Source: a bacterium
GTDB lineage: Bacteria > Lernaellota > Lernaellaia > JACKCT01
Direction of reading: 5' to 3'
DNA length: 50,729 nucleotides
Assembly (NCBI GenBank): GCA_019912885.1
Contig: JAIOHV010000087.1
Span: forward strand, 1-50,729
In this document: positions 1 to 50,729 of the stretch, in pieces
Layout: every line of letters starts with the position of its first letter
Numbering within the stretch: position 1 is the first letter of the stretch
Translations under genes and position numbers: made by a program
Notes under the pieces: generated by a model
What the model was told of the DNA's origin: nothing
What the model saw: the letters and a program-made list of their open reading frames with translations, nothing else
Database searches by the model: none

Positions 1-118
1 GTGCGGGCGCGTCGCCCACCGGCCAATACACGACAAAAAGTCCGATGCCGATGCCGACCGCGAGGCCGAGCACCAGCATGCGGATCGTCGCGCCCCGCGC
101 GCCCGTTTCGCCGGTCAT
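1..118 (-). CDS. Membrane protein, N-terminal fragment (continues beyond window)
   Basis: Only the first 39 codons are in the window; the gene runs off the left edge. The ATG at 118-116 is followed by a short polar N-terminus (MTGETGARGATIRM) and then one clear hydrophobic stretch (LVLGLAVGIGIGLFVVYWPV), which looks like a signal anchor or first membrane helix. It starts 4 nt after the aminotransferase stop, so it is probably the last visible member of the rsmD-coaD-aminotransferase run. No family can be named from this piece. Confidence 0.6.
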   Translation of the reverse strand, partial: MTGETGARGATIRMLVLGLAVGIGIGLFVVYWPVGDAPA

Positions 119-122
119 CGGA

Positions 123-1316
123 TCAGGTGAGCCTGGAAAGCGCCGCCGCGATGCGGGCGAGACCCTTTTCGATCTGCGCTTCGCTCGTCGCGTAGGACAG
201 GCGGATGTTGTCGTCCGATCCGAACGCGCCGCCGGGCACCACCGCGACCTCGGCCTCCTCGAGCAGGTATTCCGAGAGATGGAACGAGTTGGCGATCTCG
301 CGGTCGCCGGCGCGCTTGCCGAAATACGCGGAAATGTTCGGGAACACGTAAAACGCGCCCTGCGGGCGGAAGCAGGTCAGCCCCGGGATGTCGTCGATGA
401 GATTCAGGATCATCTCGCGACGCCGCGCGAACGCGTCGATCATCGGTTGGATCGTCTCGTCCGGCAGCGCCAGCGCGGTGACCGCCGCTTTCTGCGCGAA
501 GGTCGGCATGTTCGACGTGGACTGGCTCTGCAGATTGCCCATCGCGCCGATGACGTTTCGCGGGCCGAGCGCCCAGCCGAGGCGCCAGCCGGTCATGGCG
601 TAGGTTTTCGAGAAGCCGTTGACGAGGATCGTGCGTTCGCGGATGTCCGGATGCACGGTGGCGAAACAACGGAACGCAAAGCCGTCGTAGACGAGCTTGT
701 CGTAGATCTCGTCGGCGATCACGATGAGGTCGTGCTTGATCGCAAGCTCGGCGATCGCCGTCAGGCTCGCCGCGTCGTAGGCCGCGCCGGTTGGGTTTGA
801 CGGCGAGCACAACACGATCGCGCGCGTGTTCGGCGTCAGATGCGCCTCGATGGCCGAAGGCGTCGCAAGAAATCCCGTCGCCTCGGTCGTGGGGATGGTG
901 ACGGGCCGCCCGCCGGCAAGCTCGACCATCGGCGGATAGCTCACCCAATACGGCGCGGGGATGATGACCTCGTCGCCCGGATCCAGAAGCGTCAGAAAAA
1001 TCTCGTACAGCGCATGCTTGCCGCCGCACGTCACGATGACATCGGCCGCGTCGTAATCCAGGCCGTATTCGCGCTTGTATCGCGCGGCGATCGCGCGCCG
1101 CAGCTCCGGCAGGCCGGGCGTGGGGGAATATTTCGTCAGGCCGGCGTCGAGCGCGTCCTTCGCGGCCTGTTTGACGGGCGCGGGTGTGTCGAAATCCGGC
1201 TCGCCCGGGCCGAAGCTGACGATGTCGCGTCCCTCGGCGACAAGCGCCTTGGCGCGCGCGTCGATCGCCATCGTCTGGCTGGCGGGCAGGTTGGTGAGAA
1301 GTTTCGAGATCTTCAT
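123..1316 (-). CDS. Class I/II pyridoxal-phosphate aminotransferase (aspartate aminotransferase type)
   Basis: The 397-residue protein has the usual length and landmarks of fold-type I aminotransferases of the AspC/AspB (subgroup Ib) type. The N-terminus reads IVSFGPGEPDFDTP. The cofactor-phosphate region holds CSPSNPTGA, then DEIYDKLVYDG, then SKTYAMTGWR with the Schiff-base lysine near residue 237. It should transfer the amino group of aspartate or a related amino acid to 2-oxoglutarate in the cytoplasm; the exact substrate cannot be read from sequence. The ATG at 1316 lies 14 nt after the coaD stop, so rsmD, coaD and this gene probably share a transcript. An upstream in-frame extension exists but overlaps coaD in another frame and is rejected. 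Confidence 0.9.
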   Translation of the reverse strand: MKISKLLTNLPASQTMAIDARAKALVAEGRDIVSFGPGEPDFDTPAPVKQAAKDALDAGLTKYSPTPGLPELRRAIAARYKREYGLDYDAADVIVTCGGKHALYEIFLTLLDPGDEVIIPAPYWVSYPPMVELAGGRPVTIPTTEATGFLATPSAIEAHLTPNTRAIVLCSPSNPTGAAYDAASLTAIAELAIKHDLIVIADEIYDKLVYDGFAFRCFATVHPDIRERTILVNGFSKTYAMTGWRLGWALGPRNVIGAMGNLQSQSTSNMPTFAQKAAVTALALPDETIQPMIDAFARRREMILNLIDDIPGLTCFRPQGAFYVFPNISAYFGKRAGDREIANSFHLSEYLLEEAEVAVVPGGAFGSDDNIRLSYATSEAQIEKGLARIAAALSRLT

Positions 1317-1330
1317 GGTCGGGGTCTTTC

Positions 1331-1834
1331 TCAACCGGTGAGGTGGATTTTTCTTAGATGGCCGGCCTTTTTCTTGAGCGCCTTCAAGACCGGCGCGGGC
1401 ACCATCTCGCGCACGTTGCCGCCGAGCATCGCCACTTCCTTCACCATGCTCGAGGAGAGGAAGATGTATTTCTCGCTCGCCATGAGAAAGAACGTGTCGA
1501 CGCCCGCGAGCAACATGCGGTTGGTGAGCGCCATCTGGAATTCGTATTCGAAATCGCCCACCGCGCGCAGGCCGCGGATGACGACGGACGCTTTGCGCTC
1601 GCGCAGGAAATCGACGAGCAGGCCCTCGAACGCCTCCACGCGCACGGGCAGATCGGCGAGCGTTTCGCGGATCATCTCCACGCGCTCGTCGGGCGTGAAC
1701 AGCGTGCTTTTGCGCGGATTGACCGCGACGCCGACGATCAGGTTGTCGAAGCTCTCGGCCGCGCGGCGGATGAGGTCCTCGTGCCCCTTGGTGAACGGAT
1801 CGAAACTTCCCGGATAGACGGCGACCTTCGTCAC
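1331..1834 (-). CDS. coaD: Phosphopantetheine adenylyltransferase
   Basis: CoaD adenylates 4'-phosphopantetheine to dephospho-CoA, the penultimate step of coenzyme A synthesis. The 167-residue protein opens with the nucleotidyltransferase motif VAVYPGSFDPFTKGHEDLI, which contains the catalytic TxGH-type histidine. It also has the C-terminal SSSMVKEVAMLGG element that corresponds to the ISSTxVR signature. The GTG at 1834-1832 overlaps the rsmD stop as GTGA, which indicates translational coupling and decides the start; a TTG at 1846 would extend into rsmD. The rsmD-coaD order is conserved in many bacteria, which supports both calls. Confidence 0.95.
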   Translation of the reverse strand: MTKVAVYPGSFDPFTKGHEDLIRRAAESFDNLIVGVAVNPRKSTLFTPDERVEMIRETLADLPVRVEAFEGLLVDFLRERKASVVIRGLRAVGDFEYEFQMALTNRMLLAGVDTFFLMASEKYIFLSSSMVKEVAMLGGNVREMVPAPVLKALKKKAGHLRKIHLTG

Positions 1835-2385
1835 GCGGACTCCCAACCGTAGAAGGAAAAACGGGTGTCGCCGTAACGGCGCGAATCGCGACGCACAAGC
1901 GGCCCGGCGGCGACCGGCGCATCGAAGCGCCGATCGTGCTCAAATACAAGGAGTCCGTCCGGCGACAGGCGCCCCTCGGCCGCGGATCGCGTCACGAGAA
2001 CGAACGCGAGCGCCGCGTCTTTCCAGGGCGGGTCGGCGAAGATGATGCGGAACACGGCTTTCTCGTCGTCCAGAATTTCGAGGGCGCGCGCGGCCTCCAT
2101 CGGCATGACGCGCGCCGCGGCCCCTGTGATATCGAGGTTTTTTCGAAGTGTGGCAAGGGCCGCGCGGCTGCTTTCGATCAAGGTCAGCGCCCCGGCGCCG
2201 CGGCTGGCCGCCTCGATGCCCACGGCGCCGCTGCCCGCGTACACGTCCAGAAAACTTGCGCCCCCGATCTCGCCCGCGAGAATCGAAAACAGGGCCTCGC
2301 GCGCGCGATCCGCCGTCGGCCGTGTGGTCTCGCCGCGCGGCGAGAAAAGCCGCCGCCCGCGCCATTTTCCACCGATCACACGCAT
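1831..2385 (-). CDS. rsmD: 16S rRNA (guanine966-N2)-methyltransferase
   Basis: RsmD methylates G966 of 16S rRNA. The 184-residue protein begins MRVIGGKWRGRRL. It has RPTADRAREALFSIL, the SAM-binding loop FLDVYAGSGAVGIEAASRGA, and the catalytic FADPPWKD (the family's DPPY-type motif). The ATG at 2385 gives the canonical RVIGGxxRG start; an upstream in-frame start would add about 20 residues not seen in the family. It overlaps coaD by 4 nt and heads the minus-strand group. The DNA just upstream holds repeats rather than an obvious promoter. Confidence 0.93.
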   Translation of the reverse strand: MRVIGGKWRGRRLFSPRGETTRPTADRAREALFSILAGEIGGASFLDVYAGSGAVGIEAASRGAGALTLIESSRAALATLRKNLDITGAAARVMPMEAARALEILDDEKAVFRIIFADPPWKDAALAFVLVTRSAAEGRLSPDGLLVFEHDRRFDAPVAAGPLVRRDSRRYGDTRFSFYGWESA

Positions 2386-2492
2386 AGCCGTAAGACCCCG
2401 GGACCGGCAAGGCATTCGCGGCACGCCGGGATGTCGATTTAGCACGCGGCTTCGCGCGGTTACAAGGGAGGCTTTTTTATGCGGTACACGAT

Positions 2493-2522
2493 GAACACGG
2501 AGAAGACACGGAGGACACGGGG
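2493..2522. repeat. Intergenic ACACGGAG-type purine-rich repeat, copy 1
   Basis: A run of imperfect CACGGAG/ACACAGAG units. Related runs occur at 9224-9263, 14193-14231 and, in reverse orientation, 29447-29493. All four lie between genes. It has no coding character. Confidence 0.6.
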
Positions 2523-2611
2523 GAATTGTGAACGGGGATCGTGGAGGGCAATTTCAAAAATGCTCTTGCGTCTTGTCATCCGGCTTTTGTGTCTTGTGGC
2601 TTTTGTGTCTT

Positions 2612-2685
2612 GTCATCCTGAGCAAAGCGAAGGATCTACGTTCGTCCTGGTGCGGGGCGAGACCCTTCGCTTCGCTCAGGGTGAC
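2612..2685. repeat. Long imperfect inverted repeat (CCTGAGC...GCTCAGG hairpin)
   Basis: The arms 2612-2636 and 2661-2685 are 25 nt each and match as an inverted repeat at 22 positions, with a 24-nt loop. Both arms contain the core GCGAAGGAT/GCGAAGGGT. A related single arm is seen near 34741-34768. It may be a mobile-repeat relic or form an RNA hairpin. A short open frame across it has no coding character. Confidence 0.6.
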
Positions 2686-2750
2686 AGTTGCGCGAACATG
2701 TTTTGAGATCGGCTCCGCGGCGGTCATTTCGCGAGTCGCGATTGCGGTGA

Positions 2751-2803
2751 CCTTCCAGCCTTCCAGCCTTCCAGCCTTCCAGCCTTTCAGCCTTTCAGCC
2801 TTC
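2751..2803. repeat. Tandem 8-bp array (CTTCCAGC)n
   Basis: About six tandem copies of CTTCCAGC/CTTTCAGC end immediately 3' of the lipoprotein gene stop at 2804. Degenerate copies on the opposite strand occur near 29342-29369, again just after a gene. Apart from this array, the other repeats and the hairpin, nothing else is seen between 2446 and 2803. Confidence 0.65.
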
Positions 2804-3463
2804 TCAGGGAACCGCCCATTCCATCTTCGCCTCGCCCTGCATCCCCGCGGCGAAAAGCGTGAACGTGCCGCCTTTCAGGTCGAGCGTCTCGCCTGAGATC
2901 GCGTCCTCGCGCGGGAAGACGACCTCGTAAGCCTTCGACCAGGTCGAGACGTAGGGATACTGCATCAGTTCGGCGCGAAGCCGGATCTTGCGTTCGCGGA
3001 TGCTCGTCGGCGCAATTTTGCGGCCGTTGACGTCGACGAGCCAGAGGCGAAACGACGGGTTCGCCTTGTCCAGGTTGTTCCACTTCGCCACCGGCGTGTA
3101 GGTGGAAACGAGAAAGCGCGCGGATCGTTCGAGTTCTTCCCTGTCGCTGCCCGCCAGGCGCGCCAATTCGTCGGGGATGATCTTTTCCGCGCGCGCGCGC
3201 TCCAGGCGCAACGCCTCTCGGAATTCCGCCGAATAATACGTGGCATGCACGATCAGTTCGGTCTCGAAGTTCCGGTAGATCGTGTCCATGCGCGTCCAGT
3301 TTTCGAGCACGTCGAGATAGCTCTTGTACGAGCCCTCGTAGTCGATCTCGGGACGCACGTCCTTGCCCGCGCAGGCGGCCGCAAAAAGCGCGAGCGCGCA
3401 CGCGACCGCCACGCCGCGAATGACGCGGGCGAATGTTCGGTTCGAAAAACGGGAATTCAACAT
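2804..3463 (-). CDS. Putative lipoprotein of unknown function
   Basis: The 219-residue protein has a basic N-terminus, a hydrophobic core (VAVACALALFAAAC) and a lipobox whose cysteine is near residue 31, so it should be lipidated and exported. The mature part is mixed alpha/beta with many charged residues. It has segments such as YVSTWSKAYEVVFPRE and ends in a short hydrophobic-beta region. No known domain was recognised. The ATG at 3463 has AGGA about 8 nt upstream. It lies downstream of the glycoside-hydrolase-like gene on the same strand, 45 nt away, and may be co-transcribed with it. Confidence 0.75.
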   Translation of the reverse strand: MLNSRFSNRTFARVIRGVAVACALALFAAACAGKDVRPEIDYEGSYKSYLDVLENWTRMDTIYRNFETELIVHATYYSAEFREALRLERARAEKIIPDELARLAGSDREELERSARFLVSTYTPVAKWNNLDKANPSFRLWLVDVNGRKIAPTSIRERKIRLRAELMQYPYVSTWSKAYEVVFPREDAISGETLDLKGGTFTLFAAGMQGEAKMEWAVP

Positions 3464-3508
3464 GCGCGCGATCCTAGCGAAAAAACGCGCGGCGGAAAAT
3501 CGGCCCGC

Positions 3509-5485
3509 TCAGCACCCACACCCGTCGCAGCTGCCGCCGTCATCGTCGTCATCGCCGCGGTCGGTTTCAGCGTCCGATTGAGCGTCGTCGTCGCTGGGGG
3601 CGGTGTCGTCGTCCGCCGCGTCATCGTCGGAAACATCGTCATCCGCCGCATCGTCATCCGACACGTCGTCGTCCGCTGTGTCGTCATCCGCGTCGTCGTC
3701 GCCCGCCGCCTTCGCGATCGTCACCCAAAGGGCGATGTCGCGCTCAAAATCCGGCAGCGCGATCGCGGCGCCGCCGTCGCCGGGCGTCAGGGCGATCTCG
3801 CCGAGCCATGCGCCCGCCCAGGTGTCGAACAGCTCCGCGCTTGCCGTGTCGCCGGGCTCGATCGCGACGCCGGGAAGCTCGGCGACGCCGCCTTTCACGG
3901 GCGCGATTTCCTCCATCGGGCCAAGCCAGCCGCTTGCGCGATCGTGAATCCATGCGATCCACTCCGTCGTTTCGCCATCGGGCGCGACAAGCGCCCAGGC
4001 CTCGAGCGCGCGCGAGCCCGCGACCGCGCGGATGTCGGCGGATTGCGTGAACGCGGCGATATCCACGCCGGACAGAAACGTCTTCATCGGCGCGTTGACC
4101 GCCCAAAGATCGTTCGGATCGACGTAGCTGTCCCACCACCAGTACATCCCGCCGCCCGCGTAGCCGTTCATCACCGCGGACCAGACGCCGTTGTGCATGT
4201 TCACGCCGAGCGTGTCGCGAAGGTGCGCGGTTCCCTGCCAATCCACGCCAAGCTCCGACAGAAGAAGCGGAGAGCCGGCGTCGAAATACGGCTCGGTGAA
4301 TAACGGAATCAGCCAGGAGCCGTATGCATACATGTGCCGGTTGTTGAAGTCCCAGGTATCGAGGTCGAAACCCGGAAACGCGATGGGTGAGCCGAAGCTC
4401 GTTGTCACCAGGTGCGCGGCGGGATCCATCGAGCGGATATCCGCCGCCGCATCCTGCGCCCACGGGGTCATGACGGACGGAGGAACGCCCACGATGAGAT
4501 CCGCCTCATTCCACAACTCCCACGCGAACAGCGAGGGATAAGCGTGCCAGCGCGCGACGGCGTAGCGGTGCAGGTTGGCCGCCAGACGCTGCGCCTCAGG
4601 ATCGGTAAAGTAATCGGCGCTCGTCGCGCACGGCCCGCCGTTCGCCGCGTTGTAGGGATTGTCGGCCCAGCTCGTCCACGCGAGCGTTTCGAACTGGCTG
4701 TGATGGTGCAGCACGAGCTGAACGAAGATTCCACGTTCGCGGGCGTAATCGAGCAGGTGATCCAGGCGCGCCGCGGCGGCCTGGTTGTATGACTCCAGCC
4801 CCGCGTATTCGCCGGACGGATGATTCCCGTTCCATTCGAGCGACCAGCCGACGCCGTAGTGCGTCATCCAGAGACGCGTCCAGTTGCCGCCGCCCGCCGC
4901 GAGATCGTCAAGGTAGGCGTCGTAGGCCCACGTGCCCGATGGTTCTGTCGCCCAGTCGATATTGACGCCAAGCGCAACGAGCGTCCCTTGCCCGTCGACG
5001 GCGATATAACGCGGATTGTCCGGATGGCGCCGCGCGAAACCGGCCCGCGCGGGGGGAAGCGCGTCGACGACGACATCGTTAAAAACGTCCTCGCCGTCGA
5101 TATCCCGCGCCGTTACGCGGAAAATATGCTCGCCCGGCTCCATCGGTGCGTAGCGCGCTCGCCAGCCGGGATCGCCGGCAGGAGTCCAGACTTCCGAGCC
5201 TTCGTCGAGCGAACGAACAAGCGGGGCGTGCCAGAACGCCGGAAAATCGGCGGCGTCGCCGGACGGCGTTTCCACACGCACCGTTACATCGATTTCGTCG
5301 GGGTCGTAGGGATTATTGAAATCGGCCTCGATGTCGATGCCGAAGTCAACGATCTCGTATGCCGGGATCTCGGCGGCGCTCGAATCGACGGAGAGCACTT
5401 CCGCGCCCCAGGCGGTCGACGCCGCGCCGGACGCCAAAAGGATCAGCGCGGCAAACGATTGTCGGTGGCGCCGGTCAGCACCCAC
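3509..5485 (-). CDS. Secreted glycoside-hydrolase-like protein with poly-Asp linker and C-terminal CGC tail
   Basis: The 658-residue protein is probably exported: it has a basic start, a hydrophobic core (FAALILLASGAAS) and a likely cleavage site before AEVLS. An N-terminal beta-sandwich region (about 30-165) resembles DUF5060. It precedes a TIM-barrel region with LVALGVNIDW, TRLWMTHYG, LVLHHHSQF, FAWELWNEAD (candidate acid/base Glu near 325) and LLLSELGVDW (candidate nucleophile near 410). This is the layout of GH-A clan glycosidases; the substrate is unknown. The last 65 residues are repeats of DDDA/DDDV/DDDT ending in DDDDDGGSCDGCGC. GTG 5485 overlaps the upstream peptidase stop by 11 nt, suggesting coupling; GTG 5491 is an alternative start. 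Confidence 0.75.
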   Translation of the reverse strand: MGADRRHRQSFAALILLASGAASTAWGAEVLSVDSSAAEIPAYEIVDFGIDIEADFNNPYDPDEIDVTVRVETPSGDAADFPAFWHAPLVRSLDEGSEVWTPAGDPGWRARYAPMEPGEHIFRVTARDIDGEDVFNDVVVDALPPARAGFARRHPDNPRYIAVDGQGTLVALGVNIDWATEPSGTWAYDAYLDDLAAGGGNWTRLWMTHYGVGWSLEWNGNHPSGEYAGLESYNQAAAARLDHLLDYARERGIFVQLVLHHHSQFETLAWTSWADNPYNAANGGPCATSADYFTDPEAQRLAANLHRYAVARWHAYPSLFAWELWNEADLIVGVPPSVMTPWAQDAAADIRSMDPAAHLVTTSFGSPIAFPGFDLDTWDFNNRHMYAYGSWLIPLFTEPYFDAGSPLLLSELGVDWQGTAHLRDTLGVNMHNGVWSAVMNGYAGGGMYWWWDSYVDPNDLWAVNAPMKTFLSGVDIAAFTQSADIRAVAGSRALEAWALVAPDGETTEWIAWIHDRASGWLGPMEEIAPVKGGVAELPGVAIEPGDTASAELFDTWAGAWLGEIALTPGDGGAAIALPDFERDIALWVTIAKAAGDDDADDDTADDDVSDDDAADDDVSDDDAADDDTAPSDDDAQSDAETDRGDDDDDGGSCDGCGC

Positions 5486-7004
5486 ACCCACCGCCGCAGC
5501 CGCCGCCGTCATCGTCATCGTCGCCGCGGTCGCTTTCAGCATCCGATTGCGCGTCGTCGTCGCCGCCGGGGGCGGGGGCGGTGTCGTCATCGGAGGCGTC
5601 GTCATTCGTCGCGTCGTCGTCGGATGCATCGTCATCCGCCGCGTCGTCATCGGTCGCGTCATCATCCGCCGCGTCATCGTCACCGGGGATCGTCGTGGTG
5701 GTCGTGGTCGGTGCGGTTGTTGTAGTGGTAGGGATCGTCACCGTCGTCGTGGTCGTGGTCGGGGGTGCGGTCGTGGTCGTTGTCGGCGTCGTGGTCGTCG
5801 TCGTCGAGAAGCCCCAGCCGATCTGTGCGCGGCTGTGCGGGCAGGTCGTGAGCGTCAGGTCGTCCATGAGGCACGGATCCGACGTGTCGCAGCCTTTTTC
5901 GCAGTTGCCGTTCGAGATGTGCCACGGATTCGACACGCACGTGCACCCGCAGGTGAAGTAGCCCGGTGCGTAGTACTCATCGCACGCCCAGAACGAATGC
6001 CCCATCTCATGGCTCGCGACGCCGCTGAAGTTGTCGATGCCCCAGCCGCCGTTGTCGTAGGTCATCACCCAATACGGGCCACCGTAATACGAATACGCCG
6101 AGTAGTCGTTCGAGAACGCGCCGTCATCGTCGTTGACGCTGTTCACGACGAAAACCGACAACGCGTTCGTCAGCCCGAACTGATTCGTGACGAACTCGTT
6201 GAACGCGTGCACCGTCGTCGCGCATGCGGGGTTTGAATAACCCAGATTGCGCATGACATCGTTGATCCACAGGCACTCGGAGAACGACGAGCGGCTGATG
6301 GGCTCGTACTTGGTCTCGTAATACGGGCTGCCGAGGCCGTAGTGGTACACGGTGAACGTGACGGACTGGCCGTGCGCGGCGGCGTGCGTCGCCCACCAGG
6401 CCATCCCCTCGACGAGCTCGTTGTACACGTTGTCGTAGGTCTGCTGCGTCCAGTCTTCCTTGTTCGGATCGAGCGTGCCGTCGCTTTCCACGGCGAGCAT
6501 CACGATGCCGATCGAACCGGTCATCGGCCCCATGTCCGCAAGCGCCGCGACGGGATTCGGAAAGGCGTCGCCGGCCAGCGGCGGGCCCTCGGTCGTCGGG
6601 TCGATGCTGCTGAAATCCAGATCGTCGAGGAGCTGCCAGGAAAGCTCGTTCCAGCGTTTGTACGCCGCGGTGCGTCTTTCGCGGCACGCGTCGGGCGCGG
6701 ATGAAGCCGCATCGACGGCGTTCACCGGGCCGCGATACACGCCAAACCCGCGCGACGCGATCTCAACGAGCGCCTTTTCCCGCGCACGCACGACCATCGC
6801 GGGCGCATCCGGCAGGATCAAAAGCGGAAACTCGCCCGCGTCCGAAAGCTCGTCGCGAAGCGTGTGGATCGCGCCTTCGTCGCAGTCGCGCGCGACGACA
6901 AGAAAGTCGATCCACGCGTCGTCGGCGCGCAAAAGCGCGGGCGCAAGCGCCGTCAACAGAATCGCCGCAAAGGCGAGGGCGGCGGCGAATCGGGTCGGAA
7001 TCAT
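5475..7004 (-). CDS. Secreted M64-like zinc peptidase with Thr-rich and poly-Asp linkers and CGC tail
   Basis: The 509-residue protein has a signal peptide (ALAFAAILLTALAPALLRA). A catalytic region carries ASHEMGHSFWACDEY: His332, Glu333 and His336 form an HExxH zinc site, with the Asp/Glu of DEY a few residues on, as in IgA-peptidase M64 relatives. A Cys-rich stretch follows (FTCGCTC...NCEKGC...CLMD). After about residue 397 come runs of Thr with Pro, then DDDA/DDDAT repeats, then SDRGDDDDDGGGCGGGCGC at the very end. That tail is nearly the same as in the next gene. ATG 7004 has GGGAG upstream. It begins 30 nt after the greA stop. The assignment to M64 rests on the motif alone. Confidence 0.72.
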   Translation of the reverse strand: MIPTRFAAALAFAAILLTALAPALLRADDAWIDFLVVARDCDEGAIHTLRDELSDAGEFPLLILPDAPAMVVRAREKALVEIASRGFGVYRGPVNAVDAASSAPDACRERRTAAYKRWNELSWQLLDDLDFSSIDPTTEGPPLAGDAFPNPVAALADMGPMTGSIGIVMLAVESDGTLDPNKEDWTQQTYDNVYNELVEGMAWWATHAAAHGQSVTFTVYHYGLGSPYYETKYEPISRSSFSECLWINDVMRNLGYSNPACATTVHAFNEFVTNQFGLTNALSVFVVNSVNDDDGAFSNDYSAYSYYGGPYWVMTYDNGGWGIDNFSGVASHEMGHSFWACDEYYAPGYFTCGCTCVSNPWHISNGNCEKGCDTSDPCLMDDLTLTTCPHSRAQIGWGFSTTTTTTPTTTTTAPPTTTTTTVTIPTTTTTAPTTTTTTIPGDDDAADDDATDDDAADDDASDDDATNDDASDDDTAPAPGGDDDAQSDAESDRGDDDDDGGGCGGGCGC

Positions 7005-7034
7005 GGCTGGCTCCCGGCCGCGCGGGCGCGCGGT

Positions 7035-7511
7035 TTATCGGAACGTGACGTCGAGGATTTCGAAGCTGCGAACACGGCCGGGCGTTTCGATATCGACGAT
7101 CTCGCCGGCGGTTTTGCCGATGAGCCCCCGCGCGATGGGCGACTTGATCGAGATGCGGCCGTTATCGACCTCGGCCTCGACCTCGCCGACGATCTGATAT
7201 TCGAGTTCCTCGTCGGATTCCAGATCCTGCACACGCACCGTCGCGCCGAACAGCACGCGCTCGCTGCGGATCGAAGAAGGGTCAACGACGTGTGCGCTGG
7301 CGATCGCCGCTTGCAGGCGGCCGATGCGCGCCTCGATCATTCCCTGCTGTTCCTTGGCCGCGTGGTACTCGGCGTTTTCGGAGAGATCGCCTTCCTCGCG
7401 CGCGGTGCCGATGGCCTTGGAGATGCGCGGGCGCTCCACCTTCACGAGGTGATCGAGCGCGGCCTTGATCTTCCGCAAACCGCCGACCGTGATCGGTGTC
7501 GTTTCACTCAT
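7035..7511 (-). CDS. greA: Transcription elongation factor GreA/GreB family
   Basis: GreA-type factors enter the RNA polymerase secondary channel and stimulate cleavage of backtracked transcripts. The 158-residue protein has the N-terminal coiled coil (GGLRKIKAALDHLVKVERP), the tip motif NAEYHAAKEQQG with acidic residues, and the C-terminal FKBP-like domain with YQIVGEVEAE and SPIARGLIGKTAGE. The length is typical. The ATG at 7511 (MSETTPITVGG) is chosen; an upstream in-frame start adds residues not seen in GreA. The two secreted-protein genes downstream lie close enough to be read through. Confidence 0.93.
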   Translation of the reverse strand: MSETTPITVGGLRKIKAALDHLVKVERPRISKAIGTAREEGDLSENAEYHAAKEQQGMIEARIGRLQAAIASAHVVDPSSIRSERVLFGATVRVQDLESDEELEYQIVGEVEAEVDNGRISIKSPIARGLIGKTAGEIVDIETPGRVRSFEILDVTFR

Positions 7512-7625
7512 GCGTTTATCCGTCCCTAACGAAAATCGCGGCGCATGGGTGGCGCCGCAATGTTGCAATATACCTGAAAACGGGCCGGTAACGCTACATG
7601 CGCCTTGCCCGCGCCGGGTGCCTGA

Positions 7626-7856
7626 TGTCAGGGCCGCAAACGAAGTCGCCCCGATCCAATCGGGGCGGCTTCGTTTGCGGTCGATACCGCCCCGGCATCA
7701 ATGCCTTCGCCATCGATTGTGCTGGTGCGCGGCCGACCGCGCACTGTGTCGCTCCGCCATAGCGGAGCGACTTTGTTTGCGGCCCTGACACAGCCGGCGC
7801 CGAAGATGCGCGCGACGGCGCGCCATTGCGGAGCGACTTTGTTTGCGGCCCTGACA
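7626..7856. repeat. Cluster of three GTTTGCGGCCCTGACA repeats with hairpins
   Basis: Two direct 29-nt copies (7762-7790 and 7828-7856) are identical. A third copy in inverse orientation (7626-7650) is extended into a long hairpin: arms 7634-7653 and 7661-7680 pair over 20 bp with one mismatch and a 7-nt loop. The middle copy sits beside a 10-bp hairpin (7748-7757 and 7762-7771). Short open frames across this region merely translate the repeat and look non-coding. Confidence 0.75.
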
Positions 7857-7881
7857 TAGCGAAGCTCCGCGCGAAACAAAA

Positions 7882-7907
7882 CGGCCGGCCCCGCGAGGGA
7901 CCGGCCG
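7882..7907 (-). terminator. Probable intrinsic terminator of the 7944-9032 lipoprotein gene
   Basis: On the minus strand, arms 7907-7897 and 7892-7882 form an 11-bp GC-rich stem with one mismatch and a 4-nt loop. The stem is followed by TTTTGTTT. It lies 37 nt beyond the stop codon. Confidence 0.65.
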
Positions 7908-7910
7908 CCA

Positions 7911-7940
7911 CTCAATCCTCAATCCTCGATCCTCAATCCT
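7911..7940. repeat. Heptamer array (GGATTGA)n just 3' of a gene, copy 1
   Basis: Four imperfect tandem copies of CTCAATC/CTCGATC (GGATTGA in the sense of the adjacent gene) directly follow the lipoprotein stop. The same array occurs at 15543-15583 and 34577-34629, again right at a stop codon and in sense orientation. Confidence 0.7.
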
Positions 7941-7943
7941 TTC

Positions 7944-9032
7944 TCAGATCAACTCGCTCGGGAACGGGCAAAGCTCTTCGTCGCCCTCGGGGAATCCGGC
8001 GCCGGGATAGAACTCGCCGTCGGATACCAGCACGACGCCTTCGCTGTAATAAGTCCGCAGGAACGTCTCGCCCCAGCACTCGGTCGCCAGAAACGCGGAG
8101 ACGTCAAAGCCGCCGGCCTGCATGTCATCTACGTCGCCGCCGGTCACCGAAAAGTCGGAGCGGCCGACGCCGTTTCCCTGCCATTTGGTCGCAAACCACA
8201 CGTCCTCGGCTTTGGCGAACTCGTCGCCGTGGTACTCTTCCCAATGCGCGTCGCCGTGCCAGCTCGCCGTAAACTCGCCCGTATTGTCCGCGTGGTTGTG
8301 ATAGGCGTAGTCCGCGGTGATCGGTCCGGGCAGGTCTTCGTATTCGCTGTCGTAGTCCTGCCAGTGGACGTTGATCTCGCGCCCGTCGGAGACGGTGTCG
8401 TAGTCGCAGGAGATCGAGCCTTCCTGATCCACTGTCGGGTCGAGCGACGCCGCAACGTCGAGGTCCAGATAGAACTCGCCCACGCCGCGGCGCGACGTGT
8501 CGGTGGAAACGGTCGTCGAGCCGGACCAGACCGTCGTGAACTCGTCCTCGGTGTTCTTGGCGCGCCAGCCGAGCGTGTATTCGTAGTCCTCGCCGCCGGT
8601 GTTCACCATCGTGAAGAGCATCTCCACGGGCGAAAGGCCGTCGTCGATCCACGGCCCCCACACGGCGGTGTCCTCGGACTCGCTCGTCGGCGGGTAGCTC
8701 GTGATCTCGTCGATGATCGAGATGAACGAGAGGATCGCGTAGTTCACCTCGCGCGTCGAATCGACCGTTTCCTCGTAGAGCGTCGCCAGCTCGCCGACGG
8801 ATTTGTAGTAGTCGTCCTCGTCCTGCCCGGGGATCGTCATGGCGAGGCTCGCCGCATCGGGCAGGGCGTCGCGCCAGTCGCTGTCGTCGTCATCGTCGCC
8901 CCCGCCGCCGCCGCCGCCGTCATCGTCGTCATCGTCGTCGTCATCGCCGCCGCCGCACGCGACAAGCGCGCCGGACAGGGCAAAGATCAAAACGGTGAGC
9001 AGCCAGGTTTTCTTGTCCCAAATGATACGCAT
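7944..9032 (-). CDS. Lipoprotein with poly-Asp/poly-Gly N-terminal spacer
   Basis: The 362-residue protein has a signal peptide (LLTVLIFALSGALVAC). The lipobox Cys is followed at once by GGG, nine Asp, seven Gly and five more Asp, a low-complexity tether. The remaining 300 residues form an acidic, aromatic-rich globular region with WGPWIDDG, YEYTLGWRAK, GEFYLDLDVAAS and paired cysteines near the end (ECWGETF, ELCPF). No family was recognised. The ATG at 9032 is preferred because GGAGGG lies 7-12 nt upstream; the ATG at 9047 would put that ribosome-binding site inside the gene. It probably has its own promoter and the terminator at 7882-7907. Confidence 0.8.
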   Translation of the reverse strand: MRIIWDKKTWLLTVLIFALSGALVACGGGDDDDDDDDDGGGGGGGDDDDDSDWRDALPDAASLAMTIPGQDEDDYYKSVGELATLYEETVDSTREVNYAILSFISIIDEITSYPPTSESEDTAVWGPWIDDGLSPVEMLFTMVNTGGEDYEYTLGWRAKNTEDEFTTVWSGSTTVSTDTSRRGVGEFYLDLDVAASLDPTVDQEGSISCDYDTVSDGREINVHWQDYDSEYEDLPGPITADYAYHNHADNTGEFTASWHGDAHWEEYHGDEFAKAEDVWFATKWQGNGVGRSDFSVTGGDVDDMQAGGFDVSAFLATECWGETFLRTYYSEGVVLVSDGEFYPGAGFPEGDEELCPFPSELI

Positions 9033-9223
9033 GTTTTTTCCCTCCATGGTCCTTCGCGCATTGCGCGATCGGGACGCAAGGATTGCCAGATTCGCGCGTT
9101 AGACTACGCCAACGCGGGCGAAGGTTCAAAGATTTCTTCACGAAATCACGCGTCAAATCTTTGATGGTGTTTCAGAAATCCGATATACCCCGCGCCCGTG
9201 CCCGTGCCCGAATCGCATCCGGC

Positions 9224-9263
9224 GGAACACAGAGAGCACCGAGGCGACACAGAGGACACGGAG
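9224..9263. repeat. ACACGGAG-type repeat, copy 2
   Basis: Degenerate GAACACAGAGAGCACC/GACACAGAGGACACGGAG units like those at 2493-2522. The 439-nt gap 9033-9471 contains this and the adjacent palindromic family but no recognisable gene. Confidence 0.6.
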
Positions 9264-9268
9264 ATTTC

Positions 9269-9405
9269 CTGGGAACGCCGAGCTCTAGCTCGGCTTGGGA
9301 CCGCGGGCGGCCCGCCCGCTTAGGAAAGGCGATTCGCCGGGAGCGCAGGCGTCCCGCCTGCTTTGAAAAACGCGATTCCCCGGGACCGCGGGCGTCCCGC
9401 CTGCT
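9269..9405. repeat. GGGACCGCGGGCGTCCCGCC-type palindromic repeat cluster, copy 1
   Basis: Four consecutive variants, each a GGGA-C-CGCGGGCG-CCCGCCTGCTT-like imperfect palindrome, are separated by short spacers. The same family fills 25564-25788. The units do not share a frame and form small hairpins. Confidence 0.7.
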
Positions 9406-9439
9406 TATAAGAATCGCGCTCGCCTTTCCCGCCTTGTGC

Positions 9440-9445
9440 TATCAT
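9440..9445 (+). promoter_or_regulatory. Candidate extended -10 element before the paralogous lipoprotein pair
   Basis: TGCTATCAT reads as an extended -10 (TGn then TATCAT), 26 nt upstream of the ATG at 9472. No good -35 is visible at 16-18 nt. A very similar TGCTATATT precedes nadA. Confidence 0.3.
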
Positions 9446-9471
9446 TCCACCGTCTTCGAGGGTAGCGACGC

Positions 9472-10449
9472 ATGAAGGCGTCAACGTATCGCATCATCAT
9501 CGTGTTCCTTGCGGCGTTCCTTCTCGCCGCTTGCGCGCCGAGCAGCGATGACGACACCGCCGACGCGGACGACGACACCGATAACGGTGTGCTCCCGGGC
9601 AACAACGATCGTACTTCGTCGGAAGACGATGATCCCAATGTCGATGACCCTGCCGATGACGGGGACGACGACGCATCTGTGGCGGACGACGACGCGTCGC
9701 TAGACGACGATGCCTTGGACGACGATGTGACCGATGACGACATAGCGGACGATGATGTCTTCGACGACGACACGGACAATCCCGCGCCGGACTGGCCGGC
9801 TGTCTGCGAACTTCCCCGCCCGCCCGTCGACGCCTGCTCCGACGCGATGCTGAAGCTCTATTGCGTCAACGGCTACCCGGTTGTCAAAGACGACATCCTC
9901 TACACGCAGATGCAGGCCATCGCCGCGTGCCGCGATGGAAGCGACCCGGTTTGGAGCGATATCGTTGATTGCTCTCGTAGCCTGCTGCCGGTGCCATGTT
10001 CGCTGTTTACCTTCGACTTCTTGGGGTATGCCATGAGCGGTTTTGTCGGGTGCCTTTCCGAAAAGGGCTGGCCGGCCGAGAGAACGGAGCTTTTCGACCC
10101 CAACGAGTGGCAGCTCGAAAACGATTTTCAGGTTCATCAGATCCTTCAGGCTCTGAATTACTGGGTTTATCTCCCGTTGCTCTATCCCGGCTGGCTGATC
10201 GAATTTGGCGGCGCGACCATCGGCCCCGGCGCTCAGGACATCCGTGCGCAATATGCCGGTGGGGGCGCTGACCCGCATTACGGAAACGGCGAGATGATCT
10301 TTTACATTGGCGACGCCGTGTCGGCGCAACCGGACGCGATCGAATTTTCGATGGATGGGTGCTGGCTTCAGATACCGGGCATGTTCGGCGGAGAATATTC
10401 GGAGACCTACGGTTCGATCGACGTCAAGCTCGTGGCGGTGACGCCATGA
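9472..10449 (+). CDS. Poly-Asp lipoprotein, paralog A of a tandem pair
   Basis: The 325-residue protein has a signal peptide (IIIVFLAAFLLAAC), a lipobox Cys near residue 21, and an acidic linker of DDDT/DDDA/DDDV units to about residue 102. A Cys-containing domain follows: VCELPRPP, DACSDAMLKLYC, PVVKDDILYTQMQAIAAC, DPVWSDIVDC. This core and the C-terminal part (YWVYLPLLYPGWLIEFGGA) align with the next gene, so the two are tandem duplicates. No known family was recognised. Conserved cysteines suggest disulfides in a periplasmic or surface domain. The stop overlaps the next start as ATGA, so both are co-translated. In the linker, Asp-coding codons alternate between GAC and GAT. Confidence 0.8.
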   Translation: MKASTYRIIIVFLAAFLLAACAPSSDDDTADADDDTDNGVLPGNNDRTSSEDDDPNVDDPADDGDDDASVADDDASLDDDALDDDVTDDDIADDDVFDDDTDNPAPDWPAVCELPRPPVDACSDAMLKLYCVNGYPVVKDDILYTQMQAIAACRDGSDPVWSDIVDCSRSLLPVPCSLFTFDFLGYAMSGFVGCLSEKGWPAERTELFDPNEWQLENDFQVHQILQALNYWVYLPLLYPGWLIEFGGATIGPGAQDIRAQYAGGGADPHYGNGEMIFYIGDAVSAQPDAIEFSMDGCWLQIPGMFGGEYSETYGSIDVKLVAVTP

Positions 10450-11459
10450 TCGCGGCCATCTTGCGCCTTCTGCCCGTCATATTCGCGGCGGTCCTGTTTC
10501 TTGCCGCCGTAATCGGATGCGTGCCGCCGGGTGGCGGCGATGTTTCGTCGGCGGCGGACGACGACACCGCGGATGACGACGACGCATCGCTCGACGACGA
10601 TTCGGCGGACGACGACAGCGTATTGGACAACGACGCGACGGATGATGACTCCATGCCGGACGACGATGCGTTGCCTGACGACGACTTCGGCGACGACGAT
10701 ACCGTCGCGGATGACGATACAACGATGGACGACGACACCCTCGACGACGACACGCTCGACGACGACACATTCGACGACGACACGGCCGATGACGACACCG
10801 GCGACGACGACACGACCTGGCCCGAGGTCTGCGATGACCCGTCTCCGCCGGCGGACGAATGCGCGGACGCGCTGTTCAAGCTGTACTGCGATGTTGGATT
10901 TCCGGTCATCAAGGACGACATCCATTACACGCAGTCCGGCGCGATCGCCGCATGCCGGCTCGGGACCGATCCGGTGTGGGCGGATATCGTCGATTGCTCC
11001 GCGGCGATTTTCCAGGTGGGTCTTTTCATTCACATGGGCTACCCCATCATGCCTTTTGTCGCCTGCATGCAGGAATCGTGGCCCGCGCAGCAGACGGGCG
11101 TTTTCGACGCCACGCTATGGAGGGCCGAAGAGCCCGCGTACCCTCCGCTTCATTTCTTTCAAAGTCTGAATTTCTGGGCATTCGACCTGTCGGTAATCAG
11201 TGAACCGCTTTACATCGAGTTTGCTGGTGCAGTTACTGATCCGGGTATACCCATGTTGCGCGGCCAATTCGTCGCCGCCGGCGGGGACGAACACACGGGC
11301 ACATTCGTGGTAATGAGCGAATCGGGAAACCTGACGTCGATGACGGACGATACCGTGACGTTCTGGCTCGCCGGCTGGTACGAGTGGGCGACGAGGTTTG
11401 GTTACGAAATCGGCGAGACCGGACACGAATTTCGGCTCGTACCTTTGGCCACGCCCTGA
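10446..11459 (+). CDS. Poly-Asp lipoprotein, paralog B of a tandem pair
   Basis: The 337-residue protein has a hydrophobic leader (LLPVIFAAVLFLAAVIGC), a lipobox Cys near residue 23, then an acidic linker of DDDT/DDDA/DDDS units up to about residue 120. The domain after it matches paralog A: VCDDPSPP, DECADALFKLYC, FPVIKDDIHYTQ, AIAACRLGTDPVWADIVDC, then FFQSLNFWAF and IEFAGAVTDPG. The ATG at 10446 overlaps the previous stop by 4 nt. Its linker is longer and built from different repeat units, so linker and domain evolve at different rates. Function is unknown. Confidence 0.8.
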   Translation: MIAAILRLLPVIFAAVLFLAAVIGCVPPGGGDVSSAADDDTADDDDASLDDDSADDDSVLDNDATDDDSMPDDDALPDDDFGDDDTVADDDTTMDDDTLDDDTLDDDTFDDDTADDDTGDDDTTWPEVCDDPSPPADECADALFKLYCDVGFPVIKDDIHYTQSGAIAACRLGTDPVWADIVDCSAAIFQVGLFIHMGYPIMPFVACMQESWPAQQTGVFDATLWRAEEPAYPPLHFFQSLNFWAFDLSVISEPLYIEFAGAVTDPGIPMLRGQFVAAGGDEHTGTFVVMSESGNLTSMTDDTVTFWLAGWYEWATRFGYEIGETGHEFRLVPLATP

Positions 11460-11480
11460 CGCCGCCGCGTGCACACCCCC

Positions 11481-11509
11481 CAGACAAAACCCCCGTTTGG
11501 TGCTATATT
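11481..11509 (+). promoter_or_regulatory. Candidate sigma-70 promoter of nadA
   Basis: CAGACA at 11481-11486 and TATATT at 11504-11509 are 17 nt apart, and TGC precedes the -10 as an extended -10. The nadA ATG is at 11602, giving a leader of roughly 85 nt. Confidence 0.35.
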
Positions 11510-11601
11510 TCCGGTAGATCTCGCGGTCGCATTCCGGCCGTTTTGAGCAACCTCGCGTGGCCGCGCTGCCGGCCCGCGCCATCGACCAAGGGAATGGGAA
11601 A

Positions 11602-12660
11602 ATGATCAACGCGGCGACCCTCGCCGAGACCAGAGAGCAGATGAAGCGCAAGCTTTCGCGAGTCGTGCCGGAGGCCGAAATCGCGCTGAAGGCCGAGCTC
11701 GTTTTCGAGATCAATCGCTTAAAGGCTGAGCGCAACGCGGTCATCCTCGGGCACAACTACATGGAGCCGGCGCTGTTCCACACCGTGCCGGACTTTGTGG
11801 GCGATTCGCTCGAGCTTTCGCGCATCGCCGCGACGACGGACAAGGATCCCATCGTTTTTTGCGGCGTGCGTTTCATGGCCGAGACGGCGAAGATCCTCTC
11901 GCCCGAAAAGCTCGTGCTGCTCCCCGCGAAGGAGGCCGGCTGCTCGCTCGCGGCCAGCATCACCGCCGACGACGTGCGCGCCCTCAAAAAGCGCTTCCCC
12001 GGCGTGCCGGTCGTGACATACGTGAACACTTACGCCGACGTGAAAGCGGAGACGGACGTTTGCTGCACGTCGAGCAACGCGGCGGCCGTCGTCGAGTCGC
12101 TCGGCGCGGAGCGCGTCATCTTTTTGCCCGACGAATATCTGGCACGAAACGTCGCGCACGAGATGGGCCTGTCGATCGCGTTCCCGCAAGACGGCGACGT
12201 CGGCGACGCGCAAATCCTTGGCTGGCGCGGGCGCTGCGAGGTGCACGAAAAATTCACCGTCGAGGACATCACGAACGTGCGCAAGCAGTTCCCGGACGTC
12301 ATCGTGCTCTCGCACCCGGAGTGCAGCCCCGAGGTCGTCGCGGCCTCCGACTTTTCCGGCAGCACCAACGCGATGATCCGCAACGTCGAACAGTCGTCCG
12401 CGCCGCGCTACCTGCTCATGACCGAGTGCGCGATGGGCGACAACATCGCCGCCGCGAATCCGGACAAGGAGATGGTGCGCCTTTGCAGCGTGCGTTGCCC
12501 GCACATGAACGAGATCAAGCTCGAACACGTGCTGCACGCGTTGCGTCATGATGAGCAGGCGATCGAGGTGCCCGAAGAGATTCGCGTCCGCGCGAAAAAA
12601 TCGCTCGACCGCATGCTTGAGATCGGCCCGCGAAAAGAGATGCGCGCGGCGAACTCGTAA
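11602..12660 (+). CDS. nadA: Quinolinate synthase
   Basis: NadA condenses iminoaspartate with dihydroxyacetone phosphate to quinolinate in NAD synthesis, using a [4Fe-4S] cluster. The 352-residue protein has AVILGHNYMEP, DFVGDSLELS, FCGVRFMAETAKIL, AKEAGCSLA, YVNTYADVKAETDVCCTSSNA, LSHPECSPEV, TECAMGDNI and SVRCPHMN. The cysteines in GCSLA, HPEC and RCPHM are the best candidates for the three cluster ligands. The ATG at 11602 follows a purine-rich AAGGGAATGGGAAA site; an in-frame ATG at 11557 lacks one. No nadB or nadC is next to it here. A candidate promoter is at 11481-11509. Confidence 0.94.
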   Translation: MINAATLAETREQMKRKLSRVVPEAEIALKAELVFEINRLKAERNAVILGHNYMEPALFHTVPDFVGDSLELSRIAATTDKDPIVFCGVRFMAETAKILSPEKLVLLPAKEAGCSLAASITADDVRALKKRFPGVPVVTYVNTYADVKAETDVCCTSSNAAAVVESLGAERVIFLPDEYLARNVAHEMGLSIAFPQDGDVGDAQILGWRGRCEVHEKFTVEDITNVRKQFPDVIVLSHPECSPEVVAASDFSGSTNAMIRNVEQSSAPRYLLMTECAMGDNIAAANPDKEMVRLCSVRCPHMNEIKLEHVLHALRHDEQAIEVPEEIRVRAKKSLDRMLEIGPRKEMRAANS

Positions 12661-12671
12661 TCGCAGGTTTT

Positions 12672-12759
12672 ACCGCGAAGACGCAAAGGAAACGCGAAGA
12701 GCGCGAAGAAAAACTTGTTTGCCTTTGCGTTCTTCGCGAATCTTTGCGTCTTTGCGGTG
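12672..12759. repeat. Inverted GACGCAAAGGAA/TTCTTCGCG repeat pair, copy 1
   Basis: The left half (ACCGCGAAGACGCAAAGG...) and the right half, read in reverse, share CGCAAAGACGCAAAG-like text. The unit is therefore a long imperfect hairpin between convergent genes, where it could act as a bidirectional terminator. One arm recurs at 34547-34576. Confidence 0.65.
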
Positions 12760-12766
12760 CTCTTCG

Positions 12767-14107
12767 CTACGCCGCTCTTATCGAAAGCCTCAAAGTTACG
12801 CGCCGCCACAGATGCCGCGCGCCGAACCACACGAACGCCAGCGCGTCGCGCACGTCCATCATCGGGCTCGGCAAGCGGAACATCAGCGGCAGCGTGAACA
12901 AAAGGCGCGCGGTGCCGATCGGGCAGCCGGGGATGTGACGCACCTTGCGCGCGCGGATCGTACCGGTCACGCGTGTACACGTGCCGACGAGCGCCACGAC
13001 GCCGTCGCCCACATCCACGTCGCCGCGATAGACGCCCGTCACGATCGCGCCGGCTTTTGCCCGCGCCACCGAGCCGGGCCGGCGCTTTTCGATCGTGCCC
13101 AGGCAGCCCTTCACCGCGGCCTCGCATCCGCCGAAGCAATACCGGCCGCGCACCGGGTCCGTGCCGGCGAAAAAGCGGATCGGCGTCTTCGTCTTTTGCA
13201 GGTCCTGATATTCGCTGTCGATGCCGCGCGTTTTCGCCGCAAGCTCGTCGATTGAAACATCGCCCTCGATACGTACGTCGCCGGGCGCGGGTCCGTAGCC
13301 GCGCTCCATCGCCAGGTGCAGGTGCTGAACGTCGCTCGGTTCGTAGCCCATGATGCGCGCGGCGACGATGTCCATGGCGACGGGATCATCGGCGATAAGG
13401 ATCGCACCGACATGCGCGGGCCGCGCGGCGGATTCGTAGCCGTGGCCGATCGTGATCGCGTCGGTGACGATCGCGTCCGGGTAGCCGATCTCGAGGAGGT
13501 CCACGATCTTCTCGTCCAGGCGGTCGTCGTGAAACAGCATGCGTTCGGCGTGCGTCAGGATGCCGACGTTCAGCTTGATCGCGCAGGTGATCTGGCAGGT
13601 GACGTGATATTTGAGCTTCGGCGCCCAAATCAGCGTGTCCGCGTCGGCGAGGCTCTCGGCCACGAGCATCGACGTGTGATGCATCCCGCGCGCGAGCGGC
13701 ACGCGCACCGCGGGTTCGTGGTTGAAATCGCGCAGCGCGACGCCATCGCGCGCCAGGCGCGGATAGCCCGCCTCGCTCAAAAACAGACCCGGCGGAATGC
13801 CAAACCCACTGGATTCGCCGATGGTCACCGCATCCGCGCCGCCGGCTTTCGCCCAGCGCGCGATTTGGCCGATGACGCGCGGGTGCGTGTAGGAGTCGTG
13901 GATGTATTTTTTGTTGGCCGTGACGACGTTCGGTTTGATCAGTACGCGCCCCGCGGCGCGGACGCCGAGGTCGGCCAAGCTCCCGCGCACGATCGCGCCG
14001 ATCGCGTCGGGGTCGTACGCATCGCACCGGCGCACGATGACGCGGTTTGACCGCGGGCGCGAAAGGCGCGCGACGATGATCTCCTGAAGCTCCTTTGCGG
14101 TCCTCAC
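12767..14107 (-). CDS. DUF362-family protein
   Basis: The 446-residue protein matches the DUF362 pattern: VLIKPNVVTANKK near residue 60, a Gly-rich VTIGESSGFG region, LIWAPKLKYHVTCQ, LNVGILTHAERM, IVTDAITIGHG and DDPVAMDIVAARIMGY. Conserved cysteines follow in a C-terminal part: YCFGGCEAAVKGC, VGTCTRV, IPGCPIG. DUF362 proteins are poorly characterised and some carry Fe-S clusters; the clustered cysteines here would suit metal binding. The GTG at 14107 is chosen because GGAAGG lies 7 nt upstream. It is divergent from the sigma factor gene, with a double palindrome at 14127-14146 in the shared region. Confidence 0.8.
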   Translation of the reverse strand: MRTAKELQEIIVARLSRPRSNRVIVRRCDAYDPDAIGAIVRGSLADLGVRAAGRVLIKPNVVTANKKYIHDSYTHPRVIGQIARWAKAGGADAVTIGESSGFGIPPGLFLSEAGYPRLARDGVALRDFNHEPAVRVPLARGMHHTSMLVAESLADADTLIWAPKLKYHVTCQITCAIKLNVGILTHAERMLFHDDRLDEKIVDLLEIGYPDAIVTDAITIGHGYESAARPAHVGAILIADDPVAMDIVAARIMGYEPSDVQHLHLAMERGYGPAPGDVRIEGDVSIDELAAKTRGIDSEYQDLQKTKTPIRFFAGTDPVRGRYCFGGCEAAVKGCLGTIEKRRPGSVARAKAGAIVTGVYRGDVDVGDGVVALVGTCTRVTGTIRARKVRHIPGCPIGTARLLFTLPLMFRLPSPMMDVRDALAFVWFGARHLWRRVTLRLSIRAA

Positions 14108-14126
14108 GCGGCGTCCTTCCAAGATA

Positions 14127-14146
14127 TATCGATACCGATATCGATA
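14127..14146. promoter_or_regulatory. Paired TATCGATA palindromes, possible operator
   Basis: Two identical 8-bp self-complementary sites (14127-14134 and 14139-14146) are separated by CCGA, 12 bp centre to centre. They sit 20 nt upstream of the DUF362 start, a typical position for a dimeric regulator. No regulator can be named. Confidence 0.4.
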
Positions 14147-14192
14147 ATACGGATCTCGGGCGCGAAATGCCAGATCGGAACCCCATCCGGCC

Positions 14193-14231
14193 GAACACGG
14201 AGAACACAGAGGAGACACAGAGAACACGGAG
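14193..14231. repeat. ACACGGAG-type repeat, copy 3
   Basis: Degenerate CACGGAGAACACAGAG and GAGACACAGAGAACACGGAG units, the same family as at 2493, 9224 and 29447. Confidence 0.6.
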
Positions 14232-14413
14232 CGTTAGCCTGTCGTTGCCGTCTCTTTGTGTTTCGCTTCGCGCCCGTGCGGCAATTTTTGCGATTCTCAC
14301 TCGCAACTCGCCACTCGACACTTGCCGCACCGATTGCCTATCATCCGCGCGTGGGAGTCACGCCCGCGCGGCCGGGCCTTTTGCCGCGCGAGCCATGCCC
14401 GAAGACCGACCTT

Positions 14414-15547
14414 ATGCCGCGTAAACCCGATACCCCGCCCGAGGAAACCGGCGAAAAGCCGCGCAAAAAGCGCCGAGCGCCGAAAAAGGCGGACGAGCGC
14501 GACAACGGCGCCGCAAAGGTGCGCAAGACGCGCGCCAGGGCGGCAAGGCCCGACGCGCGTGTTGCCGACGACGCGGAGCCGGTCGATGCCCAGATCGTGG
14601 AAGAGGACGAGATCGAGCGGCCGGTGCGCCTGCTCGACGGCGAGGACGAGGACGAGGACGCCGCCCTAGGCGCGGGCGATGTGGAGCCCGGCTCGCTGGT
14701 TTCCGTCGGGCCGCTTCAGGCGTACATGCGCGAAGTCGGGCGCTATCCGCTCCTGACGCGCGAGGAAGAACACGAGCTTGCGGTCTATTACTCCAAGACG
14801 CAGGACCCGGAGGCGGCGGCCAAACTGGTCACGAGCAATCTTCGTCTGGTCGTGAAGATCGCGATGGACTTTCAACGCGCGTTCATCAACCTGATGGACC
14901 TCATCCAGGAAGGCAACATCGGGTTGATGCAGGCGGTGTCGAAATTCGATCCGTTCCGCGGCGTGAAGTTGTCGAGCTACGCGGCGTGGTGGATCCGCGC
15001 GTACATCCTGCGCTATATCCTGAACAACTGGCGGATGGTGAAAATCGGCACGACGCAGGCCCAACGCAAGCTGTTTTTCAACCTGCAAAAGGAAAAAGAA
15101 CGGCTGGAGGCGCAGGGGTTCACGCCGACGCCGAAACTTTTGGCCGCGCGTCTGGATGTCCGCGAAAAGGACATCATCGAGATGGACCAGCGCCTGTCGC
15201 GCCCGGATCTGTCGATGGACATGCCGCTTTCCGCGGAGGAAGGCGGAACGACGATCGGCGATCTCCAGCCCTCGCCGCGCGCGCTGCCGGACGAGGCGCT
15301 CGTCGCCGCCGAGGCTGAGGACATTTATCGCGCCGCGCTCAACGACTTCGAACAGACGCTCGATGGCAAGGAGCTGGAAATCTTTCAGGAGCGCATGCTC
15401 GGCGATCCGCCCGCGACGCTGCAGGAACTCGGCGACCGCTACGGCATCACGCGCGAGCGCGTCCGGCAGATCGAGGCTCGCATCATGAAGCGTCTGCGCG
15501 CGTTTTTCGACGAGCGCGGCATCGAGGCGCCGACGAGCGAGAATTGA
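14414..15547 (+). CDS. RNA polymerase sigma factor, RpoH-like sigma-70 family
   Basis: The 377-residue protein has about 90 charged, Lys/Glu-rich N-terminal residues, then the sigma-70 core. Region 1.2 is PLQAYMREVGRYPLL. Region 2 includes NLRLVVKIAMDFQ, NLMDLIQEGNIGLMQAV and FDPFRGVKLSSYAAWWIRA. Next comes the RpoH-box-like TTQAQRKLFFNL, then region 3, and region 4 ends with the helix-turn-helix ITRERVRQIEARIMKRL. The QRKLFFNL sequence favours a heat-shock-type RpoH rather than the primary RpoD, which would be longer. The ATG at 14414 is chosen because it starts the charged tail; it has only a weak ribosome site. The TGA stop lies inside a heptamer repeat array. Confidence 0.85.
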   Translation: MPRKPDTPPEETGEKPRKKRRAPKKADERDNGAAKVRKTRARAARPDARVADDAEPVDAQIVEEDEIERPVRLLDGEDEDEDAALGAGDVEPGSLVSVGPLQAYMREVGRYPLLTREEEHELAVYYSKTQDPEAAAKLVTSNLRLVVKIAMDFQRAFINLMDLIQEGNIGLMQAVSKFDPFRGVKLSSYAAWWIRAYILRYILNNWRMVKIGTTQAQRKLFFNLQKEKERLEAQGFTPTPKLLAARLDVREKDIIEMDQRLSRPDLSMDMPLSAEEGGTTIGDLQPSPRALPDEALVAAEAEDIYRAALNDFEQTLDGKELEIFQERMLGDPPATLQELGDRYGITRERVRQIEARIMKRLRAFFDERGIEAPTSEN

Positions 15548-15583
15548 GGATCGAGGATTGAGGATTGAGGATTGAGGATCGAG
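15543..15583. repeat. Heptamer array (GGATTGA)n, copy 2, overlapping the sigma gene stop
   Basis: Five to six imperfect GGATTGA/GGATCGA units. The first TGA of the array is the stop codon of the sigma factor gene (15545-15547). Confidence 0.7.
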
Positions 15584-15658
15584 TAGAAACGGAATTACGA
15601 ATGACGAATTTCGAGTTGGGAAAGCTGTGTAAAAGCTGGTCCGCGATTTGCGATGGAC

Positions 15659-15693
15659 ATTCCCAATTCCGAATTTCCCATTCCCAATTTTTC
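15659..15693. repeat. Degenerate TTCCCAATTCC microsatellite
   Basis: Three imperfect ATTCCCAATT units lie upstream of purD. A run of AATTACGAATGACGAATTTC at 15592-15611 is of the same AT-rich simple-sequence character, unlike the GC-rich genes around it. Confidence 0.5.
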
Positions 15694-15750
15694 CGTGTCC
15701 TCCATGGATTCTCCGAGCCCTCTTTGTACCGCCGATAGGAGCGTTCAAGC

Positions 15751-17022
15751 GTGAAAATTCTCGTCATCGGGCAAGGAGGGCGCGAGCACGCGCTGTGCTG
15801 GAAAATCGCGGCGTCGCCGCTTGTGACGCAGGTGTTCTGCGCGCCGGGGAACGCCGGCACGGCGCGAGTCGCGAAAAATCTGCCCGTGCGCGCGGACGAC
15901 GTGCGCGGACTTGTCGACGCGGCGATGACGCACGAGATCGACCTTGTCGTCGTCGGGCCGGAGGCGCCGCTTGTCGCGGGGATCGCCGACAGCTTTCGCG
16001 CGGCGGATATCCGCGTCGTCGGCCCCACGGGCGATGCGGCAAGAATCGAAGGCAGCAAGGCGTTCGCAAAGGAGCTGATGCAAAAGGCCGGCATCCCGAC
16101 CGCGCGCGCCGGGTCGTTTCTGGACTACGACGCGGCGGTTGCCTACGTGGACGAAATCGGCGCCCCGCTCGTGGTGAAGGCCGACGGTCTCGCGGCGGGC
16201 AAGGGCGTTTTGATATGCACCACGCGCGAGGAGGCGCTTGACGCGCTTGTCCTCGTGCTGCGCGATCGCGCGTTCGGCGCGGCGGGCGACCGCGTGCTCA
16301 TCGAGGAATTTCTCGAGGGCGAGGAGGCGAGCTTCATCGCGCTCACCGACGGCGAGACGGTGCTGCCGTTCGCGTCGAGCCAGGATCACAAGCGCATCGG
16401 CGACGGCGACACGGGACCGAACACGGGCGGCATGGGCGCGTATTCCCCCGCTCCGGTCGTCACGCCCCCGGTGCACGAGGCGATCATGGAGCGCGTCATG
16501 CGCCCGGCGGTCGCCGCGATGCGCGCCGAGGGCTCGCCGTTTTCCGGTTTCCTGTACGCGGGTCTCATGATCAAGGATGGTGCGCCGAAGGTGCTCGAAT
16601 TCAACGCGCGGCTTGGCGATCCGGAGGCGCAGGCGCTGCTCGCGCGCATCGACGGCGACATCGTACCCGCGCTTGTCGCGTGCGCCGAAGGCCGGTTGTC
16701 CGAAGCCTCCGTGGCCTGGAAGCCCGGCGCGGCGGTATGCGTCGTGATGGCGTCGCGCGGGTATCCGGCGTCATCCGAAAAGGGCGTAACCATCGACGGG
16801 CTCGACGCGGATTTCGGCGAGGACGTCACGGTCTTTCATGCGGGCACGCGCGCGGAAAACGGCCGCGTCGTCACGGACGGCGGGCGCGTCCTCGGCGTCA
16901 CGGCCAGCGGGCCGGACATTCGCGCGGCGATCGATCGTGCTTACGCGGCGGTTGAACGGATTTCGTTCGACGGAGCACGGTTCCGCCGCGACATCGGCGC
17001 GAAGGCGGTGGAGCGAGCATGA
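15751..17022 (+). CDS. purD: Phosphoribosylamine-glycine ligase
   Basis: PurD ligates glycine to phosphoribosylamine using ATP, the second step of purine synthesis. The 423-residue protein starts KILVIGQGGREHAL. It has VVGPEAPLVAGIAD, the ATP-grasp region APLVVKADGLAAGKGV, IEEFLEGEEASF, QDHKRIGDGDTGPNTGGMGA and LEFNARLGDPE. The length is normal. The GTG at 15751 has AGGAG about 9 nt upstream. purE follows 61 nt downstream on the same strand, so they probably form a two-gene purine operon. Confidence 0.96.
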   Translation: MKILVIGQGGREHALCWKIAASPLVTQVFCAPGNAGTARVAKNLPVRADDVRGLVDAAMTHEIDLVVVGPEAPLVAGIADSFRAADIRVVGPTGDAARIEGSKAFAKELMQKAGIPTARAGSFLDYDAAVAYVDEIGAPLVVKADGLAAGKGVLICTTREEALDALVLVLRDRAFGAAGDRVLIEEFLEGEEASFIALTDGETVLPFASSQDHKRIGDGDTGPNTGGMGAYSPAPVVTPPVHEAIMERVMRPAVAAMRAEGSPFSGFLYAGLMIKDGAPKVLEFNARLGDPEAQALLARIDGDIVPALVACAEGRLSEASVAWKPGAAVCVVMASRGYPASSEKGVTIDGLDADFGEDVTVFHAGTRAENGRVVTDGGRVLGVTASGPDIRAAIDRAYAAVERISFDGARFRRDIGAKAVERA

Positions 17023-17083
17023 CGTCGATTCCGTTCATCTTGTCCATTTTGTCCATGTCCACCTGGCCGGTTCGGAGGAACAC

Positions 17084-17587
17084 GTGAAAAAAGTCGCGGT
17101 CATCATGGGATCGGATTCGGACTGGCCCATCATGAGCCAGTGCGTCAACGAGCTGAAAAAATACGGGATTCCCGTCGATGTGCGGGTGCTCTCCGCGCAT
17201 CGCACGCCGGAAGACGCGGCCGCGTTCGTTTCGGGCGCGCAGGCCAACGGATTCGGCGTCATCATCGCGGCGGCCGGCGGCGCGGCGCATCTGGCGGGCG
17301 TCGCCGCGGCGCACACGTCGCTGCCGGTCATCGGCGTGCCGATGGCCGCGACGCCGCTCGCGGGTTTCGACGCGTTGCTGTCCACGGTGCAGATGCCGCC
17401 GGGCGTTCCGGTCGGGACCGTGGGCGTCGGCGAGTTCGGTGCGGTGAACGCGGCGGTGCTGGCCGCGCGCATCCTCGCGCTGTCCGACGACGCGCTCGCA
17501 AGGATGGTTACCGACGCGCGGACCAACATGGCGGAAAAGGTCAGGCAGAAGGATCGCGCCTTGCAAGAGAAGATCGCCAAATCCTAG
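17084..17587 (+). CDS. purE: N5-carboxyaminoimidazole ribonucleotide mutase
   Basis: Class I PurE moves the carboxylate from N5-CAIR to CAIR in purine synthesis. The 167-residue protein has VAVIMGSDSDWPIM, VRVLSAHRTPEDA, VIIAAAGGAAHLAGV and STVQMPPGVPVGTVGVGE. These are the substrate-phosphate and active-site loops, including the SAHR histidine. The GTG at 17084 follows GGAGGAACAC, which fixes the start; the longer in-frame version would overlap purD in another frame. No purK is visible in this window. Confidence 0.95.
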   Translation: MKKVAVIMGSDSDWPIMSQCVNELKKYGIPVDVRVLSAHRTPEDAAAFVSGAQANGFGVIIAAAGGAAHLAGVAAAHTSLPVIGVPMAATPLAGFDALLSTVQMPPGVPVGTVGVGEFGAVNAAVLAARILALSDDALARMVTDARTNMAEKVRQKDRALQEKIAKS

Positions 17588-17620
17588 GCGCCGCCGTCGG
17601 CGCGTCATGGCCGGTGCGAT

Positions 17621-19003
17621 GTGAGAGTCATTCGAATCGACCCCCGCGTTTCCGATCCCGGCGTATGGACCGAGGCGATCGGCATCCTGCGCAGCGGCGG
17701 CGTCATTCTCTACCCGACGGAAACGCTCTACGGCCTGCTCGCGGTCGCGCGGAATCCCGACGCCGTGCGTCGCGTGGTCGCGCTCAAGGGCCGCGGCGCG
17801 GACAAACCGATGCCATGCCTTGCCGCCGACGCGGATGCCGCCCGCGCCGCGTTCGATCCGCCCCCGGCCGATCTCGAAACGCTCGCCGCGCGGTTTTGGC
17901 CGGGGCCGCTTTCGATCGTCGGGCATGCGGCGCGGGAGCTTGTCGGCCCCGTCACCGCCGGCGGCGCCACGATCGGCGTGCGCGTGCCGGGATCGAAGGC
18001 GTGTAGAGAGCTGGCGCGGGCGTGCGGCCTGTTGGTCGCCACGAGCGCGAATCCCGCGGGCGACGCGCCGGCCCGTGACGCGCTTGCCGCCGCAAAGGCG
18101 CTCGGCGAGCCGGACGATCTCACCGTGTTCGACGCGGGCGAAATCGCGCCGTCTCGTGGCAGCACGATCGTCGATTTGACGAGCCCACCCGGGCGCCTCG
18201 TGCGCGAAGGCGATGTGCCGCTTGCCGAAATCGAAGCCGCGCTGTCGAGGCTCGTGCCGCGCGTTTTCGTGGAGGCCGACGAGGAATTGCAGGAGATTTC
18301 GCCCGGCGGCATGCGCATTCTGCAAAAAGTGGGCGGCTTTCGATTTTCCATCGACGCCTTGCTGCTGGCCGCGTTCGCGCGCGTCGCGGCGGGCGAGCGC
18401 GTGGTGGAGATCGGCGCGGGCACGGCGATCATCTCGCTTCTGCTCGCGCGGCGCGTGGCGTGCGAGGTGACGGGCATCGAATTTCTGCCCGCCCTCGCCG
18501 ACATGGCCGCGCGCTCCGTCGAGGAAAACCGCCTGACAGACCGCGTGCGAATTTTGCAAGGCGACGCGCGCAAGATCGGCGAGCTCCTACCCGCGGGGTG
18601 CGCGGACCTCGTGGTGTGCAACCCCCCGTATTTTGCGGTCGGAACGGGCCACCTTCCGCCAGACGATGTGCGCGCGGTGAGCCGTCACGAGGTGACGCTG
18701 AACGTCCGCGATCTCGCGGTGGCCGCGCGCCATCTGCTGAAGGAAGGCGGGCGCCTGGATGTGATCCATCGCGCCACGCGCGAAGGCGAATTGATCGCGG
18801 CGCTATCCGGCGCGGGGCTATCGCCGCGCGCGCGAAGGTCGGTCATTCCGCACGAGGGCGAGGAGCCGAAGTTCGTGCTGCTGCACGCGGTCCGCGGCGA
18901 TGCCTCGTTCACGGACCTGCCGCCGCTTGTCGTCCACGACGCGGCCGGGCGTTATACCGCGGACGTGCAGGCGATACTCGAAGGTCGCGTTCTGTCCGAT
19001 TGA
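17621..19003 (+). CDS. Fusion protein: TsaC/Sua5-YrdC domain plus TrmN6-like methyltransferase
   Basis: The 460-residue protein joins two domains. Residues 1 to about 205 are Sua5/YciO/YrdC (TsaC) type, with VILYPTETLYGLLA, LKGRGADKPMP, ARFWPGPLSIV, TIGVRVPGS and VATSANPAGDAPA. That domain makes threonylcarbamoyl-AMP for t6A37 of tRNA. Residues from about 215 form a Rossmann methyltransferase of the TrmN6/YfiC type. It opens QEISPGGMRILQKVGGFRFS, has the SAM loop VVEIGAGTAIISLLLA, and the catalytic VVCNPPYF with Asn334-Tyr337. E. coli YfiC makes m6A37 in tRNA1Val. One polypeptide thus seems to carry two A37 modifiers. The GTG at 17621 is the start. It lies 33 nt after purE. Confidence 0.85.
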   Translation: MRVIRIDPRVSDPGVWTEAIGILRSGGVILYPTETLYGLLAVARNPDAVRRVVALKGRGADKPMPCLAADADAARAAFDPPPADLETLAARFWPGPLSIVGHAARELVGPVTAGGATIGVRVPGSKACRELARACGLLVATSANPAGDAPARDALAAAKALGEPDDLTVFDAGEIAPSRGSTIVDLTSPPGRLVREGDVPLAEIEAALSRLVPRVFVEADEELQEISPGGMRILQKVGGFRFSIDALLLAAFARVAAGERVVEIGAGTAIISLLLARRVACEVTGIEFLPALADMAARSVEENRLTDRVRILQGDARKIGELLPAGCADLVVCNPPYFAVGTGHLPPDDVRAVSRHEVTLNVRDLAVAARHLLKEGGRLDVIHRATREGELIAALSGAGLSPRARRSVIPHEGEEPKFVLLHAVRGDASFTDLPPLVVHDAAGRYTADVQAILEGRVLSD

Positions 19004-19126
19004 GTCCGGTCCAAATCCCTTCGCGCTTACGAATTCGGCAGCATCCTCGCCGGGACGCGTCCTGACGTTGTAGGATGCAAACAAGCGAGACCGGAAAAGT
19101 GAATCGGGGAATTTGCGGAGCAGCGC

Positions 19127-20038
19127 ATGTTGGTCGTGGAAACCTTCGATGGCGTGAAACCCGAGGTGACGCATCTTGTCTCGCGCTACGTCCGGCTCAA
19201 CGGTTATCGACTGCACTATCTCGACGAAGGGCAGGGCGCGCCGATCCTGTTTCTGCACGGCGTCCCGACCTCGTCCTACCTCTATCGTCATCTCGTCCTC
19301 GATCTCGCGCGCAACTACCGGTGCATCGCTCCGGATCTGCCGGGATTCGGGCTATCCGAGGCTCCGGACGGATGCCGTTTCACGTTCGCGGATTTTGAGC
19401 GCTCCATCACGGACTTCGTGAAGGCACTCGACCTGCGCGGGATCACGCTTGTAGTGCACGACTTCGGCGGACCGATCGGCCTGTCGGTCGCGACGCGAAT
19501 GCCGGAGCGCTTTTCGCGCATCGTCATCATGAACACGTTCGCCTGGCCGCTGAACGGCGATCCGCATTTCGAGACGCTCTCGCGCCTTGTCGGCGGCGCG
19601 TTCGCCACGCGGCTTTTGCCGCGTTCGAAATATCTCGTCGGCTGGTTCGTGCAATCCGGCGTGAAGACGCGGCGGCTTTCCAGGGAAACGCTCGCGGCGT
19701 ATGGCGGCGTATTCCGGAACGGGCACTACCGCCCCATCCGGCGGCTCGTCACGAGCGAAATCCTCGCGAGCCGTGGCTGGCTGTCCGGGCTGCGTGACCG
19801 GCTCGAAACGATCGCCGGCCGGCCGGCGCTCATCTGTTGGGGCGATCGCGACCCGGCGTTCCGTCGCAAGGAGTGCGAACGCTTCGAGCGGATCTTCCCC
19901 GATCACCGCACGGTGCATCTGAAAAACGCCGGCCACTTCGTTCCGGAGGACGCGCACGCCCGCGTGAGCGAGGAAATCCACGACTGGCTTTCCGCCACGC
20001 CGCATACGCGGCGGCGCCGCGCGGCGTCGGTCGCCTGA
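19127..20038 (+). CDS. Alpha/beta hydrolase, haloalkane-dehalogenase-like
   Basis: The 303-residue protein has the alpha/beta-hydrolase order ILFLHGVPTSSYLYRHL (oxyanion HG), IAPDLPGFGLSE and LVVHDFGGPIGL, with an Asp nucleophile at residue 112. LICWGDRDPAFRRKE (acid) and KNAGHFVPEDAH (His) follow. An Asp in HDxGG is typical of haloalkane dehalogenases and related C-X bond hydrolases, rather than the Ser of esterases. The two halide-stabilising Trp/Asn residues cannot be confirmed by eye, so substrate is open. A GCGGAG ribosome site precedes the ATG at 19127. It is probably a single gene. Confidence 0.82.
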   Translation: MLVVETFDGVKPEVTHLVSRYVRLNGYRLHYLDEGQGAPILFLHGVPTSSYLYRHLVLDLARNYRCIAPDLPGFGLSEAPDGCRFTFADFERSITDFVKALDLRGITLVVHDFGGPIGLSVATRMPERFSRIVIMNTFAWPLNGDPHFETLSRLVGGAFATRLLPRSKYLVGWFVQSGVKTRRLSRETLAAYGGVFRNGHYRPIRRLVTSEILASRGWLSGLRDRLETIAGRPALICWGDRDPAFRRKECERFERIFPDHRTVHLKNAGHFVPEDAHARVSEEIHDWLSATPHTRRRRAASVA

Positions 20039-20120
20039 TCCGCGCCGATTTCGTGGCAGGTTACCGGCTGAATTTCACAGGAAATTCGCGAGGAGCCCGC
20101 AGGACGCGGACATAAGAAAA

Positions 20121-20187
20121 CAGGGCCTACTTTGGCTTTTTCAAGCTTTTTCGGTCCTGTGGTTTCAACGTACTCCCGCTCGCCGGG
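20121..20187. repeat. CAGGGCCTACT...GGTCCTG repeat, copy A (possible structured RNA)
   Basis: CAGGGCC (20121-20127) can pair with GGTCCTG (20153-20159), and a matching 3' part TTCAACGTACTCCCGC follows. A diverged copy lies at 20345-20405. The gap 20039-20524 contains only these two copies and no convincing gene. Confidence 0.5.
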
Positions 20188-20344
20188 ACGGCCAAGCCGA
20201 ATCGACCAGGACGTTTCAGCTATTACAATATGTGCCGCGCACCAATCGCGTTGTACGAGCGATTCCAATGCAAAAACGGTGACTTGAAGGTGTTTTCGTT
20301 CGCGATACGGGAAGGGGCGGCCCGAAACGAAGACAAAAGAAATG

Positions 20345-20405
20345 CAGGGCCTACTGCCGTTGTTTCCGGGGTCGGTCCTGCAGCTTCAGAGTACGCCTCG
20401 CCGTG
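20345..20405. repeat. CAGGGCCTACT...GGTCCTG repeat, copy B (possible structured RNA)
   Basis: The ends are conserved (CAGGGCCTACT, TCGGTCCTG, TTCA, GTAC, TCGCCG) and the loop differs from copy A. The 7-bp stem is kept in both copies with one G-U pair. Confidence 0.5.
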
Positions 20406-20524
20406 CCGGTTTGCAAGAAAAAAATACGGCCCTCAAGCCTGCCACTTGACCTGGCTCAACTTCCCGCCGGCGCCCCTGTGGGGTTAGGGTGATCGTGGAC
20501 TCACATCCGCGGAAGGAACGCCCG

Positions 20525-20914
20525 ATGCTCGATCCCGCGCCGACGGTTGCCGAGCGTGTCGTCATCGAACGCCCGGAACACATGAGCCTCCTTGGCCTTC
20601 TGATGCGCGACCTGCTCGCCGCCAATATGGCCAACGCCCGAAAATTCAAGCGCGCCCGCAAACTTGCCGGCGACGTCCTGGTGAAGGCCGGGGAGATGGT
20701 CGTCACCCTGCGTTTCGCGGATGGGCGCATCACCATTTTCGACGGCGACCGCGGCGAATCCGTCGCGCGCGTCGCCGGCAACATGCCGGGGCTGCTCGCG
20801 GTGGTGACCGGAAACGGCCTTGTGCGCCGCGCGCTGCCGGGTGTACGGCCCGGCGGCAATCTTTTGTTCCTGCTCCGGATGCTTCCGCTCATCCGCGCGC
20901 CGCGCACGGCATAA
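20525..20914 (+). CDS. Small conserved-looking protein, possibly SCP2-like
   Basis: The 129-residue protein contains EHMSLLGLLMRDLLAANMA, GDVLVKAGEMVVTLRFADG and RITIFDGDRGESVARVAG, then a C-terminal hydrophobic stretch. The beta-strand pattern with VTLRFADGRITIFDG is reminiscent of SCP2 sterol-carrier-like folds. That is a weak resemblance and the function is unknown. The ATG at 20525 has GGAAGG about 10 nt upstream. It starts 26 nt before the FAD oxidase, so the two are likely co-transcribed. Confidence 0.7.
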   Translation: MLDPAPTVAERVVIERPEHMSLLGLLMRDLLAANMANARKFKRARKLAGDVLVKAGEMVVTLRFADGRITIFDGDRGESVARVAGNMPGLLAVVTGNGLVRRALPGVRPGGNLLFLLRMLPLIRAPRTA

Positions 20915-20940
20915 CCCGTCACGATTCCGCCGGAGGACGC

Positions 20941-22362
20941 ATGAAGGATTTTCTTGTCGATCTCGTGGGGAGCGCCAACGTCCTTGATCGCCCCGAGGAT
21001 CTTGCCCCTTATCGCGAGGACATGACCGAGATCGCGCCGGTCGATCCCGCCTTCGTCGCGATCGTGACGATGCCGGAACAGATCGTGGAGATCGTCAAGC
21101 GCTGCGCCGCCGAACGCATGCCGATCACCGCGCGCGTCGCCGGCACGAACATCGGCGGCCTGACGATCCCCGCGCCCGGCGGGCTCGTGCTCGACATGTC
21201 GCGCATGAACCGCGTGCTTGACGTGAACGTCTCGGACATGGTCGCGGTGATCGAACCCGGCGTGACGCAGCAAAACCTGAAAGATTACCTCATCGAGCGC
21301 GACATCCCGCTGACGCTCGGCTATTCGCTCGCGCCGCCGTACACGTCGATCCTCGCGAACGCGCTTCTCGGCGGGCTGACGAACCGCTCGCTCAAGTACG
21401 GCGACATGTCCGACTGGATCGCGGGCCTGGAGGTCGTGCTCGCGGACGGCTCCCTTGTGAAGACCGGCGCGTGGGCGCTCTCCGACATCCCGTTCGGGCT
21501 CGTGCCGTTTCCCGACGTAACGGGGCTATTCGTTGCGTGGCAGGGGACGACGGGCATCGCCACGCGCATGGCGTTTCAGCTCTGGCCGCTGCACAAACTC
21601 AACAAGCGCCTTTTCATCATGAGCTACGGTGTGCCCGGCACCTACGACGCCATGCGCCGCCTGTGCCGCGCGGAGATCTGCGACGACATCGGCGGGCTGT
21701 CCTGGCCATCGGGCAAGATGCTGCTTGGCGTGCGTAAGCCCGCGCCCGCGCCCGCGCCGGGCGATCCGTTGTTTTTTCTCTACGTCGATCTCACCGCGGA
21801 GACAAACGACGAGATGCGCGCGAAGGAGGCGATCCTTGGCGGCGTGCTGAAGGACGTGGCGAAAACGGGCGCGAAGTTCGACGCGCCGCTCGCGATCGAG
21901 GACCTGGTGCAGGTCAACCCGAACCTCGTCGCCTTCGCGAATTTCCCCACGGAGTTGACGTTCCTGACGCAGCACCCCGGCGGCGGGCTGTCGTGGATCG
22001 GCACGTACGGCCCGCTCTCGCGCATGGAAGACGGCGTCGAGACGGGCATGGCGATCATGGCGCGGCACGGCTTCGCGCCGCTTGTCGTCTCGCGCCCGAT
22101 GCGCGGCGGGCATTTCGTCGTGCTGCGTTTCATCACCACGTTCGACAAGAAAGACCCGGAGGATGTCGCCCGCGTGCGCGCGGTGAACGAGGAACTGCTC
22201 GACATGACGGTGAGCAAGGGATTCATTATGTACAAAACGCCCGCCTGGGCGTGGGAGCGCCTGCGCCCGAAGATGGACCCCGGCATGCTCACGCTCATCG
22301 CGCGCGTCAAGAAGATGATGGACCCCGAGGGCCTGCTGAACCCGGGCAAGTTGGGGTTGTAA
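20941..22362 (+). CDS. FAD-linked oxidase (GlcD/VAO-type FAD-binding family)
   Basis: The 473-residue protein has the FAD_binding_4 (PCMH-type) layout. VAIVTMPEQIVEIVKRC and the ITARVAGTNIGGLTIP cofactor loop come first. VAVIEPGVTQQNLKDYL, GYSLAPPYTSILANALLGG and ATRMAFQLWPL follow. A C-terminal substrate domain ends in ARVKKMMDPEGLLNPGKLGL. It should oxidise a small hydroxy acid or phenolic substrate; which one is unclear. The start at 20941 follows CCGGAGG. Its last 270 nt occur again at 25291-25560 with 16 mismatches, bracketing an AT-rich insertion. The proximal copy keeps the full frame intact. Confidence 0.88.
   Translation: MKDFLVDLVGSANVLDRPEDLAPYREDMTEIAPVDPAFVAIVTMPEQIVEIVKRCAAERMPITARVAGTNIGGLTIPAPGGLVLDMSRMNRVLDVNVSDMVAVIEPGVTQQNLKDYLIERDIPLTLGYSLAPPYTSILANALLGGLTNRSLKYGDMSDWIAGLEVVLADGSLVKTGAWALSDIPFGLVPFPDVTGLFVAWQGTTGIATRMAFQLWPLHKLNKRLFIMSYGVPGTYDAMRRLCRAEICDDIGGLSWPSGKMLLGVRKPAPAPAPGDPLFFLYVDLTAETNDEMRAKEAILGGVLKDVAKTGAKFDAPLAIEDLVQVNPNLVAFANFPTELTFLTQHPGGGLSWIGTYGPLSRMEDGVETGMAIMARHGFAPLVVSRPMRGGHFVVLRFITTFDKKDPEDVARVRAVNEELLDMTVSKGFIMYKTPAWAWERLRPKMDPGMLTLIARVKKMMDPEGLLNPGKLGL
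22093..22362 (+). repeat. Proximal copy of a 270-nt duplicated gene end
   Basis: Aligned by hand with 25291-25560: 254 of 270 positions match, with no gaps. Homology begins at the CGCCCGATG codons and ends exactly at the TAA stop. Confidence 0.85.
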
Positions 22363-22403
22363 CCGTTTCGGCACCCGAAAAATTGCAACGCAAAACAAAA
22401 GTG

Positions 22404-22432
22404 TTGACAGAGCAACGAAAATTGCGATAAAA
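22404..22432 (+). promoter_or_regulatory. Candidate sigma-70 promoter of the AT-rich module
   Basis: A perfect TTGACA at 22404-22409 is followed by GATAAA (22426-22431, 16-nt spacer) or ATAAAA (22427-22432, 17-nt spacer). The first start codons are at 22518 and 22527. Confidence 0.5.
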
Positions 22433-22526
22433 GGCAGGCAAGACATTCGGAAATTGCAACTGCGGGCGCATTCGTCTCCGATCAGTACGAGATTCGAACG
22501 CCAGAAAAAGAGGAAGGATGAATATT

Positions 22527-23216
22527 ATGCATTTGGCGGTAGATATAGCGATGAATTTCGCGCTGCCAATTCTTATCCTCATCCTTGCTGTCCGTGTCGA
22601 AGAGTCGGCATGCGATACTAGCTACTGCGAAAAGGCTCGCAGTTATCTTGATAATAAACGCCAAAAATTGCCCGAACGCCGCAACCTGCGTCGACGACGG
22701 CAACGAATTCGACGTGAATCCGACGCGGTAGATTTTCCGGCTTATTCGCGAAGGTCGAGTAGTTTTTATCTTGGGAGTATCGCGCTTACCCTATCCTTTT
22801 TTCTTACCAATTCGGTTTGGTCGTTTTACGGGCGGCAATATTATTATAATATTCCTCTGTCGTTTGTTAAATTTGACGCATTTTTTGGAAAAACTTGGTT
22901 TTCTGATTCTGATGATGATCCGGTCTTACTAGATTTTCGTTCATTTTTATTGTTTACGCTTTTATTTTTAGCTCTGTTATTGGCGTGTATCTATATACGC
23001 GCTAGAAAAACGCGGGCTCGATATAACATTCAAGATATATCCGTTTACAGCGAGCGAATGTGGGATTACATTATAGACGGAAATTTCGTAAAATATTGCA
23101 AGGAGTCGCTGATCCTAAAAACGCCATTCGAGGCTACGTTTGCATGGTTTGGACTCATTTTGCAGCTGTTCCTTATATCTAATGTTAGCTCAAATCCTGG
23201 ACAAGGTTTATCATAA
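22527..23216 (+). CDS. AT-rich module protein 1: small polytopic membrane protein, unknown
   Basis: The 229-residue protein has about four hydrophobic helices: near residues 5-25 (NFALPILILILAVRV), 80-105 (YLGSIALTLSFFLTNSV), 140-162 (FLLFTLLFLALLLACIYI) and near the C-terminus (FAWFGLILQLFLISNV). A very basic segment, RRNLRRRRQRIRRE, sits between helices 1 and 2. No family was recognised. AGGAAGG lies 9 nt before the ATG at 22527, which decides the start; the ATG at 22518 directly abuts that site. Its stop overlaps the next ATG by one base (TAATG), so the two products are probably made together. Codon use is unlike that of the neighbours. Confidence 0.7.
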   Translation: MHLAVDIAMNFALPILILILAVRVEESACDTSYCEKARSYLDNKRQKLPERRNLRRRRQRIRRESDAVDFPAYSRRSSSFYLGSIALTLSFFLTNSVWSFYGRQYYYNIPLSFVKFDAFFGKTWFSDSDDDPVLLDFRSFLLFTLLFLALLLACIYIRARKTRARYNIQDISVYSERMWDYIIDGNFVKYCKESLILKTPFEATFAWFGLILQLFLISNVSSNPGQGLS

Positions 23217-25276
23217 TGCTTGTGTTGCTACGTTATCTACTCGTACAACTTTTTGTGGCCGGATCGGTCTTATTGGCGATTTGGATAATTCGCTTAATGT
23301 TGAACCAAATATCGAATTACTTGACGAAATATCGTTCGATGAGCGGCAGCGGGGTTTATCTCGTCTGGCAATATATCAAGTCAGAGCGAATGATTTTTTT
23401 GGGCGTGGTTCTTTTTTATACGATATTTAACTCAATTTTGCTAACTTATCCTCCTGCGTCTTTTGACACTCTCAACAGCGCGAAACATTTTCATGTTTCG
23501 CGCCTTAAGCTAGGAGTTTTGAACGTATTTGGGCTTACATACTTCTATTTAATCGGGTGCGTAATATTTTATGTATCTCGAATAATTACCGGCGTTATCG
23601 TATTTCTGCGCGGCGTCGACTTGACAAAACTAATAAAATGGGCGCCACGCGACAAATTAGTTGTTGAAATATCGCTTTATTTGCTTGCGATTGTATTAGC
23701 GTTAGTTTCTCCTTTTTTAAACGTAGTTGCACTTTATTTAATGATGGTTCCTTCCGAATTCGCTGTTTTAATGATGGCGATCGGCTTCGTTCGTACAATT
23801 ACCGCGTTGAGAGGTCGCCAAACTGACCTATTTTTCCAAGAGATCTCGACCAATGTTTTCCCGATTATCGACGTTGAGGAACTTTCGGCGCAGTACAATC
23901 AAATCAAACACAATGATGAGAGTACGATATTAAAAGAAAAACCATCGAATGCACTTTCCTTTCTTGAAAGATATCTATCGCGCTTGTTAAATCAAAAGAA
24001 ATGGTTTTTAGCCTCTTTGGTCAATATCGCTTGTCTACTATTATGTATCGCTGTCGAAAAGCGTCCGTACAAAGCGGCCGCGTTGCGGAGAATTATTGTC
24101 CGTTGGGCGATATATACAAAGGATTACGAGACGGCGCGTTCAATAGCACTGCGTTCACGTAATCCGCAAGGCCGACTTCTTTCGATGAAATGCGAGGCGT
24201 TATGGAGGACGGGTAAGAAAACACAAGCGTTAAAAACAGTTTCCGAGAGGATAGAAGTAATACGGAGTAAGGGTGAGCATAAGTCGCCGACTAGCGGTGA
24301 ATTTCGCGAACTCGGTTTCTTGTTGCTTCAACAGGCGACCTATTATATGAATATAAGTGATGAGGAACTACAGCGGCATGAGGTGATTGGAATCGACAAA
24401 TATGAGTTGGCGAAAAATATCGCATTTAAAGTGATTTCTGATTTTGATTTTGATTGCGCCAAGGCGAGAAATATTATTGCTGAGTGCCAGTTGCGAAGCG
24501 CACTAAGGAATTTGACATCGAATGTAGCTGACCACAAAAAGCTTCCGGAGGATTATCAACTAAGGTTTGTGGAACCTTGTCAATTGGCGGCGTCGGCATG
24601 TGTTAATATGGAGAAAGAATATAGGTATATTCATCCGGACTTCATGTATACATTTGGCCGGGCCGCAATCCTTTCCGGAGTCAACATTCAACTGGGAGTT
24701 CGTTGTTTGTTGAACAATGTATACTTTCACGGCCACGGTCCATCGAGGTATTTTGCCGCTATTTTATTTTCCGTTGGTTCGGAAAGCTTGAAAGTATCGG
24801 AATTTTTTCTCAGTCCTATTTTTAGCAATGCCTCCCAAATATTCTCCAATTTATTGACAAGAGCACTAACTCATAGAATGCGTATTAACGCATGGGCGTT
24901 GTATTCTAGTGATGGAAATATGTCAGAGCGTTGTTTGTCGGATCCGTCTTGTTACGAGCGTATTGATATCGAGCGCTGGCGGGCTGGCGGCGTCGTTTTT
25001 AATGCGACGAATCCGATAGATGTATCTATGAGTATCCATAATCATGTGCGTCGGGCGTTGATATGGTATCATTTCTGGGATTTTTCCGTTGGCCGTGTAT
25101 GGATCAAAATAGCCAACGGTTGTGAAAAAATTATGCGTAAATATGGCGCGGCTCGCGCGCGAGTACCTGCCAGTCCGAACGATCAATTCGTTTCTGTGGA
25201 GCGGGGTATAAGGCAGATATGGGCACTCGCGTGTGCATCGGGTACAAATCCGGGTTTAACGTCGACCATCATTTAA
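23216..25276 (+). CDS. AT-rich module protein 2: membrane protein with helical-repeat-like C-terminal domain
   Basis: The 686-residue protein begins with about five to six membrane segments in the first 200 residues (LLVQLFVAGSVLLAIWIIRL, MIFLGVVLFYTIFNSILL, VFGLTYFYLIGCVIFYV, ISLYLLAIVLALVSPF, FAVLMMAIGFVRTITAL). Another hydrophobic stretch is near residue 265 (FLASLVNIACLLLCIAV). After that, about 400 residues are predicted by eye to be helical: YKAAALRRIIVRWAIYTKDY, ARSIALRSR and ALWRTGKKTQALKTVSERI resemble TPR-like pairs. No catalytic motif was recognised. A membrane anchor plus a cytosolic helical sensor is one reading; it is inference. Its 3' end abuts the duplicated oxidase fragment. 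Confidence 0.7.
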   Translation: MLVLLRYLLVQLFVAGSVLLAIWIIRLMLNQISNYLTKYRSMSGSGVYLVWQYIKSERMIFLGVVLFYTIFNSILLTYPPASFDTLNSAKHFHVSRLKLGVLNVFGLTYFYLIGCVIFYVSRIITGVIVFLRGVDLTKLIKWAPRDKLVVEISLYLLAIVLALVSPFLNVVALYLMMVPSEFAVLMMAIGFVRTITALRGRQTDLFFQEISTNVFPIIDVEELSAQYNQIKHNDESTILKEKPSNALSFLERYLSRLLNQKKWFLASLVNIACLLLCIAVEKRPYKAAALRRIIVRWAIYTKDYETARSIALRSRNPQGRLLSMKCEALWRTGKKTQALKTVSERIEVIRSKGEHKSPTSGEFRELGFLLLQQATYYMNISDEELQRHEVIGIDKYELAKNIAFKVISDFDFDCAKARNIIAECQLRSALRNLTSNVADHKKLPEDYQLRFVEPCQLAASACVNMEKEYRYIHPDFMYTFGRAAILSGVNIQLGVRCLLNNVYFHGHGPSRYFAAILFSVGSESLKVSEFFLSPIFSNASQIFSNLLTRALTHRMRINAWALYSSDGNMSERCLSDPSCYERIDIERWRAGGVVFNATNPIDVSMSIHNHVRRALIWYHFWDFSVGRVWIKIANGCEKIMRKYGAARARVPASPNDQFVSVERGIRQIWALACASGTNPGLTSTII

Positions 25277-25290
25277 TTTACTGGACTATG

Positions 25291-25560
25291 CGCCCGATGC
25301 GCAGTGGGCATTTTGTCGTGCTGCGCTTCATCACCACGTTCGACAAGAAAGACCCCCAGGATGTCGCCCGCGTGCGCGCGGTCAACGAGGAACTGCTCGA
25401 CATGACGGTGAGCAAGGGATTCATCATGTACAAAACGCCGCTCTGGGCGTGGGAGCGCCTGCGCCCGAAGATGGACCCCGGCATGCTCGCGCTCATCGCG
25501 CGCGTCAAGAAGATGATGGACCCCGAGCGCCTTCTGAACCCGGGCAAGCTGGGCTTGTAA
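25291..25560 (+). pseudogene. Truncated 3' copy of the FAD-linked oxidase gene
   Basis: This copy encodes the last 89 residues of the oxidase (from RPM...GHFVVLRF to LLNPGKLGL) with 16 nucleotide differences from 22093-22362. It has no cofactor-binding part. An ATG at 25288 could give a 90-residue peptide but there is no ribosome-binding site. It is probably the displaced end of the original gene or of a second homologous gene. It is GC-rich like the flanks. Confidence 0.8.
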
Positions 25561-25563
25561 CCC

Positions 25564-25788
25564 TTGGGACCGCGGGCGGCTCGCCCGCTTATGTTGCGGT
25601 TACGCCGGGAGCGCAGGCGTCCCGCCTGCATCGATCTTGGGACCGCCGAGCGCCTGGGAGCGCAGGCGTCCCGCCCGCTTCGACCCAGGGACCGCCGACC
25701 TCATGCTCAGCAAGTCCGGGGAACGCCGAGTTCCAGCTCTGCCATTACGTTCGCCCCCGGGACCGCGGGCGGCTCGCCCGCTTCGAAC
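25564..25788. repeat. GGGACCGCGGGCGGCTCGCCCGC-type palindromic repeat cluster, copy 2
   Basis: At least five imperfect palindromic units (GGGACCGCGGGCGGC, GGGAGCGCAGGCGTCCCGCC and variants) follow the truncated oxidase end directly. Same family as 9269-9405. No gene is seen between 25561 and 25848. Confidence 0.7.
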
Positions 25789-25848
25789 GTAACAGACCGC
25801 TCGCCGGCGCTTGCGGCGCCGATGATTGCGGGCGGCGATTTCGCGCTC

Positions 25849-27174
25849 CTACAACAGATTCGCCGCCAATTCCGCGAGGTCGGAGCGTTCGCCCTTCACG
25901 AGCGTCATGTGGCCGGCGAGCGGCTGGTCCTTCATGCGTTCCACGACGTAGGTCAGGCCGTTGGATGAGGCGTCGAGGTACGGGTTGTCGATCTGGTAAG
26001 GATCGCCGGTGATGACGATCTTCGTGCCCTCGCCGCTACGCGTGACGATCGTCTTGATCTCGTGCGGCGTGAGGTTTTGCGCCTCGTCCACGATCAGGAA
26101 CTGGTGCGGGATCGATCGGCCGCGGATGTACGTGAGCGCCTCCATTTCGAGAAGGCCCTGGTCCTGCAACTCGGTCAGGCGCGAATACTGCGCGGCCTTG
26201 TCCTCGCGCGAGGCGAGCAGGAACTCCAGGTTGTCGAAGATCGGCTGCATCCACGGGCGCAGCTTCGCCTCGATGTCGCCCGGCAGAAAGCCAAGCTCGC
26301 GGCCCATCGGATAAATCGGGCGCGAGACGAGAAGGCGCTGATAGGTCTCCTCCACCGTCACCTTTTGCAGCGCGGCGGCAAGGGCCAGCAGCGTCTTGCC
26401 GGTCCCCGCCTTGCCGACGAGCGTCACCAGACGCACGCGGTCGTCGAGTAGGATGTCGAGCGCGAAACGCTGCTCGCGGTTTCGCGGCATGATGCCGAAG
26501 ATCGCCCCGTGCAGCTTCTTGATCGGCTCGACGCGGCCCGCGTCGACCACGCGGGCCAGGGCGGTGTGGCTCGGGTTGCCCTCGTCCACGAGCGTGACGA
26601 ACTCGTTGAGATGCAGCGGCGGATCGGCCGCCGGCGGGGCCAGGAAGCCTTTGGCGTAAAGATCGTCGATCGCCTCGCGCGGCGCGGTGACCTCGCGCGA
26701 GCCGGTGTAAAGCTCCTCGATGTTGACCTTCGCGTTTTCGAAGTCCTGCGCCTCGATATCCATCGCGTCGGCCTTGATGCGAAGGTTGGTGTCCTTCGTG
26801 ACCAGGACGGTGAGCGCCTCGGGGTGCTCGGCCCGGATGCGCGCGGCGACGGCGAGGATGCGGTTGTCCTTGGTCGGCTCGAAGAGCTTGCGGTCCAGGT
26901 GGTCGTCGAGCTGGTTACGCACCTCGATGCGCAAGGTGCCGCCGTTTGGCAGCGTCACGCCCTGGTTCAGCTTGCCCTGCGCGCGAAGTTCGTCGAGCTC
27001 GCGCGATGCGGCGCGCGCGTTGCGCCCGATCTCGTTCAGCTCTTTTTTGAACCGGTCGATTTCCTCGATGACGGTGATCGGGACGATGACGTGGTTGTCA
27101 TCAAAAAGGAAAATCGCATTGGGGTTGTGGAGCAGGACATTGGTATCGAGGATGAAATATTTGGGTTGTCCCAT
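25849..27174 (-). CDS. PIN-domain plus PhoH-like ATPase (YlaK type)
   Basis: The 441-residue protein starts with a PIN nuclease-like domain (KYFILDTNVLLHNP, then TVIEEIDRFK, and acidic residues in VLVTKDTNLRIKADA, up to about residue 150). It continues with a PhoH ATPase domain: LVGKAGTGKTLLALAAAL (Walker A, Lys260), SRPIYPMGRELGFLPG, HQFLIVDEAQNLTPHE (Walker B) and IVITGDPYQIDNP. PIN-PhoH proteins act as ATP-driven RNases or helicases on RNA and are implicated in stress responses. The ATG at 27174 has GAGGAA about 11 nt upstream. No antitoxin-like gene is adjacent. A 16-bp palindrome lies 80 nt upstream. Confidence 0.9.
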   Translation of the reverse strand: MGQPKYFILDTNVLLHNPNAIFLFDDNHVIVPITVIEEIDRFKKELNEIGRNARAASRELDELRAQGKLNQGVTLPNGGTLRIEVRNQLDDHLDRKLFEPTKDNRILAVAARIRAEHPEALTVLVTKDTNLRIKADAMDIEAQDFENAKVNIEELYTGSREVTAPREAIDDLYAKGFLAPPAADPPLHLNEFVTLVDEGNPSHTALARVVDAGRVEPIKKLHGAIFGIMPRNREQRFALDILLDDRVRLVTLVGKAGTGKTLLALAAALQKVTVEETYQRLLVSRPIYPMGRELGFLPGDIEAKLRPWMQPIFDNLEFLLASREDKAAQYSRLTELQDQGLLEMEALTYIRGRSIPHQFLIVDEAQNLTPHEIKTIVTRSGEGTKIVITGDPYQIDNPYLDASSNGLTYVVERMKDQPLAGHMTLVKGERSDLAELAANLL

Positions 27175-27649
27175 CGAACGGCGAGGTTCCTCCGCATCGG
27201 CAAGCCCGGACCGCGCCCCGGCGGGAGGGCGGCGCGACCCGGAACGAATAGGGGCCGTTTATAAACGGCTGATCCTTGATGGCGAACGCTATCACGCCGC
27301 GCGCTTGCGCGGCAAGGAAAAAGGCATGCCGCGACACCGTTTTCGACGCCGGCGCGCCGCACCGAATTTTATTTCGCGCGCGCCCTCCCACGGACTGATT
27401 TATGCGCGGAATTTTCGAATTCCGTGGCGGCCGTTGCGCCCCTGGCGGCACACCGCGAAAGTCGCCTTCTCTTTTTTCACTTCGCTTTCCCGCAATTTTT
27501 TACAATCCGTCGTATTTGACGCAGCGCAATCCGTTTTTCGTTGACCGCCGCGTGGAAGGGGTCTATGAATTTCGAGGATCAGGTCCATTTATAGCTTCGG
27601 CAACAGGCTATTTGGGCCGAGGCGGACCGAACTAACGGAGGTATTTTTC
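27175..27649. other. Divergent intergenic region between phoH-like and poly-Asp lipoprotein genes
   Basis: The 475-nt gap contains the palindrome at 27254-27269 and a GGAGG site just before the downstream ATG. Open frames in it are short and unlike known proteins. Nothing else was recognised. Confidence 0.4.
27254..27269. promoter_or_regulatory. Perfect 16-bp palindrome GCCGTTTATAAACGGC
   Basis: A fully self-complementary 16-mer with an AT-rich centre lies 80 nt upstream of the PIN-PhoH start. It resembles a dimeric repressor site; no regulator is known. Confidence 0.4.
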
Positions 27650-29335
27650 ATGTTGAGACGCATGGGAATCTTGATCTTTATTGGCGTGTTCGCGGTCGTG
27701 CTCGGCGCGGCCTGTACCAAGGATGACGCCGAGGACGCCGCCGAGGCGCTCGGATTCGAGATCACGTTCGACGAAGACGACGTCGGCGCGGCGACGCCCG
27801 ATGGCTGGCACTTCATGTTCGCGATCAAGCTCGACGAGGATCAGGCGGGGCTGATCGACGAGGACTTCGCGATCGACCTGTCGCTGCTCTCGCCGTACAT
27901 CGATTTCTCGGAGATCGACCAGATGATCGCGATGGCCAAGGTCGCGGATATCCCCGGCTACGGCACGCGGCTGCGTTTTGCGAACCGCCTTATCGTCAAG
28001 GACGAAAAGCTGCGGCTCGACTCGGACAACAATGACCTGCTAGGCGATTCCGTCGGCTCGGACGGCGCGGGCACCTACGCCGCGTATTACGCCGACGAAC
28101 AGAACGGATTCATTCGCGGCGACGTGGTCGATTGCGACGGCGACGCGCTCGAAGGCCTGCTCGCCATCATCACCGGCAGCCCCTTCTTCACGCACACCGC
28201 CTCGAACGGCTCCTGGGCCCTGCCGACGCTCGAGGGTAAGCCGCAGGCGTACACCGTCTTCGGCGATGATTGCGCGTGCAGCGGCGGCGCGCCGTGCGGC
28301 GACACGAACGCCACGCCCAATCCAAAGGACCCCGACGGCACGCCCGATAGCGAGACGTTCGACGACGAGACCGTCGTGGTGGATAGCGGCGAATGCGTCT
28401 GCTGCCCGCCGGAACCGGTCGACGACGATGACGACGACATGGACGACGACGACATGGATGACGACACGTCCGACGATGACACCGGCGACGACGACACCGG
28501 CGACGACGACACCGGCGACGATGACACGGGCGATGACGACACCGGCGACGACGACACGAGTGACGACGACACGGGCGATGATGACACGTCCGACGACGAT
28601 ACCGCGGACGACGATACCGCGGATGACGATGACGACGATGATGACGACGACGCCGATGACGATGACGACGACGGCACATGCGTAAACTTCGAGGATGGCA
28701 GCCTTTCCGGCTGGTCCTTCACGTCGGGCTGCAACCTTTATGGCGTGTCATCGGACGGATACGGCACGCTGTTCGAGGACGGCAGCGAAGGCGCGTATCT
28801 CTACGTCTCCTCCGGCGGCAGCGATGTCGCGAGTTGCACGCTTTCGGCCACGTTCGACGTGCCGGACGGCGCGACGGAGATCGAGATCAGCTACAACTTC
28901 GTCAGCCAGGAGTACGAGGAGTGGGTCGGCAGCATCTACAACGACATCTTCACGGCGATCGTGCAGGGCGCGCCGGACTACCTCGTCAACCGCACGGTCA
29001 ACAATATCGCGACGGATGACGACTGGCTGGCGATCGGAGACGACTCGCCGGCGGCCACCATCGCGGGCATCGCGGGCTCCGCGGACGCGGCCTTCAATCC
29101 GACAAGCGACGATCCGCACTCCAACGGCCCGCAACTGTTCGACGGCATCCTGAAGTGGGACGCGAATGCCGGCGAAAATCCACGCGGCGAGCCCGAGGAC
29201 GACAACGTCGGAAAGACCGCGACTGTGATGCTGCCCGAGGATCAGACGACCGTGACCGTGCTCGTGACGGTTTCGGATGTCGGCGACCGCATCTACGACT
29301 CCGCGGGCGCCATTGACTGGATGTGTTTCCGGTAA
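27650..29335 (+). CDS. Large lipoprotein with internal DDDTG repeat linker
   Basis: The 561-residue protein has a signal peptide (ILIFIGVFAVVLGAAC) with the lipobox Cys near residue 22. An N-terminal domain to about 255 follows, with a Cys-rich end (DDCACSGGAPC, ECVCCPP). A 90-residue Asp-rich linker of DDDTG/DDDTS/DDDTA units comes next, then a beta-rich C-terminal domain. The last part has FEDGSLSGWSFTSGC and YNFVSQEYEEWVGSIYND, a pattern seen in surface anchor-type jelly rolls; no family is certain. GGAGG lies 9 nt before the ATG. The linker separates two folded domains, unlike the N-terminal linkers of its neighbours. It is probably a single-gene transcript. Confidence 0.8.
   Translation: MLRRMGILIFIGVFAVVLGAACTKDDAEDAAEALGFEITFDEDDVGAATPDGWHFMFAIKLDEDQAGLIDEDFAIDLSLLSPYIDFSEIDQMIAMAKVADIPGYGTRLRFANRLIVKDEKLRLDSDNNDLLGDSVGSDGAGTYAAYYADEQNGFIRGDVVDCDGDALEGLLAIITGSPFFTHTASNGSWALPTLEGKPQAYTVFGDDCACSGGAPCGDTNATPNPKDPDGTPDSETFDDETVVVDSGECVCCPPEPVDDDDDDMDDDDMDDDTSDDDTGDDDTGDDDTGDDDTGDDDTGDDDTSDDDTGDDDTSDDDTADDDTADDDDDDDDDDADDDDDDGTCVNFEDGSLSGWSFTSGCNLYGVSSDGYGTLFEDGSEGAYLYVSSGGSDVASCTLSATFDVPDGATEIEISYNFVSQEYEEWVGSIYNDIFTAIVQGAPDYLVNRTVNNIATDDDWLAIGDDSPAATIAGIAGSADAAFNPTSDDPHSNGPQLFDGILKWDANAGENPRGEPEDDNVGKTATVMLPEDQTTVTVLVTVSDVGDRIYDSAGAIDWMCFR
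28421..28675 (+). repeat. In-frame coding minisatellite (GAC-GAC-GAC-ACC-GGC)n
   Basis: About ten 15-bp units encoding DDDTG/DDDTS/DDDTA, flanked by runs of Asp codons, lie within the lipoprotein gene. Units differ mostly at silent GAC/GAT and ACC/ACG positions. The reverse strand therefore shows long open frames rich in Val, Arg and Ser that are not genes. Confidence 0.8.
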
Positions 29336-29384
29336 AAGTCGGGAAGGCTGAAAGGCCGGAAGTCTGAAGGATCGCAAGAATCGC

Positions 29385-29414
29385 GAAGGGCGCGGGGCAT
29401 TCCCCGCGCCCTTC
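29385..29414. terminator. Perfect 13-bp hairpin after the large lipoprotein gene
   Basis: Arms 29385-29397 and 29402-29414 pair perfectly with a CATT loop, 50 nt after the stop at 29335 and 90 nt beyond the convergent transporter gene. There is no strong U tract on either strand, so termination strength is uncertain. Confidence 0.5.
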
Positions 29415-29446
29415 ATAATCGTTCGCGCCGTGGCGTGCCAAAAAAA

Positions 29447-29493
29447 TCCCTCCGTGTCCTCCGTGTCTCCTCCCTGCGCTCCGTGTACCGCCG
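29447..29493. repeat. ACACGGAG-type repeat, copy 4 (reverse orientation)
   Basis: CTCCGTGTCCTCCGTGTCTCC and CTCCGTGTACC units are the reverse complement of the copies at 2493, 9224 and 14193. Confidence 0.6.
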
Positions 29494-29503
29494 AAAATAA
29501 ACG

Positions 29504-30391
29504 CTATTCCGCCGCCGTGATCTTTGCCTCTTCGCCGCCCGCGAACGCCAGGATCGCCGTGCCCGCGACGACGATCGCGATGCCGGCGACCTGCGCGATC
29601 GCCATGCTCTCGCCGAGGATCGCCATCGCGCCGAGCACCGGCGTGACGATGCTGACGATCGTCACCACGGGCGAGATGACGCTGGCGCGGCCATTGGCGA
29701 ACGCGGTCTGGAAAAACACCGTCCCCAGCGCGTTGAAGATCGCCCACAGCAGTAACGGATAATCGGTCATCGCCGATTCCCAGATTTCCGGGCGGTTGAT
29801 CGCGAAAGGCAGCCCGACCTCCGCCACCGCGCGCTGCGTCATGAATTTGCCCATCAGGTTCGAGCTGCCGTACGAAAGCCCCGCGGCGATCGACAGCGAA
29901 AGCTCCCGGGAGATCGCCACGCGCCCGGCGCGCAGCGCCGCGAAGATCACGACGCCGGCGACCGCGATGAATCCGCCGAGCGCGACAAGCGTGGGCATGG
30001 CGGAGGTCGGGGGGCGATTCGCCGACGCAACCAACACAACACCGGCGATGATGAGGCCGATCCCCGCCAGTTCCATCGGGCGCACGCGCTCGCCAAGCAG
30101 CGTCATGCCGATCGACGCGGCAAAGACGCCCGTCAGCGCGACGCACGGCTGCACCAGCGTGAGGTCGCCCTGGCCGATCGCGGTCGTGAACGTGATCGAC
30201 CCGCTCATCATGAGGAAAAAGCCGAACAGCCAGATGCGATTGGTAAACAGCACGCGCACGATGGCCGGGAGCCGCGCGAACATCTCGCGCAGGGTCACGC
30301 GCGGAAATTGCGCGGCCATGCCCTTTTTCTGAAGCACGGTGCCGACGCCCCAGAACACGCTGGCAAGGACGGCAAGGGCGACGGGCGTCAT
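29504..30391 (-). CDS. EamA/DMT-superfamily transporter
   Basis: The 295-residue protein has about ten hydrophobic segments in two repeated halves, the layout of drug/metabolite transporters. It starts ALAVLASVFWGVGTVLQKKG and has GDLTLVQPCVALTGVFAASIG and IISPVVTIVSIVTPVLGAM-like segments in the second half. The VLQKKG start resembles NIPA-like Mg2+-transporter relatives, but substrate is unknown. The ATG at 30391 overlaps the upstream gene's stop by 4 nt, so both are translated together. Confidence 0.82.
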   Translation of the reverse strand: MTPVALAVLASVFWGVGTVLQKKGMAAQFPRVTLREMFARLPAIVRVLFTNRIWLFGFFLMMSGSITFTTAIGQGDLTLVQPCVALTGVFAASIGMTLLGERVRPMELAGIGLIIAGVVLVASANRPPTSAMPTLVALGGFIAVAGVVIFAALRAGRVAISRELSLSIAAGLSYGSSNLMGKFMTQRAVAEVGLPFAINRPEIWESAMTDYPLLLWAIFNALGTVFFQTAFANGRASVISPVVTIVSIVTPVLGAMAILGESMAIAQVAGIAIVVAGTAILAFAGGEEAKITAAE

Positions 30392-31170
30392 ACGGCGCGC
30401 GTCGCTTCCTGAGTGTCATCGCGCAAGTCCGCGCGCGGAAACAGGCGGCGCTTGGCGATCGCCACGACGATGACGACGACCGCCGCCACGACGAGAAACG
30501 CGATCATCCTCGGCTGGAAGATGTCGCTGACGCTCTTGACGTCCTTGAGCGCGCGAACGGTCACCTGGACCGCCGCCACCACCGGCACAAGACCAAGCGC
30601 GTTGCCGATGAAGTGGTCGCGGTCGCCGATGCGCGTTACGCCGAGGGCCCAGGATAATGGCGGCGACATGAAAAACACGATGCGCAGAACAATGACGCTC
30701 GTGATCGCGTCGCCGTGCACGGCGTCCAGCACGCGCGAAACGCGCCCGCTCGACAGGCGCTCCCGCAGCGCGTCGCGCAGGAAGTAGCGCGAAACGTAAA
30801 ACGGCGCGAGGCAACCCAGGAGCGCGCCGAGATACCCCCAGGCGAACGCCGCGACCGGATCGAAGACGATCGCCGCGAGGATCACCATGACGAGGCCGGG
30901 TATCTGAAACAGCGGCAATATCGTCGAGATGACGACAAACAGCGGCACTCCGTAGGGCCGGTGAAAGAGGGCGTTAAGTTCACCGATGCGCGCCGCGATC
31001 CACGACCAGGACAGCATCTCGCGCACGGCCGGAATGCGCGTTGCCGCGACGCACGCCGCCACGAGGACAAAACCCGCGACGAGGCGGACGCGGCGTGAAG
31101 GCCACCCGCGCGGTAAGGCGGATTCGCCCGCGCCGGCGGGGGCGTCGCCGGTGTTTTTTCGGGCGCTCAT
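30388..31170 (-). CDS. TVP38/TMEM64 (DedA-like) family membrane protein
   Basis: The 260-residue protein has a charged N-terminus and about six hydrophobic segments. Its core reads PLFQIPGLVMVILAAIVFDP, AFAWGYLGALLGCLAPFYVSRYFLRD and LRIVFFMSPPLSWALGVTRI. This is the SNARE-associated/VTT-domain pattern, with the re-entrant G-x-x-x-G helix. Family members are linked to lipid flipping or membrane homeostasis. AGGGAG lies before the ATG at 31170; the longer in-frame start would run into the MarC gene's end. It overlaps the downstream transporter. Confidence 0.85.
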   Translation of the reverse strand: MSARKNTGDAPAGAGESALPRGWPSRRVRLVAGFVLVAACVAATRIPAVREMLSWSWIAARIGELNALFHRPYGVPLFVVISTILPLFQIPGLVMVILAAIVFDPVAAFAWGYLGALLGCLAPFYVSRYFLRDALRERLSSGRVSRVLDAVHGDAITSVIVLRIVFFMSPPLSWALGVTRIGDRDHFIGNALGLVPVVAAVQVTVRALKDVKSVSDIFQPRMIAFLVVAAVVVIVVAIAKRRLFPRADLRDDTQEATRAV

Positions 31171-31195
31171 GAAGCTCCCTGTTTGCCGCGCGCGA

Positions 31196-31834
31196 TCACG
31201 AACGGGAAAGGATGAACGGAAGCGCGTCGCGTGCGCCGTTGATGATGAATTGCACGGCCAGCACCGCGAGGACAAGTCCCATGAGCCTGGCGAGCACCTT
31301 CATGCCGTTTCGGCCGAGCCTCGCGAGCATGCGGTCGCCAAGGACAAGCAGGGCATGCGACGCGCCGACGGCGATCGGAATGGCCGCGAGCACAAGCGCG
31401 ATCTCGCCGAGGCCGCGCGCCTCGTCCATCAGGCTCATAACGGAGACGATCGTCGCGGGGCCGGCCAACAGCGGCGTGCCGATCGGCGTGACGGAAACGT
31501 CCTCGCTTTCGGGCGCCTGGGGCGCATGGAAACGTTTGGTCGGCGAGCTTTCGCCGTAGAGCATGGAGAGGCTGACAAGAAACAGCAGCACGCCGCCCGC
31601 GATGCGGAACGCGCCGATCGTCACGCCGAATCCGGCAAGGATGAGCTGGCCCGCGATCGCGAATCCGAAAAGGATGGCGAATGCGGTAAGCGAGGCCCGC
31701 CGCAGGACGGCGCGTCGTTCGGCCGGCGACATGTGCGGCGTGAGGCCAAGGACGATCGGAACGTTTCCGAACGGATCCATGATGACGAATATCGGCACGA
31801 CGCACTTGGCAAGAAAGACGAGCGAGGCAACCAT
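31196..31834 (-). CDS. MarC-family integral membrane protein
   Basis: The 212-residue protein has the MarC pattern: FLAKCVVPIFVIMDPFGNVPIVL, AGQLILAGFGVTIGAFRIAGGVLLFL, SVTPIGTPLLAGPATIVSVM and a conserved Asn-rich last helix (VQFIINGARDAL). About six membrane helices are expected. The function of MarC proteins is not established. The ATG at 31834 is chosen; a GTG at 31858 is possible. It is 25 nt upstream of the TVP38 gene, so three membrane-protein genes may form one transcript. Confidence 0.87.
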   Translation of the reverse strand: MVASLVFLAKCVVPIFVIMDPFGNVPIVLGLTPHMSPAERRAVLRRASLTAFAILFGFAIAGQLILAGFGVTIGAFRIAGGVLLFLVSLSMLYGESSPTKRFHAPQAPESEDVSVTPIGTPLLAGPATIVSVMSLMDEARGLGEIALVLAAIPIAVGASHALLVLGDRMLARLGRNGMKVLARLMGLVLAVLAVQFIINGARDALPFILSRS

Positions 31835-31878
31835 GCGCGCAAGATTAGGCCGAAACACCGGATAGCGGGAAGCGCGAA

Positions 31879-31908
31879 AACGGCCGCGGGAGGAACCCCG
31901 CGGCCGTT
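31879..31908 (-). terminator. Hairpin downstream of the 31934-32572 lipoprotein
   Basis: Arms 31879-31890 and 31897-31908 are perfectly complementary over 12 bp with a 6-nt loop. On the minus strand the stem ends in TTTT. The stem core CGGCCGCGGG is the same as in the paralog's terminator at 32752-32777. Confidence 0.6.
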
Positions 31909-31933
31909 GCGTTTCCTCAATCGATCCGGCGCG

Positions 31934-32572
31934 TCAGAACGACGTGCAGGCGTCGGGCTCGAAGTTCGTGTCGTGAACGACGTCGATGTCCTGATCGGCG
32001 TTGACGCCGTTCAGCGACTGGCTCCAGACGTGATCGGTCGGCGGCGCGTCGCACGCGTCGTTGTCGTTTACGTCCACGTACCAGTCGAGATAGTAGTCCT
32101 CGCCGTCGACGAACACGTTTTCGAAGAAGAAACTGAATACGCCGCCCGTAACGACGGCAAAGTCGTCCGCGATCACGGTCAGCGATCCTTGTTCCACGAT
32201 CGCCACGTACACGGTCTGCCCGTCATGCGGGTCGTAAGCGCCCGCGTCGAACTGCAGATCCCAGTCGTTGCCGAAGTCATCGTCGTCCGCGTCGTCATCA
32301 TCGGCGTCGTCATCGTCGTCCATGTCGTCGTCGTCGTCCATGTCGTCGTCGTCCATGTCGTCGTCGTCCGCGTCGTCGTCATCCATATCGTCGTCGTCAT
32401 CCGCGTCGTCATCGTCCGCGTCGTCATCGTCCGCGTCGTCATCCATGTCGTCATCGCCGCCGTCGTCGTCGTCATCGTCGTCGTCGTCGTCGCCGCAGGC
32501 GACCGCCATAAACGACGCGCTCGCCAAAATCAAAACGAGGGCAAAAATGAGCCAGGGGGCCGTTGTCTTCAT
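31934..32572 (-). CDS. Poly-Asp lipoprotein, DPHDGQ-domain paralog 1
   Basis: The 212-residue protein has a signal peptide (WLIFALVLILASASFMAVAC). The lipobox Cys is followed by a very long acidic tether made of DDDD/DDDM/DDDA units to about residue 100. A compact domain follows, about 110 residues: YDPHDGQTVYVAIVEQG, FAVVTGGVFSFFFENVF, YYLDWYVDVNDNDACD, PTDHVWSQ and VHDTNFEPDAC. The same domain is in the next gene. No family was recognised. The ATG at 32572 is chosen because AAAGGAG lies 7 nt upstream; the ATG at 32578 abuts it. The last residues include Cys pairs. Confidence 0.82.
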   Translation of the reverse strand: MKTTAPWLIFALVLILASASFMAVACGDDDDDDDDDDGGDDDMDDDADDDDADDDDADDDDDMDDDDADDDDMDDDDMDDDDDMDDDDDADDDDADDDDFGNDWDLQFDAGAYDPHDGQTVYVAIVEQGSLTVIADDFAVVTGGVFSFFFENVFVDGEDYYLDWYVDVNDNDACDAPPTDHVWSQSLNGVNADQDIDVVHDTNFEPDACTSF

Positions 32573-32751
32573 CGTCATCTCCTTTCAAGTTTTTCTTTCG
32601 AACGCGTCCGCTTCAAGGGCAAAAAAAATTCGCCTGGCCAAACGTAAAAGGCGCACGATCGAAGTCAAGGCGAAAACCCCGTTCTGTTAACTGGAATGCA
32701 GTGAAATATTCCGGATTTTTAGTGGCGATCGCGCGAAGGCTCGAAAAACAA

Positions 32752-32777
32752 CGGCCGCGGGAGATGACCCGCGGCCG
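32752..32777 (-). terminator. Intrinsic terminator of the 32801-33391 lipoprotein
   Basis: Arms 32777-32768 and 32761-32752 form a perfect 10-bp GC stem with a 6-nt loop, followed on the minus strand by TTGTTTTT. It lies 23 nt past the stop. Confidence 0.75.
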
Positions 32778-32800
32778 GCGTTTGATCCGATACGAGCGCT

Positions 32801-33391
32801 TCAAGACGCGAACGAGTCGCAAGCGTCGTCGTCGAAGTTCGTATTGTGCACGGCGTCGACGTACCAGTCGGCAACGATGCCAACGATATCGATCCGCCAC
32901 ACGTGGTCCGTTGGCGAATCGTCGCACTGATCGTTGTCGTTCTGGTCGGCGTAGTAATCCACGTAATAATCGCCTTGGTCCTTCAATGCGTTTTCAAAGA
33001 GGAAACTGAAGGTACCTCCGGTCACGACCGCCGAGTCCGTGGCCGCCACGTTCAGCGTGTCAGTTTCGACAATCGCGACGTAAAGCATCTGGCCGTCATG
33101 CGGGTCGAACGCGGTACCGGTGAATTCCAGGTCCCAGACGCCGCCGTCATCGGTATCGTCGTCCGAATCGTCGTCGTCCGTATCATCGTCGCCCGTGTCA
33201 TCATCGCTGGTGTCGTCGTCCGCGTCGTCGTCGTCCGCGTCGTCGTCGTCCGAATCGTCGTCGTCAGAATCGTCGTCATCATCATCGTCGTCGTCATCGT
33301 CATCGTCGCCGCAACTGCAGCCTGCGATGACGGACGCGCTCGCGAATATCATGACCAAAGCCAGAATGATCCAGTGCGTCAGAATCCTCAT
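32801..33391 (-). CDS. Poly-Asp lipoprotein, DPHDGQ-domain paralog 2
   Basis: The 196-residue protein has a signal peptide (IILALVMIFASASVIAGC). The lipobox Cys is followed by SCG, thirteen Asp, and DDDS/DDDA/DDDT repeats to about residue 85. The domain aligns with paralog 1: FDPHDGQMLYVAIVETD, AVVTGGTFSFLFEN, YYVDYYADQNDNDQCDD, PTDHVWRI and VHNTNFDDDAC. The pair arose by tandem duplication that also kept similar terminators. GGAGG lies about 9 nt before the ATG. The function is unknown; acidic tether and Cys pairs suggest a surface-exposed, perhaps cation-binding protein. Confidence 0.82.
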   Translation of the reverse strand: MRILTHWIILALVMIFASASVIAGCSCGDDDDDDDDDDDDDSDDDDSDDDDADDDDADDDTSDDDTGDDDTDDDDSDDDTDDGGVWDLEFTGTAFDPHDGQMLYVAIVETDTLNVAATDSAVVTGGTFSFLFENALKDQGDYYVDYYADQNDNDQCDDSPTDHVWRIDIVGIVADWYVDAVHNTNFDDDACDSFAS

Positions 33392-33561
33392 GCGTCTGTC
33401 CTCCTTCAGTCCCGAAAAGCGGTGAATGCCTCCGTCAATGAAAAATCGAAATCAACTTTCGCGCGAAACAGGCTGATCCGCGCGGGGCGGAAGTCAAGAA
33501 AAAAACGGAAATCGCGTAACCGCGCGCGCACCCGGACAAACGCCCCGTGAAATCTCTCGTG

Positions 33562-33567
33562 TATGAT
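33562..33567 (+). promoter_or_regulatory. Candidate -10 (TATGAT) very close to the esterase start
   Basis: Only 10 nt separate this hexamer from the ATG at 33578, which would give a near-leaderless transcript. No convincing -35 was found. Confidence 0.25.
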
Positions 33568-33577
33568 AGATGCGCGC

Positions 33578-34579
33578 ATGTCTCGATTGGTCCCAATAAT
33601 TTCGCGCTTTCGCGCGGTGGCACTGGCCGCGGCGCTTTTTGCCGCCGTGCCCGCGTTCGCGCTCGCGTGGTTCATCTTTGTCGGTCCGCTCGACGCGTCC
33701 GATGACCGATCGCTTGGCCCGGGCGATCATCGCATCCGCCTGACGCACGACGGCCTCGCGCGGCAATATTTCGTTCACGTTCCGAAAATCCTCGCATCGC
33801 GCCCGCCGGTCGTGCTGATGTTCCACGGCGCGGCGGCCAATGCGCGCATGGCCAAAAGCCTGCACGGCATTGACCGCGTGGCGGACCGCGAGGGCTTTGT
33901 CGCCGTGTACCCCGACGGCACGGGCAAAAACGCGCTCCTGCACACCTGGAACGCGGGCGGCTGCTGCGGTTATGCGGTGGAACATCATGTCGATGACGTT
34001 GGTTACGTGCGCGATCTCCTTGCCGATCTGGCTTCGCGCGTGGAATACGATCCGGCGCGCGTGTTCGTTACCGGGCTTTCGAACGGCGGCATGATGTCGT
34101 ATCGGCTGGCGTGCGCGGCGCCGGAACTTTTCGCCGGCGCGGCGTCGGTCTCAGGGCCGCTCGCCGTCGCGGAATGCACGCCGGATCGCGCGACGCCAAT
34201 CCTTCACATCCACGGCACGGACGACGCGTTCGCGCGCTATGAAGGCGGCGTTTCCGCGCGGGCGCCCAAGGCCGGCGCGCTTTCGTCGGTCGCCGAAACG
34301 CTCGAGACCTGGCGCGCCATCAACGATTGCGCGCCCGAACCGGCCGTCTCGCCGATGCCGAACGCCGACCCGCAAGACGGCCTCCGCGCGACGCGTTTCG
34401 CGTGGACCTGCGAGCGCGCGCCCGTCACGCACATCCGCGTGGAGGGCGGCGGCCACACATGGCCCGGCGGCGTGCGCGTGCCGTTTCTCGATCTTGGCCC
34501 GCACACGAATGATTTCGATGCGAGCGCGGTCATTGGGGAGTTTTTTCACCGCCAGGACGCAAAGAACGCAAAGGAGTGA
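33578..34579 (+). CDS. Secreted esterase/PHB-depolymerase-like alpha/beta hydrolase (LpqC type)
   Basis: The 333-residue protein has an N-terminal hydrophobic segment (AVALAAALFAAVPAFALAWF), a likely signal peptide or anchor. An esterase domain follows: RPPVVLMFHGAAANARM, GFVAVYPDGTG, NAGGCCGYAV, FVTGLSNGGMMSYRLAC (nucleophile Ser168), ILHIHGTDDAF (acid) and VEGGGHTWPGG (His). The order fits the PHB depolymerase/feruloyl esterase group. The C-terminal residues FFHRQDAKNAKE are translated from an interspersed repeat (34547-34576), so the original stop may have been lost. The ATG at 33578 is chosen; an upstream ATG at 33563 is also possible. Confidence 0.82.
   Translation: MSRLVPIISRFRAVALAAALFAAVPAFALAWFIFVGPLDASDDRSLGPGDHRIRLTHDGLARQYFVHVPKILASRPPVVLMFHGAAANARMAKSLHGIDRVADREGFVAVYPDGTGKNALLHTWNAGGCCGYAVEHHVDDVGYVRDLLADLASRVEYDPARVFVTGLSNGGMMSYRLACAAPELFAGAASVSGPLAVAECTPDRATPILHIHGTDDAFARYEGGVSARAPKAGALSSVAETLETWRAINDCAPEPAVSPMPNADPQDGLRATRFAWTCERAPVTHIRVEGGGHTWPGGVRVPFLDLGPHTNDFDASAVIGEFFHRQDAKNAKE
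34547..34576. repeat. GACGCAAAGAACGCAAAGG repeat arm, copy 2, inside the esterase 3' end
   Basis: It matches one arm of 12672-12759 (ACGCAAAG repeated) and encodes the last ten residues of the esterase. Confidence 0.65.
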
Positions 34580-34629
34580 GGAGCGAAGACCGAGGATCGA
34601 GGATAGAGGATCGAGGATCGAGGATTGAG
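34577..34629. repeat. Heptamer array (GGATCGA)n, copy 3, starting at the esterase stop
   Basis: About six imperfect GGATCGA/GGATAGA/GGATTGA units. The esterase TGA is within the first GAGTGAGGAG. It is contiguous with the repeat arm at 34547-34576. Confidence 0.7.
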
Positions 34630-34740
34630 TGGAACCGTACCGCGGGTTTATTCCCCGTCCCCATCCCTCGTCAGGTTGGAACCGCGACCTTCAGGAAGCG
34701 GGTATGCCGGTTCGAAGTCTTCACGCCCTTTGCGCCCGCG

Positions 34741-34768
34741 TTTACCCTGAGCGAAAGCGAAGGGCGGT
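34741..34768. repeat. Single arm of the CCTGAGCGAAAGCGAAGGG repeat
   Basis: It resembles either arm of the hairpin at 2612-2685. It lies just upstream of the metallopeptidase-like lipoprotein gene. Confidence 0.5.
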
Positions 34769-34801
34769 GAAATTTTCGTTGTCGTATCGTAGAATCGCGC
34801 G

Positions 34802-35716
34802 ATGTTTACCAACACGTTTTTCCGATCGATTTTTCTTTTCGCCGTTCTTTTCGCCTTCGCCGTCCATTCGGGATGCGGGTGCGGCGACGATGACGACAAC
34901 GACGACGATTCCTCCTCCGACGACGACGGCGACGGCGGGGACGACGACGACGGCGATGACGACGCGGGCGAGTGCGTCTCGTGCGTTGACGATGACGATG
35001 ATCCCGACGGCGGCGGGGGCGGGTGCCTTGAGGACCGCTATCTTTGCTACATCCGCTCCGACACCTTCACGCGCCTTGTGATCGAGGTCGATTACGTTCC
35101 CGGCCTCGCGCCGCGCGACGGCGTCGCGGCCGATCTGGCCGCGCGATTCGCATCGATCCTCGACAAGCCGGACGGCATCGAGGTTGTGCTCGACGAGGAA
35201 TTGCCGCCGATGGGCGCGGACCACGTCTGGACGAGCGACGCGCTTCACGACTTCGCGGACGAGCATTTCAACCTGGACGTTCCGGACGGCACGGTCGCGA
35301 TGCACGCGATGTTCGTCGACGGCGAGCTTGAGACGGACGGGTCCGCGCGCATCCTGGGTCTCGCGTGGAGCCACGCGCACATCGCGATCTTCCGCGACAC
35401 GATCGACGACGTGTGCGGCGGCGGGGTGGTGATTCCGTCGCTCGAAGAAGAACTGTGCCGGCGCGCGGAGCTCACCATCTGGACGCACGAGGTCGGCCAT
35501 GTCATCGGCCTTGTGAACAACGGCGTGCCGATGGTGAACGCGCACGAAGACACGGAGCATGCGCACCACGACGTCGACGACGAATGCGTCATGTATTGGG
35601 CGCACGAGAACGACACGGTCATCGACGTCATCGCCGGCAACCTTATCGGCGACGGCGACGCGCTGGCCTTCGACGACGCGTGTCTGGCGGATGTGGCGGC
35701 GGTGAAGACGAAGTAG
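34802..35716 (+). CDS. Lipoprotein with poly-Asp spacer and HEVGH metallopeptidase-like domain
   Basis: The 304-residue protein has a signal peptide (SIFLFAVLFAFAVHSGC). The lipobox Cys is followed by GCG and acidic DDDD/DDDG runs to about residue 70, with extra Cys in ECVSC and GGCLEDRYLC. The C-terminal half has LTIWTHEVGHVIGLVNNG, with His229, Glu230 and His233 as an HExxH zinc site. A His-rich AHEDTEHAHH and CVMYWAHEN (Met-turn-like) follow. This pattern fits a metzincin-like membrane metallopeptidase; the third ligand is uncertain. It is convergent with the next gene, whose stop is 3 nt away. Confidence 0.75.
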   Translation: MFTNTFFRSIFLFAVLFAFAVHSGCGCGDDDDNDDDSSSDDDGDGGDDDDGDDDAGECVSCVDDDDDPDGGGGGCLEDRYLCYIRSDTFTRLVIEVDYVPGLAPRDGVAADLAARFASILDKPDGIEVVLDEELPPMGADHVWTSDALHDFADEHFNLDVPDGTVAMHAMFVDGELETDGSARILGLAWSHAHIAIFRDTIDDVCGGGVVIPSLEEELCRRAELTIWTHEVGHVIGLVNNGVPMVNAHEDTEHAHHDVDDECVMYWAHENDTVIDVIAGNLIGDGDALAFDDACLADVAAVKTK

Positions 35717-35719
35717 CGG

Positions 35720-36358
35720 TCAAGCGCGATCGGCAAGCCGCGGGCTTTGCCGGCAGACGCTCCACGCGAACGCACTAAGGAAAAACGCGGACCAGGTTTT
35801 CGCCAGGTCTTCGGTAGCCAGTCGCCAGGCGGCCTCGGAGTCGATGAGCTGATCGACGCCGATCATCAGCGCGTAAAACGCGCCGCCGAGCGTAAGAGGA
35901 ATCAGAACAGGCCGGCGCATGATCTGTTCGCGTCCCGGTCCGGCCAGCAGAGCGAGTTCGGCAAGGGCGGGCACGCCGAGTGTGACGATTTCGTGGATGC
36001 CCCAGACCTCCTCGATCGTTTCGTGAAACTGGAATCGGTCATCCGTGCCGAGAAATGCGAACAGCAAAATCTGCGAGAGGAAAAACCACCTCCGCGCGGG
36101 CGGCTCGTCCGGCGTGCCGAGCATGAACAGACGCACCGCGAAAAGAAGCGCGGTCGCCCAAAGAAAAAAAACCGCGAGGCTCGTGTTGATGCCGTAAAAC
36201 GTCAGGTGCGACAGCTCCACCGGCCCCGCGAGATCGGTGAAGAAATAGCGGATTTTTTCGACGGGCCATACGAACGAGAGTGCGAAAAGGCCGAGCGTGT
36301 AAACGCCAAGCAGCGCGAGCGCGACCACGAGAAGCGTGCGCGAGCGGTCAGCCGTCAT
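35720..36358 (-). CDS. Polytopic membrane protein with DDRFQFHE motif
   Basis: The 212-residue protein has about six hydrophobic segments (LLVVALALLGVYTLGLFALSF, SLAVFFLWATALLFAVRLF, WFFLSQILLFAFLGTDD, IVTLGVPALAELALLAG, LIPLTLGGAFYALMIGV, WSAFFLSAFAWSV). Acidic/His residues GTDDRFQFHETIEE end the third helix. The upstream neighbour has a similar SLDEIASIHESLDE, so the two look like distant paralogs. No family was named. The ATG at 36358 overlaps the upstream gene by 11 nt. A metal or proton site formed by the Asp-Glu-His residues is a guess. Confidence 0.75.
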   Translation of the reverse strand: MTADRSRTLLVVALALLGVYTLGLFALSFVWPVEKIRYFFTDLAGPVELSHLTFYGINTSLAVFFLWATALLFAVRLFMLGTPDEPPARRWFFLSQILLFAFLGTDDRFQFHETIEEVWGIHEIVTLGVPALAELALLAGPGREQIMRRPVLIPLTLGGAFYALMIGVDQLIDSEAAWRLATEDLAKTWSAFFLSAFAWSVCRQSPRLADRA

Positions 36359-37046
36359 CGGGACCTCCAAAACGGATGAGCGGGCGCGGATACGCGCGCG
36401 CGAGCGCCAGCAGCGAAAGCAGCACGACGACCGCGCCGAACATCTCCAGGCTCTCCTCCACGGCGGCGATGAGCGCATAGCTGAGCGTGTCGCGCGTGCC
36501 GTGCGTGGATTCGTAATAGCCCCCGATCATCTCCACGCCGATCGCGCCGCCAAAGTACATCCCCGCACCGAGCAGAAAGCGGCGGCGTATCGTGGCGGGC
36601 ATCTCGCGCACGAGCCCGGAAAGCATGAACGCGAGGACGGCGACGAAGATCGCGCCCGGCACGATCCACGCATAGAAGAGCACGCCGCCCGTCGAGACGA
36701 CCGCGTGAATGCCCTCGTCGAGCGATTCGTGGATGCTCGCGATCTCGTCCAGCGAAAAAAACGCGAGCACGCCGGCCAGCAGCACCCACGCGCCGCGCCG
36801 GGGTTCGTGCGCGCGGAACCGATCCGCGGCGACAAGGCCGGCGAGCGTCGCGGACGCGGCCAGAAGCAGGCAGGAGAACCACGTCGGCAGGTTCGCCTCG
36901 GCGTTGAGATCGAATAGCGGTACGAGCCCGAAGACGTAATCGTGGTGGAAGACGTGCTCGACGACCGCGCTTGCGAGGCCGGCCAGAATCACCACGGCGG
37001 TGGCGCCAAAAAGGGCGGCGGCGGGAAATCGCTCGTGTTTCGCCAC
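36348..37046 (-). CDS. Polytopic membrane protein with SLDEIASIHE motif
   Basis: The 232-residue protein has about seven hydrophobic segments (AALFGATAVVILAGLASAVV, FSCLLLAASATLAGLVAAD, AWVLLAGVLAFFSLDE, GGVLFYAWIVPGAIFVAVLAF, LGAGMYFGGAIGVEMIGG, EMFGAVVVLLSLLALARAY). FFSLDEIASIHESLDE lies at the third helix end, as in the next gene. A YYESTHGTRDT loop and EESLEMFG come later. The function is unknown. The GTG at 37046 is the start. It shares a transcript with the gene at 35720-36358 and is divergent from the GT-C-like gene at 37108. Confidence 0.75.
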   Translation of the reverse strand: MAKHERFPAAALFGATAVVILAGLASAVVEHVFHHDYVFGLVPLFDLNAEANLPTWFSCLLLAASATLAGLVAADRFRAHEPRRGAWVLLAGVLAFFSLDEIASIHESLDEGIHAVVSTGGVLFYAWIVPGAIFVAVLAFMLSGLVREMPATIRRRFLLGAGMYFGGAIGVEMIGGYYESTHGTRDTLSYALIAAVEESLEMFGAVVVLLSLLALARAYPRPLIRFGGPDDG

Positions 37047-37090
37047 GTTTGTTCCGATAGCGATTGTTTAATTGATACTTCGCAAGACGC

Positions 37091-37096
37091 TATAAA
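37091..37096 (+). promoter_or_regulatory. Candidate -10 (TATAAA) before the 37108 gene
   Basis: TATAAA lies 11 nt before the ATG, implying a short or absent leader. No well-placed -35 was found. Confidence 0.25.
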
Positions 37097-37107
37097 GATT
37101 CGAAGCC

Positions 37108-38640
37108 ATGGTCAAACCGCCTTTCCGCTCCGGCGCCGCCGATCGAACGACGTTCCGAATTGCGTTCGCGCTCGTCCTAGCCGCGCATCTGTGGCTTATC
37201 GGCTCGCGCGGCCTTCTGCCTTACACCGATCTGCCAAATCACATGGCGATCGCCTCGATCGTGCGCCACCACGGCGACGCGAACGGCGTGCTCGGCGACG
37301 CCTTCACCGTCGATCTGGCGGGCAAGCCGAACGTCGCGTACTGGTACTTCGCATCGCGGCGGATATTCGAATCGCCCGCGCGGGCGACGACCTATTACTA
37401 TCTTCTTTACGTTGCATTGTTTGCTTTTTCACTCTTGTTTGCGATTCGGCGCGTGGGCGGCGATCCGTGGTTTTCGTTGCTTGGGTTTCTGCTGCTGTAC
37501 AACTTCAACGTGACGTGGGGCTTCGTCGGGTACACGCTCGCGCTGCCGTTGACGTTGCTGCTTTTCACTACGCTTGCCGGCAAGGATCGCCCCGGTGCGC
37601 TTCGCTGGCTCGGCGCGTCGGCGCTTGCCGTTCCCATTTTCTTCACGCACGCGATCGCTTTTTTGTTCGCCGCCGGCCTGATCGCCGCGATCACGTTCGC
37701 GCGCGATCCGAAACGTCCGCGCGCCTGGGTTCCCGCCGCGCTCGCCCTTGTTCCCGCGCTCGTGTTTTTCGCGCCGTGGATGTTGCGACAACCGCCTCCG
37801 GATGGCGAAATGGGCTTGCGGGAATTCGCCGCGTTTTACTACACCGGGCCGTATTGGGCTTCGATCCCGAAGCGCGCCGGCTTTCTTGTTTTCGACAACT
37901 ACCGCCTGTTCGCGCGGCCGTGGGGATACGCCATCGCCGCCGTGTTCGCGCTCGCGTGTTTTTTGCCCGCTGTGTGGACGCGCGTCACGAAACCCGAGGC
38001 GGATGACGGCCGGTCCTCGCATGCGCTCCTCGCCTTCGCCGCGTGTTGTTTCTTTTTGCTGCCCGCCTGGATGCCCGGGCACTGGGCGATCTTTCAGCGA
38101 TTTTCGGTCTGGTTTTTGATTGGCGCGCTCATTTTTGCCGCCGCGCGTTTCGGTGGTGAAATGCCGCGCCCGGCGAGAATCGGCGCCGTCATTCTCACCG
38201 CCGTTCATCTCGCGTTGTGGGCGCAGTACCACATCGCGTTCGATCGCGAAAACGCGGGATTTGACGCCGCGTTTTTCCCGGCGCCGGCAAAAGGCGAAAT
38301 GCTGACGGGCGTCATCGCGGACGACCGCTTTCGCGGCCGCCCGGTCTACAACCATTTCCCGAGCTACTTCATCGCGTGGCGAAACGGCGTCGCGGCGACG
38401 CGCATCGTGGACTACCGCTTCGGCGCGATCGCGCGCCGCGCGCCCGGTACGCCGCCCGCGTATGTCGATTTTCTGGAGGACGAAAACCTGGACGACCGGT
38501 ACGAGCGCGACGGCATCGCCTGGCTTTTGACGCGCGGCGCGCCGCCGCCCTCGTTCGACGTCGAGCGTTGCTATACACCCGTGCGCGAGACCGGGGCGTG
38601 GCGGCTCTGGCAACGCAAGACCGAAGGCGGCGCGCCGTGA
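37108..38640 (+). CDS. Polytopic membrane protein, GT-C glycosyltransferase-like
   Basis: The 510-residue protein has about ten hydrophobic helices, including ALVLAAHLWLIGSRG, FSLLGFLLLYNFNVTWGF, LPLTLLLFTTLAG, AFLFAAGLIAAITFA and FSVWFLIGALIFAAA. A soluble C-terminal tail follows. An acidic/His element in the first loop (LLPYTDLPNHMAIA) is typical of GT-C type lipid-sugar transferases, where an Asp binds the substrate phosphate. Sugar and acceptor are unknown. The stop overlaps the next start (GTGA), and the next gene also belongs to a GT-C-like family, so both probably act in cell-surface glycan work. Confidence 0.72.
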   Translation: MVKPPFRSGAADRTTFRIAFALVLAAHLWLIGSRGLLPYTDLPNHMAIASIVRHHGDANGVLGDAFTVDLAGKPNVAYWYFASRRIFESPARATTYYYLLYVALFAFSLLFAIRRVGGDPWFSLLGFLLLYNFNVTWGFVGYTLALPLTLLLFTTLAGKDRPGALRWLGASALAVPIFFTHAIAFLFAAGLIAAITFARDPKRPRAWVPAALALVPALVFFAPWMLRQPPPDGEMGLREFAAFYYTGPYWASIPKRAGFLVFDNYRLFARPWGYAIAAVFALACFLPAVWTRVTKPEADDGRSSHALLAFAACCFFLLPAWMPGHWAIFQRFSVWFLIGALIFAAARFGGEMPRPARIGAVILTAVHLALWAQYHIAFDRENAGFDAAFFPAPAKGEMLTGVIADDRFRGRPVYNHFPSYFIAWRNGVAATRIVDYRFGAIARRAPGTPPAYVDFLEDENLDDRYERDGIAWLLTRGAPPPSFDVERCYTPVRETGAWRLWQRKTEGGAP

Positions 38641-40184
38641 GCATGACGATCGAAGAGCATCGCGAGCGCGCCGCGGACTTCGACCCCGCGAGCGTCGTCG
38701 CGTTCGCGGCGGCGATGGCGTTTTATCTCTATTCGCTGGCGCCCGGGACGTTCTGGCAGGACAGCGCGGCGCTCCAGGTGCAGGCGCTCACCGGCACGTT
38801 CTGGACGCTCGACGCGCGCATCTACCCCATGTACGTCAGCCTGGCGGGCGTCGTCGCGCGCGCGGTCGATCCGGGGCACGTGGCGGTCGCGATCAATGCG
38901 ATGACCGCGTTTTTCGGGGCGTTCGCGGTGTTCGTCCTTTACCGCATGCTGCGTTTTTTGGGCGCCTCGCGCGCGGCCTCCTTCGCGACGTGCTTCGCGT
39001 TCATGTCCGCGCACACGGTCTGGTATCTCGCGGTCATCACCGAAGTATACACGCTCTACCTCGCGCTGCTTTTCGCCGCGCTCGCGAGCGTGATGCGGTG
39101 GAATCGCGATCGCCCGCGGGAACTGACGCTCACCGCGTTCCTCGTCAGCCTCGGCATATTCCATCACCGGCTGATGCTGCTGACGGTGCCGGCACTCGTG
39201 GTTTACCTGTGGATGCGTCGCCGCGAACTGAACGCGAACGCGGCGCTCGCCGGCGCGATCGGATTTGCATGCGGATTCCTGCCGACCGTCGTCTCCGCGT
39301 TCGTGCTTCTGGGGCTGGGTACGGCGCCGGGCGAACTTGCGCAGTCGTTCTTCTTCTCGAGTCCCGTGTGGCGCGGCGTGATCCTGAAATTGCCCTACGA
39401 ATCACTTGTCCGAAGCGCCATCTATTTTCTGACGTTCCTCCCCTACAACTTCGCCGGGATCGCCTTGCCGCTCGGTGTGCTCGGCATCGCGCACGAGTGG
39501 CGAAACCGGACGCCGGAGACGTGGCTGTTCGCCACCTTTCTGGCGACCTCGCTGGCCTTCGGGTTGAATTACACCGTCGAGGATCAATGGGTATTTTTCC
39601 TGCCCGCGTATGTCGCGTTCACGGTCTTTCTGGCGCGCGGGGTGGATGTGGCCGTGCTGCGCATCGAAGCGGCGGGGCATATCTCGCGCAAGACGGCCGG
39701 CGTGCTGCTGGCCGCCATCATGATGACGATCCCTCCGGTGACGTACGAGGCGGTGCCGGTGATTCTCGGCGCCGCGGACCTCGCGCCGTGGAAGCGGATC
39801 GCCGAACACGATTATCACCGCCTGCTGCTGAATCCCAACCGGCGCGGCGACACGACGGCTGAAGATTACGCGCGCCGCGCGTTCGACCATCTTCCCGACG
39901 GCGCCGTCATTTACTGCGAGGCCGACAGCTATTTCGTGATGCGTTTCCTGCGCGAGACGCGGGGCTTCGGCCAAAACGTCGAGGTGCGTTTCCTGGATCA
40001 GGTGGACGCCGGGTTCGTCGCCGATCTCGTCGCCGGCTTTGATGAACCGCGTCCATTGTATCTCCTGACGTTCCCGTATCCGCGCCATCGCGAGCGCGAG
40101 GCGTTCGAGGCGGCCGGCACGCAGCTCGCGCCGGATCTCTACCTGTACCGCGCGCGCACAAACACGGACGCCTCAACGGACTGA
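38637..40184 (+). CDS. DUF2723-like polytopic membrane protein (protein O-mannosyltransferase-like)
   Basis: The 515-residue protein has about ten hydrophobic helices and the N-terminal loop APGTFWQDSAALQVQA. The loop resembles the DUF2723/TMEM260 GDS-type motif with a conserved Asp. AHTVWYLAVITEVYTLYLAL in the fourth helix is another family hallmark, with Glu-Val-Tyr. A soluble C-terminal region of about 100 residues follows (GAVIYCEADSYFVMRF). It probably transfers sugar from a lipid carrier to an exported acceptor. The GTG at 38637 overlaps the previous stop; an ATG at 38643 is an alternative. No other genes follow on this strand before the terminator at 40196-40213. Confidence 0.8.
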   Translation: MSMTIEEHRERAADFDPASVVAFAAAMAFYLYSLAPGTFWQDSAALQVQALTGTFWTLDARIYPMYVSLAGVVARAVDPGHVAVAINAMTAFFGAFAVFVLYRMLRFLGASRAASFATCFAFMSAHTVWYLAVITEVYTLYLALLFAALASVMRWNRDRPRELTLTAFLVSLGIFHHRLMLLTVPALVVYLWMRRRELNANAALAGAIGFACGFLPTVVSAFVLLGLGTAPGELAQSFFFSSPVWRGVILKLPYESLVRSAIYFLTFLPYNFAGIALPLGVLGIAHEWRNRTPETWLFATFLATSLAFGLNYTVEDQWVFFLPAYVAFTVFLARGVDVAVLRIEAAGHISRKTAGVLLAAIMMTIPPVTYEAVPVILGAADLAPWKRIAEHDYHRLLLNPNRRGDTTAEDYARRAFDHLPDGAVIYCEADSYFVMRFLRETRGFGQNVEVRFLDQVDAGFVADLVAGFDEPRPLYLLTFPYPRHREREAFEAAGTQLAPDLYLYRARTNTDASTD

Positions 40185-40195
40185 ATAAAAAACAA

Positions 40196-40213
40196 GGCGC
40201 GGTTGCCCGCGCC
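40196..40213 (-). terminator. Intrinsic terminator of aspA
   Basis: On the minus strand GGCGCGG-GCAA-CCGCGCC forms a perfect 7-bp stem followed by TTGTTTTTTATT, 33 nt past the aspA stop. Confidence 0.85.
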
Positions 40214-40245
40214 CCGTTGGGTGGACTCAGCGAAAATCGGCGGCG

Positions 40246-41667
40246 TCACTTCGTCTTGGCGCGTTTGGCCAGATCCGGATCCGGGCGCGTCATGCGCCTG
40301 GGATCGAGGATGCGCGTCAGCTCCTTTTCGGATAGCAGCTTCTCCTCGCGCACGACATCGACGATCGTCTTCTTCGCGGCGAATGCCGTCTTGGCCGTCT
40401 TGGCCGCGGCCAGGTAGCCGATGTACGGATTGAGCGCGGTCGCCAGGCCCATCGAGCGGTAGGCGTAATCGCGGCAGCGCTCCTCATCGGCCGTGATGCC
40501 CTCGACGCACTTCACGCGCAACTGCCGGCACGCGGCGGTGAGGATTTCGATGGATTCGAGCAGGTTCTCGGCCATGATCGGCATCATGACGTTGAGTTCG
40601 ATTTGCCCCGCCGCGACGGCCTGCGTCACGGTGAGATCGTTGCCGATCGCGTGGAAGCACACCTGGTTCACCATCTCCGGGATCGACGGGTTGATCTTGC
40701 CGGGCATGATGGAGCTTCCGGCCTGCACGCTCGGCAGGCGGATTTCCGCGAAGCCCGTCGTCGGGCCGGACGAAAGAAGGCGCAGATCGTTCGCGATGCG
40801 GCCGAGCTCGACCGCGAAGTCGCGCAGCGAGCCCGACGCGCGGCCGATGGCGGCCTGCGACTGCATCATGTGCTGCAAGTCGCGCCCCTTGCGGAGCTTA
40901 AATCCCGTCTCTTTGGCGAGTTCCTTCACCATGCCGCTCGCGTAAGCGGGGTGCGTGTTCATGCCGGTGCCTGCCGCGGATCCGCCGATCGGCAATTCCA
41001 GCAGATCGTCCGCGGTGCGCTTCACGTGCTTCGCGCTGGCGACGATCGCTTCGCCGTAGGCCGTGAACTCGCCGCCGAGGGTCACCGGCACGGCGTCCTG
41101 CAAATGCGTGCGCCCGCTTTTGATGACGTTCGCGAATTTCTTGCCGAGCGCGAACAGAGCGTTCGCAAGAGCGTCGGCCTCGGGATAAAACGCCGCGAGC
41201 GCGTCCAGCGCCGCAAGGCGCATCGCGGTCGGGTAGGTGTCGTTGGTCGATTGACCCATGTTGACGTGATCGTTCGGCGTCATCACGTCGTAGCTCCCTT
41301 TCGGCTTGCCGAGGATCTCGAGCGCGCGATTGCAGAGCACCTCGTTCGCGTTCATGTTCGTGCTCGTTCCCGCGCCCGCCTGAAACATATCGACCACGAA
41401 CTGGTCGCGCAGCTTGCCCGCGAGCACCTCGTCGCACGCCTTGCGGATCGCGTTGGCGTGCGTTTTGGAAAGACGGCCGGCATCCGCGTTCACCTTCGCC
41501 GCCGCCTTCTTGATGCGGCCATAGGCCTCGACGATGCGCGGATGGATCGTCCGCCGGCTGATGGGGAAATTTTCGAGCGCGCGCGCGACGTTGATGCCGT
41601 AATACGCCGTCGCGGGCAGCTTCAACTCGCCGAGCGAGTCCTTTTCGATCCGAAAATCGTTTGCCAT
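40246..41667 (-). CDS. aspA: Aspartate ammonia-lyase
   Basis: AspA deaminates aspartate to fumarate and ammonia. The 473-residue protein has LPATAYYGINVARALENFPIS, FQAGAGTSTNMNANEVLCNRA, DHVNMGQSTNDTYPTA, SGRTHLQDAVPVTLG, the superfamily signature GSSIMPGKINPSIPEMV with the catalytic Ser loop, and QIELNVMMPIMAENLLESI. The N-terminal ENFPIS and NMNANEV elements favour aspartase over fumarase C, although the two share a fold. The ATG at 41667 is chosen. It lies downstream of acnA on the same strand (74-nt gap), linking aspartate breakdown to the TCA cycle. Confidence 0.9.
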   Translation of the reverse strand: MANDFRIEKDSLGELKLPATAYYGINVARALENFPISRRTIHPRIVEAYGRIKKAAAKVNADAGRLSKTHANAIRKACDEVLAGKLRDQFVVDMFQAGAGTSTNMNANEVLCNRALEILGKPKGSYDVMTPNDHVNMGQSTNDTYPTAMRLAALDALAAFYPEADALANALFALGKKFANVIKSGRTHLQDAVPVTLGGEFTAYGEAIVASAKHVKRTADDLLELPIGGSAAGTGMNTHPAYASGMVKELAKETGFKLRKGRDLQHMMQSQAAIGRASGSLRDFAVELGRIANDLRLLSSGPTTGFAEIRLPSVQAGSSIMPGKINPSIPEMVNQVCFHAIGNDLTVTQAVAAGQIELNVMMPIMAENLLESIEILTAACRQLRVKCVEGITADEERCRDYAYRSMGLATALNPYIGYLAAAKTAKTAFAAKKTIVDVVREEKLLSEKELTRILDPRRMTRPDPDLAKRAKTK

Positions 41668-41741
41668 GACCGACCCCGGTGTGGATGGAGATTGTGAAAG
41701 GATCGCGCGGCGCCCCGCCGCGTACGAAAAATCGCGGCGCG

Positions 41742-44462
<2,721 letters not shown>

Positions 44463-44779
44463 GATATCTCCGGATCGATTGGACATGCGGGGCGGCGGGT
44501 TGGTCGCGAGAAGGCCAAGGCCCAAGGTTCGCCGCGCGTCTTTTACTTCCGATCCGAATGGGGATCAAGTTGGGTGGAATTGGCCCCGGTCAAGTCCCGG
44601 ATCGGGTTTCGTTCCGCGAAAAAATGCGCGTTCGATGAAAAAATGTCAGGAATTTCGCTTACGCCGCGGCTTGTTCGCTTTCCTTGTGTCGCGCGTAAAA
44701 TGCGCTAAAATCCGAAAGAATCGCGAGAAGGCTACCATGCGGGCACGCATATTGCCTTTCTCAAACCCGGAGGTTTGGG
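44463..44779. other. Divergent intergenic region between acnA and the pilin operon
   Basis: This 317-nt gap contains the candidate pilin-operon promoter at 44684-44711 and a CGGAGG ribosome site for the first pilin gene. Nothing else was recognised. Confidence 0.4.
44684..44711 (+). promoter_or_regulatory. Candidate sigma-70 promoter of the minor-pilin operon
   Basis: TTGTGT (44684-44689) and TAAAAT (44706-44711) are 16 nt apart, about 68 nt upstream of the first pilin ATG. Confidence 0.4.
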
Positions 44780-45424
44780 ATGACTGCGGAGAAACAGCAG
44801 GAATTGGAAATCACCGCCGAAGGCGGCGGCGATGGCGATGGGGGAGATTCCGGAGACAAGGGGTTCTTCCGCGGCTTCAGCCTCATCGAACTGATGCTCG
44901 TGATCGCGATCATCTCGATCCTGACCGCGATCGCGTTCATTTCGATGCTGCACTACGGATTGATCATTCGCGTCAACGCCTCGGCGCGCGACCTCGCCGG
45001 TCATATGCGTCTGGCGCGCGCGGCGGCGATTCGCGACGGGCGGCCGAATCTGTTCACGTTCGCGGGGCGCAGCTACAGCTACGGCACGGATTCGGACACC
45101 AACGGCGTTTTCGACGGCGGCTCGCGCACCAACTCGCTGCAGGACGGCGTGGTGTTCGGCTACGAGTCCGGCACGCCGCAGGTTCCGGGGCATCCGGCGA
45201 TCGCGAGCGCGATCATGCTGCAAGGCCCGTGCGCGTCGACGGGCAACATTCACTTTCAGCGTGACGGAACCGTCAATTGCGGAGGCGTCGTCTACATGAT
45301 TCCCTCGCGAGACGACAGCGGCACCGGACAGCGCGGCGACCGGCAGCGCGCCGTGGACTGGTCGGCGCAATCCGGACGCATCCGGATGTGGAAATACTTC
45401 CCGTCCGAGGGCGGTTGGCGATGA
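44780..45424 (+). CDS. Type IV minor pseudopilin, GspH/FimT type
   Basis: The 214-residue protein has a prepilin site, GFFRG then FSLIELMLVIAIISILTAIA, with Glu at +5. A GspH/FimT-like domain follows (ASARDLAGHMRLARAAAIRDG). It should be cleaved by a prepilin peptidase and join the pilus or the initiating tip complex. The leader is unusually long (32 residues) and acidic/Gly-rich, whereas typical leaders are short and basic. GGAGG lies 8 nt before the ATG. The stop overlaps the next start by ATGA. The neighbours make a minor-pilin operon clear. Confidence 0.87.
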   Translation: MTAEKQQELEITAEGGGDGDGGDSGDKGFFRGFSLIELMLVIAIISILTAIAFISMLHYGLIIRVNASARDLAGHMRLARAAAIRDGRPNLFTFAGRSYSYGTDSDTNGVFDGGSRTNSLQDGVVFGYESGTPQVPGHPAIASAIMLQGPCASTGNIHFQRDGTVNCGGVVYMIPSRDDSGTGQRGDRQRAVDWSAQSGRIRMWKYFPSEGGWR

Positions 45425-46035
45425 CGCCGATCGGCGCCGGTCCGATCCTGATGCGCCGCGCCCCGCGCCGCGCCGAGCCCATGGGATACCGCGCGACGCG
45501 CGGTTTCTCGCTTGTCGAAATCGTGGTGGCGATGTTCATCCTCACGTTCACGCTCACCGCGATCCTTCCCATGCTGAAGTTCAACATGCGTTCGAACACG
45601 CAGGCGCGCTCGTACGGCACCGCCAACTACCTCGCCCAGCAGCAACTGGAACGCGTGTTCGCCTGGCCTGTTTACGAGACGACGACCGTGGAATCGGTGT
45701 CGCGCCCGGGAATCAACACGGGAAACACCGAGCTGTTTACCACCAAGGTCGTACGCGTTCCGCCGGACAAGATCCCCTACACCGTGACCTCCGAGCTGTA
45801 TCACAACGGCTACACGCAAACCTGCCAGCCGACGCTGTTCGGGGTGTCCGGCGGCAGTCGCAACGTGGATGACGGCGATCTGAATACGGGGAACTACTCG
45901 CCGCTTCTTCAGGGCGATTGTTCCTCGGGTCAGTACCGGGGCGAGGATTTCAAGGTCGTGCGCGTCAAGGTTTCGTGGTCGGACATCTTCGGAACGCACG
46001 AGATTCAACGGCACGGCTACGTCGCCCGATTCTGA
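45421..46035 (+). CDS. Type IV minor prepilin, PilV/GspI type
   Basis: The 204-residue protein has a basic leader ending RATRG, then FSLVEIVVAMFILTFTLTAI with Glu at +5. ANYLAQQQLERVFAWP, typical of PilV/GspI helices that track the pilus core, follows. The mature C-terminus has Cys in QTCQP and GDCSSG. The ATG at 45421 overlaps the previous stop; an internal ATG (residue 21) gives a shorter leader. It is part of the same transcript as the GspH-like gene. Confidence 0.85.
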   Translation: MTPIGAGPILMRRAPRRAEPMGYRATRGFSLVEIVVAMFILTFTLTAILPMLKFNMRSNTQARSYGTANYLAQQQLERVFAWPVYETTTVESVSRPGINTGNTELFTTKVVRVPPDKIPYTVTSELYHNGYTQTCQPTLFGVSGGSRNVDDGDLNTGNYSPLLQGDCSSGQYRGEDFKVVRVKVSWSDIFGTHEIQRHGYVARF

Positions 46036-46089
46036 AGCCCGCGCCGCCGCGCCGCTCCGAGCGGTGCGCCGGCCGACAAGGAGGCCCCG

Positions 46090-48339
46090 ATGACGGGGAC
46101 GATACGAAAACGAACGCCCGCACGCCCGCGCCACGGTTATGCGCTCGTCGCCGCGTTGATGGTCATGCTGATGCTGACGCTTCTTGGCATCATGGCGATG
46201 ATCACGAGCACGAGCGAGCAGCGCATCGTCAACAACCTCGGCGAGGAACAACTCATCGAGGGGTTCGGCAAGCAAGGCGTCGACCGCGTGCTTTCGCATC
46301 TGCATTACCTGCCGATGGGGCTGTTCGGGCAGTTCAACGGTGGCGCGCAATTCGTCGGCACCAATGCCGCGCAGGTGCTCGACAATGTCCGCAATATCTA
46401 CATGTTCAACCCAGCCGGCCCGTTGAATCTCCATCCGGACACGCTGGTTCTTAGCGCCTGGCTCGATCCGAAGGACTACGAAGGCGCCTACGACCGGAGC
46501 CCGTCCCGCGAGGTCCATGTCAACGTGCTGATATCCAACGCCGCGACCGGATTCCGCAAGGCCTTCCGCGCGCAGGCGCGCCCTTACAGCATTTGGGATC
46601 TCGCGTACTTTTCGCAGGAGCACAATCCGGCGCAACGCGCGTCCGCCGCGGGCTGCGGAGGCGCCTCGAACTCCTGGTACGGCTGCCAGACCGTCTTCCA
46701 CAACGAGGACCGCGTCATCGGCGACACTTACGTGCGAACCGCGGCGGGCGCGGACGACAACACGATCCTCTATATGCGCGGCGGTCCGACCTTCGCCGGG
46801 CAGGTTATGTGGCGAAACCTGCGCCGCTACGACTACGGCAGTTCGTCGCTTCAGAACTCAGACTTTCAGACCAAGGGCGGCTCGAACCCGGCCGCGAACG
46901 CGCTGCCGCGCTCGCAGTTCGGTTTCCGGAACTACTCGAAGGAAGTCGGGCTGTTCCCGATTGATTATCTCGAAAGTGGCGACACGCCCTGGTTCCGCGC
47001 CAATTCCGACATCATCCTGAACAAGCGCAGCAACCGCATCTGGAAGATCGTCTTCCGCAACGATTTCGACACGGACGACAACGGGCAGTACGAGGCGGAA
47101 AGCCGCGTGACCTCGCGAATCAACAACGAGGTCAACAACGGCAACAGCGACTCGACCGATCCGGGCACGTTCCACCTGTACAGCCTGCCGTGGACGACTC
47201 CGACGCAGGCGCAGATGATCGCCGCGTTTTACGGCGACAACATGCGCGAGCGCCACGCCGCGATCACGAGCGCCGGGGGCGAGATCTGGACGCCCGCCGT
47301 GTCCTGGGACAGCGAAGTCGTGGACGGCGGCGGCAAGTGCTATTCGCTGCGGCGCAACGAGCCGGGCGGCGGCGGCGTCGTGACGAAAAAGCCCGCCTAC
47401 GACCAATACGACATCCAGAATTCCTCGTATTACTTTTTCACGCCGAGTATCGGCGTTTCGCGGGGCACCTGGCCCGACGGGAACGGCACGTGCTCCGGCA
47501 CGTCGAGCGGAATCATCTACGTGCACGGCGACGTGCTCGTGGAGGGCATTCATGACGGCAAGACGACGATCGTCGCGACCGGCAACATCTGGCTTTCGCA
47601 CGAAGTCCAATACGAAGAGCACCCGTCGCGCGACATCAAAAACGCGACGAGCCCGAACGCCATCGACATGCTCGGGCTCTTCGCCACGGGCAACGTCATC
47701 ATCCCGAACAGCTATCCGAGCGAGTCGGCCTACGCCACGCCGAACCGGTCGATGAGCTTCCGCGACGACTGGTCGGATTCGACCGACGGATTCGGCGGTT
47801 TCGTGCCGACCGGAAATCTCGATCATCCGAAGATGCTGTACGACGACGGAAACGAGGAAGTTCACGCGGTGATGGTGAGCTTCGGCCACGGCACGTGCAC
47901 GACCAGCGGCTCGAACTCCGATTGCCCCGCGCCGACGACCTCCGCATTGCAGAATTTCCAGACCGGCCTTTACGCCACGCCACGCACCACCACGGGCTTG
48001 CCCGGCGGAGCCCCGTACCTGGACCCGTCGTCGGGCACGTATTCGGCCGCGGGCAACGATTCGGGAATTCTCGCGATCTGGGGCGCGGTCATTCAGCAGT
48101 ACCCCGGTCGCGTTTCGTTCGATCATGCGACCTCGTCCGGCACCAACGGCACGCGGGCGACGGTCCGCAACCTCGGGCACCCGCTCGTGATCAACTACGA
48201 TCCGCACCTGAAATACACGATCCCGCCGGCGCCGTATTACGTGAACGCGTCCCGTGGCCTGCCGTACGGCCACGCCGCGTGGGAGACGGTTTCCTGGGCG
48301 GAAATCGAGCCTTCGGACGTCACCTTGGAGGCCTGGTGA
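46090..48339 (+). CDS. PilX-like pilus assembly protein with large C-terminal domain
   Basis: The 749-residue protein starts with RPRHG then YALVAALMVMLMLTLLGIMAM and STSEQRIVNNLGEEQ, the PilX N-terminal helix. That helix lacks Glu at +5, as is common in this family. Instead of the usual small PilX it has about 700 more residues. Cys-containing regions include AAGCGGASNSWYGC, and a beta-rich segment near residues 470-530 includes GIIYVHGDVLVEG and TTIVATGNIWLSHEV. These look like surface-adhesin material. Overlap with the next gene is TGATG. An AAGGAGG site precedes the ATG at 46090. Confidence 0.82.
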   Translation: MTGTIRKRTPARPRHGYALVAALMVMLMLTLLGIMAMITSTSEQRIVNNLGEEQLIEGFGKQGVDRVLSHLHYLPMGLFGQFNGGAQFVGTNAAQVLDNVRNIYMFNPAGPLNLHPDTLVLSAWLDPKDYEGAYDRSPSREVHVNVLISNAATGFRKAFRAQARPYSIWDLAYFSQEHNPAQRASAAGCGGASNSWYGCQTVFHNEDRVIGDTYVRTAAGADDNTILYMRGGPTFAGQVMWRNLRRYDYGSSSLQNSDFQTKGGSNPAANALPRSQFGFRNYSKEVGLFPIDYLESGDTPWFRANSDIILNKRSNRIWKIVFRNDFDTDDNGQYEAESRVTSRINNEVNNGNSDSTDPGTFHLYSLPWTTPTQAQMIAAFYGDNMRERHAAITSAGGEIWTPAVSWDSEVVDGGGKCYSLRRNEPGGGGVVTKKPAYDQYDIQNSSYYFFTPSIGVSRGTWPDGNGTCSGTSSGIIYVHGDVLVEGIHDGKTTIVATGNIWLSHEVQYEEHPSRDIKNATSPNAIDMLGLFATGNVIIPNSYPSESAYATPNRSMSFRDDWSDSTDGFGGFVPTGNLDHPKMLYDDGNEEVHAVMVSFGHGTCTTSGSNSDCPAPTTSALQNFQTGLYATPRTTTGLPGGAPYLDPSSGTYSAAGNDSGILAIWGAVIQQYPGRVSFDHATSSGTNGTRATVRNLGHPLVINYDPHLKYTIPPAPYYVNASRGLPYGHAAWETVSWAEIEPSDVTLEAW

Positions 48340-50729
48340 TGACGCTCTCTTCGGGCTTTGCCCCCCACGCGCCAAAAGCGCGGGCTCGCCGCGCGGGTTT
48401 CTCGCTCATTGAGCTGCTCGTCGGCGTTGTTCTCGCGTTCGTGCTGCTGGCCGCGATTCTTTCGCTGTTCAACGCCTACAACACGTCCGTTCTCCGCGAG
48501 GAACAACGCGTCGAGGTGCAGCAGGCCGGCCGAAACTCGATCCGGCTCATCCGCGACGATCTCGAACTTGTCGGCGCCGACGTCGTGCGCGAGCGCGGGC
48601 AGGCCGCCATGGTCTTTGCCGCGCCGTGGGAAGTCGTGTTCAACGCGAACATCGACGACACTTACGGAGAACTGGCCGACGGCGTGACGATGCCGCACGG
48701 CGGCGCGGACTCTCCCTACACCGGTTCCGCGTACGAATCCGACGCCGAGACGATCCGCTACTGGACAGGCCAGCCGGACGCGACCACGCGCGATTTTTCG
48801 GTGCATTCCAGCGACCGCGTCATTTACAAGAAGGTCAACGATCACGATAAGGCGGTGCTCGGCTACGGCGTCCGCTACGACGACGGCACGATCCCCTACC
48901 GCGACGGCTCGCACGTCGCGCCGCTGTTCAGCTTCTGGGGCGATTTCGACTTCGACGAGTCCACGCCGCCGACCCTCTGGGGCGATACCAGCGGCGACGG
49001 CGCCCTGAGCAATGCCGAGCGCGAAGCGCTTTTCAAGGGCGAATTCAGTTGGAGTTATCAGGGGCCGACCGGCACGATCAATGTCGGCAATACCCCCGGC
49101 GGCGCCGTTTATCTCAATCGCGTCGGCGGGCAGCCGAGCAATCGCGAAAACGACGACAACGGCAACGGCCAGCTCGACGCCTCGGAAGACCTGAACCGCA
49201 ACGGGCGTTTCGACACGAATCTGCTCGATTCCGCGATCACGCGCGTCGATCTCAACGTCACCGTCATCTCGCAGTTCGGCGAGCCGCTCGTCACGCTCGA
49301 CCGCGGCGAGCAATTCCGCGAATACGCGGTCTCCACCACGGTCGCGCCGCGTAACCTCGGCGCGCCGCCTTCCAAGGACTGCGGCGGTGCGCCGGGCCCG
49401 CCGACCAACGCGGCAGCCGCCATTCAGGATTGCGGCTACGGCATCTCCGTTTCGTGGAACCGTTCCGCCGACGACGGCCTGAACGACAACGACGTCATGT
49501 GGTACGAGGTCTTCCGGAAGATCGAAAGCAGCACCAGCCCGCACGAGTGGGTTTTTCACGCGTTCGTGCCGGCCACGAATTCCGCGTCCTACACCTATCT
49601 GGACGCCAACGTTTACAAGGAGCCGATCTACGGCGACGTGGATCCCGACCCGCTCGTGGAGCGGATCGAACTCATCGGATACGATTTTCCCGATCACCAG
49701 TATCGAATCCAGGCCGTCGACTGCGGCGATTCGCACTCTGGCCCGTCCGATTCGAACACGGTCTCTCCGACGACCACGTTCCCGACCAATCCGCCCGAAA
49801 TCGCGCTGTGGGACACGCCCTGCTTTATCCCTTCCTCGCCGGCGAGCATGACCGAAGGCTCGATCACCGTCATGTGGACGGCCTCCACCGACGCCCAGGT
49901 GGACGAATACTGGATCTATCGCTCCGATCCCAATATCACGACCGAGGTTAATGGATACGAAATCGCGCGCGTCGATATCGCCGACGTGAACTCGGCCTGC
50001 GCCACCGCGGCCGGATCGCTCATCCAGGCGGAAAAGCAGTGCGTCAACGAGGACTTCTATCGCTGGGGCACGACCTACGTCTGGCGCGACCAGCCCGGCT
50101 CGCCCGGCCGCAACGCCGTCGCGCCGCCGATCAACGGGCGCTCGTTCGGCCTGTCCGACGGCGGCTACGGCGCCGGCGGAAGCCCGAGCGGCAGCGGCTT
50201 CGACGAAGAAGACATGGCCAAATACACCTACGAGGTGAAGTCCTATCGCTCGAACGACGAGTGCCTCTCCACCGGCCTGCGCTACGTCTCCGCCTGCGAC
50301 AACTACAACGAGGCGCAGTCGTACAACTGCTACGACGATACGGCCCTGCCGCCGGGGCGCTTCTCCCCGCCGTGGAACGTGCTTGTCTACGACACCTCCG
50401 TTTACGATTCGGACGGCACCGTCGATCCGGCGATGACCGTTTATTGGGACGCGTCGCCAAGCCAGTTCTGCGAATCGAGCGGCTCGCCGAACAACGACAT
50501 CCCCGACCTGTCGCGGTATTACGTCTATCGGTCCAAGCAGCCGATGACCTACGACGGCTTCACCGGCCGCCTGCAGCGCGTCATCCTTCGCGAGGACTCG
50601 ACCGCCCCGTTCGATCCGACCGGCGAGGTCAATGTCTTTGACGCGACGCAGAAGATCATCGTCTTCAAGGGCGTGCCGCGCGCGGACGCCACCTTTGTGT
50701 ATTCGTACGAAGACACGCCGGACATCATC
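48339..50729 (+). CDS. PilW-like minor prepilin with FnIII-like repeats (runs off window)
   Basis: The ATG at 48339 overlaps the PilX-like stop, and the frame is open to the last base (797 codons, no stop). The leader ARARRAG is followed by FSLIELLVGVVLAFVLLAAI, with Glu at +5, as in PilW/PilJ-type pilins. The first 300 residues include RNSIRLIRDDLELVGAD and RENDDNGNGQLDASEDLNRNG (EF-hand-like Asp/Asn). From about residue 365 come beta-sandwich, fibronectin-type-III-like segments (SVSWNRSADDG, WYEVFRKIE, YRIQAVDCGDS, ITVMWTASTD). The size and repeats suggest a pilus-tip adhesin; calcium binding is inference. Confidence 0.82.
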   Translation, partial: MTLSSGFAPHAPKARARRAGFSLIELLVGVVLAFVLLAAILSLFNAYNTSVLREEQRVEVQQAGRNSIRLIRDDLELVGADVVRERGQAAMVFAAPWEVVFNANIDDTYGELADGVTMPHGGADSPYTGSAYESDAETIRYWTGQPDATTRDFSVHSSDRVIYKKVNDHDKAVLGYGVRYDDGTIPYRDGSHVAPLFSFWGDFDFDESTPPTLWGDTSGDGALSNAEREALFKGEFSWSYQGPTGTINVGNTPGGAVYLNRVGGQPSNRENDDNGNGQLDASEDLNRNGRFDTNLLDSAITRVDLNVTVISQFGEPLVTLDRGEQFREYAVSTTVAPRNLGAPPSKDCGGAPGPPTNAAAAIQDCGYGISVSWNRSADDGLNDNDVMWYEVFRKIESSTSPHEWVFHAFVPATNSASYTYLDANVYKEPIYGDVDPDPLVERIELIGYDFPDHQYRIQAVDCGDSHSGPSDSNTVSPTTTFPTNPPEIALWDTPCFIPSSPASMTEGSITVMWTASTDAQVDEYWIYRSDPNITTEVNGYEIARVDIADVNSACATAAGSLIQAEKQCVNEDFYRWGTTYVWRDQPGSPGRNAVAPPINGRSFGLSDGGYGAGGSPSGSGFDEEDMAKYTYEVKSYRSNDECLSTGLRYVSACDNYNEAQSYNCYDDTALPPGRFSPPWNVLVYDTSVYDSDGTVDPAMTVYWDASPSQFCESSGSPNNDIPDLSRYYVYRSKQPMTYDGFTGRLQRVILREDSTAPFDPTGEVNVFDATQKIIVFKGVPRADATFVYSYEDTPDII

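Follow-up and report, generated by a model that had tools for sequence, protein, structure and literature searches.

How did two AT-rich genes come to lie between an intact oxidase gene and a second copy of that gene's own end? The question is raised by a locus on a 50,729-nt stretch of DNA that we refer to as the window. The features of the locus are the following.

20489–20914, forward strand: u141, a small protein of unknown function, 5′ of the oxidase and beside it in most relatives examined.
20941–22362, forward strand: FAD-linked oxidase of 473 aa, intact, the target gene (PF01565, 5e-28; PF02913, 1e-6); orthologues in family members are 66–69% identical.
22092–22364, forward strand: proximal repeated gene end, codons 384–473 plus stop, probably the incoming allele (repeat comparison).
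22365–22526, forward strand: module leader with a GC content of about 0.46 and an SD-like GGAAGG ahead of the ATG at 22527 (sequence).
22518–23216, forward strand: m232, predicted membrane protein of 232 aa with two strong hydrophobic segments (ORF, hydropathy).
23216–25276, forward strand: m686, predicted membrane protein of 686 aa, N-terminally with some five hydrophobic segments, C-terminally long and helical (ORF, hydropathy).
25290–25562, forward strand: distal copy of the oxidase end, a 90-codon remnant, probably the displaced host original (repeat comparison).
25566–25782, forward strand: species-specific intergenic repeats of the GGGACCGCGGGCGGCTCGCCCGC type, directly 3′ of the distal tail (matches in own genome).
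25849–27174, reverse strand: PhoH-family ATPase with a PIN domain, the native flanking gene (PF02562, PF13638).

The last ~270 nt of the oxidase gene (22092–22361) recur downstream with 16 mismatches when compared base by base, the same 254 of 270 gap-free identities that an earlier note on this DNA had counted. As aligned over 276 nt (22092–22367 and 25290–25565), the direct repeat is ungapped, has an offset of 3198 nt and shows 93.8% identity (E = 3e-118). Similarity between the copies is absent just 5′ of 22092 and again from about 3–5 nt past the stop codon, and both copies read through to an identical stop, as had been stated. The host oxidase is whole by virtue of the proximal copy, again in agreement with the earlier reading: all 473 codons are intact, and both oxidase domains are matched. 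The distal tail is free of stops and frameshifts and starts 13 nt past the stop codon of m686; at the right junction, an ATG (25288) stands in the same reading frame as this tail. This junction is abrupt, at codon 384, and nothing upstream of it is homologous to the resident oxidase. The mismatches are evenly spread along the tails with no visible crossover point, and no crossover core can be singled out, the longest exact run common to both tails being 46 nt.

Between the copies, the GC content is about 0.42, versus 0.64 over 1.72 Mb of the same genome; the rest of the window lies at 0.58–0.71, save for a few lower blocks (lowest 0.53). The two inner genes have GC3 values of 0.39 and 0.44, against 0.81–0.91 in the neighbouring genes and in both tails. 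By GC and GC3, the insert is foreign. The description of everything between the copies as AT-rich applies to its blocks of 0.39–0.45 GC, but less so to the outer 150–300 nt (0.45–0.57). The insert proper (22365–25289) is 2.9 kb long and almost entirely occupied by m232 and m686, neither of which matches an integrase, excisionase, transposase or other element gene in Pfam, PHROGs or NCBIfam. The reported absence of an integrase thus holds for the inner genes, but not for the genome, where six tyrosine-type and four serine-type recombinase matches were found elsewhere.

The cassette is single-copy in its own genome. At the inspected oxidase loci of relatives with readable 3′ sequence, including two genomes of the same family, neither a second oxidase tail nor an AT-rich downstream block is present. 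The earlier note had named, as speaking against its reading, conservation of the 3.2-kb arrangement at uniform composition across the lineage; this was looked for in these relatives and not found. The nearest relatives, which belong to the same family and not to the same genus, have the oxidase and phoH on different contigs, and comparison at this family level yielded no empty site and no donor genome. The left side of the locus is ancestral, given that u141 accompanies the oxidase in most of the relatives examined.

Inspection of the sequence behind each tail offers an indication of which one is native. Repeats of the GGGACCGCGGGCGGCTCGCCCGC type start a few nucleotides past the distal tail; the proximal tail passes straight into the module. 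These repeats belong to an intergenic family, GGGACCGCGGGCGGCTCGCCCGC / GGGAGCGCAGGCGTCCCGCCTGC (in the window at 25566–25782 and 9297–9404), which has 46–51 matches in 1.72 Mb, none in shuffled sequence and none in the oxidase regions of relatives. Because the species' own intergenic repeats stand behind the distal tail, this tail is likely to be the original one. The distal copy also has the change G389S, losing a Gly that 18 of 22 relatives possess, as expected for a relict out of use. Judged by these sequence features, the distal tail is probably the displaced original end of the host gene, and the proximal one was probably brought in, along with the cassette, from a close relative; the synonymous changes between the tails cannot be polarised reliably.

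The 16 differences, by which the incoming and resident alleles can be told apart, comprise 10 synonymous and 6 nonsynonymous changes (dN 0.030; dS 0.18 by NG86 to 0.28 by YN00; dN/dS 0.11–0.16). In a single, simple simulation conditioned on 16 differences, and thus on small counts, so few nonsynonymous changes were obtained with P = 0.03 when the distal copy was neutral throughout and with P = 0.07 when it was neutral for 75% of the time, the best fit being about 0–50% neutral time. We take this as modest evidence that both tails diverged mostly as ends of working genes, be it as alleles of related strains or as paralogues. The synonymous divergence also points to a close relative, and not to a distant AT-rich organism, as the immediate source of the cassette, and the displaced tail serves as a readable trace of the donor.

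We consider it rather probable that the cassette, together with the oxidase end of a close relative, was inserted by homology at the end of the resident gene. The AT-rich m232–m686 cassette would have entered the lineage joined to the oxidase end of a closely related strain or species; this end would have paired with the resident oxidase, and recombination would have swapped it in. Replacement of the resident end by the incoming one would leave the enzyme intact. At its other end, which lacks homology, the incoming DNA would have been linked into the resident gene at codon 384, or circularised at that point, and the resident gene end would persist downstream as the 90-codon remnant. The direction of transfer, the donor, homologous recombination and the linear or circular form of the incoming DNA are all steps that we infer from the anatomy of the locus.

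Acquisition of a foreign module is the best reading because of the GC3 values, the single occurrence, the absence in relatives and the synonymous-rich divergence of the tails. To this extent, the earlier proposal of a Campbell crossover of a circle stands, in that a foreign AT-rich module was gained by recombination in the 3′ end of the oxidase gene; the circle, however, represents one possibility out of at least three that fit, among them Campbell crossover, homology-facilitated illegitimate recombination and e14/icd-type integration without an integrase. Campbell-type insertion-duplication would likewise give direct repeats around an insert and one intact gene copy, but it requires a circular donor, and no donor replicon with the module and the gene end was found in viral, phage or plasmid collections. 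Homology-facilitated illegitimate recombination, which can act on linear DNA homologous at one end and so dispenses with a circle, would give this structure too; it has been proposed for the type VI secretion system (T6SS) arrays of Vibrio cholerae and for Rhs loci (PMC5361080). The T6SS effector–immunity arrays and Rhs C-terminal displacement resemble the present locus in having a foreign pair at the end of a conserved region, the old 3′ part downstream and no integrase; unlike it, they are repeated hotspots with toxin–immunity cargo, whereas here there is a single event behind a metabolic oxidase, the host gene has stayed intact and the cargo is orphan. Genes for ComEC and DprA are present in the genome, which is compatible with DNA uptake or transformation, though not diagnostic of it.

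Site-specific integration of an element carrying a replacement gene end, as with prophage e14 in icd, would leave a like anatomy, with the proximal gene intact and the original tail displaced downstream. In E. coli, e14 (and phage 21) inserts into the 3′ end of icd, a metabolic gene that is made whole again by the proximal copy, and the old end stays downstream; the two icd ends differ by 12 changes, of which 10 are synonymous (PMC4759930), a mostly synonymous divergence near the 10:6 observed here. An element of this kind that carries a gene tail leaves the same structure, so the scar has a precedent. The tyrosine and serine recombinases encoded elsewhere in the genome would also suit such an integration, for which the integrase must have been lost later or have acted in trans. 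However, e14 is an integrase-bearing lambdoid prophage with 11-bp direct repeats, whereas here two genes nearly fill 2.9 kb that hold no integrase, excisionase or other element gene. The homology at icd is 165 nt, and the repeat of ~270 nt exceeds it. We therefore regard site-specific integration as unlikely. A restored target and a displaced old end are found here as in icd, provided that the proximal tail is the incoming one, as we infer; a recombinase gene is not. We class the locus as a further case of a scar type that is already known, here with orphan cargo and lacking a recombinase.

Synonymous-rich divergence would likewise be expected if two oxidase paralogues had stood in tandem and been separated by insertion of the AT-rich genes, with deletion of the 5′ portion of the second paralogue. 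Long paralogue-like tandem repeats do exist elsewhere in the genome (e.g., L203 and L176), but no tandem oxidase pair was found among the relatives examined, and the scenario requires, in addition to the insertion, a deletion of >1.1 kb that finished close to the stop codon of m686. We hold it to be somewhat less likely still. Doubtful to a slightly greater degree is the notion of a recombinase-free mobile cassette in which a carried 3′ end of the host gene serves as the homology arm. If it were true, the cassette between its ~270-nt direct repeats could exit as a circle by RecA and enter related strains at the same gene, and since the gene would be restored at each entry, selection would maintain the function of the carried tail.

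Duplication of the gene end in place when the cassette was inserted, with the distal copy decaying since, would need the fewest sources and make a foreign tail unnecessary. The synonymous-rich divergence and the simulation argue against it: dN/dS is 0.11–0.16, an always-neutral distal copy has a simulated P of 0.03, and 6% divergence has produced neither a stop nor a frameshift, which makes this origin improbable. An assembly chimera of two co-assembled strains, although conceivable in a fragmented draft genome of 230 contigs that is probably metagenomic, is very improbable, because the contig overlaps measure precisely 141 nt, which points to assembly with k = 141, and no exact match between the tails exceeds 46 nt, so that a repeat-driven misjoin is unlikely, and because both junctions lie inside one 50.7-kb contig, with a shift in composition at each. 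Contig C95, whose 141-nt terminal overlap had made it a candidate circle, was rejected as such: it is the nusG–rpoBC–fusA region and probably ends in duplicated tuf genes.

Insertion by homology together with a close relative's gene end would mean that a small foreign gene pair can settle 3′ of a conserved gene without a recombinase and leave the gene unbroken, here in a little-studied lineage. Should more such scars turn up, duplicated gene ends could reveal recombinase-free cargo that island finders based on integrases miss. In the 1.72 Mb sampled (36% of the genome), no further repeat pair brackets an AT-rich block. The closest second case, on contig C92 (L091 of this genome, G000; 8081–12068), was rejected, as the repeat pair there does not enclose the AT-rich gene. 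This gene encodes a TIR-domain effector (PADLOC PDLC00733, E = 2.5e-12) and is flanked by a radical SAM gene and by an oppositely oriented, truncated radical SAM gene end, of which a 199-nt tail recurs 0.9 kb away with 95.5% identity. The second tail copy adjoins sequence that matches the body of the first radical SAM gene at 100% identity, suggesting tail swapping between inverted paralogues. On contig C157 (L114), a 247-nt piece from within a branched-chain amino acid permease-like gene occurs twice (7019–7265 and 9965–10211), the copies being 2.9 kb apart and 97% identical, with no AT-rich insert. Contig C169 (L126, 18434–19507) carries type IV pilin-like genes in tandem, with 95% identity over 424 nt.

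The two cargo genes are co-oriented and translationally coupled, the start codon of m686 overlapping the stop codon of m232 (TAATG). For m232, a start at the ATG at 22527, which lies 3′ of the SD-like GGAAGG and gives 229 aa, is more likely than the longer frame. Hydropathy predicts both products to be membrane proteins; an AlphaFold model of m686 from the single sequence had a pLDDT of 42 and was taken only for its broadly helical character. Searches of Pfam, PADLOC, PHROGs, NCBIfam and viral contigs gave no credible relatives of either protein, and for m686 none were found in PDB sequences, phages, plasmids, a genome-contig scan or 98 whole genomes either. Among anti-phage defence families, neither protein had a PADLOC match at E up to 1. 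We regard a weak PHROG match to the cargo (E = 9e-4 across 25 residues) as spurious; another weak match, of m232 in genome G005 (E = 0.007) is noise, as it lies antisense to a response-regulator/GGDEF gene.

As credible relatives are lacking, the function of the cargo proteins can be read from context only. Other AT-rich islands in the genome encode the TIR effector on C92 and, on C9 and C4, two methyltransferase/restriction-like loci, so that a role of m232 and m686 in defence or antagonism is a reasonable guess. On the C9 island (L055, 6000–12000), a type II-like methyltransferase gene apparently shares an operon with the genes for a protein that carries two HATPase domains and for a 567-aa protein that is uncharacterised; the island may be an unusual restriction locus. 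Elsewhere in the window, an exported-looking protein (27650–29335) has a long Asp/Thr-rich repeat (DDDTGDDDT), which is encoded by a 15-nt tandem array at 28378–28690. Several further proteins of the genome (L099, L076 and L074) have an Asp-rich C-terminus, often with CCGC, CGC or CGG as the last residues.
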